Assembly (NCBI GenBank): GCA_944323505.1
Contig: CALUST010000010.1
Coordinates: 62,001-126,000 of the forward strand
Direction: 5' to 3'
From: an uncultured Bacteroidales bacterium
GTDB taxonomy: Bacteria; Bacteroidota; Bacteroidia; Bacteroidales; UBA932
Length of the DNA: 64,000 bases
Position 1 is the first letter of the stretch, and every line of letters starts with the position of its first letter. Of the stretch, positions 1 to 64,000 are shown one piece after another. A model generated the notes under the pieces. It made no database searches and was not told the origin of the DNA. It worked only from the letters and a program-made list of their open reading frames with translations. The position numbers were made by a program, and so were the translations under genes.

Positions 1-949
1 CGTACAGTTCCTTCCGTGACTGGCTGACCCCTTCCCCTGAAGGGATGGCCGGGTCGTCGATGAGTGCATCAACCGTCCTTCCTGTCCTTTCCATGACATT
101 CTCCTGAAGGAAGCACAGCTGGTAACGGAGAGTCTCATACATGCTTCCTGCCACCTCATGTCCATGATCCATGAAACGGATGATATTGTACTCATATCCT
201 TTCGCGGCAAATCTTTCCGCGATCTTGGAGGAGCCGTAGAAGCCTATGTTGAAGAACTTGATCTGCTTGTAGGTGACCAGATTGTCCTCTGTGCCGTGCA
301 GCAGCAGGACAGGTGACGGCTCCATGTCGAAGTCGAGATTCCACTCCCTTGACAGGATTGCCCCTGAGAAAGATATTATCCCGGCGTATCTGAATCCTTC
401 GGGAAGGACTTCAGTGCATGGCGTGCTGTTGCACAGCTCGTATTCCGCCTGCAGCACAGATATCGCCCCTGCGGAGGAGCCGCTTATCACGATGTTGTCA
501 GGATTGATTCCGAGGGTCTCGGCATTGTCAATCAGGAATACTGTCGCGCTGAACAGGTCTTCGACGGCGATATGGATGGCCTTGTCAAGCAGGTTGACCT
601 GGGCGATGCCTACCTTTTTCGCTCCTTTCAGCCCGAGACGGTAGTCTATGCTCACGACCCTGTACCCGTTCTTTGTCATGGCCTCGAACCATTTCCTGTA
701 ATATGGGGTGTCCCTCTCCCCGCTGATGAACCCTCCTCCGAACATGAAGATGATTGTAGGCTTCTCATGCCCTTTCCACGTCGTGCTGCTGCCTGCAGCA
801 GGCTCATATATGTCGAGGAAGAGTTCGCAGGTGTCCCTCTGTGCGAACTGGAATGTCCCGTCAGGGCCGAATTCCCTGCCGTATGTGTCGATGCCGGATA
901 TTGCTGCAAAAGCCAGCAATGCAGCCAGTGAAAGTGATTTCAGGTTCAT
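1..949 (-). CDS. Alpha/beta-hydrolase (carboxylesterase-like), 3' end cut by window edge
   Basis: I translated this by hand; it is open from an ATG at 949 to the left edge, giving at least 316 residues. A hydrophobic N-terminus (residues 1-20) suggests export. A G-G-G-F oxyanion-hole segment lies near residues 71-74, and the nucleophile elbow G-S-S-A-G puts the serine at residue 159. Asp222 (in HGTED) and His264 (in DHGHE) complete a plausible triad. This pattern fits the esterase/lipase branch of alpha/beta hydrolases that act on acylated sugars or small esters; the substrate cannot be told. The start overlaps the stop of the upstream membrane-protein gene by four bases (ATGA), so the two are translationally coupled. 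The C-terminus is outside the window. Confidence 0.85.
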   Translation of the reverse strand, partial: MNLKSLSLAALLAFAAISGIDTYGREFGPDGTFQFAQRDTCELFLDIYEPAAGSSTTWKGHEKPTIIFMFGGGFISGERDTPYYRKWFEAMTKNGYRVVSIDYRLGLKGAKKVGIAQVNLLDKAIHIAVEDLFSATVFLIDNAETLGINPDNIVISGSSAGAISVLQAEYELCNSTPCTEVLPEGFRYAGIISFSGAILSREWNLDFDMEPSPVLLLHGTEDNLVTYKQIKFFNIGFYGSSKIAERFAAKGYEYNIIRFMDHGHEVAGSMYETLRYQLCFLQENVMERTGRTVDALIDDPAIPSGEGVSQSRKELY

Positions 950-2091
950 TTTTCTTGTCCGTTGCCTATGAGTTTGCTGATGAATTTGACGTGTCCGAAG
1001 AATCTTGCCGCTATCACCCTTATCACGGTGTAGCAAGGGATGGCGACGAGCATGCCGAGTATGCCTCCGATATGTCCGGCCATCATGAGCACGATGAATA
1101 TCTCAAGTACATTGGCCTTGATGCTGCTTGAATAGACTATCGGCTGGAATATATAGTTGTCAAGGAGCTGGGCGGCCATGAATATTGCCACGAGTATGAT
1201 GAGGAAAATCCAGAAATTGACGTCCAGGCCTGCGCCTCCCATGCAGAAGTAGCGCATCGTGACGGCAAGGAGTGTCCCTATCGCCCCTCCGAGCCATGGT
1301 CCCACATACGGTATTATGTTCATGACTCCGCAGAGTACGGCGATGCCTATAGAGGCATTGAACCCGAGCCTTGCAATGAACATGAGACCTATGAAGTCGA
1401 CAATCGCGACCCCGGCCATCTCTACTATCAGTCCTATGAAATATCTCGACAGGAGGTGCTCTATGTCCCTGTATGCCTCTCTCGCATTCTGTTCGTGCCT
1501 GTCAGGAACCAGTGCCCCGATTATGTCAGGGAAGAGGTTCTCATTCTTCAGGAAGAAGAAGGAGATGAAGACGACCGCGAACAGCCCGACACCGAAACTT
1601 GCGATGAATGATGCCGCGGAACTGAAGAATGTCGAGAATGCCGAGACATCTGCAAAGTCCTTGAACCCGTTGAGGACCGCCGTCTCGATTCTGAAGTCCG
1701 CTCCCAAAGACGGGAATGTGCTGACAAGGAACGCATTGAGGTCTTTCAGTGCGGTCACGACAGATTTTGCGGCACTTTCTATGTTGGCCATCGATATGTC
1801 CTTTGCCACGCCTGTGATGATAGGGACGAGCATTGTCACCAGGGCCAGGAACAATCCCAGTATGATGATGATAGTGATGAATGCATAGACCCACGGAGGC
1901 AGATTCTTCCCCTTGATGCTAAGCGAGTTGAAGAAATTCATCAGCGGGCGTCCTATCAGGGACAGCACGCCGGCGGCGAGCATATAGATGATGACGTCCC
2001 GGAAGAACCAGCAAATGGCGCATATCACTGCTGCGCAGGCAGTGTAAAGGACGTATCTTGCAAGTTTGTCCACGCTTCTTTCCTTTTCCAT
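946..2091 (-). CDS. AI-2E family transporter-like membrane protein
   Basis: A 381-residue integral membrane protein of the AI-2E transporter (PerM/TqsA, UPF0118) family. It has two hydrophobic helices near the N-terminus (about residues 12-50), another near 70-95, a soluble central stretch, then a cluster of helices from about 155 to 370. A conserved P-Y-x-G-P segment followed by a Gly-rich helix is typical of the family. Members export small molecules or ions; autoinducer-2 transport is shown for only a few, so the substrate is unknown. It sits between the HAD phosphatase gene upstream (45 bases) and the esterase gene downstream (4-base overlap), so all three probably share one transcript. 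Confidence 0.85.
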   Translation of the reverse strand: MEKERSVDKLARYVLYTACAAVICAICWFFRDVIIYMLAAGVLSLIGRPLMNFFNSLSIKGKNLPPWVYAFITIIIILGLFLALVTMLVPIITGVAKDISMANIESAAKSVVTALKDLNAFLVSTFPSLGADFRIETAVLNGFKDFADVSAFSTFFSSAASFIASFGVGLFAVVFISFFFLKNENLFPDIIGALVPDRHEQNAREAYRDIEHLLSRYFIGLIVEMAGVAIVDFIGLMFIARLGFNASIGIAVLCGVMNIIPYVGPWLGGAIGTLLAVTMRYFCMGGAGLDVNFWIFLIILVAIFMAAQLLDNYIFQPIVYSSSIKANVLEIFIVLMMAGHIGGILGMLVAIPCYTVIRVIAARFFGHVKFISKLIGNGQEK

Positions 2092-2136
2092 ATCGGTCAG
2101 GTATTAATTGTCAGTCTTCATTCCTGCGGCATCTGT

Positions 2137-2808
2137 TCATAGACCGGCATTGCCTTCTGTGAGCAGTGCGGCTATCTCCATGGGTCTTTCTGCTATTCTC
2201 CACGGGTTGCATCTTTCCAGTTCCGCCCTTGTCCTGAATCCCCATGTGACGCCGACAGTCCTTACTCCTGCATTGCCGCCTGTCATCATATCCACATCGG
2301 AGTCTCCTACGTACACCGTATTGCCCTTGTCGCTGATGTCGGCAGCCGACATGATCTCGAACACAATCTCCGGGTCCGGTTTTATCGGGCATCCGTCCCT
2401 CTGTCCGAGAATCTTTGCGAACCTGTATCGGCCGAAGAACCGCTCTACGAGTTTTTCTGTCCCGTCCTGGTATTTGTTCGATGCTATCCCCATGCGGATT
2501 CCGGCCTCGCTGACAGAGTCGAGCAGATCCTCAATGCCTTCGTATGGTCTTGTCTTGTCGCATTTGTGCTCGTCGTAGTACGGTATGAAGAAATCGCGCA
2601 TCCTCATGACCGTTTCTTCCGTTCTACGGTCTTCCGGCAGCGCGCCTCTGAACAGGTTATATATGCCGCGCCCTACGAGCATATTATATTCTTCCATCCT
2701 CCTTTCCGGACATCCGCACATCCTCAGGGCGTGGTTACAGGCGGTCCCAAGGTCTTCGATGGTGTTCAGCAGGGTGCCGTCAAGGTCAAATATCACCAAT
2801 TCTGTCAT
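2137..2808 (-). CDS. HAD-family phosphatase, phosphoglycolate phosphatase-like
   Basis: A 223-residue HAD hydrolase of subfamily IA. The nucleophile motif D8-L-D-G-T is at the N-terminus, followed by a helical cap domain (about residues 16-90), a Ser/Asn motif II near residue 110, a KPDPE motif III lysine, and a G-D-S-D-V-D motif IV that supplies metal-binding acids. This order and length match phosphoglycolate phosphatase (Gph), which removes phosphate from 2-phosphoglycolate, but related enzymes act on other small phosphates, so I give no gene symbol. It lies 149 bases downstream of the Clp ATPase and probably has its own promoter at 2872-2879. Confidence 0.85.
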   Translation of the reverse strand: MTELVIFDLDGTLLNTIEDLGTACNHALRMCGCPERRMEEYNMLVGRGIYNLFRGALPEDRRTEETVMRMRDFFIPYYDEHKCDKTRPYEGIEDLLDSVSEAGIRMGIASNKYQDGTEKLVERFFGRYRFAKILGQRDGCPIKPDPEIVFEIMSAADISDKGNTVYVGDSDVDMMTGGNAGVRTVGVTWGFRTRAELERCNPWRIAERPMEIAALLTEGNAGL

Positions 2809-2858
2809 ATGTTTTCAAAAATCATTTCATTGTACAGTAGTTTGGCACATGGCGAATC

Positions 2859-2866
2859 TACCTTTG
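2859..2866 (+). promoter_or_regulatory. -7 box (TACCTTTG) facing right
   Basis: An exact match to the Bacteroidota -7 consensus TAnnTTTG on the plus strand. A TTTG lies upstream at 2840-2843, but the spacing of about 14-15 bases is shorter than the usual 19-20. A transcript from here would run antisense into the 3' end of the Clp gene; the only reading frame it would meet is a 41-codon frame at 2901-3026. Confidence 0.35.
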
Positions 2867-2871
2867 CAATA

Positions 2872-2879
2872 CAAACATA
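2872..2879 (-). promoter_or_regulatory. -7 box for the HAD / AI-2E / esterase transcript
   Basis: The minus strand reads TATGTTTG, an exact TAnnTTTG match, 63 bases upstream of the HAD gene start. A minus-strand TTTG at 2894-2897 is nearer than the normal spacing, so the -33 element is uncertain. It lies back to back with a plus-strand box at 2859-2866. Confidence 0.5.
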
Positions 2880-2957
2880 GGAAATCAAATATTCAAAGCC
2901 ATGAAAAATACAGACTACAGCATCGAATCCCTCAGTTCGCTTATTTCATCAGAGTCC

Positions 2958-5351
2958 TCATACCTGTTCCTTGTCGACATGATCAAGGATATGGACCTCG
3001 AACTTCTCAATGTCTCCCATGCCTGAGCCCGGGCCTGAGAGGGTGGCGACAGTTCCCTGCCTGTCAGGTGAGACGCCGATACGGATGATCTCGTTGCCGG
3101 TGCCGCATGCTCCGATGGCCCTCTCTGATATGATGAGTTCCGATACGGGATCCTCGATATATCTCTGTATGGCGCGCCTGAGCGGCCTTGCTCCGAATTT
3201 GATGTCGTATCCGGCTTCTGTCACTATCCGTCTGGCTGCAGGGGTGACATTGAGCCTGTAGCCCTCAAGACGGACTCTCTGCCTGAGCTCGCGGAGTTCG
3301 ATGTCGATGATTCTGCCGATGTCATCCTTTGTCAGTGAATTGAAATATACAAGTTCATCCACCCTGTTCAGGAACTCAGGAGGGAAGACCCTCCTCACAG
3401 CCTTGTCAAGTATGGTCTTGCGCTCCTCTCCGATATTGCGTCTGGAAGTGGCGAAGCCGAGTCCGCTCCCGTATTCGTCAATCTCCCTGCTGCCGACATT
3501 GGATGTCATTATTATAATGGTGTTGCGGAAGCTTACTGTCCTTCCCATGCTGTCCGTGAGCCTTCCCTCGTCGAGTATCTGGAGCAGCAGGTTGAAGATG
3601 TCCGGATGTGCCTTTTCAATCTCATCGAGCAGGACCACGCTATAAGGCTTCCTGCGGACCTTTTCGCTGAGTTGCCCTCCTTCTTCGTGTCCGACATAGC
3701 CTGGAGGCGCGCCTATGAGCCTCGATGCGGAGAATTTCTCCATGTATTCGCTCATGTCAATCCTGATGATGCTGTCAGCCGACCCGAAAAGGTTTTCCGC
3801 CAAGGATTTCGCGAGCTGGGTCTTGCCGACCCCGGTAGGCCCGAAGAACAGGAATGTGCCGACAGGCTTGCCCGGGTCCTTTATCCCGGCACGGTTGCGC
3901 TGTATCGCCCTGACCACTGTGTCAATCGCATCGTCCTGGCCTATGATTCTTTCCTTGAGCCGTCTGCCCATCTTCAGGAGCCTGCTGCCCTCGCTTTCGG
4001 CGACCTTGTTGACAGGAATCCCCGTCATTCCGGATATCACCGTGGCGATGTCGTCCGCCGTCACCCTTACCGTGCCCGCTGATGCTCCGCCTCGTCTGTC
4101 CGCTTTCAGTCTTGCCATCGAGCCTGCCTCATCCATGGCGTCAATCGCCTTGTCAGGAAGGCACCGTTCGGGAATATATCTTTCTGAAAGTCCGGCGCAG
4201 GCCTTTATTGCCTCTTCGGTGTATTCCACATTGTGGTGATTCTCGTAGTTGTCCTTGATTTTGTTCAGGATTCTTACGGTCTCGTCAATGCCGACAGGTT
4301 CTATCATCACTTTCTGGAATCTGCGGTCAAGAGCGCCGTCCTTCTCGACTATTTTTGTGAATTCGTCAAGAGTGGTGGCACCGATGCATCTGATGTCCCC
4401 CCTTGCCAGTGCAGGTTTCAGCATATTGGCTGCATCCAGACTCCCCGAAGCCCCTCCGGCTCCGACGATTGTGTGGAATTCGTCAATGAAGATGATGATG
4501 TCAGGGTTGCCGGAGAGTTCCTTCAGTATGGATTTGAGCCGTTTCTCGAAGTCGCCCCTGTATTTTGTCCCGGCAACGACAGATGCTATGTCAAGCGAGA
4601 TGATTCTTTTTCCTCTTAGGGAAGTAGGCACATCCCCTCCGGCAATCCTTTCCGCTATGCCTTCAACGATGGCTGATTTCCCCACTCCCGGTTCCCCGAC
4701 CAGCATGGGGTTGTTCTTCTTCCTCCGGCCGAGGATGCGTATGATCCGCGTCATCTCCTCCTCCCTGCCTTCCACAGGGTCGAGCCTGCCCTCGGAAGCC
4801 GCCTTGGTGAGGTCTGTGCCGAACATCTCCAGCACGGAGCCTGTCTTTTCAGTCTTTGGCCCGGCACTCTCCCCGGCTGCCTGCGGTTCGTCGTCAGTGT
4901 CCTTCCTCCCGAGCATGTCATTCTTTTCCATGAACGATATGACCCTCCCGTAGTCTATGCCTGTGTCGCGCAGGTATCCTTGCCCGTAACTGCCTGTGTT
5001 GCGGCACAATGCCAGCAGAAGATGTTGGGATGATGCCTCGGTGCAGTTGAGTCTGGTGGCCTCCAGGATGGTGATGCTCAATATGTTCTGTGCCCCTCTC
5101 GAGAAAGTGATATGGTCTATTTCAGAAAAGGGGATCTGCTCATTGGTGAAGATGTGCCTGTCGATATATTGCTTGAATTCATCAGTGTCTGTGTCGAGAC
5201 TCCTCAGGATCTCGTAGGCGGCATTGTTGCCGTGGCGGAGGATGCCGAGGAAAAGGTGGTCCGGCGATATGCCGTAACTGCCTGTCCTCATTGCCTCTTC
5301 CCTTGCGAAATTTATTATCGCGTTCAGTTCGTCTGAAATCTTTATTTCCAT
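2958..5351 (-). CDS. clpC: Clp-family AAA+ unfoldase (ClpA/ClpC type)
   Basis: A 797-residue Hsp100 ATPase that unfolds substrates for a partner peptidase. It has a Clp N-terminal repeat domain (about residues 1-145), a linker, a first AAA+ module with Walker A G-E-P-G-V-G-K-S at 219-226 and a Walker B ending in F-I-D-E, and a second module with G-P-T-G-V-G-K-T and L-L-D-E-I-E-K. A G-L-G-F segment after the second Walker B resembles the I/L/V-G-F loop that docks ClpP. Only a short stretch of about 20 residues joins the two modules where ClpC has a coiled-coil middle domain, so the layout is closer to ClpA; the symbol clpC is the usual label in this phylum and is tentative. No clpS or clpP is nearby. 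It diverges from gyrA across 84 bases. Confidence 0.9.
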   Translation of the reverse strand: MEIKISDELNAIINFAREEAMRTGSYGISPDHLFLGILRHGNNAAYEILRSLDTDTDEFKQYIDRHIFTNEQIPFSEIDHITFSRGAQNILSITILEATRLNCTEASSQHLLLALCRNTGSYGQGYLRDTGIDYGRVISFMEKNDMLGRKDTDDEPQAAGESAGPKTEKTGSVLEMFGTDLTKAASEGRLDPVEGREEEMTRIIRILGRRKKNNPMLVGEPGVGKSAIVEGIAERIAGGDVPTSLRGKRIISLDIASVVAGTKYRGDFEKRLKSILKELSGNPDIIIFIDEFHTIVGAGGASGSLDAANMLKPALARGDIRCIGATTLDEFTKIVEKDGALDRRFQKVMIEPVGIDETVRILNKIKDNYENHHNVEYTEEAIKACAGLSERYIPERCLPDKAIDAMDEAGSMARLKADRRGGASAGTVRVTADDIATVISGMTGIPVNKVAESEGSRLLKMGRRLKERIIGQDDAIDTVVRAIQRNRAGIKDPGKPVGTFLFFGPTGVGKTQLAKSLAENLFGSADSIIRIDMSEYMEKFSASRLIGAPPGYVGHEEGGQLSEKVRRKPYSVVLLDEIEKAHPDIFNLLLQILDEGRLTDSMGRTVSFRNTIIIMTSNVGSREIDEYGSGLGFATSRRNIGEERKTILDKAVRRVFPPEFLNRVDELVYFNSLTKDDIGRIIDIELRELRQRVRLEGYRLNVTPAARRIVTEAGYDIKFGARPLRRAIQRYIEDPVSELIISERAIGACGTGNEIIRIGVSPDRQGTVATLSGPGSGMGDIEKFEVHILDHVDKEQV

Positions 5352-5389
5352 ACTTGCAACTAATATCTCGCTAATTTAATATTTTTTTT

Positions 5390-5397
5390 TAACTTTG
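5390..5397 (+). promoter_or_regulatory. -7 box for gyrA
   Basis: TAACTTTG matches TAnnTTTG and ends 38 bases before the gyrA start. It follows an A/T-rich stretch with a run of T. No TTTG is found at the expected -33 spacing, so only the -7 element is supported. Confidence 0.5.
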
Positions 5398-5435
5398 CAG
5401 ACTATGCTAATGTAATATAACGGTAAAATTCTAAT

Positions 5436-7976
5436 ATGGAGAATGAGGTAAAAACAGGAAGAATAGAGACGGTGAACATAGACCAGCAGATGCGCAGCGC
5501 GTATATTGACTATTCTATGTCTGTCATTGTCTCCAGAGCGCTTCCTGATGTGAGGGACGGTATGAAGCCTGTACAGAGAAGAGTCCTTTTCGGAATGGAC
5601 GGACTCGGGCTCTCATATTCGGGGCAGACCAAGAAATCCGCGAGGATTGTCGGTGAGGTCCTCGGTAAATTCCACCCTCATGGGGATTCCAGTGTGTACG
5701 ATGCCATGGTCAGAATGGCGCAGGACTGGAATATGAGGTATCCGCTTGTGTACGGCCAGGGAAACTTCGGCTCTATGGACGGTGACCCTGTGGCTGCGAT
5801 GCGATATACCGAAGCCAAACTCGAAAAGATTACGGAAGAGGTACTTGCTGATATCGACAAGGATACGGTAGATTTCCAGAACAACTTCGACGACTCTCTG
5901 CAGGAGCCGACGGTGCTTCCTACCAAGGCGCCTCTGCTGCTGCTCAACGGCTCTGCCGGTATTGCGGTAGGTATGGCCACCAATATGGCTCCGCACAATC
6001 TCGGGGAATGCTGTGACGCCATCTGTGCATATATCGACAATCCTGACATCACCACTGATGAGTTGATGCATTACATCAAGGGACCGGATTTCCCTACCGG
6101 AGGCATCATACAGGGGCGTCAGGGCATCAGGGATGCCTTCGAGACAGGAAGAGGCCGTATCGTCATCCGCTCCAAGACGGAAATCGAAGTCAGCGACTCC
6201 GGCCGCGAGACGATAGTGGTGACGGAGATCCCTTACATGGTGAACAAGAGGGAGATGATAGAGAAGATTGCCGAGCTCGTGGAGTCCAAGAAGATAGAAG
6301 GCATAGCCTATGTCAACGACGAGACATCGCGCGAGGGAGTGAGGGTGGTCATCAAACTGAAGAAGGACGCCAATTCCAACGTCGTCCTCAATATGCTCTT
6401 CAAGTATACTCCGCTGCAGTCGAGTTTCTCTGTCAATAACGTGGCTCTCGTGAACGGACGTCCGCGTACCCTCAATCTCAAGGAACTCATCAAGTATTTC
6501 GTGAGACACAGGCATGATGTCATCGTGAGGAGGACGAAGTTCGATCTGGAGAAGGCGAAGAAGCGTGCGCACATCCTTGAGGGGCTTCTGAAGGCGCTTG
6601 ACATCATAGACGAGATCATCAATACCATAAAGGCTTCTTCGACAATCGAGGACGCCAAGAACGAGCTCATGTCGAGGTTCGGCTTCACAGAACCTCAGGC
6701 CGCGGCGATTGTCGCTATGAGGCTCGGACAGTTGGCAGGACTGGAGAGGGAGAAACTCCAGAATGAGTATGACGAGCTCATGAAGTTCATCACTTTCTGC
6801 GAGGAGGTGCTTGCAAGCTACGACAAGCAGATGGAGATAGTCAAGCAGGAGACGATGGAGCTGAAGGAGAAATTCGGGGACGCGAGACGTACCGAGATTG
6901 CATTGTCCGCAGAGGAGTTCAATCCTGAGGATTTCTACCCTGACGATGATGTGGTCATAACCATCTCGCACCTCGGATATATCAAGCGTACCCCGCTTAC
7001 CGAGTACCGTACCCAGAACAGGGGCGGTGTCGGCATCAAGGGCAGCACCACCAGGGACGAGGACTTCATAGAGCATATCTATGTGGCCAATATGCACAGC
7101 ACCATGCTTCTCTTCACAAGGAACGGAAGGTGCTACTGGTTGAAGGTCTACGAGATTCCTGAGGGCTCAAGGGCTTCAAAGGGCCGTGCCCTGCAGAATG
7201 TCATAAACATCGAGCCGGGAGACCAGGTGAAGGCATATATCAATGTCAAGGATCTGAAGGACGCTGATTATATCAACAATACGTTCATCGTACTCGCCAC
7301 GAAGAGGGGAGTCATCAAGAAGACATCTCTTGAGGCATATTCACGTCCGAGAACCAACGGTGTGAATGCAATCACTGTAAGGGAAGGGGATGAACTGCTG
7401 GAGGCTGCCATGACCAACGGCAGGTGCCAGATATTCCTTGCCGGGCATGACGGGCGTTGCGTGCGTTTCGAGGAGACAGATGCAAGACCTCTCGGGAGGA
7501 CCGCATCAGGAGTGAGGGGCATAAATATCGAGGATGCCGATGAGGTGATAGGCATGGTATGCTATGACCCTCTGGCCGATGATGCCGCTGCCCACACTAT
7601 CCTCGTGGTGAGCGAGCATGGATTCGGCAAGCGTACAGATTTCGATGAATACAGGCTTACAAGCCGAGGAGGGAAGGGTGTCAAGACCCTCAATATCACT
7701 GAGAAGACGGGTAAGCTTGTAGCCATAAAGAATGTCACTGACGAGGATGATCTCATGATCATCAACAAGTCAGGACTCACGATAAGGATGGCCGTGTCAG
7801 ACATAAGGGTGGCCGGCCGTGCGACACAGGGAGTCAAACTCATCAACATCAAGGACGGCGATGCCATTGCGGCAGTGTCGGCTGTGAGCAAGAGCGATGA
7901 GGAAGCCAAGGATGTTGACGACAATGCCGGAAGCCGTGCAGAAGATGCGGGGGCAGACATGGCGGCAGAAGAGTAA
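5436..7976 (+). CDS. gyrA: DNA gyrase subunit A
   Basis: An 846-residue type IIA topoisomerase subunit that cuts and rejoins DNA while GyrB supplies ATP hydrolysis to add negative supercoils. The catalytic tyrosine is Tyr124 in the A-A-M-R-Y-T motif. The quinolone-resistance region reads [10 protein letters not shown]; Ser85 and Asp89 align with E. coli Ser83 and Asp87, so the usual resistance substitutions are absent. The C-terminal beta-pinwheel has a degenerate GyrA box, Q-N-R-G-G-V-G, near residue 525, and a second R-G-G-K-G near 740. The tail is acidic. The length is normal. It is followed by a secreted TPR protein gene after 38 bases. Confidence 0.98.
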
Positions 7977-8014
7977 GACAATACGAATATTAACTGATAA
8001 ACTTTATTGAGACA

Positions 8015-9361
8015 ATGAAAAGAATTTTTATCGCATTGGCTGTCCTCTGTTCATTGCAGGTTGCCGGTGCACAGGACATGACCACAGGTTATGCTACAGT
8101 CATGTCTCCTGAAGAGGCCAAAAAAGCTGTCGAGGCTGCCGAGGCTGCCGCGCAGAACCCTAAGAAGGCTGTCAAGACGGCTACATGGCTGAGACTTGCA
8201 AAGGCCTATATCAATGCCTATGATGCGCCTGCAGGCAACGCCATGACAGGTACGAGCCGTCAGGAACTGGCTCTGTTCATGGCAGGTGAGAAACCTCTCT
8301 CTTCAGAGAATGTGACTCTCAGCGGTGAGCCGTTCATAAAGGATACATACGCTGACAAGAATTTCTACTTCAATGCAAGCGACAGGCTTGCTTTCATTGA
8401 GGTGACCAAGCCGGTCTTCGCAGATGCTCTCGACAGGGCTTACGACGCCTATCTCAAGGCATACGAGACAGATGCCGAGAAGAGGAAGAAGACAAAGGAT
8501 ATTGTTGCAGGCATCAAGGACATCTCTCTCAAGTATCTTAACGAAGGAGGGATGGCATATACATTCAATGATATGGCCAAGGCCGGTGAACTGTTTGCCA
8601 AGGCAGCGCAGATAGTTGCCGACGAGCCTGTCAACGAGATTGATACGCTGGCCACATACAATGCCGGATTCATCGCATGGATGAACAAGGACTACAAGAA
8701 TGCCGAGGCATATCTTGAGGATTGTATCGAGGCTTCATATCTTGCAGATGGCGAGGTATATGCCAAGCTTGCAGACTGCCAGTTCAACCTTGCCGACACT
8801 ACTGCAGCCGTTTCGACTCTTGAGAAAGGCTTTGCTGAGTTCCCTGAGAACCAGAGCGTGCTGATCGGGCTGATTAATTTCTATCTTGAGAGCGGGGATG
8901 ACACTGACCGTCTTTTCGAACTCCTCGATCTGGCAAAGCAGAACGAACCTTCAAATGCATCTCTTTACTATGTTGAGGGAAATATCCACAAGGAACTCGG
9001 TGAGATTGATGCTGCCGTGGCTGCATATCTCAAATCAAATGAGATCAATCCTGAGTATGAGTTCGGTCTTATCGGTATAGGACAGATGTATTACGACCAG
9101 GCGATAGAATTCCAGGAAGAGGCTCAGAATGAATTTGACGATACGAAGTACCAGGCTCTTGTGGCACAGTTCGAGACTGCCTTGAAAAATGCAATCGAAC
9201 CGTTCGAGAAGGCCTATGCAGTGACCAAGGACAAGGATATCAAGGTCGGTATCGCAGAATATCTCAAGAACATCTATTACCGCTTCCGTGACCAGGGTCA
9301 GGAATATGCTGACAATTATGCCAAGTATGACAAGATAGTTGCCACCAGGAACGTGGAATAA
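8015..9361 (+). CDS. Secreted tetratricopeptide-repeat protein
   Basis: A 448-residue protein with a cleavable signal peptide (hydrophobic residues 4-17, likely cut after A-G-A near residue 19). The rest is helical and contains TPR-like units, clearest at about residues 205-355 where repeats with the pattern A-x-Y-x-x-G/A-x-I recur, including one with a N-E-P-S-N-A-S-L-Y-Y signature. TPR proteins hold partner proteins; no catalytic domain is visible. Homologues of this kind often sit next to gyrA in Bacteroidales, which is from memory and not tested. It probably shares the gyrA transcript and is followed by a strong terminator at 9383-9417. Confidence 0.8.
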   Translation: MKRIFIALAVLCSLQVAGAQDMTTGYATVMSPEEAKKAVEAAEAAAQNPKKAVKTATWLRLAKAYINAYDAPAGNAMTGTSRQELALFMAGEKPLSSENVTLSGEPFIKDTYADKNFYFNASDRLAFIEVTKPVFADALDRAYDAYLKAYETDAEKRKKTKDIVAGIKDISLKYLNEGGMAYTFNDMAKAGELFAKAAQIVADEPVNEIDTLATYNAGFIAWMNKDYKNAEAYLEDCIEASYLADGEVYAKLADCQFNLADTTAAVSTLEKGFAEFPENQSVLIGLINFYLESGDDTDRLFELLDLAKQNEPSNASLYYVEGNIHKELGEIDAAVAAYLKSNEINPEYEFGLIGIGQMYYDQAIEFQEEAQNEFDDTKYQALVAQFETALKNAIEPFEKAYAVTKDKDIKVGIAEYLKNIYYRFRDQGQEYADNYAKYDKIVATRNVE

Positions 9362-9382
9362 CTGTCAGGACTATACGATGAG

Positions 9383-9417
9383 GAGGGCGGGTCAAAAGTC
9401 AGACTCGCCCTCTTTTT
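9383..9417. terminator. Intrinsic terminator between convergent genes
   Basis: An 11-bp stem (GAGGGCGGGTC paired with GACTCGCCCTC, one G-T wobble) with an 8-base loop, followed by five T on the plus strand. It lies between the TPR gene and the convergent phoH gene. The plus-strand direction has the better T tract. Confidence 0.8.
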
Positions 9418-9494
9418 ATTCGTACTCCTATGGAGTCCGGTTCCAAATATTCAATTCTCAAAGAGGAATAATTCCTTCTGGTTCATCCTCTTTT

Positions 9495-10481
9495 TTATTG
9501 TCTGCCTTCTTCCGGAGCGTGGCGTCCTTCTTTCTGCTGTCTTTCCGCCGCCTTGTCGAATGCTTTGACAATCTTGCTCACAAGGGGATGCCTTACGATG
9601 TCGTTGCTGCTGAAAAATATCGCGCCTACGCCCTTTATCTTTTCTGTCAGTTCTATCCCTCTCATCAGCCCCGAGTCCTCCTTGTGCGGCAGGTCTATCT
9701 GGGTGACGTCCCCGGTCACTATGAATTTCGCATCCCGTCCCATACGGGTAAGGAACATCTTCAGCTGTCCGAGATTGGTGTTCTGAGCCTCGTCAAGAAT
9801 GACACATGCCCTGTCAAGGGTGCGACCCCTCATATATGCCAGCGGGGCTATCTGGATGGTGCCGTCAGCAATGAATTCCTGTAGTTTCCTGGCGGGGATC
9901 ATGTCCCCCAGTGCATCATAGAGCGGCTGAAGATACGGGTCCAGCTTGTCTTTCAGGTCTCCCGGGAGGAAGCCAAGCCTTTCCCCTGCCTCTACGGCAG
10001 GTCTGGTGAGTATGATTCTCCTTACCTCACGGTTCTTGAGGGCGCGGACAGCCAGGGCGATTGCCACATAGGTCTTGCCAGTCCCGGCAGGTCCCACCGC
10101 GAAGACAAGATCATTGTCGAAATATGCCTTCACCATTTCCTGCTGGGTCTTGTTCCTTGCCTTTATCGGTTTTCCGTCATTCCCGTGGACGATGGTCGAG
10201 TCCCCGCTGAGCCTGAACCTTTCAGGGCTTGATTCCCCGTCGAATATGTCCTCCACGTCGTAAGGCGTCAGGTTCATCTTGTGGAGACGCCGTTCTATCA
10301 GCATATTGAGTTTCTCCTCGAATTCGGAGACCTCGGCATCCTTCCCTTCAAGCAGGATTTCCGTGCCTCTTGCAGCCACTTTCAACTGTGGGAAATAACT
10401 GCACAATGCCTCCAGTATCTTGTTTCCGGCCCCGTAGATTTCAAGCGGGTCGATTGCTTCAAGTCGTATTGTCTTTTTCAT
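9495..10481 (-). CDS. phoH: PhoH-family ATPase
   Basis: A 328-residue cytoplasmic P-loop protein. It has an N-terminal KH-like region (residues 1-90), then a PhoH ATPase core with Walker A G-P-A-G-T-G-K-T near residue 135 and Walker B V-I-L-D-E-A-Q-N near residue 230. The family is linked to RNA metabolism and ribosome maturation together with YbeY, but its exact reaction is not settled. The gene starts 19 bases after the stop of the capA-like gene, so the two are likely co-transcribed. The length is normal for the PhoH/PhoL type. Confidence 0.93.
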   Translation of the reverse strand: MKKTIRLEAIDPLEIYGAGNKILEALCSYFPQLKVAARGTEILLEGKDAEVSEFEEKLNMLIERRLHKMNLTPYDVEDIFDGESSPERFRLSGDSTIVHGNDGKPIKARNKTQQEMVKAYFDNDLVFAVGPAGTGKTYVAIALAVRALKNREVRRIILTRPAVEAGERLGFLPGDLKDKLDPYLQPLYDALGDMIPARKLQEFIADGTIQIAPLAYMRGRTLDRACVILDEAQNTNLGQLKMFLTRMGRDAKFIVTGDVTQIDLPHKEDSGLMRGIELTEKIKGVGAIFFSSNDIVRHPLVSKIVKAFDKAAERQQKEGRHAPEEGRQ

Positions 10482-10500
10482 TCCTGTCTCTGTGTCAATG

Positions 10501-11709
10501 TCATTCCATGTCTTCTATCCCAGTCTCTCTTCTGACCCGAAAATATGTCTTTTTCATTTTCAGCCATTCGTATGAGGATTGCCAGGCATCCTGCCTGCCG
10601 ATATAGTCTCTGACGAACACCGTCTTGTGGCTGTCTGTCAGCCTGCCTGGCAGGGAGCACCATGTGAACCGGTATTCCGGTCTGAGAATCTCCGTGGCCC
10701 CGTCAGGATGTATCGCCACTCTGACGGTCAGCATCAGCCCCAGCTGGGTGTCCGGGGCACTCATGTTGGAGATGATGTTCCCGAGCGAATATATCACCGG
10801 AACTTTTCTGCCTCCTGCAGTCACAATCGTGTCGCAGTCCTGTACGACATGCGGATGTGAGCCGATGATGATGTCCGCGCCGTTCTCTGCAAGCCACTCG
10901 GCCGTCTCCTCCTGGCTTTTGGAGTGTCTCAGAGTGTATTCGTTCCCCCAGTGTGGAAGTGCGATGATCAGGTCCGCCTTTCCGGCCTTCGCCTGCCCCA
11001 TGGCATGCTCCATATCAGAGATGCTCGTCATGTATGCCTTGTATCTCTTCCCTGCCGGGACATTGGTCCCGTAAGTGAAATTCAATATCGCTATCTTTAT
11101 GCCTCTGGCCCTCACATACAGGATGCCGGTGGAGCCGGGGCATTCCGTGTCATGGCTTCCGGCAGTCTTTATCCCGTGGCTCTTTTCCATCTCCCTGTAT
11201 TTCCTAAGGGTCCTTCCGAACCCTTTCTGCCCTTTGTCACATATATGGTTGTTCGCCGTCAGGAACACGTCCACCCCGCATTCAGCCATGTATCTCGCAT
11301 AGGAGTCGGGTGCGGAGAACGACGGGTAGCCGGTGAAAGGCGGTCCTCCGAGAGTGAACTCCATGTTGGCGACGGTCACGTCTGCAGCCATTATGCTGTC
11401 GCGGATGTCTTCAAGATACGGGCTGAAGTCGTATGCCTCATGATCCGAAGCAGGAGCCGAGCCTCCTTTCCTCAGGTATCTTTCATGCGAGTTCTCCATC
11501 TGTCTCGTATGTAGCATCACGTCCCCTATGAACACGAGTACAGCCGTGTCCGCAGTCTGCAATGGCCGGGGAGGATTCCTCTTCCATTCCTCCATAAACC
11601 TTTGCTCCGGCTGTCCGTGGCGGGACGGCGGGACTTCCCTCAATTGCCCTGATGCCTGCATGACCGCCATGGCCATGAAAAAGAGCACGCAAATGATGCG
11701 CGGTGTCAT
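10501..11709 (-). CDS. CapA-family metallophosphatase-fold lipid/polymer protein
   Basis: A CapA (PGA_cap, PF09587) protein of the calcineurin-like phosphoesterase fold. I choose the ATG at 11709 because it puts a signal peptide (residues 1-22) directly at the N-terminus; an in-frame ATG at 11739 would add ten residues. Metal-binding motifs are in order: F-I-G-D-V-M-L, a V-A-N-M-E-F segment, T-A-N-N-H, L-P-H-W-G, and G-S-H-P-H-V. CapA is a component of poly-gamma-glutamate capsule systems, but most Bacteroidota members are not next to capBC genes, and none is here, so the role is unknown. It is upstream of phoH on the same strand. Confidence 0.85.
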   Translation of the reverse strand: MTPRIICVLFFMAMAVMQASGQLREVPPSRHGQPEQRFMEEWKRNPPRPLQTADTAVLVFIGDVMLHTRQMENSHERYLRKGGSAPASDHEAYDFSPYLEDIRDSIMAADVTVANMEFTLGGPPFTGYPSFSAPDSYARYMAECGVDVFLTANNHICDKGQKGFGRTLRKYREMEKSHGIKTAGSHDTECPGSTGILYVRARGIKIAILNFTYGTNVPAGKRYKAYMTSISDMEHAMGQAKAGKADLIIALPHWGNEYTLRHSKSQEETAEWLAENGADIIIGSHPHVVQDCDTIVTAGGRKVPVIYSLGNIISNMSAPDTQLGLMLTVRVAIHPDGATEILRPEYRFTWCSLPGRLTDSHKTVFVRDYIGRQDAWQSSYEWLKMKKTYFRVRRETGIEDME

Positions 11710-11783
11710 GGTTGGAATATTTCCGGTCATCTTCTGCATCTGGTACCCTTTATTGCAAGTGCGGCAGGACAGATTTATCTTTG

Positions 11784-11791
11784 CAAATTTA
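11784..11791 (-). promoter_or_regulatory. -7 box for the capA-like gene and phoH
   Basis: The minus strand reads TAAATTTG, an exact TAnnTTTG match 75 bases before the chosen capA start. No clear -33 TTTG is seen at the standard distance. The same 40-base stretch carries the plus-strand promoter of the SPOR gene, so the two are divergent. Confidence 0.45.
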
Positions 11792-11801
11792 TAATTTTTA
11801 T

Positions 11802-11832
11802 TTTGTAGCGGATTATTAATTGGTTAAATTTG
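11802..11832 (+). promoter_or_regulatory. Bacteroidota-type promoter for the SPOR-to-leuS gene group
   Basis: TTTG at 11802-11805, a 19-base spacer, and TAAATTTG at 11825-11832. Both elements and the spacing fit the primary sigma factor consensus of this phylum. It lies 25 bases before the chosen start of the SPOR lipoprotein gene. Confidence 0.75.
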
Positions 11833-11857
11833 CGAGGATACGCAAATGAATGGGATT

Positions 11858-12373
11858 ATGAAAAAGACAGTCTTGACAGTCCTGTTGTCTGCCACCCTGC
11901 TGTTTTCCGGATGCGATATGTTCAGGAAACTGGCGGGACGTCCTGGTGCCGAGGAGCTTGACAAGATGCGGATGGAGATGATGAGGGCAAAGGAGGCCGA
12001 ACATCAGGCCAGGATCGACTCATTGAGGATGGTAGAGAAGATGCTGTCCGATTCCGTGGCAGTACTTGACTCATTGAGGCAGATGAATGGCACTATCCTC
12101 AATCCGTCAGAGATGGGAGGGCTGTTCACGACAAGGCTGGAAGCCAGATACTATATCATCGTAGGCTCGTTCAGGAACCGTTCAAATGCCGAGTCTCTCC
12201 TGAACGGCGTGGCGGAGAAAGGGTATGCCCCTGTGCTGGTGAATTTCCGGAACGGGTTCAATGCGGTGGCAGTGGAGCCGTCTGACAACCTTCAGCAGGT
12301 ATTCTCATCTCTCAAGAAAGTCAAGGCCGAGAGTTTCTGTCCCCCTGATGTGTGGATTCTTATAAATGAATGA
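11858..12373 (+). CDS. SPOR-domain lipoprotein
   Basis: I choose the ATG at 11858 because it places a lipoprotein signal (K-K, hydrophobic core, lipobox L-F-S-G-C) at the N-terminus; an upstream ATG at 11846 adds four residues. The 171-residue product has a helical, charged segment (about residues 35-75, probably coiled coil) and a C-terminal SPOR domain beginning Y-Y-I-I-V-G-S-F. SPOR domains bind peptidoglycan stripped of stem peptides, so the protein likely sits at the septum or cell wall, anchored in a membrane by lipid. Its stop overlaps the next start by four bases (ATGA), so it is coupled to the M28-like/TonB protein. Confidence 0.88.
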   Translation: MKKTVLTVLLSATLLFSGCDMFRKLAGRPGAEELDKMRMEMMRAKEAEHQARIDSLRMVEKMLSDSVAVLDSLRQMNGTILNPSEMGGLFTTRLEARYYIIVGSFRNRSNAESLLNGVAEKGYAPVLVNFRNGFNAVAVEPSDNLQQVFSSLKKVKAESFCPPDVWILINE

Positions 12374-13758
12374 TTATGGCCCGTGTGCATTTTATATTCC
12401 TTGCCGTCATCCTTCTGCTTCTGCCGCAGACATCCTTTTCCCAATATCGTGGCGGCGGATATTCTGAATTGTATGACAGTGAGACTGTCACGGCATTCAA
12501 GGAACATGTCTCCCATCTTGCCTCCGCTTCGATGGAGGGCCGTAAGGCAGGTTCCGAGGGAGAGAAGGAGGCTGCGTCGTATGTCTATGACAAACTGAAG
12601 GAGTACGGCGTGGAGATGCTCTGCCTTCCCGGCGGAGATGAATTCGGCATCTCGCGTGACGGGAGCGACACTCTCGTCTCCAGGAACGTGACAGGTTTCG
12701 TGCAGGGATATGACAAGGATCTGAGGTCCAGGTATATTGTCGTAGGTGCAAGGCTGGACAATCTCGGGACCAACACCATGACCGTGGACGGCAGGCAGGT
12801 GGAGCAGATATATTACGGGGCAAACGGCAATGCCTCCGGGCTGGCAATGATGATGGAGCTCGCGAAGAAAGTCGCCACCAACTCCATCCTTTTCAGGCGG
12901 TCTGTCATTTTCATAGCGTTCGGGGCTTCGTCAGAGACCTATGCCGGGGCATGGTATTTTCTGAACAGGGCATTTTCTGATGCCGGTTCCATCGATGCGA
13001 TGATAAATCTGGATATGCTCGGCACCGGAAGCCTGGGATTCTACGCGTATACCGCATCCAACCAGGACATGAATACAATCCTCGCCTCCATTTCGGACGA
13101 CCTGCAGCCTGTGCTTCCGGAGGTGGTGACAAATGAGATATATCCGTCCGACAACAGGGCTTTCTACGCTAAGGAGATAGCATCTGTGCACTTCACTACC
13201 GGCAGGTATCCGGAGCACAACACGCCTAAGGACACATGGACCATCCTTGATTTCGACATGATGGAGATGGAACTCGAATATATCTACAATTTTACAGAGG
13301 CATTGGCCAACACCGGGCTGCAACTGTCATTCCGGCCTTCGCAGGTGCCTGCGAGAGGCCCTGCTTATGATGACGTGGTCCCGTATTATGACTGTGACCA
13401 GAGACCTATGTTCCTGAACAGCACGGATCCGAGGCAGTTCCTTGAGAGATGGGTGTACCAGTATCTCAAATATCCTCAGAAGGCTGTGGAAGAGGGGATA
13501 CAGGGTCGGGTGATGGTTGATTTCATCATTGACAAGGAAGGGAATGTCACGGATGTCAAGGTGGTGCGCAGTGTTGACCCTCTGCTCGATGACGAGGCTG
13601 TCAGAGTCGTGAGCGCATCTCCGAAATGGAGACCGGGACGGGTCAACGGCGCGAAGGTCAGGACATCAATGACCATCCCGGTCGAATTCATCCTGGAGAA
13701 GAAGTCCGGCGGCAGCCGTTTCGGCATCAACGGACGGCCTTTGAGACGGAATAATTAG
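12370..13758 (+). CDS. Degenerate M28 peptidase fused to a TonB C-terminal domain
   Basis: A 462-residue exported protein: signal peptide (1-25), an M28 peptidase-like domain (about 40-315), a linker, and a TonB C-terminal domain (about 352-450, with Y-P-x-x-A, G-x-V and W-x-P-G-R marks). Comparing the M28 metal and catalytic pattern: the usual first His is Arg128 (G-A-R-L-D-N), the bridging Asp is Gly153 (G-A-N-G-N-A-S-G), and both adjacent Glu residues are Ser187-Ser188. Asp215 (N-L-D-M-L-G) and His283 are kept. Zinc binding and peptide hydrolysis are therefore unlikely. It may act as a scaffold or ligand-binding protein in the periplasm; TonB-like energy coupling is doubtful because the usual N-terminal anchor is a cleavable signal. 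It is coupled to the SPOR gene and followed by leuS. Confidence 0.85.
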   Translation: MIMARVHFIFLAVILLLLPQTSFSQYRGGGYSELYDSETVTAFKEHVSHLASASMEGRKAGSEGEKEAASYVYDKLKEYGVEMLCLPGGDEFGISRDGSDTLVSRNVTGFVQGYDKDLRSRYIVVGARLDNLGTNTMTVDGRQVEQIYYGANGNASGLAMMMELAKKVATNSILFRRSVIFIAFGASSETYAGAWYFLNRAFSDAGSIDAMINLDMLGTGSLGFYAYTASNQDMNTILASISDDLQPVLPEVVTNEIYPSDNRAFYAKEIASVHFTTGRYPEHNTPKDTWTILDFDMMEMELEYIYNFTEALANTGLQLSFRPSQVPARGPAYDDVVPYYDCDQRPMFLNSTDPRQFLERWVYQYLKYPQKAVEEGIQGRVMVDFIIDKEGNVTDVKVVRSVDPLLDDEAVRVVSASPKWRPGRVNGAKVRTSMTIPVEFILEKKSGGSRFGINGRPLRRNN

Positions 13759-13782
13759 ACAGAACGAATAATCATATCTGAA

Positions 13783-16548
13783 ATGGAATACAATTTCAAA
13801 GAGATTGAAAGAAAATGGCAGGCCTACTGGGCTGCCAACCATACATTCAAGGCAGAGGAAGACAGTTCCAGACCTAAATATTATGTCCTTGACATGTTCC
13901 CGTACCCGTCAGGTGCAGGACTTCATGTGGGACATCCGCTGGGATACATTGCGAGTGACATATACAGCAGGTACAAGAGATTGTGCGGATTCAATGTGCT
14001 TCATCCGATGGGATATGATGCATTCGGGCTTCCTGCTGAGCAGTACGCCATCCAGACGGGCCAGCACCCTGCGGTGACTACGTCCAGAAACATCGCGAGA
14101 TACAGGGAGCAGCTCGACAGGATAGGCTTCTCGTTTGACTGGTCAAGGGAGATCCGCACCTGCGATCCGTCATATTACAAATGGACACAGTGGGCATTCC
14201 TGAAGATGTTCGGCAACTATTATGACAATGCCGAGGGCAAGGCGTGTCCGATTGAGCGTCTGGAGAAGGCCTTTGCGGAGAGGGGTACTGAAGGGCTGGA
14301 TGCAGCCTGCAGCGAGGAACTGCATTTTACTGCAGATGAGTGGAATGCCATGACCGTGAAACAGAAATCCGATGTCCTGATGAACTATAGGATAGCATAT
14401 CAGGGAGAGACATCCGTCAACTGGTGTCCGGAGCTCGGGACTGTGCTTGCAAACGATGAGGTGAAGGAGGGATTCTCCGTGCGCGGAGGCTATCCTGTCG
14501 AGCAGAAGAAGATGACACAGTGGCAGTTGAGGGTATCCGCATACGCTGAGCGGCTGCTTGACGATCTCGAGGCCCTTGACTGGACTGATTCCCTGAAAGA
14601 TATGCAAAGGAACTGGATCGGACGCTCAGAGGGCGCGGAGATGGTCTTCAAGGCATATAACGGTGACAGGGAATACGACATGACCATTTTCACCACGAGG
14701 GCTGACACGGTATTCGGGGTGACATTCATGGTGCTTGCCCCTGAAAGCGAGTGGGTGGACAGGCTTGTCACACCTGAGCAGAAGAGTGCAGTGGAGGAGT
14801 ATCTCGCAGCGGCAAAGAAGAAGACCGAGAGGGAGAGACTTGCCGAGACCAGGAAGGTGACAGGCGTATTCTCCGGCTCTTATGCGGAGAACCCGCTTAC
14901 GGGGAAGAGGGTGCCGATATGGATTTCCGAATATGTGATAGCCGGATACGGCACCGGGGCGATAATGGCTGTCCCTGCCCATGACAGCAGGGACTATGCA
15001 TTCGCAAGGCATTTCAATCTTCCGATCGTCCCTCTCATCGAAGGATGTGATGTCAGCGAGTCCTCATTTGACGCCAAGGACGGCATCATGTGCAACTCCG
15101 GTTTCCTCGACGGGATGACCGTCAAGGAAGCGATACCGGCAGCAATAGACTATGTGGAGAAGCACGGGATAGGGCACAGGAAGGTCAATTACCGTCTTCG
15201 TGATGCCATATTCTCGCGCCAGAGATATTGGGGAGAGCCGTTCCCGATATATTTCAAGGACGGTGTGGCCACACCTATGCCGTTTGACAGGCTTCCTCTC
15301 GAACTTCCGGAAGTGGACAAGTATCTGCCGACAGAGACCGGGGAGCCACCACTCGGACGTGCGGAGCATTGGGATGTGGACGGATATCCGATAGAGAAGA
15401 GCACAATGCCGGGATTTGCCGGCAGCAGCGCATATTATCTGAGATATATGGATCCCCACAACGACAATGCCCTTGTCGGGAAGGAGGCAGATGAATACTG
15501 GAGAAATGTCGATCTCTATGTCGGCGGGACAGAGCATGCCACAGGTCATCTCATCTATTCAAGGTTCTGGAACAAGTTCCTGTATGACCTCGGGTATGTG
15601 TGCGAGAAAGAGCCGTTCCGGAAACTCGTCAACCAGGGCATGATACAGGGACGTTCCAACTTCGTCTACAGGATCATCAATACCAATACATTCGTGTCAT
15701 ACGGCCTGAAAGACAGATATGAGACCACAGAGATTCATGTCGATGTGAACATAGTCCATAACGACAGGCTTGATATGGATGCTTTCAGGAAATGGATGCC
15801 GGACTTCGCCGATGCGGAATTCATACTTGAAGACGGCGAATATATCTGCGGGTACGCCATCGAGAAGATGAGCAAGTCCATGTACAATGTAGTCAATCCT
15901 GATATGGTGTGCGACACTTACGGGGCCGATACCCTTCGGCTTTATGAGATGTTCCTCGGCCCTGTGGAACAGTCCAAGCCATGGGATACAAAGGGAATAG
16001 ACGGGGTGCACAGGTTCCTCAAGAGGGTCTGGAGACTCTTCTATGACAGGGACGGTTTTGTGGTGACAGATGCCGAGCCGTCATCTGACGAACTGAAAGT
16101 GCTTCATAAGCTGATACTGAAGGTGCGTACCGATATAGAGAACTTCTCATACAATACGGCAGTGAGCGCCTTCATGATAGCGGTGAATGACCTTTACGAG
16201 CACAAGTGCAGCAAGAGGGCTGTCCTTGAGCCTCTGCTCATCTTGCTTTCCCCGTTTGCCCCTCATATCGCGGAGGAACTGTGGGAGGCTCTCGGCCATA
16301 AGGAGAGCATTACCTATGCGTCATTCCCCGAGTATGTGGAGGCATATACTGTTGAGAACAACTGTACCTACGCTGTCTCGTTCAACGGCAAGACCAGATT
16401 CACGGTAGAACTCCCCAAGTCCATGCCGAACGATGAGGTGGACAGGCACGTGAGGGCATTGGAACAGACATCCAGATACCTTGCAGGCGGCAATATCGTC
16501 AAAGTCATCGTTGTCCCGGGCAAGATAGTCAACATAGTAGTAAAATGA
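13783..16548 (+). CDS. leuS: Leucyl-tRNA synthetase
   Basis: A 921-residue class Ia aminoacyl-tRNA synthetase that charges tRNA-Leu. The HIGH-type motif H-V-G-H is near residue 48, a CP1 editing domain fills about 230-420 (with a [12 protein letters not shown] editing motif), and the K-M-S-K-S loop is near residue 700. The C-terminal anticodon-binding and tail domains are present. The length is typical of Bacteroidota LeuS, which is longer than the E. coli enzyme. It starts 24 bases after the M28-like gene and is followed by two YitT genes after 7 bases, suggesting one transcript. Confidence 0.98.
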
Positions 16549-16555
16549 TGCTGCC

Positions 16556-17476
16556 ATGAAAAATTTTCTTTCTGTATTCAGGGATTACCTGCTTCTCACC
16601 TTCGGTACGGTAGTCTATGTCCTGGCATGGACGTCGTTCATGATTCCGAACGGGATAGCGAGCGGAGGAGGTACCGGATTGTGTACAATCATCTATTTCG
16701 CCACAAACGGCGCCATACCGGTCTCCACTTCTTTCTTCGTCCTGAACGCCATCCTGCTCATCGTGGGATTCCTTGTGCTGGGGAAGGCATTCGGGTTCAA
16801 GACCATATATGTCATCATCCTGTCCACCGTCCTGTTTGACATATTCCCTAAATTTGACTGGACAGTCACTTTTGACGAGAAATTCCTTGTCGCGGTGGTC
16901 GGAGGTATCATGGAGGCAGTGGGCATCGGCCTCGTGCTGCTGAAGGGCGGAAGTACAGGAGGGACAGACATAGCAGCCATGATTGTCAACAAATACTGGC
17001 CTGTCTCCCCGGGCAAGGTCTACCTTTATTCGGATATCTTCATCATTGCATCGATTCTGTTCATCCCGGGCAAGACCTTCGAGGACATGATCTACGGCTA
17101 TGTTGTCATGATTACATTCTCGTTCATGGTCGACTTCGTCCTTCTCGGGCAGAAATCATCCGTACAGATACTGATATTCTCGTCCAAATACAATGAGATA
17201 GCTGACAAGATATCCTTGGAAATGAGCCGTGGCGTGACGGCTATCAAGTCAATCGGATGGTATTCAAAGGCTGACCGCAATGTGCTGCTCGTGATTGTAC
17301 GCCGCAATGAGCTTCATGATGTCGTGTCAATCATCAAAAGTGTGGACCACTCTGCGTTTGTCTCCGTCTCCTCTGCGAGCGGGGTGTACGGGGAAGGGTT
17401 TGACGAGATGAAGACTGGGCCGGCTCTCAAGAAAAAACTGAACCAGAAGCAGCCTGAACAGCCGTCAGATAAATGA
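16556..17476 (+). CDS. YitT-family membrane protein (first of two tandem copies)
   Basis: A 306-residue protein with an N-terminal YitT membrane domain (five or six helices, about residues 10-195; older name DUF161) and a C-terminal soluble DUF2179 domain (about 220-280). The G-G-S-T-G-G-T-D-I motif at the membrane domain centre is a family hallmark. The function of YitT proteins is not established. It lies 7 bases after leuS and 20 bases before a second YitT gene of similar layout but clearly diverged sequence, so the pair looks like an old duplication. A charged, Gln-rich tail ends the protein. Confidence 0.9.
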   Translation: MKNFLSVFRDYLLLTFGTVVYVLAWTSFMIPNGIASGGGTGLCTIIYFATNGAIPVSTSFFVLNAILLIVGFLVLGKAFGFKTIYVIILSTVLFDIFPKFDWTVTFDEKFLVAVVGGIMEAVGIGLVLLKGGSTGGTDIAAMIVNKYWPVSPGKVYLYSDIFIIASILFIPGKTFEDMIYGYVVMITFSFMVDFVLLGQKSSVQILIFSSKYNEIADKISLEMSRGVTAIKSIGWYSKADRNVLLVIVRRNELHDVVSIIKSVDHSAFVSVSSASGVYGEGFDEMKTGPALKKKLNQKQPEQPSDK

Positions 17477-17496
17477 ACATTGTAAATATCTAACCT

Positions 17497-18447
17497 ATGG
17501 CAGTTCTGAAAAATTCGGTGTGGACTGTTGCAAAGGAATACCTTTGCATATCTCTCGGTCTTGTGGCCTATGTGTTGGGCTGGGCTGTTTTCCTCATCCC
17601 GAATAATCTTGTCGGAGGTGGTGTCTCAGGTCTCAGTGCAATCATATATTATGCGACAGGGATACAGATGGGCTATTCCTATCTGGTCATAAATGTCATC
17701 CTGCTTCTTGTGGGGTTCAAGATTCTCGGGACCGGCTTCGGAGGGAAGACGATATTTGCAATAGTATTTGCATCAGTGATGCTCAATCTCCTTCCGCCTC
17801 TCATACCTGAGTACATATCCCAGGAACTGGCCGTGTCCAACGGCAAGATGCTTTGCACGATAATAGGCGGTGTCCTTTCCGGCGTCGGCATCGGCATCTC
17901 GATTTCAAACGGGGGAAGTACCGGAGGTACTGACATCATTGCGCTTATTGTCGGGAAATACCGTAACATCTCTCCCGGCAAACTGATACTTTCTATGGAT
18001 GTCGTGATAATACTCTCATCCATGCTCTTCCCCTCATATACTGCCGCAGGGGAACTTGTCCCGTTCCCTGAGAAACTTGCCACCGCTGTGTACGGCCTGA
18101 TTCTCATCACCGTATCCGGCTATGCCGTCGATCTGTATCTTTCAGGTTCAAAGCAGTCCGTCCAGGTGTTCATATTCTCCAAGAAGTATGCTGAGATAGC
18201 CGATGCAATAACCGGAGACATGAAGAGGGGTGTGACACTGATTCATGCCGAAGGCTGGTATACGAAGTCGGAGAGCCAGGTGATAATGGTCATGACACGC
18301 AAGACGGATCTCAACCTGCTGCTCAGGTATGTGAAAAGTATTGATTCTGACGCATTCCTGTCTGTCTCCAATGTGATGGGGGTGTTCGGCAAGGGATTCG
18401 ACACTATCAAAGTCAAGTCATCCAAGGTTTTCAAAAAAGAGAAATAA
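17497..18447 (+). CDS. YitT-family membrane protein (second tandem copy)
   Basis: A 316-residue paralogue of the preceding protein, with the same order: YitT membrane domain (about residues 12-215) containing G-G-S-T-G-G-T-D-I, then a DUF2179 domain (about 230-300) ending in a G-V-F-G-K-G-F-D segment that matches G-V-Y-G-E-G-F-D in its neighbour. The role of the family is unknown. The pair may form a heteromer, which is inference from adjacency. The transcript ends at the terminator at 18478-18510. Confidence 0.9.
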   Translation: MAVLKNSVWTVAKEYLCISLGLVAYVLGWAVFLIPNNLVGGGVSGLSAIIYYATGIQMGYSYLVINVILLLVGFKILGTGFGGKTIFAIVFASVMLNLLPPLIPEYISQELAVSNGKMLCTIIGGVLSGVGIGISISNGGSTGGTDIIALIVGKYRNISPGKLILSMDVVIILSSMLFPSYTAAGELVPFPEKLATAVYGLILITVSGYAVDLYLSGSKQSVQVFIFSKKYAEIADAITGDMKRGVTLIHAEGWYTKSESQVIMVMTRKTDLNLLLRYVKSIDSDAFLSVSNVMGVFGKGFDTIKVKSSKVFKKEK

Positions 18448-18477
18448 TCGATAAAAAGAGAAAAATGTGTATAAATG

Positions 18478-18510
18478 GCCTTTCCTTATGCAATGCGGGA
18501 AAGGCTTTTT
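18478..18510 (+). terminator. Intrinsic terminator after the yitT pair
   Basis: GCCTTTCC pairs with GGAAAGGC around a 12-base loop, followed directly by five T. It ends the leuS-yitT transcript just before the promoter box of the next gene. Confidence 0.8.
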
Positions 18511-18513
18511 CCT

Positions 18514-18521
18514 TATTTTTG
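18514..18521 (+). promoter_or_regulatory. -7 box for the membrane AraC regulator
   Basis: TATTTTTG matches TAnnTTTG and lies 25 bases before the gene start. It begins four bases after the preceding terminator; no -33 TTTG is seen at normal spacing. Confidence 0.5.
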
Positions 18522-18546
18522 CATCCGGAACTAATAACTGAAACTT

Positions 18547-19662
18547 ATGAAGTGCATCATCAATAGTGAAACGGGGGCTTATTGCGTGGGGGCGGCAGTA
18601 TCTATTGTGTATATTTTTATGATATTCGATTCCTTGTCGGGAAAGAGGTCAGGCAAAACCTCGGCCGGTCGTCCGACAGCCAGACTGGCATTGTGCTGTT
18701 CTCTGAGCGCGATACTCCTGCTCGTATCAGGGATACTCTCATACAGGGCATTCTGCTCCTCAATGATTTTCGAACTTGCATTCCCGGCGGCATTCCTGGC
18801 GATGTTCAGCAGCCGTAGAGACTGTTGTAAGATTCTTCCTCCTGATGCCGCAGGCGTATTGCTCCTGGCATTTACGATTGTCTTTCTGTCCGTTTCATAC
18901 CTGCTCTCCGGAGCCTTTCGCCATGAATTGTCCTCTTATGTGCCTGCAACAGTCGCGCTTCTCTCCGTCATAAGTCTTGCTGTCCCGGTGAGAGCCCTTG
19001 TCTCTTCTCCTGACGGGTTCATAAAAGGCATGTCAGCGAAGACCTGTATCTCAGACTATGTCAATCTTGCAGTTTATATCTTGTTCCTGTCGTTTCTTAT
19101 GATTGCCATGACCACTTTCAGGCTTTCTGGTGTAGCACACAGTGTTGCTGCCGGGCTGTGCGTGATTGTCCTGCTGTTTTTCCATCTGCTCTTTTATCTC
19201 AGGGCCAGCCGGGACAGGCTTTTCGTGCTGTTCCCTGCTGTCGAGCGGAGCATTGTGTCCGGCCTCAGGGTGTCCCTGTTCTCTGTAGAGGAGGAGAAAA
19301 GCCGGACAGAGGCAGGTTATGAACAAATATATGCCAGGCTGGAGACATATTTTGCAGAGAAGAAGCCTTTCCTGGAAAGTGACCTGACCATAGGAGATAT
19401 AGCAAGGGAACTGTATACCAATAAACTGTATATCTCGAAGGTGGTCAGACTGTATACCGGCAGGAATTTCTGCCAGTACGTGAATTATCACAGGGTGCAT
19501 TATTCAATGGGACTCTTCAAGTCCGATCCTCATCTGAAAGTAAGCCAGTTGTCCTCCATGTCAGGATTCCATACGGTGGCTTCGTACAATATGGCATTCC
19601 GCCTGTTCATGAACGAGTCCCCGAGCGAGTGGTGCAGGAGGAACAGGATGATACCTGAGTAG
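18547..19662 (+). CDS. Membrane-anchored AraC-family transcriptional regulator
   Basis: A 371-residue protein whose N-terminal 225 residues form about six or seven hydrophobic helices, followed by a linker and a C-terminal AraC-type double helix-turn-helix (about residues 275-368). The second HTH contains the usual S-x-M-S-G-F-x-x-x-x-Y-N-x-A-F pattern. Membrane-bound AraC proteins of this layout are common in Bacteroidota, and signals and targets are mostly unknown. It is a single gene with its own promoter box at 18514-18521 and the ettA promoter immediately downstream, so its neighbours do not reveal the regulon. Confidence 0.88.
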   Translation: MKCIINSETGAYCVGAAVSIVYIFMIFDSLSGKRSGKTSAGRPTARLALCCSLSAILLLVSGILSYRAFCSSMIFELAFPAAFLAMFSSRRDCCKILPPDAAGVLLLAFTIVFLSVSYLLSGAFRHELSSYVPATVALLSVISLAVPVRALVSSPDGFIKGMSAKTCISDYVNLAVYILFLSFLMIAMTTFRLSGVAHSVAAGLCVIVLLFFHLLFYLRASRDRLFVLFPAVERSIVSGLRVSLFSVEEEKSRTEAGYEQIYARLETYFAEKKPFLESDLTIGDIARELYTNKLYISKVVRLYTGRNFCQYVNYHRVHYSMGLFKSDPHLKVSQLSSMSGFHTVASYNMAFRLFMNESPSEWCRRNRMIPE

Positions 19663-19691
19663 CAGGTAGCGGTGATTGCGCCCCGATGCGT

Positions 19692-19723
19692 TTTGGCTAA
19701 TTGGGAAACTAAGATTATATTTG
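19692..19723 (+). promoter_or_regulatory. Promoter of ettA
   Basis: TTTG at 19692-19695, a 20-base spacer, and TATATTTG at 19716-19723, ending 16 bases before the ettA start. Both elements match the Bacteroidota consensus. The leader is short. Confidence 0.75.
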
Positions 19724-19739
19724 CCCGAAAATCAGTTTT

Positions 19740-21416
19740 ATGGCAGACGAGAAAATAATATTTTCGATGAATGGGGTGGGAAAGATCCTGCCTCATAACA
19801 ATAAGGTTATACTCAAAGACATATATCTGTCTTTCTTTTATGGCGCCAAGATAGGCATCATCGGTCTGAACGGTTCCGGAAAGTCCACCCTGATGAAGAT
19901 CATCGCAGGTGTGGAGAAGTCTTATCAGGGGGAAGTCGTATGGGCTCCCGGCTATTCCGTGGGATATCTGGAGCAGGAGCCTCAGATGGATCCGGACAAG
20001 ACCGTCATTGAGGTTGTCCAGGAGGGCGTACAGGAGGTGATGGACCTGCTCAGGGAATATGAGGAGGTAAACATGAAGTTCGCCGAGCCTATGTCTGATG
20101 ATGAGATGAATGCCCTTATCGAGAGGCAGGGTGAACTGACGGAGAAGATAGAGCATTGCGGGGGATGGGAGATTGACTCCAAACTGGAAAGGGCAATGGA
20201 TGCCCTGCAGTGCCCTCCTTCTGATGCGAAGATTGCCACTCTGAGCGGAGGCGAGCGCAGACGTGTGGCTTTGTGCCGTCTGCTCCTGCGGCAGCCGGAC
20301 GTGCTTCTGCTTGACGAGCCTACCAACCATCTCGACACAGAGAGTATACAATGGCTTGAGGAGCACCTCAGGCAGTATAAGGGGACTGTCATCGCAGTGA
20401 CCCATGACCGTTATTTCCTTGATAACGTGGCAGGCTGGATACTGGAGCTCGACAGAGGAGAGGGCATCCCGTGGAAAGGCAACTATTCCTCATGGCTGGA
20501 GCAGAAGACCAGGCGCCTTGAGATGGAGGAGAAACAGGAGAGCAAGAGACGGAAGACTCTCGAAAGGGAGCTTGAATGGGTGCGGATGGCTCCGAAGGCA
20601 AGGCACGCCAAGTCCAAGGCCCGTCTCGGCGCATACGAGAAACTTGCCGGAGAGGATGCGAAGGAGAAGGAGTCCAGTCTTGAGATATTCATCCCGAACG
20701 GCCCGAGACTCGGCAACAAGGTCATCGAGTTCAATGATGTCTCCAAGGCATACGGGGACAAGCTCCTGTTCGAGCATCTCAGTTTTGTCCTGCCTCCTGC
20801 CGGCATAGTAGGCGTCATAGGTCCTAACGGGGCCGGGAAGACCACATTGTTCCGTCTGATAATGGGGCTTGAAAAGCCTGACACAGGCAGCATTACGGTA
20901 GGGGAGACGGTGAAGCTCGCCTATGTGGACCAGCAGCATAAGAGTATAGATCCGGACAAGACAGTGTATGAGACCGTATCCGGCGGTCTTGATTTCATAA
21001 AGCTCGGCAAGCGCGATGTGAATGCCAGGGCGTATGTGTCCAGGTTCAATTTCTCCGGAGCAGACCAGGAGAAACTGTGCGGGGTGCTCTCAGGAGGAGA
21101 GAGAAACAGGCTGCATCTTGCCCTTACATTGAAGGATGAAGGCAATGTGCTGCTTCTGGACGAGCCTACCAATGATGTGGATGTTAACACTATCCGGGCT
21201 CTTGAGGAGGGTCTGGAGAGTTTCGCGGGCTGTGCCGTGGTCATTTCACACGACAGATGGTTCCTTGACAGGATTGCTACGCATATCCTTGCATTCGAGG
21301 GCGATTCGCAGGTATATTTCTTTGAAGGCTCATACTCGGAATATGAGGAAAACAGGAAGCGCAGACTCGGGAATGAGGAGCCGAAGAGGTTCAAGTACAA
21401 GAAACTCATGGAGTAG
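19740..21416 (+). CDS. ettA: ABC-F protein EttA (energy-dependent translational throttle)
   Basis: A 558-residue soluble protein with two ABC ATPase domains and no membrane segment. The first has Walker A G-L-N-G-S-G-K-S near residue 42 and signature L-S-G-G-E-R-R-R; the second has G-P-N-G-A-G-K-T near 365 and L-S-G-G-E-R-N-R. Both have an L-L-L-D-E-P-T-N Walker B. An insertion in domain 1 (about residues 95-145) is the arm that contacts the ribosome, and a charged P-site tRNA-interaction linker lies at about 250-310. EttA binds the ribosomal E site and gates the first elongation step by ATP level. Length matches E. coli EttA. The next gene starts at the base after its stop. Confidence 0.95.
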   Translation: MADEKIIFSMNGVGKILPHNNKVILKDIYLSFFYGAKIGIIGLNGSGKSTLMKIIAGVEKSYQGEVVWAPGYSVGYLEQEPQMDPDKTVIEVVQEGVQEVMDLLREYEEVNMKFAEPMSDDEMNALIERQGELTEKIEHCGGWEIDSKLERAMDALQCPPSDAKIATLSGGERRRVALCRLLLRQPDVLLLDEPTNHLDTESIQWLEEHLRQYKGTVIAVTHDRYFLDNVAGWILELDRGEGIPWKGNYSSWLEQKTRRLEMEEKQESKRRKTLERELEWVRMAPKARHAKSKARLGAYEKLAGEDAKEKESSLEIFIPNGPRLGNKVIEFNDVSKAYGDKLLFEHLSFVLPPAGIVGVIGPNGAGKTTLFRLIMGLEKPDTGSITVGETVKLAYVDQQHKSIDPDKTVYETVSGGLDFIKLGKRDVNARAYVSRFNFSGADQEKLCGVLSGGERNRLHLALTLKDEGNVLLLDEPTNDVDVNTIRALEEGLESFAGCAVVISHDRWFLDRIATHILAFEGDSQVYFFEGSYSEYEENRKRRLGNEEPKRFKYKKLME

Positions 21417-22481
21417 ATGGCAGTCAGGACGATATTTCCGCTCCTGTCGTGCCTTGCCGCGCTTCTGTCATGTACAGGACACGGTACAGAAGCCTGTCCT
21501 GACGTCATTGCGGTTGAGGACAGGGGCGGATATGAATGCCGTCTCATAGAGTATCGTGCGTCTTCTGCTCCGGATGCCGGGATTGTCAGGGCATATCTTC
21601 TTGTTCCGGACAGCATTTCCGTGAAGAAATGCCCTGCAGTGCTCATGCTTCATGATCACGGGGCCAGGTTCGACATAGGCAAGGAGAAGCTTGTCTCTCC
21701 TGTGCCAGGGCTTCCCTCCAGAGTCATACGTTCGTCACGCCAATGGGTCGGAAGGTATTTTGACGGGGCCTATATGGCGGATACACTCGCCTCAATGGGG
21801 TATGTCGTCCTTGTCCCGGATGCCCTGTATTGGGGAGACAGATGCCCGGAAGATGCCAGGAGATGGTCGGAACTCTCGTTCGGAGATACCGGTGATGCTC
21901 AAGACAGGCGTATGAAAGATTCTGTCAAAGTCTTGAAAAAACGTGTTTTCGACGGTCAGGGACAGGTCTATGACAGCCTTATGTCACGGGGGACAGTGTG
22001 GGCGGAGAAGATTCTTCAGGAGGATAAGTCTGCCGCGTCATTGCTTGCATCCCTGCCGTATGTTGACAAAGAGAGGATAGGGGTCTTCGGCTTCTCGATG
22101 GGTGCCCACAGGTGCTGGTTGCTGTCTGTATTTTCCACGGATGTCAAATGCGGTGCTGCTGTATGCTGGATGATGTGCAAGAAGGATTATGACGATTCGA
22201 GCGTCTCGGATCTGTCAATGCGCATACCTGCATTGAGAGACCGGTATGATTTCCCTGAGGTGGCATCCATGGCCTGTCCGAAACCTATGCTGTTCATTAA
22301 TGGAGAGGATGACAGCCTGTTCCCTGAGCATTCCGCAGCGCAGGCCTTCGACATGATAGACAGTGTCTATGCCAGGCATGGGAGCGAAGCCTTTGTGAAG
22401 ACTATGTTCGTGCCGGGCGGGCATCATTGTGGAGCACAGGTACAGGACGAGGTGTACCGCTTTTTTGAGGAACATCTTTAA
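21417..22481 (+). CDS. Lipoprotein alpha/beta-hydrolase (dienelactone-hydrolase-like)
   Basis: A 354-residue lipoprotein: the signal ends in a lipobox A-L-L-S-C with Cys19. The body is an alpha/beta hydrolase with an H-D-H-G segment near residue 80, the nucleophile elbow G-F-S-M-G (Ser227), an Asp in G-E-D-D-S near residue 300, and the His in G-H-H near 340. Large family members of this form act on sugar esters such as acetylated or feruloylated glycans; the substrate here is not known. The start immediately follows the ettA stop, so it is translated from the same message despite the unrelated role. Confidence 0.82.
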   Translation: MAVRTIFPLLSCLAALLSCTGHGTEACPDVIAVEDRGGYECRLIEYRASSAPDAGIVRAYLLVPDSISVKKCPAVLMLHDHGARFDIGKEKLVSPVPGLPSRVIRSSRQWVGRYFDGAYMADTLASMGYVVLVPDALYWGDRCPEDARRWSELSFGDTGDAQDRRMKDSVKVLKKRVFDGQGQVYDSLMSRGTVWAEKILQEDKSAASLLASLPYVDKERIGVFGFSMGAHRCWLLSVFSTDVKCGAAVCWMMCKKDYDDSSVSDLSMRIPALRDRYDFPEVASMACPKPMLFINGEDDSLFPEHSAAQAFDMIDSVYARHGSEAFVKTMFVPGGHHCGAQVQDEVYRFFEEHL

Positions 22482-22541
22482 TTGAATATTGTCACGGCCT
22501 GCATTGGCAAGGGTGTTTCGTGGATAGCCAACTGATTAATA

Positions 22542-22604
22542 AATGGAGACCCGAAAGGCGAACTTTCATGCGTTACGCAGAAAGTGGCCTTTTGGGTCTC
22601 CATT
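22542..22604. terminator. Long hairpin between convergent genes
   Basis: An 18-bp outer stem (AATGGAGACCCGAAAGGC with GCCTTTTGGGTCTCCATT, one mismatch or wobble) continues inward through ACTTTC/GAAAGT and TGCG/CGCA around a three-base loop. The structure is almost unbroken over 63 bases. No long T tract follows in either direction. Its place between a plus-strand gene and the convergent uxaC suggests a two-way terminator. Confidence 0.65.
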
Positions 22605-22636
22605 CGGATTCAGCCCTGGCACCGAGTCAGTCCATG

Positions 22637-24082
22637 TCAGAAATTGAAGTACCTTGCCGCGTTGTTGTATGAAATGTCTTTCACCATCTGATGGATGAAC
22701 TGCATCTCGCTGCGCGGAAGTCTTCCCTTCTCGATATCTTCACCTATTACGCTGCACAGTATGCGGCGGAAATATTCGTGGCGCGGATATGAGAGGAAAC
22801 TGCGGGAGTCTGTGAGCATCCCTACAAAGCGGCTGAACAGACCCAGTGCTGAAAGTGCGTTCATCTGCTTCCTCATGCCGTCCTCCTGGTCCAGGAACCA
22901 CCAGCCGGAGCCGAGCTGCATCTTGCCGGGAACAGTCCCGTCATTGAATGTGTAGGCCATTGTGGCAAGAACCTCGTTGTCCTTAGGGTTGAGATTGTAG
23001 AGTATGGTCTTTGTGAGCTTGTCCTCCATGGCCAGCCGGTTGAGGAACTTGTGTCCTGCTGCTGCGCAGGATACGTCATGGATGGCATCGTATCCTGTAT
23101 CCGGACCGAGTATGTCATACATCCTTGTGTTGTTGTCCCTGATGGCTCCGATGTGGAACTGCTGCACCCAGCCTTTCTCCCAGTCCATCCTGGCGAAGTC
23201 GAGGAGAATCGCGCTCCTGAATTTGAGCACCTCGGTTTCTGTAAGTGTCTCTCCTTTCAGACCTTTCCTGAATATCGCATCAATTTCCTCTGCCTCGAAA
23301 TCCTCGGCATAGAAATTCTCGAGCCCGTGGTCGGAAAGTCTGCATCCCATTGACCCGAAGAAGTCATGGCGTTTCCTCAGTGCATCCAGAAGATCCTGGT
23401 AGCCTGTTATCTGTACGCCTGAGACCTCGGCAAGTCTTCCGATGTATTCCGCGTATCCCGGTTTCTCTATCGCCATGGACTTGTCAGGTCTCCATGCCGG
23501 AAGCACCCTCACTCCGAACGGATGCTCTTCGATATATTTGTGGTATTCCAGTGAGTCGACAGGGTCGTCAGTCGTGCATACTACCTTGACATTGAATCTT
23601 TTCATCAGAGCCTGCCCCCTGTATTCTTCTGTCTGCAGCTTGTCGGTGCATTCGTCGTAGATGGCACGTGCGGTCTGCGGATTGAGCAGGTCATATATGC
23701 CGAACACCCTCGCGAGTTCAAGATGCGTCCAGTGGTACAGAGGATTCCTCATAGTGTACGGCACCGTCTCCGCCCATTTCTCGAATTTCTCATAGCTGCT
23801 CCTCTTGCCTGTTATGAACTCCTCAGGCACGCCGTTGCCGCGCATTGCCCTCCATTTGTAGTGGTCTCCACCGAGCCATACCTCGGTAAGGTCCTTGAAT
23901 CTGTGGTTCTCGGCAATCATCTTCGGCACAAGGTGGCAGTGATAGTCGATGATAGGCATCTTCTCTGCGCTCTCATGGTAGAGTTCGCGCGCATAGTCAT
24001 TGGTGAGCATGAAATCATCATTGATGAATTTCCTGTCCCTGATCACATCGATGTTTTCTTTGACTTTAGATAAAATGTCCAT
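22637..24082 (-). CDS. uxaC: Glucuronate isomerase (uronate isomerase)
   Basis: A 481-residue enzyme that interconverts D-glucuronate with D-fructuronate and D-galacturonate with D-tagaturonate, the first step of hexuronate catabolism in the cytoplasm. It is an amidohydrolase-superfamily barrel: the metal-binding H-C-H of I-D-Y-H-C-H lies near residue 48, a T-T-D-D-P segment follows near 208, and a C-terminal W-W-F-L-D-Q and S-R-S-F-L-S-Y-P-R-H-E-Y-F-R-R block is characteristic. Length is normal (E. coli 470). It diverges from uxaB across 188 bases that hold a shared operator-like palindrome. Confidence 0.97.
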   Translation of the reverse strand: MDILSKVKENIDVIRDRKFINDDFMLTNDYARELYHESAEKMPIIDYHCHLVPKMIAENHRFKDLTEVWLGGDHYKWRAMRGNGVPEEFITGKRSSYEKFEKWAETVPYTMRNPLYHWTHLELARVFGIYDLLNPQTARAIYDECTDKLQTEEYRGQALMKRFNVKVVCTTDDPVDSLEYHKYIEEHPFGVRVLPAWRPDKSMAIEKPGYAEYIGRLAEVSGVQITGYQDLLDALRKRHDFFGSMGCRLSDHGLENFYAEDFEAEEIDAIFRKGLKGETLTETEVLKFRSAILLDFARMDWEKGWVQQFHIGAIRDNNTRMYDILGPDTGYDAIHDVSCAAAGHKFLNRLAMEDKLTKTILYNLNPKDNEVLATMAYTFNDGTVPGKMQLGSGWWFLDQEDGMRKQMNALSALGLFSRFVGMLTDSRSFLSYPRHEYFRRILCSVIGEDIEKGRLPRSEMQFIHQMVKDISYNNAARYFNF

Positions 24083-24139
24083 GGTATCTTGTTGTTAATT
24101 GTTGCAAATATCGGTACGTGAGCCCTGTCAGTATATGAA

Positions 24140-24151
24140 TTTTGTACAAAA
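24140..24151. repeat. Perfect 12-bp palindrome in the uxaC leader
   Basis: TTTTGTACAAAA is a perfect inverted repeat, 58 bases upstream of the uxaC start. Its left half TTTTGTACA also occurs inside the uxaB and lacI promoters (24213-24221 and 61631-61639). It could be a second regulator site or simply A/T-rich promoter sequence. Confidence 0.4.
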
Positions 24152-24177
24152 ATCATTGAAAAATCGTCAATTGACCG

Positions 24178-24185
24178 TAAATATA
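24178..24185 (-). promoter_or_regulatory. Candidate -7 box for uxaC
   Basis: The minus strand reads TATATTTA, one base away from TAnnTTTG. It lies 8 bases from the operator at 24194-24209, mirroring the 8-base gap on the uxaB side. The symmetry is the main support. Confidence 0.35.
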
Positions 24186-24193
24186 TAAAAAAT

Positions 24194-24209
24194 CCGTGAA
24201 CGAACACGG
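24194..24209. promoter_or_regulatory. LacI-type operator, site A (uxaC/uxaB divergent region)
   Basis: CCGTGAACGAACACGG is a near-palindrome with a central CG, the form bound by LacI-family proteins. Its reverse complement differs from site B (61611-61626) at two positions and from site C (27282-27297) at two. It covers the -33 zone of the uxaB promoter, so bound regulator would block polymerase. The likely ligand-responsive protein is the LacI-family gene at 61690. Confidence 0.75.
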
Positions 24210-24217
24210 AAATTTTG

Positions 24218-24225
24218 TACATTTG
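24218..24225 (+). promoter_or_regulatory. -7 box for the uxaB-uxaA transcript
   Basis: TACATTTG matches TAnnTTTG, 45 bases before uxaB. The surrounding 20 bases are nearly identical to those of the lacI promoter at 61636-61643, pointing to shared control. The -33 position is occupied by the operator. Confidence 0.7.
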
Positions 24226-24270
24226 TTTCTGCACGTGACTCGGAATCATATTAATTTAATATATAGGAAT

Positions 24271-25710
24271 ATGGAAAGACTTGACAGAAAAACGGCGGAT
24301 GCCAGGAGATACCCCGACAAGGTGATCCAATTCGGGGAGGGTAACTTCCTCAGGGCATTTGTCGACTGGATTATCTGGAATCTGGACAGGAAGACGGATT
24401 TCAACGGTGGAGTGGTTGTCGTCCAGCCGATAGAAAAAGGTATGGTCGACATGCTCAATGAGCAGGACGGGCTTTATCATCTCAATCTTCAGGGGATAGA
24501 CAAGGGTAAGGCAGTGGATTCGATAGATATGATCGATGTCATCAACAGAGGCATCAATCCGTACCGCGAATTCGATGAATATCTTAAACTTGCCGAGAAC
24601 CCTGACATCCGTTTCGTGATTTCCAACACCACTGAGGCTGGTATAGCGTTTGATCCGTCATGCAGGCTGGAGGACCGTCCGGCCTCTTCGTATCCCGGGA
24701 AACTGACCCAGTTGCTTTATCACAGATATGAATATTTCAAAGGGGATATGACAAAGGGGTTCATTATTTTCCCTTGCGAACTCATATTCCTGAACGGCAA
24801 GGAACTGAAGAAGTGCATAGAACAGTATATCGACCTGTGGAACCTCGGGGACGGTTTCAGGGAATGGTTCAGGAAAGCCTGCGGAGTATATTGCACACTC
24901 GTGGACAGGATAGTCCCGGGTTATCCGAAAGACACCATAGACCAGATATATGAGAGAATCGGCTATGATGACAGACTTGTCGTCAAGGCGGAGATTTTCC
25001 ACCTCTGGGTGATAGAGGCACCGAAAGAGATAGAGAAGGAGTTCCCTGCGGACAAGGCGGGGCTGAATGTCCTTTTCGTGCCGAGCGAGGCCCCATATCA
25101 TGCGCGCAAGGTCACCCTTCTTAACGGACCTCATACCGTGCTTTCTCCTGTGGGATATCTCTCAGGGCTGGATACTGTGAAAGAGTGCGTGGAGGACCCT
25201 CTCATCGGGAGGTTCGTCCGCAAGGTGATGTATGAGGAACTTCTGGAGACCCTGGACCTGCCTAAGCCTGAACTTGAGAAATTTGCCGGGGATGTGCTTG
25301 AAAGATTCGTCAATCCTTACGTGAAGCATTTCGTCACGAGCATAATGCTCAATTCATTCCCTAAATACAAGACTCGCGATCTCCCTGGGCTGAAGACATA
25401 TCTTACCCGTAAAGGGTCGCTTCCTGAGGGACTTGTACTCGGGCTTGCAGGCATCATCACATATTATAAGGGCGGCAGACGCGGCGATGTGGAGATAGTG
25501 CCTGCCGATGACGCGTCCACGATAGCCCTTCTGAAAGGCCTGTGGTCTACGGGTGATGTCAGGAAGGTCGCTGAGGGTGTGCTCGGCGCTGGGCAGATAT
25601 GGGACGAGGACCTGAATGCCGTGCCGGGACTCACGGACATGCTCACTGAAAAACTCGCAATCATTCAGGAGAAAGGAATGCGTGCGGCAGTAGAAACTGT
25701 TGTCGGATAA
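24271..25710 (+). CDS. uxaB: Tagaturonate reductase (altronate oxidoreductase)
   Basis: A 479-residue NADH-dependent dehydrogenase of the mannitol dehydrogenase family that reduces D-tagaturonate to D-altronate. I start at the ATG at 24271; a longer frame from 24196 would begin inside the operator and promoter. An I-Q-F-G-E-G-N-F-L-R nucleotide-binding motif is near residue 18, and the conserved L-N-G-P-H-T and S-I-M-L-N-S-F-P-K-Y segments with catalytic Lys/His residues follow. It is a UxaB rather than UxuB (fructuronate reductase) by overall resemblance to the N-terminal motif, and by pairing with uxaA 6 bases downstream. Confidence 0.9.
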   Translation: MERLDRKTADARRYPDKVIQFGEGNFLRAFVDWIIWNLDRKTDFNGGVVVVQPIEKGMVDMLNEQDGLYHLNLQGIDKGKAVDSIDMIDVINRGINPYREFDEYLKLAENPDIRFVISNTTEAGIAFDPSCRLEDRPASSYPGKLTQLLYHRYEYFKGDMTKGFIIFPCELIFLNGKELKKCIEQYIDLWNLGDGFREWFRKACGVYCTLVDRIVPGYPKDTIDQIYERIGYDDRLVVKAEIFHLWVIEAPKEIEKEFPADKAGLNVLFVPSEAPYHARKVTLLNGPHTVLSPVGYLSGLDTVKECVEDPLIGRFVRKVMYEELLETLDLPKPELEKFAGDVLERFVNPYVKHFVTSIMLNSFPKYKTRDLPGLKTYLTRKGSLPEGLVLGLAGIITYYKGGRRGDVEIVPADDASTIALLKGLWSTGDVRKVAEGVLGAGQIWDEDLNAVPGLTDMLTEKLAIIQEKGMRAAVETVVG

Positions 25711-25716
25711 GCGGTC

Positions 25717-27210
25717 ATGTCAAGGTTCATCAGAATAAACAGCAATGACAATGTCGCCGTTGCCGTCACAGATGTGGCGGAAGGCGACGTCTGTATAATT
25801 GACGGCATTGAAATCAAGGCTGCCGGACCGGTTCCTGCCGGCCACAAGATGGCATTGAGGGATATGTCGGAAGGCGAAGATGTCATCAAGTACGGTTTCC
25901 CTATAGGGCATCTGACGCGAAATGTGTCAAAAGGTTCTCTTATTGACCATAATTCGTTGAAAACCAATCTTGACGGCATACTTGAATATACCTATGATCC
26001 GAAACCTGTCAGACTGCCTGACCCTGGGGTGAAGGCGACATTCAAGGGATTCAGAAGGAAAGACGGGGGAGTAGGCATAAGAAACGAGATATGGATCATC
26101 CCGACTGTCGGGTGCGTCAACGGCATTGTCCGCGAACTCCAGGAGCGTTTTTCAAAGGAACTTCCTGCCTGGCCGTCCATTGACAGGGCGGTGGCGTTCC
26201 CGCACAATTACGGCTGTTCCCAATTGGGTGAGGATCATGAGAATACCAGGAAGATTCTTGCCGACATGGTTCACCATCCCAATGCTGCCGGTGTCCTTGT
26301 TGTCGGACTGGGATGCGAGAACAACCAGCTCGGGGCATTCCGTGAACTTGTCGGTCCTGCCGATGAGTCAAGAGTTAAGTTCATGGAGTCGCAGAAGGTC
26401 CAGGGAGATGAGATAGAGTATGGGATGGCATTGCTGAGGGACATTGCGGCTGCCGCCGCTGAGGACAAGAGGGAGGAAGTCCCTGTCGATGAGCTCAGGA
26501 TAGGACTCAAGTGCGGCGGTTCTGATGGCTTCTCCGGCATCACCGCCAACCCGATGCTCGGGCGTTTTTCGGACTGGCTTGTGGCCAGAGGCGGTACTGC
26601 CGTCCTGACAGAAGTGCCTGAGATGTTCGGCGCGGAGACAATCCTGATGTCCAGATGCAAGGACCGGGCGACATTCGACAAGACAGTGCATCTCATCAAT
26701 GATTTCAAGGAATATTTCATGAGGAACGGCCAGCCCGTATACGAGAACCCTTCCCCGGGCAACAAGGCCGGAGGCATCTCCACTCTTGAGGAGAAATCCC
26801 TCGGATGTACGCAGAAGTCTGGGAAGTCAGAAGTGACAGATGTCCTGAAATATGGGGAGAGGCTTAAGACAAGGGGGCTGAATCTGTTGAGCGCACCGGG
26901 CAATGACCTTGTCGCGGCTACCGCACTGGCTGCTTCCGGCTGTCAGATGGTGCTCTTCACGACAGGCAGAGGTACTCCGTTCGGCACTTTCGTCCCTACG
27001 GTGAAGATTTCCACCAACAGCCGCATCGCTGCAGCCAAGCCGAAGTGGATAGATTTCAATGCCGGTGTCATCACGGACGGCAAGTCTGTCGCACAGACTG
27101 ATGACGAATTCATTGATATGGTGCTGTCCGTGGCCTCCGGGACCTATGTCAATAACGAGACCTCCGGTTATTCTGAAATAGCCATTTTCAAGACAGGAGT
27201 GACCTTGTAG
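25717..27210 (+). CDS. uxaA: Altronate dehydratase
   Basis: A 497-residue iron-dependent lyase that removes water from D-altronate to give 2-keto-3-deoxy-D-gluconate (KDG). The N-terminal SAF domain (about residues 1-95) is followed by the larger dehydratase domain; N-Y-G-C-S near residue 168, a G-L-G-C-E-N motif near 192, L-K-C-G-G-S-D near 264 and a C-terminal T-G-R-G-T-P-F-G block are family marks with cysteines likely used for metal. Both domains are in one chain, as in E. coli UxaA. It follows uxaB by 6 bases and is followed by a terminator-like hairpin at 27271-27327. Confidence 0.95.
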   Translation: MSRFIRINSNDNVAVAVTDVAEGDVCIIDGIEIKAAGPVPAGHKMALRDMSEGEDVIKYGFPIGHLTRNVSKGSLIDHNSLKTNLDGILEYTYDPKPVRLPDPGVKATFKGFRRKDGGVGIRNEIWIIPTVGCVNGIVRELQERFSKELPAWPSIDRAVAFPHNYGCSQLGEDHENTRKILADMVHHPNAAGVLVVGLGCENNQLGAFRELVGPADESRVKFMESQKVQGDEIEYGMALLRDIAAAAAEDKREEVPVDELRIGLKCGGSDGFSGITANPMLGRFSDWLVARGGTAVLTEVPEMFGAETILMSRCKDRATFDKTVHLINDFKEYFMRNGQPVYENPSPGNKAGGISTLEEKSLGCTQKSGKSEVTDVLKYGERLKTRGLNLLSAPGNDLVAATALAASGCQMVLFTTGRGTPFGTFVPTVKISTNSRIAAAKPKWIDFNAGVITDGKSVAQTDDEFIDMVLSVASGTYVNNETSGYSEIAIFKTGVTL

Positions 27211-27239
27211 CCGCATGGGACAGATTTGAATGGAAATCC

Positions 27240-27270
27240 TTGCAATCAAGTATTTTTATGATTACTTTTG
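27240..27270 (+). promoter_or_regulatory. Promoter of kduI
   Basis: TTG at 27240-27242, a 20-base spacer and TACTTTTG at 27263-27270. The same -7 sequence appears in the kdgK promoter. It starts transcription inside the first arm of the hairpin at 27271-27327 and just upstream of operator site C. Confidence 0.6.
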
Positions 27271-27327
27271 CCTGCCGTGTTCCGTTCCCGTTCACGGAAA
27301 TGACGGGACAACGGCAGGCAGTCATTT
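27271..27327 (+). terminator. Terminator-like hairpin that contains an operator, between uxaA and kduI
   Basis: CCTGCCGT at 27271-27278 pairs exactly with ACGGCAGG at 27311-27318, and a run of seven T begins at 27325. Read-through from uxaA would fold the whole stem and stop. A transcript begun at the kduI promoter would start in or after the first arm and escape it. Operator site C lies in the loop. Confidence 0.6.
27282..27297. promoter_or_regulatory. LacI-type operator, site C (kduI)
   Basis: CCGTTCCCGTTCACGG shares 14 of 16 positions with sites A (reverse strand) and B. It begins 11 bases after the -7 box, near the transcription start, where a bound repressor could block initiation or clearance of polymerase. 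Confidence 0.7.
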
Positions 27328-27345
27328 TTTTAACGGATTTATAGT

Positions 27346-28188
27346 ATGAGAACCAACAGTGACGTCAGATATGCCGCGCATCCTGATGATGTCAGGCATT
27401 ATGACACAAGACAGCTCAGGGAGCACTATCTTATTGAGAAAGTTTTCGCTGCAGACGAGGTCAATATCGTGTATACCATGCATGACAGGATGATAGCCGG
27501 AGGGGCGATGCCTGTCAGGGAATCTCTTGAACTTGTGCCGGCCGATATCCTGAGGTCGGAGTATTTTCTCTCAAGGAGGGAGATGGGCATCTTCAATGTC
27601 GGCGGCAAGGGTGTCGTCAAGGCAGGGGACAAAGCCTACCGGATGGAATACAAGGAGGCCCTGTATCTCGGAAGAGGAGACCGGAAGATATTTTTTGAAA
27701 GTCTTGATCCGGCCGATCCTGCCAAGTTCTATTTCTGCAGTTCCCCGGCTCATGCGGAGTATCCGGATCATCTGACTACCCGTGCCGAGGCTGTCCACAT
27801 GGAGCTCGGTACGCTTGAGGAGAGCAACCACCGTGTCATCAACAGGATGCTTGTCAAGGAAGTCGTCCCTACCTGCCAGTTGCAGATGGGCATGACGGAA
27901 CTGAAGCCGGGAAGCACCTGGAATACCATGCCGGCACATACGCATAACCGCAGGATGGAGGTATATTTCTACTTTGAGATTCCTGAGGACCAGGCGGTAT
28001 GCCATTTCATGGGCCGTCCCGACGAGACGAGACACATCTGGATGAAGGGGGAGCAGGCCGTGATTTCCCCTGAGTGGAGCATCCATTCCGCTTGTGCCAC
28101 AAGAAACTATACATTTATCTGGGCCATGTGCGGGGAGAACTTGGACTACGGGGACATGGACGGATGCGCTACTACCGATCTGAGGTAG
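27346..28188 (+). CDS. kduI: 5-dehydro-4-deoxy-D-glucuronate isomerase
   Basis: A 280-residue cupin-fold isomerase that converts 4-deoxy-L-threo-5-hexosulose uronate (DKI), the product of unsaturated uronic acids released by polysaccharide lyases, to 2,5-diketo-3-deoxygluconate. The zinc site is visible as H-T-H-N-R-R-M-E and a later H residue in W-S-I-H-S. The R-x-H-P-D start, G-G-K-G centre and C-terminal W-A-M-x-G-E-N segment match KduI. Length equals that of E. coli KduI (278). It is 43 bases upstream of kduD, and together they link lyase products to KDG. Confidence 0.96.
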   Translation: MRTNSDVRYAAHPDDVRHYDTRQLREHYLIEKVFAADEVNIVYTMHDRMIAGGAMPVRESLELVPADILRSEYFLSRREMGIFNVGGKGVVKAGDKAYRMEYKEALYLGRGDRKIFFESLDPADPAKFYFCSSPAHAEYPDHLTTRAEAVHMELGTLEESNHRVINRMLVKEVVPTCQLQMGMTELKPGSTWNTMPAHTHNRRMEVYFYFEIPEDQAVCHFMGRPDETRHIWMKGEQAVISPEWSIHSACATRNYTFIWAMCGENLDYGDMDGCATTDLR

Positions 28189-28231
28189 GCGCCAGGGACA
28201 GGATACAGACAAACTTAAACTTTATATCTCT

Positions 28232-29026
28232 ATGGTAAGTTTTTCATTGGAAGGGAAAGTGGCCCTTGTGACCGGGGCATCCTACGGAATCGGTTTCGCA
28301 TTGGCAACAGCCTTTGCCGAGGCCGGGGCGAAGATTGCATTCAACGACATCAGGCAAGAACTTGTGGACAAGGGACTGGCATCATACAGGGAGAAAGGGA
28401 TTGACGCCAGGGGATATGTCTGCGATGTCACCAAGGAGGACCAGGTACAGGCTCTCGTGGCGGATATCGAGAGGGATCTCGGCCCGATAAATATCCTTGT
28501 GAACAATGCCGGTATCATCAAGCGTATCCCTATGACTGAGATGACTGCCGATGAGTTCAGGCAGGTGATAGACGTGGACCTGAATGCACCGTTCATTGTG
28601 TCCAAGGCTGTCATCCCGTCAATGATAAGGAACGGCGGAGGCAAGATCATCAACATCTGCTCGATGATGTCAGAACTCGGACGCGAGACCGTATCCGCCT
28701 ATGCTGCGGCGAAGGGCGGGCTGAAGATGCTGACCCGGAATATCGCCTCCGAATATGGAGAATACAATATCCAGTGCAACGGTATCGGTCCGGGCTACAT
28801 CGCCACTCCTCAGACTGCACCTCTCCGCGAGCGTCAGCCTGACGGATCACGCCATCCTTTCGATTCGTTCATCGTGGCCAAGACTCCTGCCGCGAGATGG
28901 GGGACGACAGAGGATCTCATGGGACCTGCAGTCTTCCTGGCATCATCGGCATCGGATTTCGTGAACGGACATATCCTCTACGTAGACGGCGGTATTCTCG
29001 CCTATATCGGCAAGCAGCCAAAATAG
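28232..29026 (+). CDS. kduD: 2-deoxy-D-gluconate 3-dehydrogenase (2,5-diketo-3-deoxygluconate reductase)
   Basis: A 264-residue short-chain dehydrogenase that reduces 2,5-diketo-3-deoxygluconate to KDG with NAD(P)H. It has the cofactor motif T-G-A-S-Y-G-I-G (residues 14-21), N-N-A-G near 89, and the catalytic Ser-Tyr-Lys set with Y-A-A-A-K-G. An insertion near residues 190-220 (R-Q-P-D-G-S-R-H-P-F) is typical of the KduD group. It lies between kduI and the DUF4861 gene, 8 bases before the latter. Confidence 0.92.
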   Translation: MVSFSLEGKVALVTGASYGIGFALATAFAEAGAKIAFNDIRQELVDKGLASYREKGIDARGYVCDVTKEDQVQALVADIERDLGPINILVNNAGIIKRIPMTEMTADEFRQVIDVDLNAPFIVSKAVIPSMIRNGGGKIINICSMMSELGRETVSAYAAAKGGLKMLTRNIASEYGEYNIQCNGIGPGYIATPQTAPLRERQPDGSRHPFDSFIVAKTPAARWGTTEDLMGPAVFLASSASDFVNGHILYVDGGILAYIGKQPK

Positions 29027-29034
29027 GAAGCGAT

Positions 29035-30168
29035 ATGAGAAGATTCTTTGTATTTGCGGCAGCCGCAGTATCCGCTGTGTGCCTGCTTTCCTGCTCATCA
29101 CGTCAGGCAGTGACAGTGGTGGTGGAGAATGATTCTGAACTTCCTCGTACCTGCGAGACTGTGGAACTCGATTTCAAGACCCTTGCCTCTGAGGTGGAGG
29201 AATTGACGGAGGACAATGCGGTGGTGCTGGATGCCGAAGGCGTCCAGTTGCCGGTGCAGGTCTATACTGAGAGACATGGCAGGGAACTGCTCATATTCCA
29301 GGCTACAGTGCCTGCAGGGGGGACAATGGAATATACTGTCACGGCCGGTGTGCGTGAACCGTATGATACCCTTGCCTACAGCAGATATGTCCCTGAAAGG
29401 GCGGATGACTATGCCTACGAGAACAACCTTGTAGCAGGCCGCATCTATGGTCCGGCACTTGCTGACCCGAGGACTTTCGGGCCTGATATCTGGCTCAAGA
29501 GCACTGACAGGCTCATCATAGACGAGTGGTATGCGAAGAACGACTACCACCACAACTATGGAGAAGGGATGGATTGCTACAAGGTCGCCAATACTCTCGG
29601 AGGAGGGGCTCTTGCTCCTTATGTAGGGGACAGGATCATCATAGGGGACAATTATGCCGAGCAGGAGCGTATCTGTAACGGGCCTGTGCGCACAAAAGCC
29701 GTCCTGAAGTATGATGAGATCAATGTCGACGGCAATCTTGTGACGACTGTCAAGGAAATTTCCCTTGATGCCAATTCAAGGTTCCTGAAGACATCCACCT
29801 GGTTTGATGCCGTCAGCATCCAGGAGATTCCGGTTGTACTCGGTGCGGTCATGCACGATGTCGTGGCAAGGACTGACGGGGACCATTATATCGCCTTTAC
29901 GGAAAAGGCTTCCGACAGTTCCGATCCGGAGCGGGACGGGAATATTTCTGTCGGTCTCGTTGTGGATGCTGCCGAGCAGGGTGTGGAGGCCGCCACGATG
30001 GACGGACATGCCGTGCTCAAGGCTGTCGCCACGTCAGGCAAGAGATTTGATGTCTGGACAGGATCCGGCTGGAGCCAGGGTGGCATAGAGTCACCTGAGG
30101 CCTGGGCAGACGCGGTGAAGGACTTTGCCTATGCGCAGGCTCATCCATTGAAAGTGACTGTGAAATAA
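29035..30168 (+). CDS. DUF4861-family lipoprotein
   Basis: A 377-residue lipoprotein (start at 29035, signal ending V-C-L-L-S-C) that resembles the DUF4861 family. An upstream in-frame start at 28897 lies inside kduD and is rejected. The body is rich in beta strands with conserved-looking segments Y-V-P-E-R-A-D-D-Y-A-Y-E-N-N near residue 115 and H-N-Y-G-E-G-M-D near 180. DUF4861 genes occur with uronate and alginate or pectin degradation genes in Bacteroidota, and some are suspected to act on unsaturated uronic acid sugars, but I know of no settled reaction. Its place directly after kduD supports a surface or periplasmic role in uronate release. Confidence 0.75.
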   Translation: MRRFFVFAAAAVSAVCLLSCSSRQAVTVVVENDSELPRTCETVELDFKTLASEVEELTEDNAVVLDAEGVQLPVQVYTERHGRELLIFQATVPAGGTMEYTVTAGVREPYDTLAYSRYVPERADDYAYENNLVAGRIYGPALADPRTFGPDIWLKSTDRLIIDEWYAKNDYHHNYGEGMDCYKVANTLGGGALAPYVGDRIIIGDNYAEQERICNGPVRTKAVLKYDEINVDGNLVTTVKEISLDANSRFLKTSTWFDAVSIQEIPVVLGAVMHDVVARTDGDHYIAFTEKASDSSDPERDGNISVGLVVDAAEQGVEAATMDGHAVLKAVATSGKRFDVWTGSGWSQGGIESPEAWADAVKDFAYAQAHPLKVTVK

Positions 30169-30210
30169 ATAGGACCTATTTAGGAGCCGGTCTTTCGAAG
30201 AAAGACGAAA

Positions 30211-30247
30211 GAGGGTGACCCGAAACTGTCGGTTCACCCTCTTTCTT
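30211..30247. terminator. Intrinsic terminator between convergent genes
   Basis: GAGGGTGA pairs with TCACCCTC, extended by CCG/CGG, with a short loop and a T-rich tract (TTTCTTTT) on the plus strand. It separates the DUF4861 gene from the convergent sulfatase. Confidence 0.75.
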
Positions 30248-30259
30248 TTCGTGATCTTG

Positions 30260-31768
30260 TCAGAACGGGAGGTAGCCGTCTGTCTCGGATACCAGACGCT
30301 CCCGCATATCGGCGACTTTCTCCGGGTATTCCTCTGCGAGATTATTGTCCTCGTGTATGTCATCGGTCTGGTTGTACAGGGTCCATTCGTCCGAATTACC
30401 TGTCTCGGTGTTGGTCTGGTTGACTTTCTTCCCCTTGTACGGAGGTATCAGATGCCAGGCTCCGAGCCTGTAGGAAAGTCTTCCGTTTGAGCCGAGTATG
30501 AGGGATTCGCGACCTGTATCGCTCTGGCCGAGGAATGCCTCCAGTGTGTTGCGGCTGTCAAGGCCTTCAGGCATCTCCTGATCGAGAAGGGCTGCGAGGG
30601 ATGCGTATATGTCCATCTGGCACACAAGCGCGTCAGAGACCGAGCCAGGCTTGATGTGACCTTTCCATCTGACGAAGAGCGGGATATGTGTGCCGCCGTC
30701 ATACAGGCTGTATTTGCCTCCCCTGTACGGCAGGGCAGGTGTCACCCCGTGTTCCCCCCATTTTTCTGCAGCCTCATCCACATAGCCGTCATCAAGGACC
30801 GGCCCGTTGTCGCTGGAGAATATCACTATGGTATTTTCCGACAGTCCTGTCTCGTCCAGGTAGTCAAGCAGTTCCCCTACACACCAGTCCGCTTCGAGCA
30901 CGACGTCACCTCTCGGACCCATTCCGCTCTTTCCTGCAAAGTCAGGATGCGGTGTGCGAGGGACATGAGGCTCATGAAGCCCGTAATACAGGAAGAACGG
31001 CCTGTCCTTGTTGTCATTGATGAATCCCTTGACCTTCTCAAGGAACACTTCCGCCATATTTTCGTCATTCCAGTAGGCCGCCTTGCCTCCCTTCTGGTAT
31101 CCTATCCTCGGTATGCCGTTGACAATAGAGCAGTTGTGTCCGTGCGACCATTTCATCTTTACGAGTTCAGGATTTGTGAGGGCGGTCGGCTCTCCCGGGA
31201 AGTTGTTTTTGTAGTCCACATAGAGCGGATCGGCAGGGTCAAGCCCGGGTACGGTACCGTTTTCGACATATACTGTCGGGACACGGTCAACTGTCGCTGC
31301 GATGATGTATGAGTAATCAAAACCTATGTCGTTCGGATTGGGCGAGATCTCCTTGTTCCAGTCGATGTCCCCCTCTCCGAGCCCGAGATGCCATTTCCCT
31401 ATTGCGGCTGTCTCATACCCTGCGTCCTGCATCATTTTCGCCAGAGTGGGCTGGCCTCTCCTTATGAGCAGGTTGGCATCTCCTGCAAGCACCTCAGCCT
31501 TGCGGTTCCTCCATGGATATTGCCCGGTCATCAGCGAGTATCTGCTCGGAGTGGATGTCGGGGCAGTGGAGTGTGCATCGGTCAGGTTCAGACCCTCGCG
31601 GCACATCCTGTCGAGATTCGGGGTATTGAGAACAGAAGAACCCAATGCGCTGACATCGCCGCATCCGAGGTCGTCTGCAAGCACGATGATGACATTGGGT
31701 CTTTCCATATCTGCATTGCTGCATGCCGCAGCGGCCGCAATGAACGGCAGTAGACAGTATTTCTTCAT
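30260..31768 (-). CDS. Serine-type sulfatase lipoprotein
   Basis: An S1-family sulfatase (arylsulfatase type), 502 residues from the ATG at 31768, which gives a lipoprotein signal with Cys16; an earlier ATG at 31792 adds eight residues. Metal-binding D-D is at residues 32-33. The core motif reads S-T-P-S-R (residues 72-76), so the formylglycine is made from Ser72, which requires an anaerobic radical SAM maturase (anSME) that is not in this window. The H-G-V/T-P-A and G-G-T-H-I-P-L-F-V-R segments fit the family. It follows the GH2 gene by 82 bases on the same strand, so it may remove sulfate from glycans of this locus, though the target is not known. Confidence 0.9.
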   Translation of the reverse strand: MKKYCLLPFIAAAAACSNADMERPNVIIVLADDLGCGDVSALGSSVLNTPNLDRMCREGLNLTDAHSTAPTSTPSRYSLMTGQYPWRNRKAEVLAGDANLLIRRGQPTLAKMMQDAGYETAAIGKWHLGLGEGDIDWNKEISPNPNDIGFDYSYIIAATVDRVPTVYVENGTVPGLDPADPLYVDYKNNFPGEPTALTNPELVKMKWSHGHNCSIVNGIPRIGYQKGGKAAYWNDENMAEVFLEKVKGFINDNKDRPFFLYYGLHEPHVPRTPHPDFAGKSGMGPRGDVVLEADWCVGELLDYLDETGLSENTIVIFSSDNGPVLDDGYVDEAAEKWGEHGVTPALPYRGGKYSLYDGGTHIPLFVRWKGHIKPGSVSDALVCQMDIYASLAALLDQEMPEGLDSRNTLEAFLGQSDTGRESLILGSNGRLSYRLGAWHLIPPYKGKKVNQTNTETGNSDEWTLYNQTDDIHEDNNLAEEYPEKVADMRERLVSETDGYLPF

Positions 31769-31850
31769 GATTATGCGGTTGTAATTGGTCAATCTTTACA
31801 AAGTTGCAAATTAATTTCCGCATTTACAACCACATGGCAATCCGCGGTTT

Positions 31851-34424
31851 TCAATATGAATCCGCCAGGGTGATATATTTCAGGTCATTCTCGGATAAGG
31901 ATGCGTCCGTCCTGACCGTGACTGTCCTGGACTCTCCTGGCAGCAGGTCGAAGAAATTGTCTGAGAAATGCAGGTCACACACGTCTGAATACAGATAGAC
32001 CCCTCTTGCAAACTTATCAGAGGAGACTGTGACCGCATATCCGTCCTCTGTCCTGACCATGTCCAGTCCGATATGACATTCGGGATAGGCGATTTCCTTC
32101 TGCTTGAGAAGGAAACAAATGTTGTCATATCTCCTGTCCCTGCCGCCGGCATCGAAACTCAATGTTATGACCACGTCTCCCGCCGATTCCCCGTGCAGCA
32201 GTTCATCCAACGGTATCGTCATCACTTTTTGGCTCGAATTGCCGTCAATCCTGCCGTCCGTGCTGAAAGCCGAGACACTCTCCCCTGTGAGCAGGACCGC
32301 CTTTACCTCTGTCTTTCCGTTGACCGGTGCCGTCCTGTCCGATATCACATACACTTCCAGCGAATCTTCTGTCCGGACTGCCGAGACCAGGACATCGTCA
32401 AAGGCCTTTCTTGCGAAATAATGCAGGGCCTTCCATGTCCCGTACCAGTCACGGCTCGACCATGACGCTGCAGGCCAGCAGTCATTGTGCTGCCAGTACA
32501 GGCTGCCCCAGCAATATCCCTTGTCCCTTCTGTGCGCCTCTATGGCGGTCTTGATGGCATCTCCCTGCAATATCTGAGATGTGTACAGGAAGGAAGCGAA
32601 ATCCTCAGGCTTGTGGTACTCGTTCAGGAGATAGGTCTCGATCAGATGGTTGGCGTGCTCTCCTCCTCTCTGGTGCGACATCATCACCTCGGACGAGATG
32701 TCCATGTCGCGTTCCTCTGTCGCAAACTTGCGGACAGAGCCTATGCAAGGGAACGACTGGAATCCGTATTCACTGAAAAAGCGGCTTCTCTGGTTGTTGT
32801 ATTCCGAGATGGGCTTCTTCCCGTGCCATACCTCCCAATAATGCCTGTCCCCCTCATGGTCATTGCTCGGCACCCCGTAGTCTGCAAACGGGGAAGTCGG
32901 CTGATAGCCTATGCCTGAGCCGTATTCTCTGACCACATCGGCCAGTGTCCTGTAATACTGCTGCTCGTATTCCTTCCATATCACTTCTGAATATTTCGGG
33001 TCAACCTTGTTGACATCATAGATCCATCCTCCCAGCCATGAGTCCTGGTTCTCATTGTTGCCGCACCAATAGACGATGCACGGGTGGTTACGTAGCCTCC
33101 TGACATTGCAGATGGCCTCCTGCCTGATGTTTTCGAGGAATTCCCCTTTTGCCGGGTAGACCGCACAGGCGAACATGAAGTCCTGCCATACCATGATGCC
33201 CAGACTGTCGCAACAGTTATAGAACCTGTCATCCTCATAGATGCCTCCTCCCCATACGCGGAGCATGTTCATGTTCACGTCTGCGGCATCCTTTACAGTC
33301 CTCAGATATGTCTCATCCGTTATCCTTGGCAGGAAGTTGTCGCACGGGATATAGTTCGCCCCCTTGCAGAATACAGGCTCGCCGTTGAGGATGAGACGCA
33401 GCGACCTGCCGTACCCGTCCATGACCTTTTCCATCACCACCGACCTGATGCCTGTCTTTTCCGTATGACTGTCGATTGTCTTGCCGTCAACCGATATGTC
33501 CGTCGTGAGAGTGTACATCTCAGGCCTGCCCATGCCGTTGCACCACCATAGTCTCGGATTGCGGATGCGGAAGTCAATCTCCACCCTGTTCAGCCCTTTC
33601 TCCAGGCTGCATGCGACACTTCCGAGCCGTGTCCCGCTTTCCCTGTCCGATACTGTTATCACCGCATTGTCCGTCTGCCTGTCGCTCGTTATCTCCACGA
33701 AAGTCCTGACATCAGCGGATTTGCTGGATACATTCTCCGGAATGAACTGTACATTTTCTATCATGGCGGTGTCCCATGCTTCAATCTCCACCTTTCTCCA
33801 GATTCCGGATGTGACAAGCCTCGGTCCCCAGTCCCAACCGTAGTGATAGCCAGCCTTCCTGGTGAACGGACTGAGTTTCTTGTCTATCAGACCTCCGTTG
33901 GCAGCCTGGTCATTCCATGCCTCATAGTGGTAAGGAAGGGCGTCATACATCGGCATGGCCACCTTTATCGGGGAATGGAAATATATTTCGATGGAGTTCC
34001 CCGTCTTTTCCAGTATGTCCTTGACATCGGCAGTCCACTCCCTGAACATATTGTCTGCCGAGAGCACGAGGCTGCCGTTGATTCTCACGTCCGCATAGGT
34101 GTCAAGTCCGAAGAAATGAATCCGGATGTTGTCTTTGGAAAAAATTTCCTCAGGCACATCGAATGTCGTGCGGTAGATCCAGTCTTCCTTGTCCACCCAT
34201 TGCACTCCGCGCTCATTGAGCCTTATGTACGGGTCTTCAATGATGCCGTTGTCCATCAGGTCGGTATGCACTGTCCCGGGGACAGTCGCCGGATACCAGT
34301 TGGAAAGCCGGGCCTGCCGGAACTCCCATCCGCTGTGGACGGTCATTCTTGCAGGTCCGGCTATTGAATCAGGTATCAGGCACATTAATGATAATATCGC
34401 TGTTATCAGATGTGCTGCCTTCAT
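31851..34424 (-). CDS. GH2 beta-mannosidase
   Basis: An 857-residue exported glycoside hydrolase of family 2 with the beta-mannosidase layout: signal peptide (1-22), sugar-binding jelly roll (about 25-190), an Ig-like domain (about 200-310), a TIM barrel (about 315-640), and C-terminal beta domains. The acid/base is Glu458 in the G-N-N-E-N segment and the nucleophile Glu552 in F-S-E-Y-G-F. Such enzymes remove terminal mannose from manno-oligosaccharides. It is the second gene of a minus-strand unit, 5 bases after the SusE-like gene, and diverges from the GH130-to-SusD genes. Confidence 0.92.
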   Translation of the reverse strand: MKAAHLITAILSLMCLIPDSIAGPARMTVHSGWEFRQARLSNWYPATVPGTVHTDLMDNGIIEDPYIRLNERGVQWVDKEDWIYRTTFDVPEEIFSKDNIRIHFFGLDTYADVRINGSLVLSADNMFREWTADVKDILEKTGNSIEIYFHSPIKVAMPMYDALPYHYEAWNDQAANGGLIDKKLSPFTRKAGYHYGWDWGPRLVTSGIWRKVEIEAWDTAMIENVQFIPENVSSKSADVRTFVEITSDRQTDNAVITVSDRESGTRLGSVACSLEKGLNRVEIDFRIRNPRLWWCNGMGRPEMYTLTTDISVDGKTIDSHTEKTGIRSVVMEKVMDGYGRSLRLILNGEPVFCKGANYIPCDNFLPRITDETYLRTVKDAADVNMNMLRVWGGGIYEDDRFYNCCDSLGIMVWQDFMFACAVYPAKGEFLENIRQEAICNVRRLRNHPCIVYWCGNNENQDSWLGGWIYDVNKVDPKYSEVIWKEYEQQYYRTLADVVREYGSGIGYQPTSPFADYGVPSNDHEGDRHYWEVWHGKKPISEYNNQRSRFFSEYGFQSFPCIGSVRKFATEERDMDISSEVMMSHQRGGEHANHLIETYLLNEYHKPEDFASFLYTSQILQGDAIKTAIEAHRRDKGYCWGSLYWQHNDCWPAASWSSRDWYGTWKALHYFARKAFDDVLVSAVRTEDSLEVYVISDRTAPVNGKTEVKAVLLTGESVSAFSTDGRIDGNSSQKVMTIPLDELLHGESAGDVVITLSFDAGGRDRRYDNICFLLKQKEIAYPECHIGLDMVRTEDGYAVTVSSDKFARGVYLYSDVCDLHFSDNFFDLLPGESRTVTVRTDASLSENDLKYITLADSY

Positions 34425-34429
34425 TGCTG

Positions 34430-36028
34430 TCAGTCTTCTTTAGTGAGGGTGACTTTCATGGTCTCGGTATTGACATTGATGGTGTAGGTGCCGGCTGTAT
34501 ATCCGAATCTCCCAGGGTAGAATGCCGGGTCATAGTTATTGGCCTCAACACTGGCATCTACGGTTGCCTGGTCCGGAATGCTTGTGATTTTGCCGAATTC
34601 CGTCTCATCTTCAACATATACCTGTCCGTAATATGGCCACCACTGGTCTCCGCCTTTATAATAATTCGGGTAGAATTTCAGATTTGAACTTTCGTCAACA
34701 TCAGTAAATTCCACTCCTGTGATTTCCCATTCATGGTCGTTGATCTGCGGAACGGATATCATTTCCCAGTTTGTAAGAGTTCCGGACATGCCGATCGGAA
34801 CATTCTCTTCAGCCGTCAACGTCATAGTGCTGTTGTTGAAGTCCATTTTGATGTCATATATGCCGCCTTCATAGCCGATTGTTCCCGGACGGAAACGGTC
34901 CTCGCCTGTAGCCGCCAGGGCAATGACGATATTCCCGTTTGTTGACGTGGCCGCCATTCCGAGCATAGGATTGTCGGCTTCGTAGCCTGTGAATACATTG
35001 AATCCCATTGTCCCGTCACCGCCGAAGTCCAGTCTGATGCCCTTGGCCTCATACACTTTGTCAGCAGTCTTCTTGAGAGCGTTTTCTTTGGATACAGGCC
35101 AGTCCCATTTGATGTCGGCAAGGGCGTCACCTCGCATATAGAGTTCCTCCGGAAGTTCCAGATCGGATACATTGACGTCTGCTGTACGGGTCAGAGTCAG
35201 TGTGCCGGCAGTCAGATTGACCTCGACAGTATATGCCCCGAAAGCGAAATCCGTTATCCTTGACACGTAAATATCACCTCCCTCAGGTGCTTTTACGTAT
35301 TCCACCTCGACAGTCATGTCCTTGTAGTCTTCAGAGGTCTTGGCCACTACGCACCATTCCGAAGTCTCGTCATCCGGATAGAATTTGAGGGCTGCATCGT
35401 TAGATGTCCAGATTTTCACGTTTTCAGCCTTGTATACACCTTCTCCTGTCTTGCTGATAGTGACACCTTTGCTGCGGTCATTGGAGCCTATGGCAGAGCC
35501 TGCGGCTACCAGGGCTTCCGGGAATACCACCGGCTCGACATACGAAGTCACATTCAGTGCGACCTTGTTGGACTGCACCGCTTCAAGTTCCTCATCTGCA
35601 GGAGTGGCATAGACCATGACCTGGATGTCGGTCGCCTTGCCTGCCTCCGCCCCGAGTTCGTCGACGAGAATGGCATTAAGTTCCGCATTGGTGAAGGATG
35701 CGCTCAGTCCCGAGCCAAGATCTTTGGTGTAAGGGGTGGTGAATATGTCCTTCGAAGAAAGGTTGATGTAAAGTGCGTATGTGGCCTCTGCATCGGTCTC
35801 CCCGGCTTTGGCTGCGGTCCATTCCAATGTGAGTGCCGTCTGGTCAGCGGCATCTGCGGTGAGAGTGACGGTCTCCTTGTCTGCACTCAGTGCCGGTGCT
35901 GTCAGTTCTGTTGAGGTCCCGTCCTGTCCCGGTGTCCCGGCAGGCTCTTCCTCCTTGGTGCATGAAAGTGCGGCCAGCATGGCGAGAGCCGTTGCTCCGC
36001 ATGTCAGGAATAATGTTTTTGTTCTCAT
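34430..36028 (-). CDS. SusE/SusF-like surface glycan-binding lipoprotein
   Basis: A 532-residue lipoprotein (lipobox L-A-A-L-S-C near residue 23) with the SusE N-terminal domain: an acidic, Pro/Thr-rich stalk followed by an Ig-like fold (about 45-165, with A-P-x-L-S-A-D-K-E-T-V). Two or three further beta-rich modules follow, each ending with a pattern Y-D-I-K-M-D or Y-T-I-N-V-N and T-M-T/K-V-T-L-T, which suggests tandem carbohydrate-binding domains. It probably displays sugar-binding domains on the cell surface. Unusually, it is transcribed away from susC/susD and towards the beta-mannosidase gene. Confidence 0.8.
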   Translation of the reverse strand: MRTKTLFLTCGATALAMLAALSCTKEEEPAGTPGQDGTSTELTAPALSADKETVTLTADAADQTALTLEWTAAKAGETDAEATYALYINLSSKDIFTTPYTKDLGSGLSASFTNAELNAILVDELGAEAGKATDIQVMVYATPADEELEAVQSNKVALNVTSYVEPVVFPEALVAAGSAIGSNDRSKGVTISKTGEGVYKAENVKIWTSNDAALKFYPDDETSEWCVVAKTSEDYKDMTVEVEYVKAPEGGDIYVSRITDFAFGAYTVEVNLTAGTLTLTRTADVNVSDLELPEELYMRGDALADIKWDWPVSKENALKKTADKVYEAKGIRLDFGGDGTMGFNVFTGYEADNPMLGMAATSTNGNIVIALAATGEDRFRPGTIGYEGGIYDIKMDFNNSTMTLTAEENVPIGMSGTLTNWEMISVPQINDHEWEITGVEFTDVDESSNLKFYPNYYKGGDQWWPYYGQVYVEDETEFGKITSIPDQATVDASVEANNYDPAFYPGRFGYTAGTYTINVNTETMKVTLTKED

Positions 36029-36298
36029 TGTGTTATTAATTTAAGTTGATAAGGTATCCGGTTTTCCGCAAAGGTATCATTTTGTGCGGCTCTTGTCCCA
36101 TGCTGATATAAATGAGAAAAAGAATGATTAAAAAGTATCATCTGTCCCGTCTGATGGCGTTTTGTATTATAGAATCTTATGATGATACTATTTTATCATA
36201 ATGATTGCATACAGGTGCCCCGTATTGTCAAAATACGTACTTTTATCGCTGTAAACCACATTTTGTACTCATTCTTGATGATAATTTCTCATTTTGCC
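36029..36298. other. Divergent control region of the mannan locus
   Basis: A 270-base A/T-rich region between the SusE-like gene and the GH130 gene. The minus strand has a clear -7 box at 36069-36076. On the plus strand I see only near-matches, for example TACTTTTA at 36238-36245. No palindrome for the nearby AraC regulator is obvious; AraC sites are often direct repeats and hard to see by eye. Confidence 0.5.
36069..36076 (-). promoter_or_regulatory. -7 box for SusE-like / GH2 / sulfatase genes
   Basis: The minus strand reads TACCTTTG, an exact TAnnTTTG match and identical to the rplS -7 box. It lies 41 bases before the SusE-like start. A -33 TTTG is not visible, which fits a promoter needing an activator. 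Confidence 0.55.
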
Positions 36299-37459
36299 AT
36301 GAATAAAATAATATCAGAATTGAAGAAAAGTCATGAGGCTCTACTTGCCAGGAAGAATGCTGTCTCCTGCTCCAACGGTGTATGGGACAGATACCGTTAT
36401 CCTGTCCTGACGGCAGAGCATACCCCGCTTTTCTGGAGATATGACCTCAATCCGGAGTCGGACTCGCATCCCGAGGAGATTTTCGGCATCAACGGGACTT
36501 TCAATTCAGGCGCAATCAGATTTGACGGGAGATACATTCTTGCAGTCAGGGTCGAAGGTGCTGACAGGAAGTCGTTCTTCGCTATCGCCGAAAGCCCTAA
36601 CGGGATTGACAATTTCAGGTTCTGGCCATATCCCGTGCAGATGGGATATTTCCCTGGGGAGACAAATGTCTATGACATGAGGCTGACCTTGCATGAGGAC
36701 GGATGGATCTACGGCCTTTTCTGTTCCGAGAGCAAGGATCCGGCTGCTGCAGATGGGGACATGTCATCCGCGGTTGCAGCCTGCGGCATAGTCAGGACGC
36801 ATGACCTGAAGACCTGGGAGCGGCTTCCGAACCTTGAGAGCCGTACACAGCAGAGGAATGTGGTGCTTCATCCGGAGTTTGTGGACGGAAGATACGCATT
36901 GTACACCAGGCCTCAGGATGACTTCATCAATGCCGGGCTTGGGGGAGGTATAGGCTGGGCCTTGACAGACGACATGGCTGCTGCAAGGATCAGCGATGAG
37001 AGAATCATCAATACCAGGGCCTACCATACGGTCAAAGAACTGAAGAACGGGGAGGGACCGTCCCCTATACGTACAAGAGAGGGATGGTTGCATCTCGCCC
37101 ACGGGGTCAGGGGTTGTGCTGCCGGGCTCAGGTATGTGCTCTATCTGTATCTGACATCACTTGAGAGACCGTGGGAGGTCATCGCAGAACCGGCAGGGTA
37201 TTTCCTGGCACCCATTGGGGAGGAGCGTGTGGGTGATGTCTCCAACGTCCTTTTCTCCAACGGATGGATTGCCGATGATGACGGCACCGTCTACATTTAT
37301 TATGCGTCAAGTGACACGCGTATGCATGTCGCCACATCTACGATAGAAAGGCTGCTTTATTATTGTCATAATGCCGGCAGTGACGGACTGACTTGGAAGT
37401 CATCTGTGGACAGGCTTGACGGCATCATTGACAGGAATATGGCATATTTCCGCAAATGA
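36299..37459 (+). CDS. GH130 4-O-beta-D-mannosyl-D-glucose phosphorylase
   Basis: A 386-residue cytoplasmic phosphorylase of GH130 (subfamily 1 features) that splits mannosyl-beta-1,4-glucose with phosphate into mannose 1-phosphate and glucose. I start at the ATG at 36299, as the upstream extension from 36179 is A/T-rich and unlike the family. The N-G-T-F-N-S-G-A segment near residue 64 and Asp126 in Y-D-M-R-L, which aligns with the catalytic Asp of this subfamily, are visible, as is H-P-E-F near 190. A mannobiose or cellobiose 2-epimerase usually supplies the substrate, but none lies in this window. The sugar transporter gene begins 4 bases before its stop. Confidence 0.92.
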   Translation: MNKIISELKKSHEALLARKNAVSCSNGVWDRYRYPVLTAEHTPLFWRYDLNPESDSHPEEIFGINGTFNSGAIRFDGRYILAVRVEGADRKSFFAIAESPNGIDNFRFWPYPVQMGYFPGETNVYDMRLTLHEDGWIYGLFCSESKDPAAADGDMSSAVAACGIVRTHDLKTWERLPNLESRTQQRNVVLHPEFVDGRYALYTRPQDDFINAGLGGGIGWALTDDMAAARISDERIINTRAYHTVKELKNGEGPSPIRTREGWLHLAHGVRGCAAGLRYVLYLYLTSLERPWEVIAEPAGYFLAPIGEERVGDVSNVLFSNGWIADDDGTVYIYYASSDTRMHVATSTIERLLYYCHNAGSDGLTWKSSVDRLDGIIDRNMAYFRK

Positions 37460-38828
37460 ATATGAAACTGTACGAGAAAATAGGCTATGGTCTTGGTGAT
37501 ACGGCATCTTCTATATTCTGGAAGCTGTTCGGGGTATATCTGCTGTATTTCTATACTGATGTCGTGGGCCTTGACGTGGCCGTCACCGGGACCATGTTCC
37601 TTGTTACGCGTATCTGGGACTCGTGCTTCGACCCTGTCGTGGGGGTGATTGCCGACAGGACCGATACCAGATGGGGAAAGTTCAGGCCTTATCTGCTGTG
37701 GATGGCAGTCCCGTTCGGGATAATGGGGGTGCTGACATTCTCGTCGCCTGAGTTCTCCCTGACATGGAAGACAGGCTTTGCCTACCTGACCTATTCCTTG
37801 ATGATGATGGTCTATTCTCTCATAAACGTGCCTTATGCCACGCTGCTTGGCGTCCTGTCTGACGATCCTCGGGAACGCGTCTCGCTGTCGTCATACAAGA
37901 TGGCCTTTGCAGCCTTGGGAAGCATTCTGGCATTGGCTCTTATAGAGCCTCTTGTCAACCTGTTCGGAGGAGACATGGCTGGGACCGGGAGCTGGACCAA
38001 GGCGGTTGCAGTGCTTGCGGCTGTAGCCGTAGTGCTGTTCTTCTGCACATTCTCCCTTACGAAAGAGAGAGTGGTCCCGGTCTCCGACAAAAGCCATTCG
38101 CTCAAGTCCGATCTGTGCGACCTGCTGAGGAACATCCCGTGGTGGATGCTTCTTGGGGGGGGATTTCTGTATTGCTGTTCAATTCGATAAGGGAAGGCGG
38201 GGCCGTCTATTATTTCAAATATTATGCTCTTGAGCATTGGTCATTGCCGTGGGGGCTGTCTGCCGTGACTCTCTATCTGGTGCTCGGACAGGCATTCAAC
38301 ATAGCAGGAATCATTCTCATCCCTTATGTGTCTTCCCGTGTCGGCAAGAAGAATGCCTTCATATTGATGATGGGGATTGTCGCTGTCCTCAGCGGGCTTT
38401 TCTGGTTCCTCGGACCGGATGACTTTGTCCTGATGATGGTGGCGCAGTCTCTGATAAGTCTTGCCGCAGGCGGTATCATGCCTCTGTTGTGGTCAATGTA
38501 TGCCGATGTGGCCGACTGGTCCGAATGGAAGACGGGCAGGAGGGCTACAGGGCTTATATTCTCATCATCATCGATGTCGCAGAAACTGGGATGGTCGCTT
38601 GGCGGGGCTGTCACCGGATGGCTTCTCTATCTTTTCGGCTTTGAGGCCAATGTTGTCCAGACAGAGTCGGCTGTCATTGGCATACGTCTCATGCAGAGTG
38701 TGCTGCCTGCCTGCGGTGCCCTACTTTCTGTAGTTTTCATGCTGTTCTATACCCTTGACGACAAGATGATGTCAACTGTCGGGGACTCGCTGCGGCTCCG
38801 CAGGGAGGCAAATCATGGAGGAAGATAG
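37456..38828 (+). pseudogene. GPH-family sugar/cation symporter, broken by a frameshift at a G tract
   Basis: A glycoside-pentoside-hexuronide (MFS) transporter of about 457 residues if the frame is restored, probably importing manno-oligosaccharides. The first frame (37456-38190) carries six helices to W-W-M-L-L-G-G-G and then leaves the family pattern and stops. The second (continuing from about 38163 to 38828) resumes at I-S-V-L-L-F-N-S-I-R and holds six more helices. The break is at a run of eight G (38155-38162); nine or six G would join the halves. Either the gene is inactive, or it is phase-variable, slips during expression, or the base count is an error. No other strong sequence defect is visible, and the gene sits tightly between GH130 and the AraC regulator. 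Confidence 0.85.
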
Positions 38829-38830
38829 TC

Positions 38831-39721
38831 ATGGAGAAGTTCAACGTATTGTCGGAGATACCTCCGATAGCCCCAGAGGATAGTTTTGTCCTTTTTGAGC
38901 GGCACAAGATGGATTTCACTTTCCCGATACATATCCATAACGAATACGAACTGAATTATGTCAGCGGGGCGAAGGGGGCAATCAGGGTCGTAGGGGACAA
39001 TATCGAGGAAATAGGGGACAGGGACCTGGTGCTCATCACCGGGGACAGGCTGGAGCATGCATGGTACAACGGCCACAAGCCACAGGATGCCGAGATTACG
39101 GAGATTACAATCCAGTTCCATCCTGACTTGTTCTCAAGCGGGTTCATAGAGAAGAACCAGTTCTACCGGATCCGGAAACTGCTGGAGGCTGCCAGAAAAG
39201 GTGTCGCTTTCTCTGACGAGACCATCGGCAAGGCCTATGCGGTGATCTCGCAATTGATTGAAAGCAAGGGATTCAAGTCTATACTCCTCTTTCTTGAACT
39301 GCTTGATGTCATAGCCTGTGATTCGGAATACAGGGTGCTGTCACAATATTCGATGTCTGCTGATATGCCCGCACAGTATGACAGCCGCAGGGTCGCAAGA
39401 ATCATGAAATATCTGAATGCGAATTACAGCAGGGACATAACGTTGGAGGAGGTGGCATCGGTTGTCAACATGAGCATCCCGACATTCAGCCGTTTCATAC
39501 GGCAGAGGACCGGGAAGAGTTTTGTCAACTGTCTCAACGACATCAGGATCTCTGTGGTGTCCAAGCGGCTCATAGAAGAGCCTACGAGGACAATCTCGGA
39601 GATTGCTTTTGAGTCCGGGTTCAGCAACCTCTCCAATTTTAACAGGGTATTCAAGAAAAAGAAAGGCATGACCCCGCAGGAGTTCCGTATGTTTTTCTTC
39701 AAAAGATACATGATAATCTGA
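38831..39721 (+). CDS. AraC-family transcriptional regulator with cupin sensor
   Basis: A 296-residue regulator with an N-terminal cupin domain (about residues 10-110, with H-I-H-N-E-Y-E-L-N-Y near 37 where sugars bind in AraC proteins) and a C-terminal double helix-turn-helix (about 185-290, including S-G-F-S-N-L-S-N-F-N-R-V-F-K). It lies between the sugar transporter and the GH26 gene, starting 2 bases after the transporter stop, so it most likely activates this mannan locus in response to a manno-oligosaccharide. It is a soluble AraC rather than the hybrid two-component sensor found in many Bacteroides loci. Confidence 0.9.
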   Translation: MEKFNVLSEIPPIAPEDSFVLFERHKMDFTFPIHIHNEYELNYVSGAKGAIRVVGDNIEEIGDRDLVLITGDRLEHAWYNGHKPQDAEITEITIQFHPDLFSSGFIEKNQFYRIRKLLEAARKGVAFSDETIGKAYAVISQLIESKGFKSILLFLELLDVIACDSEYRVLSQYSMSADMPAQYDSRRVARIMKYLNANYSRDITLEEVASVVNMSIPTFSRFIRQRTGKSFVNCLNDIRISVVSKRLIEEPTRTISEIAFESGFSNLSNFNRVFKKKKGMTPQEFRMFFFKRYMII

Positions 39722-39744
39722 TCACATAATTAAAATTTTTTGCA

Positions 39745-40956
39745 ATGAAACGATTTATTCTTTTTTCGGTGATGACGGCCTTTATCTCATGTACGGCTTG
39801 TTCGGAAGAGACGACAGTCACCCCGCGAGAGCCTCAGTCTGACAGGCCTCGCGCATTGATTGACCCTGATGCGACTCCACAGACCGCGGCCTTGTATCAG
39901 AATCTGTTCACAATCACAGAGAAAGGTACCATGTTCGGGGCACAGATCCCTACATTGTACGGTCTGGATGAGCCTTATGTCAAGGAGACAGGCAGTACTG
40001 ATGACCGCTGGTATGACGACGGGTCGGTATCGCACTCGGACACCAAGTTCATCACAGGCAGCCATCCTGCAGTCTGCGGATGGGAACTCAGCCAGATAGA
40101 GCTTGACAGCGAGATAAATATTGACGGGGAGGACTTTGATGACATCCGCAAGCACATCATTGCCGCATACGACAGAGGGGCTGTCAATACTATATCATGG
40201 CATTGTGCCAATCCTGTCAGCGGCGGCAATTCCTGGGATCCGACCAGGGCGGTCTACAGCATCATCCCTGGCGGGGAGAACCATGAGAAATTCAAAGGAT
40301 GGCTGGACAAGGTGGCAGATTTCATGCTCACGCTGAAAGGTTCGGACGGAGTGCAGATACCGTTGATTTTCAGACCTTGGCATGAACATACGGGAGCCGG
40401 CTTCTGGTGGGGCAAGGGAAATGCCTCCCAGAGCGAGTTCGTGGCATTGTGGCAGTTCACTGTGGAATATCTGAGGGATGAGAGAGGCCTGCACAATCTG
40501 ATATGGGCCTATTCTCCGGATATGATTCATCTTTCGTCCCGCGATGACTATCTGGAATACTGGCCGGGAGATGACTGGGTGGATATGCTCGGTCTGGATG
40601 CCTACGACAGGGCGGAGGCGGACTACGGACATAGGGGACTGCAGCTCGTGAGGATGTCGAGTGTCATAGCGGCAGAGAAGAACAAACCTTTTGCCATCAC
40701 TGAGACCGGACTGGAGAATAACGACCCTGCCTATTCCGACTACTATAATGAGAAATGGTGGACTCAGATGCTCTATAAGGCCATAGACGGTCAGCCTGTC
40801 GCCTTTGCCCTGGTATGGCGAAACGGGGATCTTCCGACCAACGGCGGACATTTCTTCAATGCTTTCAGAGGCTGCTATACCGAGGATGATTTCCGTGAAT
40901 TCGCGGCCAAGGACAATGTCCTTCTTGAAGACGATCTTCCTGATATGTACAGATAA
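39745..40956 (+). CDS. GH26 beta-mannanase lipoprotein
   Basis: A 403-residue glycoside hydrolase of family 26 that cuts beta-1,4-mannan chains, or takes mannobiose units from ends. The signal carries lipobox-like I-S-C-T-A-C near residue 16-19, so it is probably surface anchored. The barrel shows the acid/base Glu214 in R-P-W-H-E-H-T-G and the nucleophile Glu320 in I-T-E-T-G. A W-A-Y-S-P-D segment and W-P-G-D-D-W-V-D-M-L-G are family marks. It begins 23 bases after the AraC gene and 12 bases before the GH37-like gene in one direction with susC/susD. Confidence 0.93.
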   Translation: MKRFILFSVMTAFISCTACSEETTVTPREPQSDRPRALIDPDATPQTAALYQNLFTITEKGTMFGAQIPTLYGLDEPYVKETGSTDDRWYDDGSVSHSDTKFITGSHPAVCGWELSQIELDSEINIDGEDFDDIRKHIIAAYDRGAVNTISWHCANPVSGGNSWDPTRAVYSIIPGGENHEKFKGWLDKVADFMLTLKGSDGVQIPLIFRPWHEHTGAGFWWGKGNASQSEFVALWQFTVEYLRDERGLHNLIWAYSPDMIHLSSRDDYLEYWPGDDWVDMLGLDAYDRAEADYGHRGLQLVRMSSVIAAEKNKPFAITETGLENNDPAYSDYYNEKWWTQMLYKAIDGQPVAFALVWRNGDLPTNGGHFFNAFRGCYTEDDFREFAAKDNVLLEDDLPDMYR

Positions 40957-40968
40957 TCTGCTCCCGCC

Positions 40969-42276
40969 ATGAAAATACAATATCTGACAGCAGCGGTGCT
41001 TGCCTTGGCCGCCTGCGTTTCCTGCAAGACCCGGGAAGATACATCTGCAATCAGGGCTTTCATCTCTGAATCATGGGATTCCACGATTCATTACAATCCT
41101 GCCGATACAGGCACCCTGATAGGGCTGCCGTATCCGTACACTGTGCCGGGAGTCGGGGACACATTCCCTGAGATGTATTATTGGGACACGTTCTTCACCA
41201 ATGAAGGGCTGGTGCTTGACGGCAGGCTGGAGCAGGCGAAGAACAATACTGATGACATGCTCTACCTGGTCGGGAGATTCGGGATGATGCCTAACGGCAA
41301 CAGGACGTGGTATCTTGACCGCTCCCAGCCGCCGTATCTTTCGATGATGGTGTCAAGGGTATACGAGTATACTGAGGACAGGGAGTGGCTTGCCCATGCC
41401 TACGATGTGCTGAAGAAGGAGTACGGGTTCTGGATGACAGAACGTATCACTCCTGTCGGACTGAACAGGTATTCTTCTTCTGCAGGCGATGCTCTTGTCC
41501 AGGAGTTCGTGGATACCGGAGGGCGCAGGCTCGGGACGGATTTCAGGAAACAGGGCCTGACCGATGCGGAGATCTATACCCTGGGCCGGAATTTCGTCGC
41601 AGAGGCCGAGTCCGGCTGGGACATGAACCCTCGCTTTGACAGGAGATGTGAGGATTTCTGCCCCGTGGACCTTAATTCCAATCTCTATCTGTATGAGAAG
41701 AATTTCGAGCGGTTTGCAGACATCCTGGGGCTTCCTGACGAGGCTGAGGAATGGAGGGAAGCCGCCGAAGGCAGGAAAGAAAGGATAATGAAGTACTGCT
41801 ACGACCCTGACAAAGGGCAGTTCTATGACTATGACTACGTGAATGACAGACGTTCGGATGTCGTCTCGGCAGCGATATTCTCCCTCCTCTATGCCGGTGT
41901 CCCCGACAAGGAATATGCGGACTGCGTGGTCAGGGGACTTGACAGGCTGGAATACGACTATGGGGTGGCTGTATGTGAGGACAAGCCTTATGACTATGCC
42001 TACCAGTGGTCTTTCCCTAACTCTTGGCCACCTGCCACGTATATCACCATCGCAGGTCTGCGCAACTATGGCTATATGCGTGATGCCAGGCGTATCGCCC
42101 GCAAATATGTGGCCATGGTCACGAAGTCTTTCGGGCTTACGGGCCATCTGTGGGAAAAGTACAATGTCATGGACGGGACCACGAATGTGAGCAATGAATA
42201 TGAGATGCCTACGATGCTCGGATGGAGTGCCGGGACATTCATATATGTGGATGAATTTCTGAAAGGGAACAAATAA
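40969..42276 (+). CDS. GH37 (trehalase-family) lipoprotein
   Basis: A 435-residue lipoprotein (A-C-V-S-C lipobox) of the GH37 alpha/alpha-barrel family. Marks: P-G-V-G-D-T-F-P-E-M-Y-Y-W-D-T near residue 48, N-G-N-R-T-W-Y-L-D-R-S-Q-P-P, the acid-type Asp in E-S-G-W-D-M-N, Q-W-S-F-P-N-S-W-P-P (usually Q-W-D-x-P-N-G-W-x-P), and E-K-Y-N holding the base. The catalytic pair is kept, but the Q-W-D Asp is Ser and the Gly is Ser, so the substrate may differ from trehalose. It is shorter than E. coli trehalase. Trehalose degradation is not expected in a mannan locus; the target is unknown, perhaps an alpha-linked side chain. Confidence 0.82.
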   Translation: MKIQYLTAAVLALAACVSCKTREDTSAIRAFISESWDSTIHYNPADTGTLIGLPYPYTVPGVGDTFPEMYYWDTFFTNEGLVLDGRLEQAKNNTDDMLYLVGRFGMMPNGNRTWYLDRSQPPYLSMMVSRVYEYTEDREWLAHAYDVLKKEYGFWMTERITPVGLNRYSSSAGDALVQEFVDTGGRRLGTDFRKQGLTDAEIYTLGRNFVAEAESGWDMNPRFDRRCEDFCPVDLNSNLYLYEKNFERFADILGLPDEAEEWREAAEGRKERIMKYCYDPDKGQFYDYDYVNDRRSDVVSAAIFSLLYAGVPDKEYADCVVRGLDRLEYDYGVAVCEDKPYDYAYQWSFPNSWPPATYITIAGLRNYGYMRDARRIARKYVAMVTKSFGLTGHLWEKYNVMDGTTNVSNEYEMPTMLGWSAGTFIYVDEFLKGNK

Positions 42277-42286
42277 CCATATAATT

Positions 42287-45200
42287 ATGAACACTATTTT
42301 TAGAGAAAAGAGCAGATGGCTCATAACTGTGCTGATGCTGCTGTTTCTGCAGACGGCATTCGGCCAGACAAAGCATGTCACCGGACAGGTTTGTGACAAT
42401 GAGGGCATTCCTGTCGTAGGGGCAAGTGTGATTATCGAGGGCACCCTTACCGGTGCCATAACGGATGAGAACGGGGATTTCTCGCTGGAAGCCCCTGACG
42501 GGAGTACTCTGGTGGTGGAATTTCTCGGATTCAAGGAGCAGAAAGTGACTGTGACATCCGCCAGGTCAAGGTTTGACATTACTCTCGAACCGGAATATGA
42601 GTATCTGGACGATGTGGTGGTCGTCGGCTATGGGGCAGTCAAGAAAAGCGACCTTACCGGTTCCGTGGCATCTGTCAAGATGCAGAGCATCAATGACATC
42701 CCGGCAAGTTCTGTCGACGGGCTCCTCCAGGGTCGTGCGGCAGGACTCCAGGTCATGAACAACTCCCAGGACCCGGGTGCGAGTTCGATAATCAGGATCA
42801 GGGGAAATTCTTCAATCAACGGCTCCAATACTCCTCTGGTTGTGGTCAACGGCTTCCCTATGGGAGATGCCGGAAACCTGTCCCAGATCAATCTCACGGA
42901 TATCGAGTCCGTAGAAGTGCTGAAAGATGCCTCCGCATCTGCCATCTATGGTTCCAGAGGTGCGAACGGTGTGATTCTCATCACTACTAAGGAGGCGGAA
43001 GAGGGTATTACCACTGTGACCGCAAAGCATCAGACAGTGATAAGCCAGCTCTCGGATCCTATAGACGTATGGTACGACCCTATGCTCATGGCACAGGTGG
43101 CCAATGAGGAGCAGGTAAATGCAGGGTACACCCCTCCTTATATCGGAGCGGTTACCGGAGGTATCTATTATCCTTCACTCATGGAGATCCAGAACGGAGA
43201 ATGGTCCAATACCGACTGGGTGGACCTCTGTCTCAGGACCCCTATCATAAACAGTACCACGCTTTCTGTGAACAGCGCGGGCAAGAAGGCCTCCATCAAC
43301 GCCAATGTCAACTATTATGACGACCAGGGTATCTACAAGAATGACGGATACTCCCGACTGAACGGCAACGTCCGTTTCAGATACAACCTGTTCGACAATT
43401 TCACCATTTCTTCCTATAATGTGGTGTCCATCAGCAACAGGAACACATGCAACGAACTCGAATACGGGCGTAACATCCTATGGCCGGTCTATGACGAGAA
43501 CGGCAACTATTATACTGCAGGACCGACGGACTTCTCTCATCCGCTGAACATCATGGAGAACGTGAAGAACAAGAGCACCGAAAGGGACTACATCAACTCC
43601 ATAGCCATAGACTGGGAGATAATCGACGGGCTCAGGCTCCACTCGCAGCTCGACTACCGCTATCATACCACCATAGGAGATGTGTACCGTGCAAGCAACA
43701 CGTCCCAGGATGCACATGACAACGGCGGTATCGCCCAGGTCAACACCACATTCTACCAGGATGTCCTCACTGAGACCTATCTCACATACAGCAAGGTATT
43801 CAACAAGATACATGATTTCTCCGTGATGGCGGGACATTCCTACAACTGGCAGAACAACCGTGGGCTTTACACGACATCGAGGGGATTCGTGAATGACGTG
43901 CTCGGAAACGAGGACATGAGCTCAGGTGATCCGGAATTGAGACAGATCTCCAATGACGGCTACTATATCAGCAAACTGCTCTCGTTCTATGGCCGTGTCA
44001 ACTACACTCTCATGGACAGGTATCTGTTCACATTCACGATGAGAGCCGACGGTTCCACCAAGTTCGGAAAGAACAACAAGTGGGGATATTTCCCGTCAGG
44101 TGCAATCAGCTGGAAGATGCACAATGAACCGTGGCTGGAGAATGTGTCATGGCTGAGCGAACTGAAGCTCAGGGCAAGTTACGGCATATCCGGAAACCAG
44201 GGTATCGACAGTTACCAGACTCTTGACAGGTACGGCATGGAGAAATTCTGGAACAACGGGGCATGGCAGACAGTCATCGGCCCGGGCTATGAGGTAGGCA
44301 GGACGGGTGCGGACAACCGTTATATGGTATGGGGAGGCATAGCCAATCCGGATCTCAAATGGGAGACCACTGCGCAGGCCGACATAGGTATCGATGCCGC
44401 TTTCTTCAACAGCCGTCTCCGTCTTACAGCCGACGTTTATCATAAATATACATCCGACCTGCTTCGAGAGAAATACCTTCCGCTCTCATCAAGTTACGAC
44501 AAGATATGGGTCAACGACGGAGAGGTGGTCAACAAGGGATTCGAGATAAGCATCGAGGGTGATATCATCTCCACCAGGGACTGGAACTTGTCAGCGACAT
44601 TCATCTACTCCATGAACCGCAACGAAGTGAAGAGCCTGGGTGACGCCATCTCAAGCGGCCTCTCGCAGGACTACCTCACAGGCATGTACTATGAAGTGAC
44701 TGGTCCTGCCGTCTCGATGTTCAACCAGAACGCAAGCATCTATGCCGTCGGCCAGCCGATGAACGTGTTCTATGGCTATATGGTTGACGGTATCATCCAG
44801 GAAGGGGAGGATCCCGGCTTTATCGACCCGAGCGGTCTGAGAGACAGGCCCGGAGAGTTCAAGTATGTGGACCTTGACGGGGACTATGCCATCACGGCAA
44901 ACGACAGGACCATCATAGGCGACCCGAACCCGGACTTCAATGCCAGTCTCAACCTCGCCCTCACATGGAAGAACCTGGATTTCTCCGTCTTCCTCTATGG
45001 CGTGTACGGCAACGACATACTGTACAACAACTATACTTTCAGCCCTCGCGTGAAGGCAAAGAGATGGACCCCGGACAACCCTACGAATGATTTCCCTCGT
45101 CTGAACAACGGCCGTCAGTATCTGCTTTCGGACTACTTCATACAGGACGGGTCATTCCTCCGCATCCAGAATGTCAATCTCGGCTACACCATCCCGTTCA

Positions 45201-45364
45201 AGAAAGCATTTATCAAGAACATCAAGATTTCCGCGAATATCGAGAACCTCTACACATTCACGAAATTCGACGGATATGATCCTGAGGTCGGGCTTGACGG
45301 CATCTATTGGGGCGGCTATCCGAAATTCAGGAAATATACTGTGGGACTTGAACTGAACTTCTAA
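42287..45364 (+). CDS. susC: SusC-type TonB-dependent outer membrane receptor
   Basis: A 1025-residue outer membrane transporter: signal peptide (1-26), a carboxypeptidase-regulatory-like domain (about 30-105), a TonB-box/plug region with the SusC-specific D-D-V-V-V-V-G-Y-G and S-I-Y-G-S-R-G-A-N-G-V-I-L-I-T-T segments, and a 22-strand beta-barrel to a C-terminal aromatic residue (F). It pairs with SusD to import glycan pieces; here manno-oligosaccharides are inferred from the GH26, GH2 and GH130 neighbours. The start follows the GH37 gene by 10 bases. SusD begins 11 bases downstream. The symbol is used for the family, not for starch. Confidence 0.95.
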   Translation: MNTIFREKSRWLITVLMLLFLQTAFGQTKHVTGQVCDNEGIPVVGASVIIEGTLTGAITDENGDFSLEAPDGSTLVVEFLGFKEQKVTVTSARSRFDITLEPEYEYLDDVVVVGYGAVKKSDLTGSVASVKMQSINDIPASSVDGLLQGRAAGLQVMNNSQDPGASSIIRIRGNSSINGSNTPLVVVNGFPMGDAGNLSQINLTDIESVEVLKDASASAIYGSRGANGVILITTKEAEEGITTVTAKHQTVISQLSDPIDVWYDPMLMAQVANEEQVNAGYTPPYIGAVTGGIYYPSLMEIQNGEWSNTDWVDLCLRTPIINSTTLSVNSAGKKASINANVNYYDDQGIYKNDGYSRLNGNVRFRYNLFDNFTISSYNVVSISNRNTCNELEYGRNILWPVYDENGNYYTAGPTDFSHPLNIMENVKNKSTERDYINSIAIDWEIIDGLRLHSQLDYRYHTTIGDVYRASNTSQDAHDNGGIAQVNTTFYQDVLTETYLTYSKVFNKIHDFSVMAGHSYNWQNNRGLYTTSRGFVNDVLGNEDMSSGDPELRQISNDGYYISKLLSFYGRVNYTLMDRYLFTFTMRADGSTKFGKNNKWGYFPSGAISWKMHNEPWLENVSWLSELKLRASYGISGNQGIDSYQTLDRYGMEKFWNNGAWQTVIGPGYEVGRTGADNRYMVWGGIANPDLKWETTAQADIGIDAAFFNSRLRLTADVYHKYTSDLLREKYLPLSSSYDKIWVNDGEVVNKGFEISIEGDIISTRDWNLSATFIYSMNRNEVKSLGDAISSGLSQDYLTGMYYEVTGPAVSMFNQNASIYAVGQPMNVFYGYMVDGIIQEGEDPGFIDPSGLRDRPGEFKYVDLDGDYAITANDRTIIGDPNPDFNASLNLALTWKNLDFSVFLYGVYGNDILYNNYTFSPRVKAKRWTPDNPTNDFPRLNNGRQYLLSDYFIQDGSFLRIQNVNLGYTIPFKKAFIKNIKISANIENLYTFTKFDGYDPEVGLDGIYWGGYPKFRKYTVGLELNF

Positions 45365-45375
45365 TATATTGGAAT

Positions 45376-46863
45376 ATGAAAATAAGAAATATCATATATT
45401 CTGCCGCTGCTGCGGCAATGGTTGCAGGCTGCTCCCTTGATGAGGTTCCATACGGATTCTATTCCCAGGACAATTTCTATCAGACTGAAGCTGATGCTGA
45501 ATCCGGCCTCATGTATGCCTACAACGCCTTGAATTACCTGGAATACCTGCGCGGGATCTGGTATCTCGGCGACATCCCGTCCGAGGCCATGTATCCCAAG
45601 TCCAGCGAACCGGGTGACATCCACATGCTCCAGGACTGGACAGTGACTCCTGAGACCGAACTGACACTGTACTATTTCAAATATTGCTACATAGGCATAA
45701 ACAGGGCCAATACGGTCATCAAGAGGGTGTCGGAAGGCAACCTGTCCGAAGAGGTGAAAAACAAGGTGACAGGCGAGGCCTATTTCCTCCGTGCCTGGAA
45801 TTATTTCAACCTGGTCCGCGGCTACGGCAGGGTGCCGATCTACACCGAGCCTATCAGTACCCTTGACATGACTACACCGCAGATGGCGAAAAGCATTGAG
45901 GAGATATATGACCGGATTATTGCCGACCTCACTCTTGCGGAGCAGAAACTCGAAGTCAACAAGGTCTTCGGGCGCGTGGACAAGGTGGCTGCACAGGCTC
46001 TCCTTGCAAAGGTGTATCTGAACATGGCTTCCGGCAAGAACTACGGGGCTCCGGGCTATAAAGACCTGTCCATAGACGTGGATGCGACATATAAGCTCGC
46101 CGCAGACTGGGCCAGGAAGGTCGTTAACGACTATAAGGCATACTACAATTTTGACGATGACCTCCTGCATATCTATGACGTGAACTATCCTGACGGGCCT
46201 GAGCACATATTCATCATGGCGACCGACAGGAGCGGTACCGACGAGGGCATGTACACCAAGATTCCTCTGCAGTTCCTTCCGAACAACGGTTCCGTGCCTA
46301 TCTATATCAAGTTCGGGGACGGCAGTCTCAAGAGAGGCAACGGCAACGGCTGGGGAGTGTTCCTTATTGAAGAGAGTTTCATGAACACATTCGATGCCAC
46401 TGACAAGAGGAGGACGGAGCTCATGCACCATACCTTCTACGATGAGAACGGGGAGGAAATCATCGTGGCCGAGAACAACGGCTGGTATTCCGCCAAATAT
46501 GTCGACCCTGACTTCATCGGGGAGAGGACGAGCGCACGCCCTTATCTGATCAGATATTCCGACATCGCTCTTGTGCTCGCAGAGGCTGCCGGACCTGAAG
46601 AGGGATATCCGCTTGTGAACTATATCAGGCAGCGTGCTGGTATCGGAGACCTGACTCCGGGGCTGACCGGTGAAGATTTCAGAAAGGCTGTGATTACCGA
46701 GAGGGCCAAGGAACTTGCGTTCGAGGGCAACCGTCTGTATGACCTGCGCCGTACTGCCTCTGTGACCTCCACAGTGCAGGAGGCCCAGAAGATAACCGAG
46801 GAGGATGCCGCCTTCTATCCTATCCCTCAGAGGGAAATCGATCTCAATCCAAATGTACGATAA
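45376..46863 (+). CDS. susD: SusD-type surface glycan-binding lipoprotein
   Basis: A 495-residue lipoprotein with a lipobox A-G-C-S near residue 19. It has the alpha-helical SusD scaffold, including A-E-A-D-A-E-S-G-L-M-Y-A-Y-N-A-L near residue 35, F-L-R-A-W-N-Y-F-N-L-V-R near 138 and the C-terminal R-x-R-A-G and E-R-A-K-E-L-A-F-E-G-N-R-L-Y-D-L-R-R block. It caps the SusC barrel on the outer face and binds glycans. It is followed by a smaller surface lipoprotein gene after 13 bases, the usual third position in such loci. Confidence 0.95.
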   Translation: MKIRNIIYSAAAAAMVAGCSLDEVPYGFYSQDNFYQTEADAESGLMYAYNALNYLEYLRGIWYLGDIPSEAMYPKSSEPGDIHMLQDWTVTPETELTLYYFKYCYIGINRANTVIKRVSEGNLSEEVKNKVTGEAYFLRAWNYFNLVRGYGRVPIYTEPISTLDMTTPQMAKSIEEIYDRIIADLTLAEQKLEVNKVFGRVDKVAAQALLAKVYLNMASGKNYGAPGYKDLSIDVDATYKLAADWARKVVNDYKAYYNFDDDLLHIYDVNYPDGPEHIFIMATDRSGTDEGMYTKIPLQFLPNNGSVPIYIKFGDGSLKRGNGNGWGVFLIEESFMNTFDATDKRRTELMHHTFYDENGEEIIVAENNGWYSAKYVDPDFIGERTSARPYLIRYSDIALVLAEAAGPEEGYPLVNYIRQRAGIGDLTPGLTGEDFRKAVITERAKELAFEGNRLYDLRRTASVTSTVQEAQKITEEDAAFYPIPQREIDLNPNVR

Positions 46864-46876
46864 TATTCAGATTGCC

Positions 46877-47779
46877 ATGAAAAGAATCATCTTCATATCA
46901 TGTGCGGCGATGGCGATGCTGGCCGTCTCCTGCACAAAGACCATTGACAAGGAAGTCCCGAGCAACGAAGTCTCGCTCCTTGAACTGAAGTTGGAGGGAC
47001 AGATGGGGACTGCCGTCATTGAACGTGACGGGCAGGATGCCTCGGCCACGATATACATCATGCAGAGGGACGACTATCCGTATTCCGCAGTCACGGTGGA
47101 GGGGATTGTAGTATCCCGGTTCGCCACCGCTTCTGTGTCCGCAGGGGAGACTCTCGACTTCAGCAATCCGGAAAGAAAGGCAAGGATCACTGTCACATCC
47201 GAGTCAGGCAAGAGCCTGGACTGGTGGATCTACATACAGCCATACGATGCGTTCTATGTAGGGACATGGAAGATTGACGGCATCTTCCTGCATTGCAATC
47301 AGAAGATATCCTCATCAGGAGACGGGGAGTGGGATACCGCTATAAGCGGATCCGAGTTCGGGGACAACGGGGTCGCCGAATATGACAATATCATCACTGT
47401 CACCCTTGATGAAGAGATGTCCGGAAACGCCTTGACAGGCACAATTACCAATGAGGCAGGTCCTGACGGGGAATATGCCAATTTCTGGGGAGTGATGGCT
47501 CCGTATTCCGAGGAGGCTCCGCTTGACATGAATCCGCGTCTGAGGCATCTGCTCCCTGCAGGTACGGCTGACTGGGAACTGGATCTCACTACCAACCAGA
47601 TGCGCATATCCAAGGACAATGTCACTTCGACAATGACCTTCGAGAATGTCAGCGGCAGCAGATGCCATTTCTGCTTCAATCTTCCGAGTGCCGCAGGCGA
47701 GCCTGCCGGGGACAATTTCTACAACAATATGTGGCGGAGTTCAACGCAGTTGCGTTACGAGGTCACCAGGATTGATTAG
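46877..47779 (+). CDS. Putative surface glycan-binding lipoprotein
   Basis: A 300-residue lipoprotein; the ATG at 46877 gives M-K-R-I-I and lipobox L-A-V-S-C near residue 18. An upstream ATG at 46805 lies within susD and is rejected. After the signal, a short stalk is followed by two beta-rich domains; the first (about 25-130) has a repeated S-V-x-V / A-T-I-Y-I pattern, the second (about 140-295) begins Y-V-G-T-W-K-I. I do not recognise a named family. Its position after susD is where SusE- or SGBP-type proteins are found, so glycan capture at the surface is a reasonable inference. Confidence 0.72.
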   Translation: MKRIIFISCAAMAMLAVSCTKTIDKEVPSNEVSLLELKLEGQMGTAVIERDGQDASATIYIMQRDDYPYSAVTVEGIVVSRFATASVSAGETLDFSNPERKARITVTSESGKSLDWWIYIQPYDAFYVGTWKIDGIFLHCNQKISSSGDGEWDTAISGSEFGDNGVAEYDNIITVTLDEEMSGNALTGTITNEAGPDGEYANFWGVMAPYSEEAPLDMNPRLRHLLPAGTADWELDLTTNQMRISKDNVTSTMTFENVSGSRCHFCFNLPSAAGEPAGDNFYNNMWRSSTQLRYEVTRID

Positions 47780-47826
47780 GCTGTCCAGTACGGCGGCTGG
47801 GGTTCAAGACAACCCTGATTGCAAGA

Positions 47827-47860
47827 AAAATCCCGTCTGCCGGCCGGCAGACGGGATTTT
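47827..47860. terminator. Perfect two-way terminator between mannan locus and V-ATPase operon
   Basis: A 17-bp arm AAAATCCCGTCTGCCGG is followed by its exact reverse complement with no loop bases, so the RNA would form a tight hairpin flanked by A and T runs on both strands. It lies between convergent transcripts and should serve both. Confidence 0.85.
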
Positions 47861-47879
47861 CTTATGATTTGCAAATGGA

Positions 47880-48323
<444 letters not shown>

Positions 48324-48347
48324 TTAATTGATTTATATTCATATTGC

Positions 48348-50195
48348 CTATGCTTCCCCGTTTTTGACAGAGAGCGGGTTGTATGCCTTCCCGCTGCCTT
48401 CATATCCGCTGTTCTTGAAGAATTCAACGAAGGTGAGTCGCAGAGGGTGCACGAATGCGCCCAGGCATGAGAGTGCGATGTTAAGCGCGTGTCCGACCAG
48501 GAATATCACAGCAAAGAGCAGCCAGTTCAGCACAGGTACGGGGCATGCGTCCATTATCATTCCTCCGAGCATGTTGAACGTGCTTCCGAGCATTCCGCCG
48601 GCCAGTCCGAGGGCATACAGACGGATGAAACTCAATGTGTCACCGAGAAGCCCCGTAGCCATATTGTAGGTGTCCCACAGTCCTGCCCCTATGTTGATGA
48701 ACGGGTTGCGTCCCGGCTTGTTGAAGATGTATATGCCGAGCCCTGATATGATGGCGAGCGCGATGAATATCCATTTCACCGTCTCCATCTGCAGAAGTCC
48801 GAGCAGAGCCGTACCTCCGAGAATCACTCCTCCTACCACAAGCAGTGTCCATCCCCATGTGCCGAGAGTCTCTTTCATCCCGAAACGGTGGGTATAGCAC
48901 AATGCCTTGAACACCATGGCTACGCAGATGTTGAAGATGCCTATGCCGATGGCCAGAACCATCGCTGCAGGGAATCCCGCCACGTCACCGGACAGCATGC
49001 AGCGTTTCAGCCATGCCGGAATGAAGCCGACCTCAAGCAGGTTGAACCCGAAGAATGTGCCCATGAATATGCCTATGAAGAATGTCCCGATGCCGAGAGT
49101 CATCACCAGCGGTGCAAGTTGTGCCATGCTTCTGACTTTCTTCTTCAGGAATATGCTTATGGCTATGAGGACAAGCCCGTATCCTGCGTCTCCCATACAG
49201 AGGGCGAAGAACAGCAGGAAGAACGGTCCCAGTACAGGTGTCGGGTCGAATTCCTTGTATTCCGGCATCCCGTACATCCCGGTCAGGACTTCGAACATCT
49301 TTGCGAATCTGTTGTTTTTCAGTTTGATAGGCGGATTGTCCTCTTCCGTGGCCTTTTCGGCGATGTAGAATATGCCCATGGTGTCGAACTCTCTTGCCAG
49401 TTCTGCGTCAAGGGTTGACGGTGCGAATCCGATAAACACATTGAGCCTCTTCTCCACAGCTGATTCACCCGCTGCCTGGGCGAGATAAAAGTCAAGGTCC
49501 GTGAGAAGTCTCCCGTATTCAGACTGCATCTCCTCCAGATGTCCTTTCAGACTCAGGAGGATGCCTTTCTGCCGTATGATTTCCTCCTGTATCTTACGCG
49601 CCTCCTCTTCGGCATCGTTCCATGAGCCTTCAGGTGCACGGCATTCACTTACAGGGAAATCATACGGTGCCGACTCTTCGGTGACAGTCACGAACCATAC
49701 GTTCTTCCCGTCATCCGACACGACCTGCAGAGGATGTTCTTCTGCCCATTCCGGGCGGAAACTTTTCCTGGCCACCGTATAGAATCTGATTCTGAGTCCT
49801 TTTTCTCTGAGAGAGGCGATTGCCTTACTGTCGAATTCCCCCCACGGCATCCTGGCCTTGGCCTCCCGGAGCACGGCGGTCAGCCTGTCCTGAAGACCGG
49901 CGAGGGCTGACAGCGCATCGGCAGTGGCGGCACTCAAGTCACCTGCCGGCCCTGCTTCAGCGGCAGCTGCTTCGATTGCCTCACGATCAGGGTCTTCTGT
50001 ATAGTCCGCCTTTTTCAAGGCGGATATTGCCTTCTTCCATGCTGCAGCCTTTTCCAGAATGGCTGAGGATGCCTCATCTACGGGCTTTTTCGAGCGTGTG
50101 ATGTCCACCACTCCGAGCCGGAGCAGGTGCTGCATGAATCCTTCGGTCTCCTCTTCAAGCAGGATGAAGGAATATTTGGTCATTTCAGTTACCAT
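48348..50195 (-). CDS. atpI: V-type ATP synthase subunit I
   Basis: A 615-residue a-type subunit: a long cytoplasmic, partly coiled-coil stator arm (about residues 1-320) and a membrane domain of seven or eight helices (about 335-600) that forms the ion half-channels. I start at the ATG at 50195 with a G-G-A-G purine tract 7 bases upstream; an in-frame start at 50240 would add fifteen basic residues and overlap subunit D more. The conserved Arg on the channel helix is within the L-S-F-I-R-L-Y-A-L-G segment near residue 530. It overlaps subunit D by 11 bases. Confidence 0.9.
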   Translation of the reverse strand: MVTEMTKYSFILLEEETEGFMQHLLRLGVVDITRSKKPVDEASSAILEKAAAWKKAISALKKADYTEDPDREAIEAAAAEAGPAGDLSAATADALSALAGLQDRLTAVLREAKARMPWGEFDSKAIASLREKGLRIRFYTVARKSFRPEWAEEHPLQVVSDDGKNVWFVTVTEESAPYDFPVSECRAPEGSWNDAEEEARKIQEEIIRQKGILLSLKGHLEEMQSEYGRLLTDLDFYLAQAAGESAVEKRLNVFIGFAPSTLDAELAREFDTMGIFYIAEKATEEDNPPIKLKNNRFAKMFEVLTGMYGMPEYKEFDPTPVLGPFFLLFFALCMGDAGYGLVLIAISIFLKKKVRSMAQLAPLVMTLGIGTFFIGIFMGTFFGFNLLEVGFIPAWLKRCMLSGDVAGFPAAMVLAIGIGIFNICVAMVFKALCYTHRFGMKETLGTWGWTLLVVGGVILGGTALLGLLQMETVKWIFIALAIISGLGIYIFNKPGRNPFINIGAGLWDTYNMATGLLGDTLSFIRLYALGLAGGMLGSTFNMLGGMIMDACPVPVLNWLLFAVIFLVGHALNIALSCLGAFVHPLRLTFVEFFKNSGYEGSGKAYNPLSVKNGEA

Positions 50196-50802
50196 ATCGC
50201 ATCTCCTCCTCTTCTTCCGTCTGGTGTCTGTTCTTGACAATCTTGGATGCGGCCTTTGTCAGGTTCTCCTCATCTTCCATGTATCTCTTGATTTTCCGGA
50301 TTGCCTCCTGATAGCCTGGTATCTGCACCTTTTCGTACAGGTTGACTTTCTGTGTGGTCTTCTTCCTCTGGAAATCCAGTATACGGCTCTTCTCCATATA
50401 GACTTCCGACTCTATGCCGAGTCTGGAGAGTTCCTTCAGTATGGCTACTCCGTCAGCATACCACGCCGGCTTCGCAAAGGCGTTGAACTCCCGGATTTCG
50501 TAATGTATCTCTTTCAGTTGCGGAGTCTTGACCCCGGCCACTTTGACAGTCTCCAGGTCCACATCAGTGATTGCAATCAGATTAGGCTCAAATTCATTCC
50601 ACAGGGCTGCAAGATAGTCGTACTTTTCCAGTGCGGCATCAAGATCGTCAATCAGCTTCTCCGAGTGCGCCTTTGCCTTTCTCACCTCAAGCCTCAGGGC
50701 AGACTCCTTGTTCTTCAGGGTAGGGAGCGCATTCTGCCTGATCTTGAGCTGTTTGCCAAGAGCGTTCAGGGAAGTCTTGTTGTATTGGAATCTAATAGCC
50801 AT
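50185..50802 (-). CDS. atpD: V-type ATP synthase subunit D
   Basis: A 205-residue central-stalk subunit of two long helices, beginning with A-I-R-F-Q-Y-N-K-T-S-L and ending in a charged E-E-E-E-E tail. It transmits rotation between the A3B3 head and the K ring. The start is 4 bases after subunit B's stop, and its end overlaps subunit I. The symbol follows the V-type naming and should not be confused with F-type atpD. Confidence 0.9.
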   Translation of the reverse strand: MAIRFQYNKTSLNALGKQLKIRQNALPTLKNKESALRLEVRKAKAHSEKLIDDLDAALEKYDYLAALWNEFEPNLIAITDVDLETVKVAGVKTPQLKEIHYEIREFNAFAKPAWYADGVAILKELSRLGIESEVYMEKSRILDFQRKKTTQKVNLYEKVQIPGYQEAIRKIKRYMEDEENLTKAASKIVKNRHQTEEEEEMRYGN

Positions 50803-50806
50803 CTTT

Positions 50807-52126
50807 TCAGTTTTTCCAGTATTTGTCTATGAGAGACTGTTTGATGCCGGTCTCTGCCTTTGTGAAGTATTTTGCGAAGAGTTCCCATGCCGTGTCAAGC
50901 ATCTCGTCTATGCTGATGTTGACGTCTATTGCAAGGAGTCTCGTCGCATATTCCTTGGCGAAGTCGAGGCATCTGAGGTCATAGTCGCTCAGGTCGAATC
51001 CGTTCTCGAGCTTGGTCTTCGCGTTCTGTGCATCGGCATAGAGCCTCACCCCGGTATTCATCACCTGGTTGTGGTCCTCGCGCGTCTGCTTCCCGATGAC
51101 GAGCTGCTTGAGACGTGAGAGGGAGCGGAACGGGTCGATGATGACCTTGCCCGAATCGGGGTCTGCCCTCAGGTACAACTGGCCTTCCGTGATATATCCC
51201 GTGTTGTCAGGTATGGCGTGAGTGATGTCCCCGTCGTTGAGGGTCGTGACGGCAATAATCGTGATGGAGCCACCGTCAGGCAGCTGCACGGCCTTTTCGT
51301 AGATTTTTGCAAGATCTGAATACAGCGAGCCTGGCATCGAGTCCTTGGACGGAATCTGATCCATGCGGTTGCTGACAATACTCAGGGCATCGGCATACAG
51401 GGTCATGTCCGTCAGCAGCACGAGTACTTTCTCGTTCTTGTCGACAGCGAAATATTCAGCGGCGGTCAGAGCCATGTCCGGTATCAGAAGCCTTTCTACC
51501 GGAGGCTGTTCTGTCGTGTTGACGAAACTGATGATCTTGTCAAGCGCGCCTGCGCGTTCGAATTCATGCCTGAAATAGAGGTAGTCGTCGTTTGACAGTC
51601 CCATACCTCCGAGGATGATCTTGTCCACATCTGCCCTCAGTGCCACCTGTGCCATCACATTGTTGTATGGCTGGTCAGGGTCAGCGAAGAACGGGATTTT
51701 CTGTCCTGATACAATCGTATTGTTGAGGTCGATGCCTGCTATGCCGGTAGGGATCAGCTGTGACGGCTGCTTCCTTTTGTACGGGTTCACTGACGGGCCT
51801 CCGATTTCCCTCTCTTCCCCCTCTATCTCAGGACCTCCGTCGATAGGATCTCCGTATGCATTGAAGAATCTTCCTGCAAGTTCATCGCTGACCTTGAGTG
51901 TCGGTGCGCCCCCGAGGAACACCACTTCCGCATTCGTCGGGATGGCTTCGGTACCTCCGAAGATCTGCAAGGTGACAGTGTCTCCCTTTGTCTTTACCAC
52001 CTGGGCAAGTCTCCCGTCCACAGTGGCCAGTTCATCATTGGATACCCCTTTCGCACGCAGCGAGACAGTGGCTTTGGTGATGCTGTCCAGCTGGGTATAT
52101 ATTTTCTGGAATGCCTTGTTGTTCAT
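50807..52126 (-). CDS. atpB: V-type ATP synthase subunit B
   Basis: A 439-residue non-catalytic head subunit that alternates with subunit A. It has the N-terminal beta barrel (to about residue 75), a nucleotide-binding-like fold without a P-loop, and an S-x-R segment near 325 (F-R-S-L-S-R-L) that places the arginine finger towards subunit A. L-T-D-M-T and P-D-D-N/D-T-G marks fit. It lies 9 bases after subunit A. The length is normal for bacterial V-type B. Confidence 0.93.
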   Translation of the reverse strand: MNNKAFQKIYTQLDSITKATVSLRAKGVSNDELATVDGRLAQVVKTKGDTVTLQIFGGTEAIPTNAEVVFLGGAPTLKVSDELAGRFFNAYGDPIDGGPEIEGEEREIGGPSVNPYKRKQPSQLIPTGIAGIDLNNTIVSGQKIPFFADPDQPYNNVMAQVALRADVDKIILGGMGLSNDDYLYFRHEFERAGALDKIISFVNTTEQPPVERLLIPDMALTAAEYFAVDKNEKVLVLLTDMTLYADALSIVSNRMDQIPSKDSMPGSLYSDLAKIYEKAVQLPDGGSITIIAVTTLNDGDITHAIPDNTGYITEGQLYLRADPDSGKVIIDPFRSLSRLKQLVIGKQTREDHNQVMNTGVRLYADAQNAKTKLENGFDLSDYDLRCLDFAKEYATRLLAIDVNISIDEMLDTAWELFAKYFTKAETGIKQSLIDKYWKN

Positions 52127-52135
52127 AATTCTTTT

Positions 52136-53902
52136 TTATTTCAATGGTTTAGGTGTCAGCCTCCGGATAAGGAGGTCGAGCTCTGTCCTGTATTTCCAGA
52201 AGTTGTCGCTCTTGAACTCGGAGTAGTTCATCTGCTTCATGACATTGATGAGCTCCTTGAAGCCGTCGCGGCATTTCTCGAAGTCCTCGAAAGCAAACTC
52301 CAGATCGCAGATTGACAGCACGAGCTTCAGCATATATTTCTGCCTTTCCATCGGTGTGAGGCTGTCTACAGGGTCGAATGCGTCCTGCTGGAGTATGATG
52401 AAGTCTATGAGTTCCGATTTCCAGAACAGTTCATGGTAGCTCATCGGCACCCCGTCATCCCCGAGGATGTTGATCTGCTCGTTGGCTTCCTTTCCTCGCC
52501 TGATGATATTCTTGGCCTTTTCCACCATATCGACCCATCCGGGAGCCACATTCTCCGACAGGTATTCCTGTATCTCAGGGTATTCAAGATATTTTGAATA
52601 CGAGTCAATCGGGTTGACTGCAGGATACCTCTTCTTGTCTGCGCGGCTCTGCTCCAGTGCGTAGAAGCATCTTGCAGCCTTTTTCGTGGACTCGGTTACA
52701 GGCTCCTTCAGGTTTCCTCCGGCAGGGGACACTGTACCGATGAATGTCACGGAGCCTGTCTGCCCGTTGTTCAGCACCACCATTCCTGCACGTGCATAGA
52801 AGCTGGATATGATGGCTGACAGGTCCACAGGGAAAGCATCTGCGCCCGGAAGTTCCTCCATACGGTTACTCATCTCCCTGAGGGCCTGCGCCCAGCGGGA
52901 AGTGGAGTCTGCCAGCAGCAGGACTTTCATTCCCATTGCCCTGTAGTATTCGCAGATTGTCATTGCCGTGTAGACCGATGCCTCCCTGGCTGCCACAGGC
53001 ATGTTGGAGGTGTTGCAGATGATTGTGGTCCTCTCCATGAGGTGCCGTCCGGTGTGCGGGTCTATGAGTTCCGGGAACTCCGTGAAAATCTCAACCACCT
53101 CATTGGCTCGTTCCCCGCAGGCCGCCATCACTATCACCTGGGCGTCACCCTGTTTTGCTATCGCGTGCTGGAGTACTGTTTTCCCGCATCCGAAAGGCCC
53201 AGGGATGAAGCCTGTACCGCCTTCGGCTATCGGGTCGAGGGTGTCGATGACACGGACTCCTGTCTCCATGATTCTTGCAGGTCTCGGTTTCTCCTTGTAT
53301 CCTTTGATTGCGACCTTCACCGGCCATTTCTGCGTCATCGTCACGTTCACATCCTCCCCGTTCTCGTCAGTGAGTACGGCGATTGTCTGGTCGATGTTGT
53401 ATTGCCCTGCCTGAGCGACAGACTTGACAGTGTATTCTCCTTTGAAAGAGAACGGGACCATGATCTTGTGGGGCAGCCAGCCTTCCTGGACTTCTCCGAG
53501 CCAGTCGGCGGCTATGACCTTGTCTCCAGGCTTTGCTATCGGGGTGAAATCCCACAGTCTTGTATGGTCGAGAGGTGAGGTATATTCTCCTTTTTTGAGG
53601 AATACCCCGGTCATCGTGGTCAGGTCGTTCTGGAGACCGTCGTAGCAGCTCGACAGAAGTCCCGGACCGAGTGTGGCTTCAAGCATCCTGCCCTCGAATT
53701 CGACATCATTGCCGTTCTTGAGTCCCCTGGTGCTTTCAAACACCTGTATGGAGGCGGTCTTCCCTGTCACTTTGATGACTTCAGCCATGAGCCGTGTGTC
53801 CCCTGAGGTGACATAGCAGAGTTCGTTCTCGGAGACAGGCCCGCTGAATTCAACAGTGACAAGGTTTGAGACTATGCCCGTGACCTTTCCTGTACTTTTC
53901 AT
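52136..53902 (-). CDS. atpA: V-type ATP synthase subunit A (catalytic)
   Basis: A 588-residue catalytic subunit that makes or splits ATP. The V-type P-loop G-P-F-G-C-G-K-T is near residue 235, and the bulge insert of V/A-type A subunits (about residues 110-190, with F-T-P-I-A-K-P-G-D-K-V) is present. Walker B-like L-L-A-D-S-T-S-R-W-A near 335 fits. It overlaps the DUF2764 gene by 4 bases upstream and precedes subunit B. Length is normal. Confidence 0.96.
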   Translation of the reverse strand: MKSTGKVTGIVSNLVTVEFSGPVSENELCYVTSGDTRLMAEVIKVTGKTASIQVFESTRGLKNGNDVEFEGRMLEATLGPGLLSSCYDGLQNDLTTMTGVFLKKGEYTSPLDHTRLWDFTPIAKPGDKVIAADWLGEVQEGWLPHKIMVPFSFKGEYTVKSVAQAGQYNIDQTIAVLTDENGEDVNVTMTQKWPVKVAIKGYKEKPRPARIMETGVRVIDTLDPIAEGGTGFIPGPFGCGKTVLQHAIAKQGDAQVIVMAACGERANEVVEIFTEFPELIDPHTGRHLMERTTIICNTSNMPVAAREASVYTAMTICEYYRAMGMKVLLLADSTSRWAQALREMSNRMEELPGADAFPVDLSAIISSFYARAGMVVLNNGQTGSVTFIGTVSPAGGNLKEPVTESTKKAARCFYALEQSRADKKRYPAVNPIDSYSKYLEYPEIQEYLSENVAPGWVDMVEKAKNIIRRGKEANEQINILGDDGVPMSYHELFWKSELIDFIILQQDAFDPVDSLTPMERQKYMLKLVLSICDLEFAFEDFEKCRDGFKELINVMKQMNYSEFKSDNFWKYRTELDLLIRRLTPKPLK

Positions 53903-54555
53903 ATTTTATCGTTTTTATTGTTATTGATTTCAAATCCTTTGAATGTGCCGCGCACCTCGTCCACGAGTCTTTTGAACATCTCCCTGCCTGTCTGCTCGTC
54001 AAGCATTGCCCAACGTGAGATTATATGCATCTTGCAGATGAACCCGAGAATCGTGTCAATGTCGAAATAACTGAAGACCGTGAGGCTGTCTATCTTGTCC
54101 CACATCAGACTGTCGATGCCTCTTTCCCTGGCAAGTATATCCTTCCCCTGCAGAATGGAGTCAAGTCTCTGGGCTTCTTCGAAATCCCCTTTCATCTTCA
54201 GGTCTCCGAATGCCCCTGCGGTTGTCACCTCGTCGTCGTCAGGGATGATCACATCCTTGTCTGCAGGCCTTCCGAGAGCCTGGTTCAGGTACCTCGTCTT
54301 TGCATTGCGGACATTCAGGTCGAATGAGAAGTATTCCCTGATGAACCGGTTCCTGCAGGACATGGCCTCCTTGTAGAAGTCCCTGTCGAGGCTGTTGTCA
54401 TCGAATCCCTTTTCAAGCCGTCCGATAAGTTCCCTGTCCCGTGCCGAGCACATCTCCTTGATGTCTGCAATGTAGGAATTGAAATCCCCCTCGGGAAATC
54501 TCCATTCCCTGGTCAGGGCCGGCAGTCCGGCTATGATATAGTGGTAATTGTTCAT
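53899..54555 (-). CDS. DUF2764 protein of the V-ATPase operon
   Basis: A 218-residue soluble, mainly helical protein that begins N-N-Y-H-Y-I-I-A-G-L-P and matches DUF2764, a family found in V-ATPase operons of Bacteroidota and Chlamydiae-like groups. It occupies the place of subunit C, which joins the central stalk to the ring in E. hirae and Thermus, and no C or F gene is otherwise in the operon. An acidic region lies near residues 98-110. It overlaps subunit E and subunit A by four bases each, so its level is tied to theirs. A role as a diverged subunit C is inferred, not shown. Confidence 0.82.
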   Translation of the reverse strand: MNNYHYIIAGLPALTREWRFPEGDFNSYIADIKEMCSARDRELIGRLEKGFDDNSLDRDFYKEAMSCRNRFIREYFSFDLNVRNAKTRYLNQALGRPADKDVIIPDDDEVTTAGAFGDLKMKGDFEEAQRLDSILQGKDILARERGIDSLMWDKIDSLTVFSYFDIDTILGFICKMHIISRWAMLDEQTGREMFKRLVDEVRGTFKGFEINNNKNDKI

Positions 54556-55166
54556 TTCTCAAACAGAATCTTCCTGGTGGCAGGTCTCAGATATTCGGAG
54601 ATCAGGGCATTGAATGTGTCGTCAGTGAGGCTGATGAAATAACCCCCGTCTTTCGGGCTGACTGTGAATCCTCCTCCGATTTTTTTCGAGTATGTCACCT
54701 GCAGCCCGCCTTTTGACATTGCAGCCAGTTCTTTCCTTATGAAAGGCTCGGTCTCCTTCTTGAGGGATTCCGGCAGTGTGACTTCGAGGCTTGTCCCATC
54801 ATCGGATGCGGCATTGAATGACTTGACCACAGTCGTGAGCATCTCCTTGATGAAATCTGCAGAAGAGAGTGCGGCGGAGACTTCATTTCCTGTCATCCTG
54901 GCTGTGACGAGACCTTCGATTGCCTGTCTTGTGGCTGCCAGGCTCTGTCCAGCGGCAAGCCTGATATCCCCTTCAGTCTTTGTCTTCAGGCTCTCCGCCT
55001 CCTTTTGGGCCGCTGCAATTATCGAGTCGGCCTCCTTTTTCGCATCCCGGATGATGTCATCGGCCTGCTTCCTGGCATCGGCAAGGATTGCCTCGCCTTC
55101 CTGTCTTCCTTTTGACAGACCCTCATTATAGAGTTTGTCTGTCAGTTCCTGCAATTTGTTCTGCAT
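54552..55166 (-). CDS. atpE: V-type ATP synthase subunit E
   Basis: A 204-residue peripheral-stalk subunit. The N-terminal half (residues 1-90) is a charged, Ala/Lys/Glu-rich coiled coil; the C-terminal half (about 110-200) is the globular part that grips the head. It is the first gene of the operon. No separate G/H partner gene is visible, although every V-type stator needs a second helix chain. It overlaps the DUF2764 gene by four bases. Confidence 0.88.
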   Translation of the reverse strand: MQNKLQELTDKLYNEGLSKGRQEGEAILADARKQADDIIRDAKKEADSIIAAAQKEAESLKTKTEGDIRLAAGQSLAATRQAIEGLVTARMTGNEVSAALSSADFIKEMLTTVVKSFNAASDDGTSLEVTLPESLKKETEPFIRKELAAMSKGGLQVTYSKKIGGGFTVSPKDGGYFISLTDDTFNALISEYLRPATRKILFEK

Positions 55167-55208
55167 ATTTTATGGATTAATTATTTCGTGCAAGTCTAAC
55201 CAATCTTA

Positions 55209-55239
55209 CAAATTTATAAAATGCACCAAAAAATCGCAA
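55209..55239 (-). promoter_or_regulatory. Promoter of the V-ATPase operon
   Basis: On the minus strand TTG (55239-55237), a 20-base spacer and TAAATTTG (55216-55209), 42 bases before the subunit E start. Both elements fit the consensus of this phylum. Confidence 0.65.
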
Positions 55240-55349
55240 TAAATATGCCAGAAAAGCGATAAAATGTTAAAGATTATTTAATCGGTTATCCTCATCATTA
55301 CCGGTAATATTGAGGAACAGAAGATTCTGGCTGATGATGTGGATGGAAA

Positions 55350-55385
55350 AAAAAATAACGTCCTGATTCCAGGACGTTATTTTTT
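55350..55385. terminator. Terminator downstream of tRNA-Arg
   Basis: A perfect 16-bp stem, arm AAAAAATAACGTCCTG, with the four-base loop ATTC. A and T runs at both ends make it work in both directions. On the minus strand it follows the tRNA end by one base. Confidence 0.88.
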
Positions 55386-55386
55386 G

Positions 55387-55460
55387 TGACCCCTACAGGA
55401 TTCAAACCTGTAACCTTTTGATCCGTAGTCAAATGCTCTATTCAGTTGAGCTAAGGGGCC
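55387..55460 (-). tRNA. tRNA-Arg (anticodon ACG)
   Basis: A 74-base cloverleaf on the minus strand: acceptor stem GGCCCCT paired with AGGGGTC (one G-U), D arm GCTC/GAGC, anticodon stem TTTGA/TCAAA with loop CTACGGA and anticodon ACG, and T arm ACAGG/CCTGT with loop TTTGAAT. The discriminator is A. The A34 would be edited to inosine by TadA to read CGU, CGC and CGA. CCA is not encoded. It follows rplS by 70 bases on the same strand. Confidence 0.95.
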
Positions 55461-55530
55461 GGTTGCGGCAGTCATGCTGCCTGCATATATCTCTTCTTGT
55501 GGAGAAGTGTTTCCTTTAATGCTTGTAGAC

Positions 55531-55929
55531 CTATTCTGCAGCAGCGGCAGATGTGCCTTCCTCTTTCAGGATTGCAAGTTTCTTCTCTTTGATTCTTGCC
55601 TTCTTTCCGGAGAGTTTCCTGAGGTAGAAGATTCTTGCCCTGCGTACCTTTCCGACCTTGTTGAGCTCGATTGAGTCAATGAAAGGTGATGCAAAAGGGA
55701 AAATCCTCTCGACTCCGATACCGCTTGAAATCTTGCGGACTGTGAAAGTCTTTGTATAAGGAGATGCGCCTCTGATCTGGAGGACTACGCCTCTGAACTT
55801 CTGGAGTCTCTCCTTGTCTCCCTCCTTGATCCTGTATGTGACAGTGATTGTGTCACCTGCCTTGAATTTCGGGTAACCGGCAACTTTCTCATTTGCAAAT
55901 GCCTGGTCAACAACATTAATCAAATCCAT
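55531..55929 (-). CDS. rplS: 50S ribosomal protein L19
   Basis: A 132-residue ribosomal protein at the subunit interface. The F-K-A-G-D-T-I-T-V-T-Y start of the barrel, the F-R-G-V-V-L-Q-I-R-G segment, I-G-V-E-R-I-F-P near residue 78 and R-R-A-R-I-F-Y-L-R near 100 are all diagnostic. A short Ala/Glu tail is longer than in E. coli L19. It has its own promoter at 56004-56034 and probably extends into tRNA-Arg. Confidence 0.97.
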   Translation of the reverse strand: MDLINVVDQAFANEKVAGYPKFKAGDTITVTYRIKEGDKERLQKFRGVVLQIRGASPYTKTFTVRKISSGIGVERIFPFASPFIDSIELNKVGKVRRARIFYLRKLSGKKARIKEKKLAILKEEGTSAAAAE

Positions 55930-56003
55930 ATCTCAAAATGTTTTTATGGCAACGTTGCGCTTTTTTCTCCCGACGCAAGAGGTTGCTTTTTGTTTTGGGA
56001 CTG

Positions 56004-56034
56004 CAAAGGTACAAATAATTACAATATGTCCAAA
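56004..56034 (-). promoter_or_regulatory. Promoter of rplS
   Basis: On the minus strand TTTG (56034-56031), a 19-base spacer and TACCTTTG (56011-56004). Both elements and their spacing match the Bacteroidota consensus, 74 bases before rplS. Confidence 0.75.
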
Positions 56035-56061
56035 TATTTTTGCGAAAATATTCAGTCCGCG

Positions 56062-57219
56062 TCAGAACATGTCCCTCAGCCTGTCAAAGAAACTCTTGTC
56101 CTCCTTTGACGGGGAAGGGGAGAATGAGTCGTTGTTCCTCATGCTCTCGAACAGATCTTTCTCTCCTTTCGTGAGTTTCTTCGGTATCCAGACAATGAAT
56201 TTCACATACATGTCTCCCGTCCCGTAACTGTTGACAGACGGCAGTCCCTTGCCTTTCAGCCTTACGACAGTCCCTGACTGTGTGCCCGGCTCCACTTTCA
56301 CTTTGTAGTTGCCGTCCAGGCAAGGTATCTCGACAGATGTGCCCAGCATGGCATCCATCACTGATATTATCTTTGTATATGTCAGATTGTTCCCGTCACG
56401 CTTCAGATAAGGGTGCTCGACCTCTTCTATCAATACGAGGAGGTCTCCGTTGACACCGTTGTTCTTGGCCGAATGTCCTGCTCCGCGTATGGTGAGCTGC
56501 ATCCCGTTCTCGACTCCTGCCGGAATGTTCACCTTCACTGTCTCTTTCTTTCTGACAAGCCCGGTGCCGCCGCAGGTGTGGCAAGGGTTTGTGATGATCT
56601 TGCCTTCTCCTCCGCACTGCTGGCAGGTCGAATAGCTTATTGTCTGTCCGAATATGCCGTTCACGACACGTTTTACCTGGCCTGTGCCTTTGCAGGCAGG
56701 ACATGTCTTTATGTCCGCGCTGCTTTTGGCTCCTTTGCCGCTGCAGTCCGGGCATGGGACATTCCTTTCAAGGGAGATTTCCTTCTCGGCCCCTTTGGCG
56801 ATTTCCTCAAGGGTCATCTTTACCCTGACCCTGATGTCCCTTCCTCTGTACACTCTCTGGCCCTGTCCGGAACTTCTTCCTCCACCGAAGCCTCCGAACC
56901 CGCCGAAGCCTCCAAATCCTCCTCCGAACAGGTTGTTCAATATGTCGTTGAGGTCTCCGAACCCTCCGCTGAAGTCCGGCCCCGGCTGCCCGCCGAGCCC
57001 TGCATGTCCGAACTGGTCGTATTTGGCCCTTTTGTCAGGATCGCTCAGCACGGAGTAGGCCTCAGCCGCCTCCTTGAATTTCTCCTCAGCAGCCTTGTCA
57101 CCAGGATTCTTGTCCGGATGATACTGGATGGCCTTTTTCCTGTAGGCCTTTTTTATCTCGTCAAGTGAGGCGCCCTTGTCAACGCCCAGCACTTCATAAT
57201 AGTCTCTTTTTTCTGCCAT
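56062..57219 (-). CDS. dnaJ: Chaperone DnaJ
   Basis: A 385-residue type I Hsp40 that loads substrates onto DnaK and stimulates its ATPase. The J-domain has H-P-D in Y-H-P-D-K-N near residue 33, a Gly/Phe-rich region follows (about 75-125) with many F-G-G-F repeats, and four zinc-finger repeats C-x-x-C-x-G-x-G are intact ([32 protein letters not shown]). The C-terminal substrate domains are complete. It is 18 bases after grpE, the standard pair. Confidence 0.97.
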
Positions 57220-57237
57220 GGTCCCAACCTCCTTTCA

Positions 57238-57894
57238 TCAGATGCCGACAACGACTTTGGCGAATCTTATGACCTTGCCGTTAAGGGTATAGCCTGTCTG
57301 CACCACATCGAATACCTTGCCTTTCTTCTCCTCCTCATTGACAGGGAATTGCGCCACAGCCTCATGCAGGTCTGTGTCGAATGCCTTGTCTTTTGCTTCT
57401 ATCACGGCGAGCCCTTTTGACTTGAGGTATCCTGTCAGTTTGTTGAAGATGAGTTCTGTACCCTCCTTGGCCGCATCGCTGTCCGATGATTTTGCGAGCA
57501 CCTCCATTGCGCGTTCGCAATCATCAAGCACCGGCAGCAGGCCTTTGATAGTCTCCTCCGATGCCACGCTTACAAGGTCAAGTTTCTCCTGTGCTGTACG
57601 CCTGCGGTAATTGTCAAATTCGGCCATCAGCCTCAGGTAGTCGTCCTTTTCCTTGGCAAGGCTGGCTTTCGCCTCTTCAAGTTCCTTCTCCAGTCTTTCA
57701 ACCTTGTCTTTATCCTTGTTCTTTTCCTTCTTCATCTCCTTTGCCTCTTTCGCGGACATTTTTTCCTCGTTCTTCCCGGGTTTCTGCCCGTCTGTCTCAC
57801 CGGCAGCCGCCTTTCCCGTCTCCTCGACAGTGTTGTCTGTCTGCTCCTCTGTATTGCCGGAGGTCATTTCCTTTTCTTTATTTTCCTGTGCCAT
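57238..57894 (-). CDS. grpE: Nucleotide exchange factor GrpE
   Basis: A 218-residue DnaK co-chaperone that releases ADP. It has an acidic, Lys/Glu-rich N-terminal tail (about residues 1-75), a long coiled coil (about 60-120) including E-F-D-N-Y-R-R-R-T, and the C-terminal beta domain with H-E-A-V-A-Q-F-P and V-V-Q-T-G-Y-T-L-N-G-K-V-I-R. The tail is longer than in E. coli. It precedes dnaJ on the same transcript. No clear -7 box is seen upstream. Confidence 0.95.
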   Translation of the reverse strand: MAQENKEKEMTSGNTEEQTDNTVEETGKAAAGETDGQKPGKNEEKMSAKEAKEMKKEKNKDKDKVERLEKELEEAKASLAKEKDDYLRLMAEFDNYRRRTAQEKLDLVSVASEETIKGLLPVLDDCERAMEVLAKSSDSDAAKEGTELIFNKLTGYLKSKGLAVIEAKDKAFDTDLHEAVAQFPVNEEEKKGKVFDVVQTGYTLNGKVIRFAKVVVGI

Positions 57895-58101
57895 ATCCTG
57901 TTATGTTTTTTTTCAAATTGATGTAAATGACTTTTGACCCGCCCTGATGACACGGGCCATCACGCCACATAGCAAAATATCTGCCAATCCATTATACTGA
58001 CATTATGACAGTCCGCATAGAATGCATTTGAGGGCAGCCCTGCCAGGCCACCCTCTCTTCAATGGTATTTACGGATTTTACAGGATTATCTGCGTCTGCT
58101 G
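57895..58101. other. Spacer between the uronate transporter and grpE
   Basis: 207 bases with no convincing gene. A minus-strand hairpin near 58029-58056 (GAGGG ... CCCTC with an inner GCC/GGC) lacks a T tract and could end the transporter transcript weakly. No exact -7 box for grpE is seen; heat-shock sigma control could explain that but is not shown by the sequence. Confidence 0.4.
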
Positions 58102-59754
58102 TCATATTTCGATTTTCTTGTATCTCGGGACAAGCGACTTCATTATTGCCCATGCGACAAGATAGGCGACAGCACATAGGCTGAACACGATCATGTATGC
58201 CGCAGGCTTGCCGTCAAGTCCGAACATCGTGATAGGAGCGTCAACTATCTGCCCCCCTATTTCCTGTATCTTGTCCAGCATCAGTTGCGTGGTCTCGTTG
58301 GTCGTGGCACCTCGCGTAAGTTCTGCTATAGCCGGATTGTTGACGTGCTCGATCGCCTTTGAGATGTTGTCTGCAGAGATGACTGCCGGTTCCTCTGCCC
58401 CCGGGTATATGAATGTCCCGGCGAATTTGTCAAAGAGCCTGCCCGCTCCCAGCTGTATGAAGAACGAGCCTATTCCGCCGGCCATCCCGCCGATACCTGT
58501 GATTGTGGATATGGCTGACTTAGGGAACATGTCGCCGATGGTGGAGAACAGGTTGGCCGACCATGCCTGATGTCCGGCTCCCGCCAGTCCTATGATGATT
58601 GCCGGCCACCATACGGAGATGCTTCCTGCTCCTTGCGCGAACAGTGCAGGCAGAGGCAGGAATGCGAATATCAGCATCGCAAGCATACGCCCGTTGTAAG
58701 GATTCATGCCCTTCCTCTCTACGAACAGTTTCGGCAGATAGCCTCCGAAGATTGAGAGGACCGTGACTATGGCGTACAATGTCGTGATGAGGGCTACTCC
58801 CATGCCTGAACTTGACGCATATCCGTACTGGTCGGAGAAATAGGCCGGAGCCCAGAACAGGTAGAACCACCATACGCCGTCGGTGAAGAACTTGCCGACG
58901 ATGAATGACCATGTCTGCTTGTAGGTGAAGCATTTCCACAGAGGGAGAGGCTTGCCTTCGCTTTCAGTCCCGGCGTCCTTTGCCGTGTCGTGCTCTTCCG
59001 TATAGTCCTGGTTGATGTATTCGAGTTCGGCCTTGTTGACATGCCTTGACTTCTCCGGCTTGTTGTACATGAACACCCAGAATCCCATCCAGACGTATCC
59101 GAGTGCACCGATGATGACGAATGCCATCTCCCATCCTCCTCCGATGCCGCGGTCCTTGAAGAACTGGGCGAGGAGAGGGATTGTCGCCGGTGCGATGAGT
59201 GCGCCTATCGAGGCTCCCGAATTGAATATGGACGTGGCGAAAGCCCTGTCCTTCTTAGGGAAATATTCGGCTGTCACCTTGATTGCCGCCGGGAAGTTGC
59301 CGGCCTCGCCGAGTGCGAGGATACACCGTGCCGCAAGGAAGAGCCACACGCTTGTGGACGCGATTGCCAGGGCGGCTGTCGTCCCGGCCTGTACCGCTGT
59401 CATGGCTGCTGCATTGTCATAGCCCTCGATGTGCACTGTCAGCCATCCGCATATCGCGTGCAGACAGGCGCCGGTAGACCATATCCCGATAGACCAGAGG
59501 TAGCCTTTCTTTGTCCCCATCCAGTCCACGAATCTCCCGGCGAAAAGCATACATACGGCGTAGAAAATGGAGAATACAGCCGTTATGAGACCGTAATCGC
59601 TGTCTTCCCAGTGGAATTCGGGCGCGATGAAGTCTTTCCATGTCAGGGACAATACCTGCCTGTCAAGATAGTTGACCGTGGTCGCCACGAAAAGCAGGAC
59701 CACCATCCACCATCTCCAGTTGGTCATCAGTTTCTTTGTAGTGCTTTGTTCCAT
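58102..59754 (-). CDS. exuT: Hexuronate MFS transporter (ExuT-like)
   Basis: A 550-residue major facilitator of the anion:cation symporter group that imports glucuronate/galacturonate. It has twelve predicted helices; N-Y-x-D-R-Q near residue 28 and the G-E-A-G-N-F-P-A segment near 168 are ExuT-type marks. Two features differ from E. coli ExuT (about 430 residues): an enlarged central loop (about 230-275) and an insert of some 75 residues before the last helix, at about 58205-58430, predicted to lie outside the membrane. It is the last gene of kdgK-eda-exuT; the symbol is by pathway context. Confidence 0.86.
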   Translation of the reverse strand: MEQSTTKKLMTNWRWWMVVLLFVATTVNYLDRQVLSLTWKDFIAPEFHWEDSDYGLITAVFSIFYAVCMLFAGRFVDWMGTKKGYLWSIGIWSTGACLHAICGWLTVHIEGYDNAAAMTAVQAGTTAALAIASTSVWLFLAARCILALGEAGNFPAAIKVTAEYFPKKDRAFATSIFNSGASIGALIAPATIPLLAQFFKDRGIGGGWEMAFVIIGALGYVWMGFWVFMYNKPEKSRHVNKAELEYINQDYTEEHDTAKDAGTESEGKPLPLWKCFTYKQTWSFIVGKFFTDGVWWFYLFWAPAYFSDQYGYASSSGMGVALITTLYAIVTVLSIFGGYLPKLFVERKGMNPYNGRMLAMLIFAFLPLPALFAQGAGSISVWWPAIIIGLAGAGHQAWSANLFSTIGDMFPKSAISTITGIGGMAGGIGSFFIQLGAGRLFDKFAGTFIYPGAEEPAVISADNISKAIEHVNNPAIAELTRGATTNETTQLMLDKIQEIGGQIVDAPITMFGLDGKPAAYMIVFSLCAVAYLVAWAIMKSLVPRYKKIEI

Positions 59755-59794
59755 TTGAAATTTCTTATGTGTCTTAGTCTGATTGGATTATGTG

Positions 59795-60463
59795 TCAGTT
59801 TCTCACTTCTTTGATGATTTCAAGAGCATCGCGGCATAGCCCGGTGATTTTGCTCCAGTCCTTGGCGGCAATCACTTCCTTAGGGAAGAGGTTGCTGCCC
59901 ATTCCCACACAGGTGACTCCTGCCTTGAACCATCCTTCAAGATTTTCTTTTGTCGGTCTTACCCCTCCTGTGACCATTATCTGGCTCCACGGCATCGGCG
60001 CCCTCAGCCCTTTGACGAAAGCAGGCCCGAGCACATCACCCGGAAATACCTTGCAGAGGTCGCAGCCGAGTTCCTGGGCAGCCCCGATTTCCGATACGCT
60101 GCCGCATCCCGGGCAATACGGTATGAGTCTCCTGTTACATATCGGTGCGATGGCAGGATTGAAAAGCGGCCCTACCACGAAGTTCGCCCCGAGTTGGATA
60201 TAGAGGGCTGCTGTACCTGGATCGACTACAGAGCCGACACCGAGAATCATCCCCGGGAGTTCCTTGTCTGCGAACTTGACCAGTTCACCGAATACTTCCT
60301 GGGCGAAATCCCCCCTGTTTGTGAATTCGAAAGCTCTAACGCCTCCATCATAGCAGGCTTTGAGCACAGCCTTTGCCGTCTCGATGTCAGAATTATAGAA
60401 CACCGGGACCATTCCGGTCTCTTTCATGGCGGAAAGGACCTCTATCTTGTTGTATCTTGCCAT
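59795..60463 (-). CDS. eda: KDPG aldolase (2-dehydro-3-deoxyphosphogluconate aldolase)
   Basis: A 222-residue class I aldolase that splits KDPG to pyruvate and glyceraldehyde 3-phosphate. The Schiff-base lysine is in C-K-V-F-P-G near residue 138, the general base Glu in R-A-F-E-F-T-N near 43, and the phosphate-binding G-G-V motif near 174 (V-T-G-G-V). It lies between kdgK and the transporter gene, 34 and 40 bases from each. It completes the uronate route from KDG made by uxaA and kduD. Confidence 0.93.
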
Positions 60464-60497
60464 TTTATCTTAATTTATTATGGGGTATGACTTGCAG

Positions 60498-61538
60498 TTA
60501 TCTGGAAACCCTTCCGGAGCCGTCTCCTTTCATGAGATTCTCGACCTCGGCCACAGTCACCTGGTTGAAGTCGCCGAAAATCGTGTGCTTGAGGCAGGAT
60601 GCTGCCACCGCGAAATTCAGGGCCTTCTGGTCGTCTCCCGTATATGTCAGCAGACCGTAAATGAGTCCTCCCATGAAGGAGTCTCCTCCTCCGACCCTGT
60701 CCACAATGTGGGTAATGTCGTAGCGCGGAGACTGGAAAAGCCTGCTGCCGTCATACAGGACGCCTCCCCATGTGTTATGGTTGGCATTGATGGACCCTCT
60801 CAGGGTGATGATGACTTTCTTCGCACGAGGGAACCTTGCCATCAGCTGCTTGCAGACGCTTTCGAACTCGACGGCATTGACTTCGCCTTTTGTGGCTGTC
60901 ACATCGAATCCTTCAGGCTTGATGCCGAATACCTTTTCTGCATCCTCCTCATTGCCGAGTATCACATCGCAACCGGCCACGAGTTCCGGCATCACCTCTG
61001 ATGACGTCTTGCCGTATTTCCAGAGATTTTTCCTGTAGTTGAGGTCGCATGACACTGTCACGCCGAGTCTGTTGGCTGCCTTGATGGCCTCCAGGCAAAC
61101 ATCAGCCGCACCCTGGCTTATAGCCGGTGTGATTCCTGTCCAGTGGAACCAGTCTGCGCCTTCAAAGACCTTGTCCCAGTCTATCATGCCTTTCTCTATC
61201 TCGGAGATGGCAGAGTGCGCCCTGTCATAGACTACTTTGCTTGCACGGGCCACCGCTCCTGTCTCCAGGAAGTAGATGCCGAGCCTGTCCCCTCCGAATA
61301 TGCAGTGTCTTGTGCCCACACCGTAGCTGTGGAGATCCCTGATGCAGCTCTGCGCTATGTCGTTCTTCGGGAATCTTGTCACGAACTCGGTATCTATGCC
61401 GTAGTTGGCAAGTGATACGGCCACATTGGCTTCTCCTCCTCCGAATGTGGCTTCAAATTGTCTGGCCTGGGAAAATCTCAGATAGCCCGGAGTCGACAGC
61501 CTGAGCATGATCTCTCCGAATGTGATTACTTTTGGCAT
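60498..61538 (-). CDS. kdgK: 2-keto-3-deoxygluconate kinase
   Basis: A 346-residue PfkB-family sugar kinase that phosphorylates KDG to KDPG. The N-terminal G-G-x-x-A-N-V-A motif (G-G-G-E-A-N-V-A-V) is near residue 35, and the C-terminal PfkB signature G-G-G-D-S-F-M-G-G near 285 holds the catalytic Asp. It is the first gene of the three-gene unit and diverges from the LacI-family regulator. The length is near that of E. coli KdgK (309) with a slightly longer C-terminus. Confidence 0.93.
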   Translation of the reverse strand: MPKVITFGEIMLRLSTPGYLRFSQARQFEATFGGGEANVAVSLANYGIDTEFVTRFPKNDIAQSCIRDLHSYGVGTRHCIFGGDRLGIYFLETGAVARASKVVYDRAHSAISEIEKGMIDWDKVFEGADWFHWTGITPAISQGAADVCLEAIKAANRLGVTVSCDLNYRKNLWKYGKTSSEVMPELVAGCDVILGNEEDAEKVFGIKPEGFDVTATKGEVNAVEFESVCKQLMARFPRAKKVIITLRGSINANHNTWGGVLYDGSRLFQSPRYDITHIVDRVGGGDSFMGGLIYGLLTYTGDDQKALNFAVAASCLKHTIFGDFNQVTVAEVENLMKGDGSGRVSR

Positions 61539-61585
61539 TTTGTTATGTTTTTAATCGTTAGATGTCCTGTTTTGGTCGGATTGTG

Positions 61586-61593
61586 CAAAAGTA
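61586..61593 (-). promoter_or_regulatory. -7 box for kdgK-eda-exuT
   Basis: The minus strand reads TACTTTTG, an exact TAnnTTTG match, identical to the kduI box, 48 bases before kdgK. Operator site B begins 17 bases upstream and covers the -33 position. Confidence 0.7.
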
Positions 61594-61610
61594 ATAATAT
61601 TTTCGGATTG

Positions 61611-61626
61611 TCGTGCTCGTTCACGG
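61611..61626. promoter_or_regulatory. LacI-type operator, site B (kdgK / lacI divergent region)
   Basis: TCGTGCTCGTTCACGG is a near-palindrome with central CG. It sits between divergent promoters: 17 bases from the kdgK -7 box and 9 bases from the regulator's -7 box, covering both -33 zones. This predicts joint control of kdgK-eda-exuT and autoregulation of the regulator. Confidence 0.75.
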
Positions 61627-61635
61627 AAAATTTTG

Positions 61636-61643
61636 TACATTTG
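61636..61643 (+). promoter_or_regulatory. -7 box for the LacI-family regulator
   Basis: TACATTTG matches TAnnTTTG. The surrounding bases from the operator to this box are almost the same as at uxaB (24205-24225), including ATTTTGTACATTTG. Confidence 0.7.
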
Positions 61644-61689
61644 TTCCTGTGTATGCCACAGGGCATTCCGCTTCAATAATTTTTATGAG

Positions 61690-62751
61690 ATGAACAAGTC
61701 CCGAAACATGACAATCAATGACGTGGCCAAGGCCGCAGGTGTCTCTAAAGGTACGGTTGACAGGGTGTTACACAATAGGGGAGAGGTGTCTGAGCGCAGC
61801 CGGGAACGTGTACTGCAGGTCATAAAGGATTTCGGATACAAGCCGAACATCTATGCCTCGCTGCTTGCTTCCAAGAAAGTCCACAAGATAGTATGTATCA
61901 TTCCGGAGTTCTCAGCAGGGGAGTTCTGGGAATTGACGGACAAAGGAATCGGGAAGGGGAGGGAATATGCCTCCGGATATGGGATTTCTGTCGTGACAGT
62001 GCAGTATGACCAGTATGACCTTGAGTCTTTCCAGCGTGCCTGCACAAAGGCCATGGACGAGAACCCTACAGGAGTCATCATAGCCCCCATGTTCAGGATG
62101 GAGACTCTCAAGTTCGTGAAGGAACTGTCAGACAGAGGTATTGCCTACATGTATATCGACTCCAAACTGGAAGATGACGGTTATCTTGCATATTTCGGTA
62201 TGCCGATGTACCAGAGCGGATACCTTTGCGCAGATCTGCTGACTGACGGCCGTGATGTCAGGAAGATACATGTAATAAGGATTGCCAGGGACAAGAAGGG
62301 TCATTCTGACCCTACAGTGACGCGCAGGACAGGTTTTCTCGACTATATGAGCGACCATTATCCGGAATGCCGGATAGAGAATGTGTTCATAGATCCGAAA
62401 GACAATGCCGACATATACGCCAAGCTGGATGCCTTGTTCAACGGGGACTCCCGGCCGGAATACATGGTCATGTTCAATTCGAGGATTCACCTTGTCGCTG
62501 ATTATCTCCGTGCCAGGGACATCAGCGGATGCCGGGTAGTGGGCTTCGATGTGCTTGAGAAGAATCTGGCTGCCCTGAGGGACGGCCATGTCCAGCTGCT
62601 GATAGCCCAGCATTCTGACAGCCAGGCTGCAGCGGCTATTTCATCCATGACGGAATGGCTTCTCATCGGGAAGCCGCTTGCCCGGAAGGACAACTACACC
62701 CAGATGGACATCCTCAACCGCTACAATTGCGACTATTATCTGCAGAAATAA
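61690..62751 (+). CDS. LacI-family transcriptional regulator of uronate genes
   Basis: A 353-residue regulator. I start at the ATG at 61690 so that the helix-turn-helix (M-T-I-N-D-V-A-K-A-A-G-V-S-K-G-T-V-D-R-V-L) begins near residue 7; an upstream ATG at 61633 overlaps the promoter box. A hinge helix follows near 50-60 (K-P-N-I-Y-A-S-L-L), then a periplasmic-binding-like ligand domain (about 62-335). The gene diverges from kdgK. A 16-base palindrome at its own promoter recurs before uxaB/uxaC and kduI, so it probably controls the whole uronate set, with KDG, KDPG or a hexuronate as likely ligand (inference). Confidence 0.92.
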   Translation: MNKSRNMTINDVAKAAGVSKGTVDRVLHNRGEVSERSRERVLQVIKDFGYKPNIYASLLASKKVHKIVCIIPEFSAGEFWELTDKGIGKGREYASGYGISVVTVQYDQYDLESFQRACTKAMDENPTGVIIAPMFRMETLKFVKELSDRGIAYMYIDSKLEDDGYLAYFGMPMYQSGYLCADLLTDGRDVRKIHVIRIARDKKGHSDPTVTRRTGFLDYMSDHYPECRIENVFIDPKDNADIYAKLDALFNGDSRPEYMVMFNSRIHLVADYLRARDISGCRVVGFDVLEKNLAALRDGHVQLLIAQHSDSQAAAAISSMTEWLLIGKPLARKDNYTQMDILNRYNCDYYLQK

Positions 62752-62772
62752 CCGTATCCGCATCATAAAAAA

Positions 62773-62837
62773 GAGACCGGCTCAAAAGTGCGTTTTCTGC
62801 GTTAAGCTCGAAATCCCTCCTTTTGAGTCGGCTCCTT
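62773..62837. terminator. Hairpin between the regulator and the convergent LPP20-like gene
   Basis: CTCAAAA pairs with TTTTGAG, extended outward by CCGG/TCGG and GAG/CTC with a one-base bulge, around a long loop that holds its own small inverted repeat (TGCG .. CGCA-like). T and C follow on the plus strand. Confidence 0.55.
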
Positions 62838-62857
62838 TCTGTATGTCTTGTGACTTG

Positions 62858-63415
62858 TCAGCGTATCTTCTCGTCAAAATATGCCTTGAAGCTGTCCTTG
62901 TCTTTACGCAGCTTGATCTTCACATCCTTGTCGATGGCATTGTTCATGGCCTTGCAGAGGTTGTCCTTGCTGAGTTGCATGCAGACATGGTACCTGATGG
63001 TGCCGTCAGCCTGTCTGAATGCCTTCTCTTCCACCACTTCAAGCCCTGAGAGTTGGGTCTTTACCACTGTCCTTCCGAGTTCCTGAAGGTCGTTCCCGTC
63101 GTAATAGTCGGATCCGTCGGCACTCTGGGAGTCAGCATAGTTGTCTACAAGCATCTCAACGGCAGACTGTACCATTGACGCAATGGTCTGTCTTGCATTC
63201 TGCATTGCAATTTTCTTGGCATTCGCCAGGTCCTTGCTGACGCCGAAACCGTTGTCGCGGAAATATTTCTTGTCGGTACGGTATTCCGGCCCGTTGAAGA
63301 TGAGGTTCAGTTCCTGCTCCCCTTCAGATATTGTGGCAAGTCTTCTGGATGCCCCGCATGATACCAAGGTCAGTGCCATGGCAACAAGCACAGTAAATGA
63401 TAGAATCTTTTTCAT
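62858..63415 (-). CDS. LPP20-like lipoprotein
   Basis: A 185-residue lipoprotein (L-V-S-C lipobox near residue 20) with an LPP20/FlgT-like fold: an A-x-x-x-A-x-x-x-A-R-x-x-I/L-A segment near residue 70-90 (A-K-K-I-A-M-Q-N-A-R-Q-T-I-A) and a later R-Y-H-V-C-M-Q segment. The function of such proteins is unknown; they are often in operons with other envelope proteins. It follows the truncated gene at the right edge by 6 bases, so both are probably expressed together. Confidence 0.75.
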   Translation of the reverse strand: MKKILSFTVLVAMALTLVSCGASRRLATISEGEQELNLIFNGPEYRTDKKYFRDNGFGVSKDLANAKKIAMQNARQTIASMVQSAVEMLVDNYADSQSADGSDYYDGNDLQELGRTVVKTQLSGLEVVEEKAFRQADGTIRYHVCMQLSKDNLCKAMNNAIDKDVKIKLRKDKDSFKAYFDEKIR

Positions 63416-63421
63416 ATTGCT

Positions 63422-64000
63422 CTATTGGTTTAATACTAGTTTATACGGAAGTGTGAATGTTCTTGTCTCGCTGTTCTTTCCCGAGGTGACCTTCATGGTG
63501 CCTGTCAGCATCCCGCGTCCCGATGATACGGGGTTTTCGAGACTTTGCCTGAAATGCATGATGTGGCGGCCGCTCCCGATGAATGTCGATGTGTTGTCGC
63601 TTTTGAATTCAACTATGCCCGGAAGGGTGAATGTGACATCGGACACCTCGAAATCCTGCTCGGTCCTGGACCTTAGATTGATGGTGACATTCGCGAGCAG
63701 CGTGCTGTCCTTGTCCTGTATCACATCTATGACGACTATCCCTGACGGGATGACATTGACATCCTTTTCAGTGACATCGAACCTGAGAGTGAAACTGAGT
63801 CTTGTCCCCGGGAATGAGTAGCTGATGAGTATGGCGTTGTCATCGGTAGGGTAGCAGAGGCTGTAGTCGTATGTGAGCACATATCTGTCCCCCTCAGGTC
63901 TCAATTCAAGGGAAGTGGCTGTCTCTGATCTGAGCATCGGTGGCTTTGAATAGGTCAGTGTCCGTCCGTCCAGCATGAGACTGTACTCGAATCTGCCGAG
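63422..64000 (-). CDS. Unknown beta-rich protein, 5' end cut by window edge
   Basis: The frame is open to the right edge, with the first visible residues L-G-R-F-E-Y-S-L; the first internal Met is codon 9 of that stretch, so the true start is probably beyond the window. The 192 visible residues alternate hydrophobic and polar positions, typical of beta strands, with no recognised motif and no signal in view. The sequence Y-S-L-C-Y-P-T-D-D-N-A-I-L-I-S-Y is reminiscent of surface or periplasmic beta proteins, but I cannot name it. It is 6 bases upstream of the LPP20-like gene. Confidence 0.7.
   Translation of the reverse strand, partial: LGRFEYSLMLDGRTLTYSKPPMLRSETATSLELRPEGDRYVLTYDYSLCYPTDDNAILISYSFPGTRLSFTLRFDVTEKDVNVIPSGIVVIDVIQDKDSTLLANVTINLRSRTEQDFEVSDVTFTLPGIVEFKSDNTSTFIGSGRHIMHFRQSLENPVSSGRGMLTGTMKVTSGKNSETRTFTLPYKLVLNQ

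Follow-up and report, generated by a model that had tools for sequence, protein, structure and literature searches.

Two separated groups of uronate genes lie in a 64,000-nucleotide stretch of DNA from an uncultured Bacteroidales bacterium (the window, meaning the whole stretch that was analyzed), and copies of a 16-bp motif stand at promoters in both. The question was whether one LacI-family repressor controls the two groups, and whether its control ends with them.

Uronate genes and their regulator

The gene functions proposed in an earlier note on this DNA were confirmed by protein profiles:

22637..24082, minus strand: uxaC, glucuronate isomerase (NF002794, 665 bits; PF02614)
24271..25710, plus strand: uxaB, tagaturonate reductase (NF002969, 638 bits, cutoff 359)
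25717..27210, plus strand: uxaA-like gene of the altronate/galactarate dehydratase family (PF20629, PF04295; TIGR03248 below its cutoff)
27346..28188, plus strand: kduI, 5-dehydro-4-deoxy-D-glucuronate isomerase (NF002091, 424.8 bits, cutoff 250)
28232..29026, plus strand: kduD/gno-like SDR dehydrogenase (NF005488, 503.6 bits, cutoff 369)
58102..59754, minus strand: MFS transporter after kdgK and eda (PF07690; TIGR00893 below its cutoff), likely for uronate uptake
59795..60463, minus strand: eda, KDPG aldolase (NF005499, 379.9 bits, cutoff 275)
60498..61538, minus strand: kdgK-like PfkB-family kinase (PF00294; best NCBIfam match, NF041633, below its cutoff)
61690..62751, plus strand: LacI-family regulator (HTH and Peripla_BP_4; PF00356, PF13407), recognition helix VSKGTVDRV

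A gene for a DUF4861 protein (BT_3233 family, below the NCBIfam cutoff; window 28897-30168) followed the kduI-kduD pair, possibly on the same transcript.

The regulator matched PF00356 at 8-53 (64.3 bits, cutoff 27) and PF13407 at 70-322 (89 bits, cutoff 35.1), profiles from which its membership in the LacI/GalR family is clear. Its best sequence match in the PDB, 3gbv, covered residues 59-351 only. The nearest named relative was the protein of Candidatus Cryptobacteroides merdavium, with 81% identity.

Three predicted operators with a common palindrome

The three 16-mers were found where they had been reported:

24194..24209, minus strand: predicted LacI-type operator CCGTGAACGAACACGG between the divergent uxaC and uxaB; exact match, covering the predicted -33 zone of uxaB
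27282..27297, plus strand: predicted operator CCGTTCCCGTTCACGG at the predicted kduI transcription start; exact match, the weakest of the three
61611..61626, plus strand: predicted operator TCGTGCTCGTTCACGG between the divergent kdgK and lacI; exact match, conserved upstream of lacI

Exact matches to the pattern first proposed for them, YCGTKYYCGTTCACGG, were confined to these three, both in the window and in the 1.93-Mb, 90%-complete assembly. With up to three mismatches, 13 matches were found in the window versus 4.3 expected, and none of 100 shuffles reached 13. Genome-wide, up to two mismatches gave 22 matches versus 27 for a reversed control pattern, so loose matches to YCGTKYYCGTTCACGG carried no signal and near-exact ones alone were meaningful. 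In view of these 22 versus 27 matches this asymmetric consensus, which was the note's own, was not the right model, and we replaced it by the palindrome YCGTKNNCGNNMACGR. All three sites conform to the palindrome, which, with its CG center, is in sequence a typical LacI-family operator form.

The Bacteroides sigma-ABfr consensus is described as TAnnTTTG at -7 and TTTG at -33 (PMC7366714). Four -7 boxes were predicted from the sequence:

24218..24225, plus strand: predicted -7 box TACATTTG of uxaB
27263..27270, plus strand: predicted -7 box TACTTTTG of kduI
61586..61593, minus strand: predicted -7 box TACTTTTG of kdgK, starting, on that strand, 33 nt past the start of the operator
61636..61643, plus strand: predicted -7 box TACATTTG of lacI

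At uxaB and lacI the operator started 24 and 25 nt, respectively, before the start of the box, and therefore covered the expected -33 zone. At kduI the box comes first, and the operator starts 19 nt past its beginning. These distances agreed with the earlier placement of the sites, over the -33 zone at two promoters and in the start region at the third. They also bore out that the LacI-family gene carries a copy at its own promoter (61611-61626, with the box at 61636..61643).

A scan of seven whole genomes with YCGTKNNCGNNMACGR gave 54 matches versus 21 for the reversed control; in one of the seven (G012) the control exceeded the motif, with 6 matches versus 5. The genome under study had eight exact matches: at uxaB, kduI, lacI/kdgK, the start of a gene for pyruvate:ferredoxin oxidoreductase (PFOR; contig C39), a SusC gene and rseC, and two in coding DNA on contigs C26 and C33. 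Thus six of the eight were at promoters of coherent function, and the motif was not equally frequent at unrelated genes; equal frequency there would have counted against the proposal. All five matches in genome G059 were at lacI/kdgK, rseC, PFOR, kduI and uxaB.

Operator and regulator in relatives

The site upstream of lacI was conserved in relatives. In the first set of genomes, YCGTKNNCGNNMACGR was exact in 6/6 with a LacI of at least 62% identity. With LacI at 45-56% identity it was exact in 11/13; one more had one mismatch, and locus L044 had no site. Among named loci with LacI of at least 42% identity (L275-L315), the 300 bp upstream of lacI contained an exact site in 39/41, the misses being L288 and L313. 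None of the 39 more distant named loci (L316-L354) had it exact upstream of lacI.

The protein varied along with the site. In the recognition helix, the position preceding GTVDRV holds K in 42 of the 80 rows L275-L354, V in 34 and I in 4. Among rows with a core palindrome, the combination of C at operator position 2 and G at position 15 occurred in 38/39 K rows, in 0/28 V rows and in 1/3 I rows, while the V rows had T at position 2 in 22/28 and A at position 15 in 27/28. In these sequences, protein type is linked to site type, as a correlation among related sequences.

Orthologous uxaB and kduI genes were compared over the first 60 relatives by scanning the last 260 bp upstream; orthologues below 45% identity, or aligned only from after residue 10, were left out. 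The six first-set genomes with LacI of at least 62% identity served as the close group, and uxaB and kduI were found in five of them (the sixth, G007, is 61% complete). Upstream of uxaB, a site with at most one mismatch was present in 5/5 of these versus 3/19 others; upstream of kduI, in 5/5 versus 1/25. The operator was thus kept at both orthologous genes.

The kduI copy

A strong hairpin at about 27269-27320 (strand unassigned), followed by seven T, encloses the kduI operator (-34.7 kcal/mol, z -5.45 over 27258-27345). It had been missed in the earlier note, and it was absent from the listing of our terminator scan, the loop limit of which excludes such a hairpin. The hairpin is likely the terminator of uxaB-uxaA, and operator and terminator may overlap here.

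The kduI sites stood at differing distances from the gene across the five close genomes, so that position was not conserved. Because the position moves between relatives and the site sits in a likely terminator hairpin, the kduI copy was regarded as the weakest of the three.

The 16-mer at kduI might then be accidental, being part of the uxaB-uxaA terminator, with kduI outside the regulon in this species. The hairpin and T tract would fit this, as would the half-site CCGTTCCCG, which is unlike the usual CCGTTA or CCGTG halves, and the differing position of the site in the four relatives examined. Against it stood the presence of a site upstream of kduI in all five close-LacI genomes versus one of 25 others, and the site of genome G041 has the same half-site form as CCGTTCCCG. 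We considered an accidental copy rather unlikely and retained kduI as a predicted target.

A predicted operator at the PFOR gene

The PFOR gene of this genome on contig C10 matched TIGR02176 with 1890 bits (cutoff 911). For the comparison, a single PFOR copy was taken from each of 79 genomes, selected by similarity among 312 with a match. A site with at most one mismatch was present upstream of PFOR in 35 of the 40 genomes with a LacI of at least 59% identity (29 exact), versus 6 of the 39 others (4 exact). The co-occurrence had a Fisher p of 5e-11 with relatedness ignored. Shuffled regions gave 0.005 expected sites per region at one mismatch.

The site kept its distance to the promoter. The operator started 22 nt after the start of TAnnTTTG in 19/35 and 19-27 nt after it in 32/35, the remaining 3 having no box; of two overlapping sites with equal scores, the one closer to 22 nt was counted. 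In four genomes without the LacI (G053, G426, G419 and G108), the -7 box was kept and the operator was absent.

There were exceptions in both directions. Sites without a close LacI were exact in G417, G340, G279 and G399 and had one mismatch in G222 and G437. LacI genomes without a PFOR site were G325, G378 (only 54 bp upstream available), G329, G383 and G305. Three further copies were not counted: that of contig C39 in our genome (exact), that of G389 on contig C91, and a second copy in G056 on contig C53, which has an exact site in a genome without a LacI match and speaks against control of PFOR by this LacI.

The copy counted for our own genome, on contig C10, had one-mismatch sites only; the exact one lay on contig C39, with the first 13 codons of a PFOR gene. 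The assembly thus holds two versions of the fabD-PFOR intergenic region at contig ends (L004 1501-1516 on C10; L005 71-86 on C39). Both have an operator-like site at a comparable place, and they are paralogues or strain variants.

A predicted operator inside rseC, ahead of the rnf genes

Classical LacI/GalR operators are 16-bp palindromes with a central CG, placed at or after a promoter and also at the regulator's own divergent promoter. Unlike these, one site here lies inside a coding gene, rseC, next to an internal promoter-like box. The genes after rseC matched rnfB, C, D, G, E and A. A frozen promoter-like stretch lies at gene nt 264-287 of rseC (L518 8210-8641).

The site was compared in 81 genomes (16 of 30 earlier loci, 25 new loci and 40 stretches). 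The exact operator at rseC nt 292 was present in 42/46 genomes of the LacI group versus 5/35 others (8/35 if one mismatch was allowed); 14 loci left out of this comparison (L241-L254) had no site with one mismatch or fewer, and including them would give 5/49. Directly before the operator, at nt 280, TAnnTTTG occurred in frame in 46/46 of the LacI group and 27/35 of the others. Exact sites without a close LacI were those of G283, G279, G311, G339 and G281; LacI genomes without the site were G007, G305, G226 and G338.

From nt 264 to 287, third codon positions were almost invariant in the LacI group (entropy 0-0.15). After nt 309, 29 of the 32 codons listed had a third-position entropy of at least 1.0 bit; some codons of nt 237-255 were also conserved. 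Such a pattern would fit a conserved promoter within rseC that serves the rnf genes.

At the third positions fixed by the operator (293, 296, 299 and 305), entropy in the LacI group was 0.26, 0.26, 0.35 and 0.50. It was 1.73, 1.09, 1.48 and 1.57 in 27 others, namely those of the 35 that have the box in register, the box letters thereby being fixed by construction. The adjoining positions free of the operator (290 and 302) were variable in both groups. The 42 exact sites encode ten different six-residue peptides, and the synonymous bases of the operator stay fixed. This sequence pattern is not readily explained by protein constraint alone.

How far the co-occurrence depends on cutoffs and kinship

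The 59% cut in LacI identity was set after the list of identities had been viewed. Just below it were 57% (G377, a partial match, with a one-mismatch rseC site), 55% (G202) and 53% (G312). The LacI of G386 was also a partial match. For G175, G225 and G181 the identity was entered as 40; their E-values of 1.6e-83 to 9.4e-79 are far above those of the close group.

Eleven genomes had a PFOR or rseC site without a close LacI. They are 72-85% complete, and a missed lacI gene is possible in them.

On a tree of rseC built without the promoter-operator stretch, the presence of a close LacI changed 12 times, at least three of them on starred branches. One starred clade of six (G053, G029, G426, G419, G108 and G115) gave no LacI match at E<=1e-60 and contained no exact rseC operator, G108 being one mismatch away. 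Pair tests corrected for the tree gave a median p of 0.5 from 3 usable pairs and were underpowered.

Proposed control and its alternatives

The finding of one LacI regulon at the uronate genes stood, and a single LacI uronate regulon, with predicted binding and effector, was supported. The part of the earlier claim that limited it to 37 kb did not stand, because operators were found beyond the window as well, at PFOR, at rnf and at a SusC/SusD locus. We think it quite probable, from sequence comparison, that one LacI protein (61690-62751) binds palindromic operators at the uronate genes, its own gene, PFOR, Rnf and SusC/SusD.

The protein would repress the uronate genes, its own gene, PFOR, the Rnf complex and likely a pectin uptake locus, and a uronate-derived molecule would release it from the operators. 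Judged from the pathway, the effector would most likely be 2-keto-3-deoxygluconate (KDG) or a related acid. Judged from position, an operator over the predicted -33 zone (uxaB, lacI, kdgK) may block polymerase binding, and one just after the -7 box (kduI, PFOR, rnf) may block initiation or escape.

Uronates are oxidized sugars, and UxaB consumes NADH, which PFOR and Rnf supply. Growth on uronates may for these reasons call for additional pyruvate oxidation by PFOR and for extra Rnf activity that recycles reduced ferredoxin to NADH. With one repressor, the breakdown of the sugars and the supply of electrons would be released at the same time.

The usual view of a substrate-specific sugar repressor is that it controls its own pathway. 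We favor, with less assurance than the regulon itself, the wider proposal that PFOR (operator about 22 nt past the start of the -7 box) and Rnf (operator in rseC after a frozen internal promoter) are under the direct control of a LacI repressor for pectin sugars in Candidatus Cryptobacteroides. One sugar-acid sensor would thereby switch both carbon entry and ferredoxin electron flow.

The main alternative is an ordinary uronate regulon, in which LacI controls uronate genes only, while a different regulator with a similar site binds at PFOR and rseC or the sites there are inherited by descent. The published LacI-family regulons of KdgR (BT0487), UxaR (BT0824) and UxuR (BT1434) in Bacteroides are described for the uronate and KDG pathways (PMC3878776, PMC4052901), which speaks for this alternative. 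It is also in line with the persistence of both kinds of site in some genomes without a detected close LacI, and with the lack of significance in the tree-corrected tests. On the other hand, the palindrome at PFOR and rseC is the same one and co-occurs with this LacI, the sites are absent in the starred clade that lacks it, and the synonymous bases are frozen in the LacI group only. A second K-type LacI was also missing among the matches in our own genome, where the sole other match of the LacI query has V at that helix residue. We regarded a uronate-only regulon as unlikely, slightly more so than an accidental kduI copy, and kept direct control of PFOR and Rnf as the preferred reading.

That the sites are RNA hairpins or terminators instead of operators is very improbable: the kduI site does lie inside a strong hairpin with a T tract and the uxaB palindrome scored as terminator-like on both strands, but uxaC/uxaB and kdgK/lacI are divergent, so that a terminator would be out of place there, folding of the uxaB and lacI stretches was no better than that of shuffles (z -0.58 and -0.92), and the uxaB, lacI and PFOR sites keep register with the -7 boxes.

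Relation to known systems

The regulator would share with KdgR, UxaR and UxuR the LacI-family control of glucuronate, galacturonate and KDG pathways in Bacteroidales. Its uronate neighborhood is also like that of this branch, with kdgK-like, eda and MFS genes beside lacI and an operator at uxaB and kduI. In loci L318-L345 (mostly Bacteroides, LacI 33-37% identical), kdgK- and eda-like genes were divergent from lacI in 23/28. The V-type regulators of loci L275-L354 mostly go with T and A at operator positions 2 and 15, whereas here C and G go with a helix K.

PFOR, rnf and a coding-embedded operator are absent from the main descriptions of the Bacteroides regulons, supplementary regulon tables aside (PMC3878776, PMC4052901). 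In the open-access literature searched, the same tables excepted, neither control of PFOR or Rnf by a LacI protein nor such a coding-embedded operator came up. From these comparisons, the uronate part is already known in kind from KdgR, UxaR and UxuR, and the extension to PFOR and rnf, with an operator embedded in rseC, is apparently new.

In B. thetaiotaomicron under carbon limitation, the rnf operon and the glucuronate genes alike are dependent on the Crp-like master regulator BT4338; its binding is described as not seen upstream of rnf or the glucuronate genes, and another regulator is suggested by the authors (PMC6989115). There the two are co-controlled, apparently indirectly, whereas here a LacI-type operator stands at both. 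The joint rise of rnf and glucuronate genes that depends on BT4338 would be compatible with the proposed repression.

If the proposal is right, the sensing of sugars from pectin and plant fiber would be tied to core energy metabolism through two ferredoxin-linked enzymes. The fermentation balance of an uncultured genus of gut and rumen would be tuned directly to pectin acids, which would bear on acetate and hydrogen output. Bacteria would also offer a clear natural example of overlapping codes, a regulatory site maintained within a coding gene whose peptide there can change freely.

The SusC/SusD locus and other sites

The neighbors of the SusC gene code for SusD, a GH88-family protein and fn3 lipoproteins. 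This is consistent with uptake of unsaturated uronides, likely pectin uptake. The SusC site was exact in 3/5 orthologues of the LacI group; the other two had one mismatch, that of G041 being far upstream at -366. SusC orthologues of 5 other genomes had no site with at most one mismatch.

Single exact sites were also seen elsewhere in relatives. G052 had an intergenic one upstream of a gene for 632 aa that matched no Pfam family (L199 2946-2961), and in G041 the palindrome CCGTTATCGGTAACGG stood between a gene of the AraC family and one coding for a thioredoxin-like domain (L203 3020-3035). In G012, the LacI of which is 50% identical, the operator lay between a pectinesterase/GH28 pair and a melibiase-family gene (L204 3025-3040).
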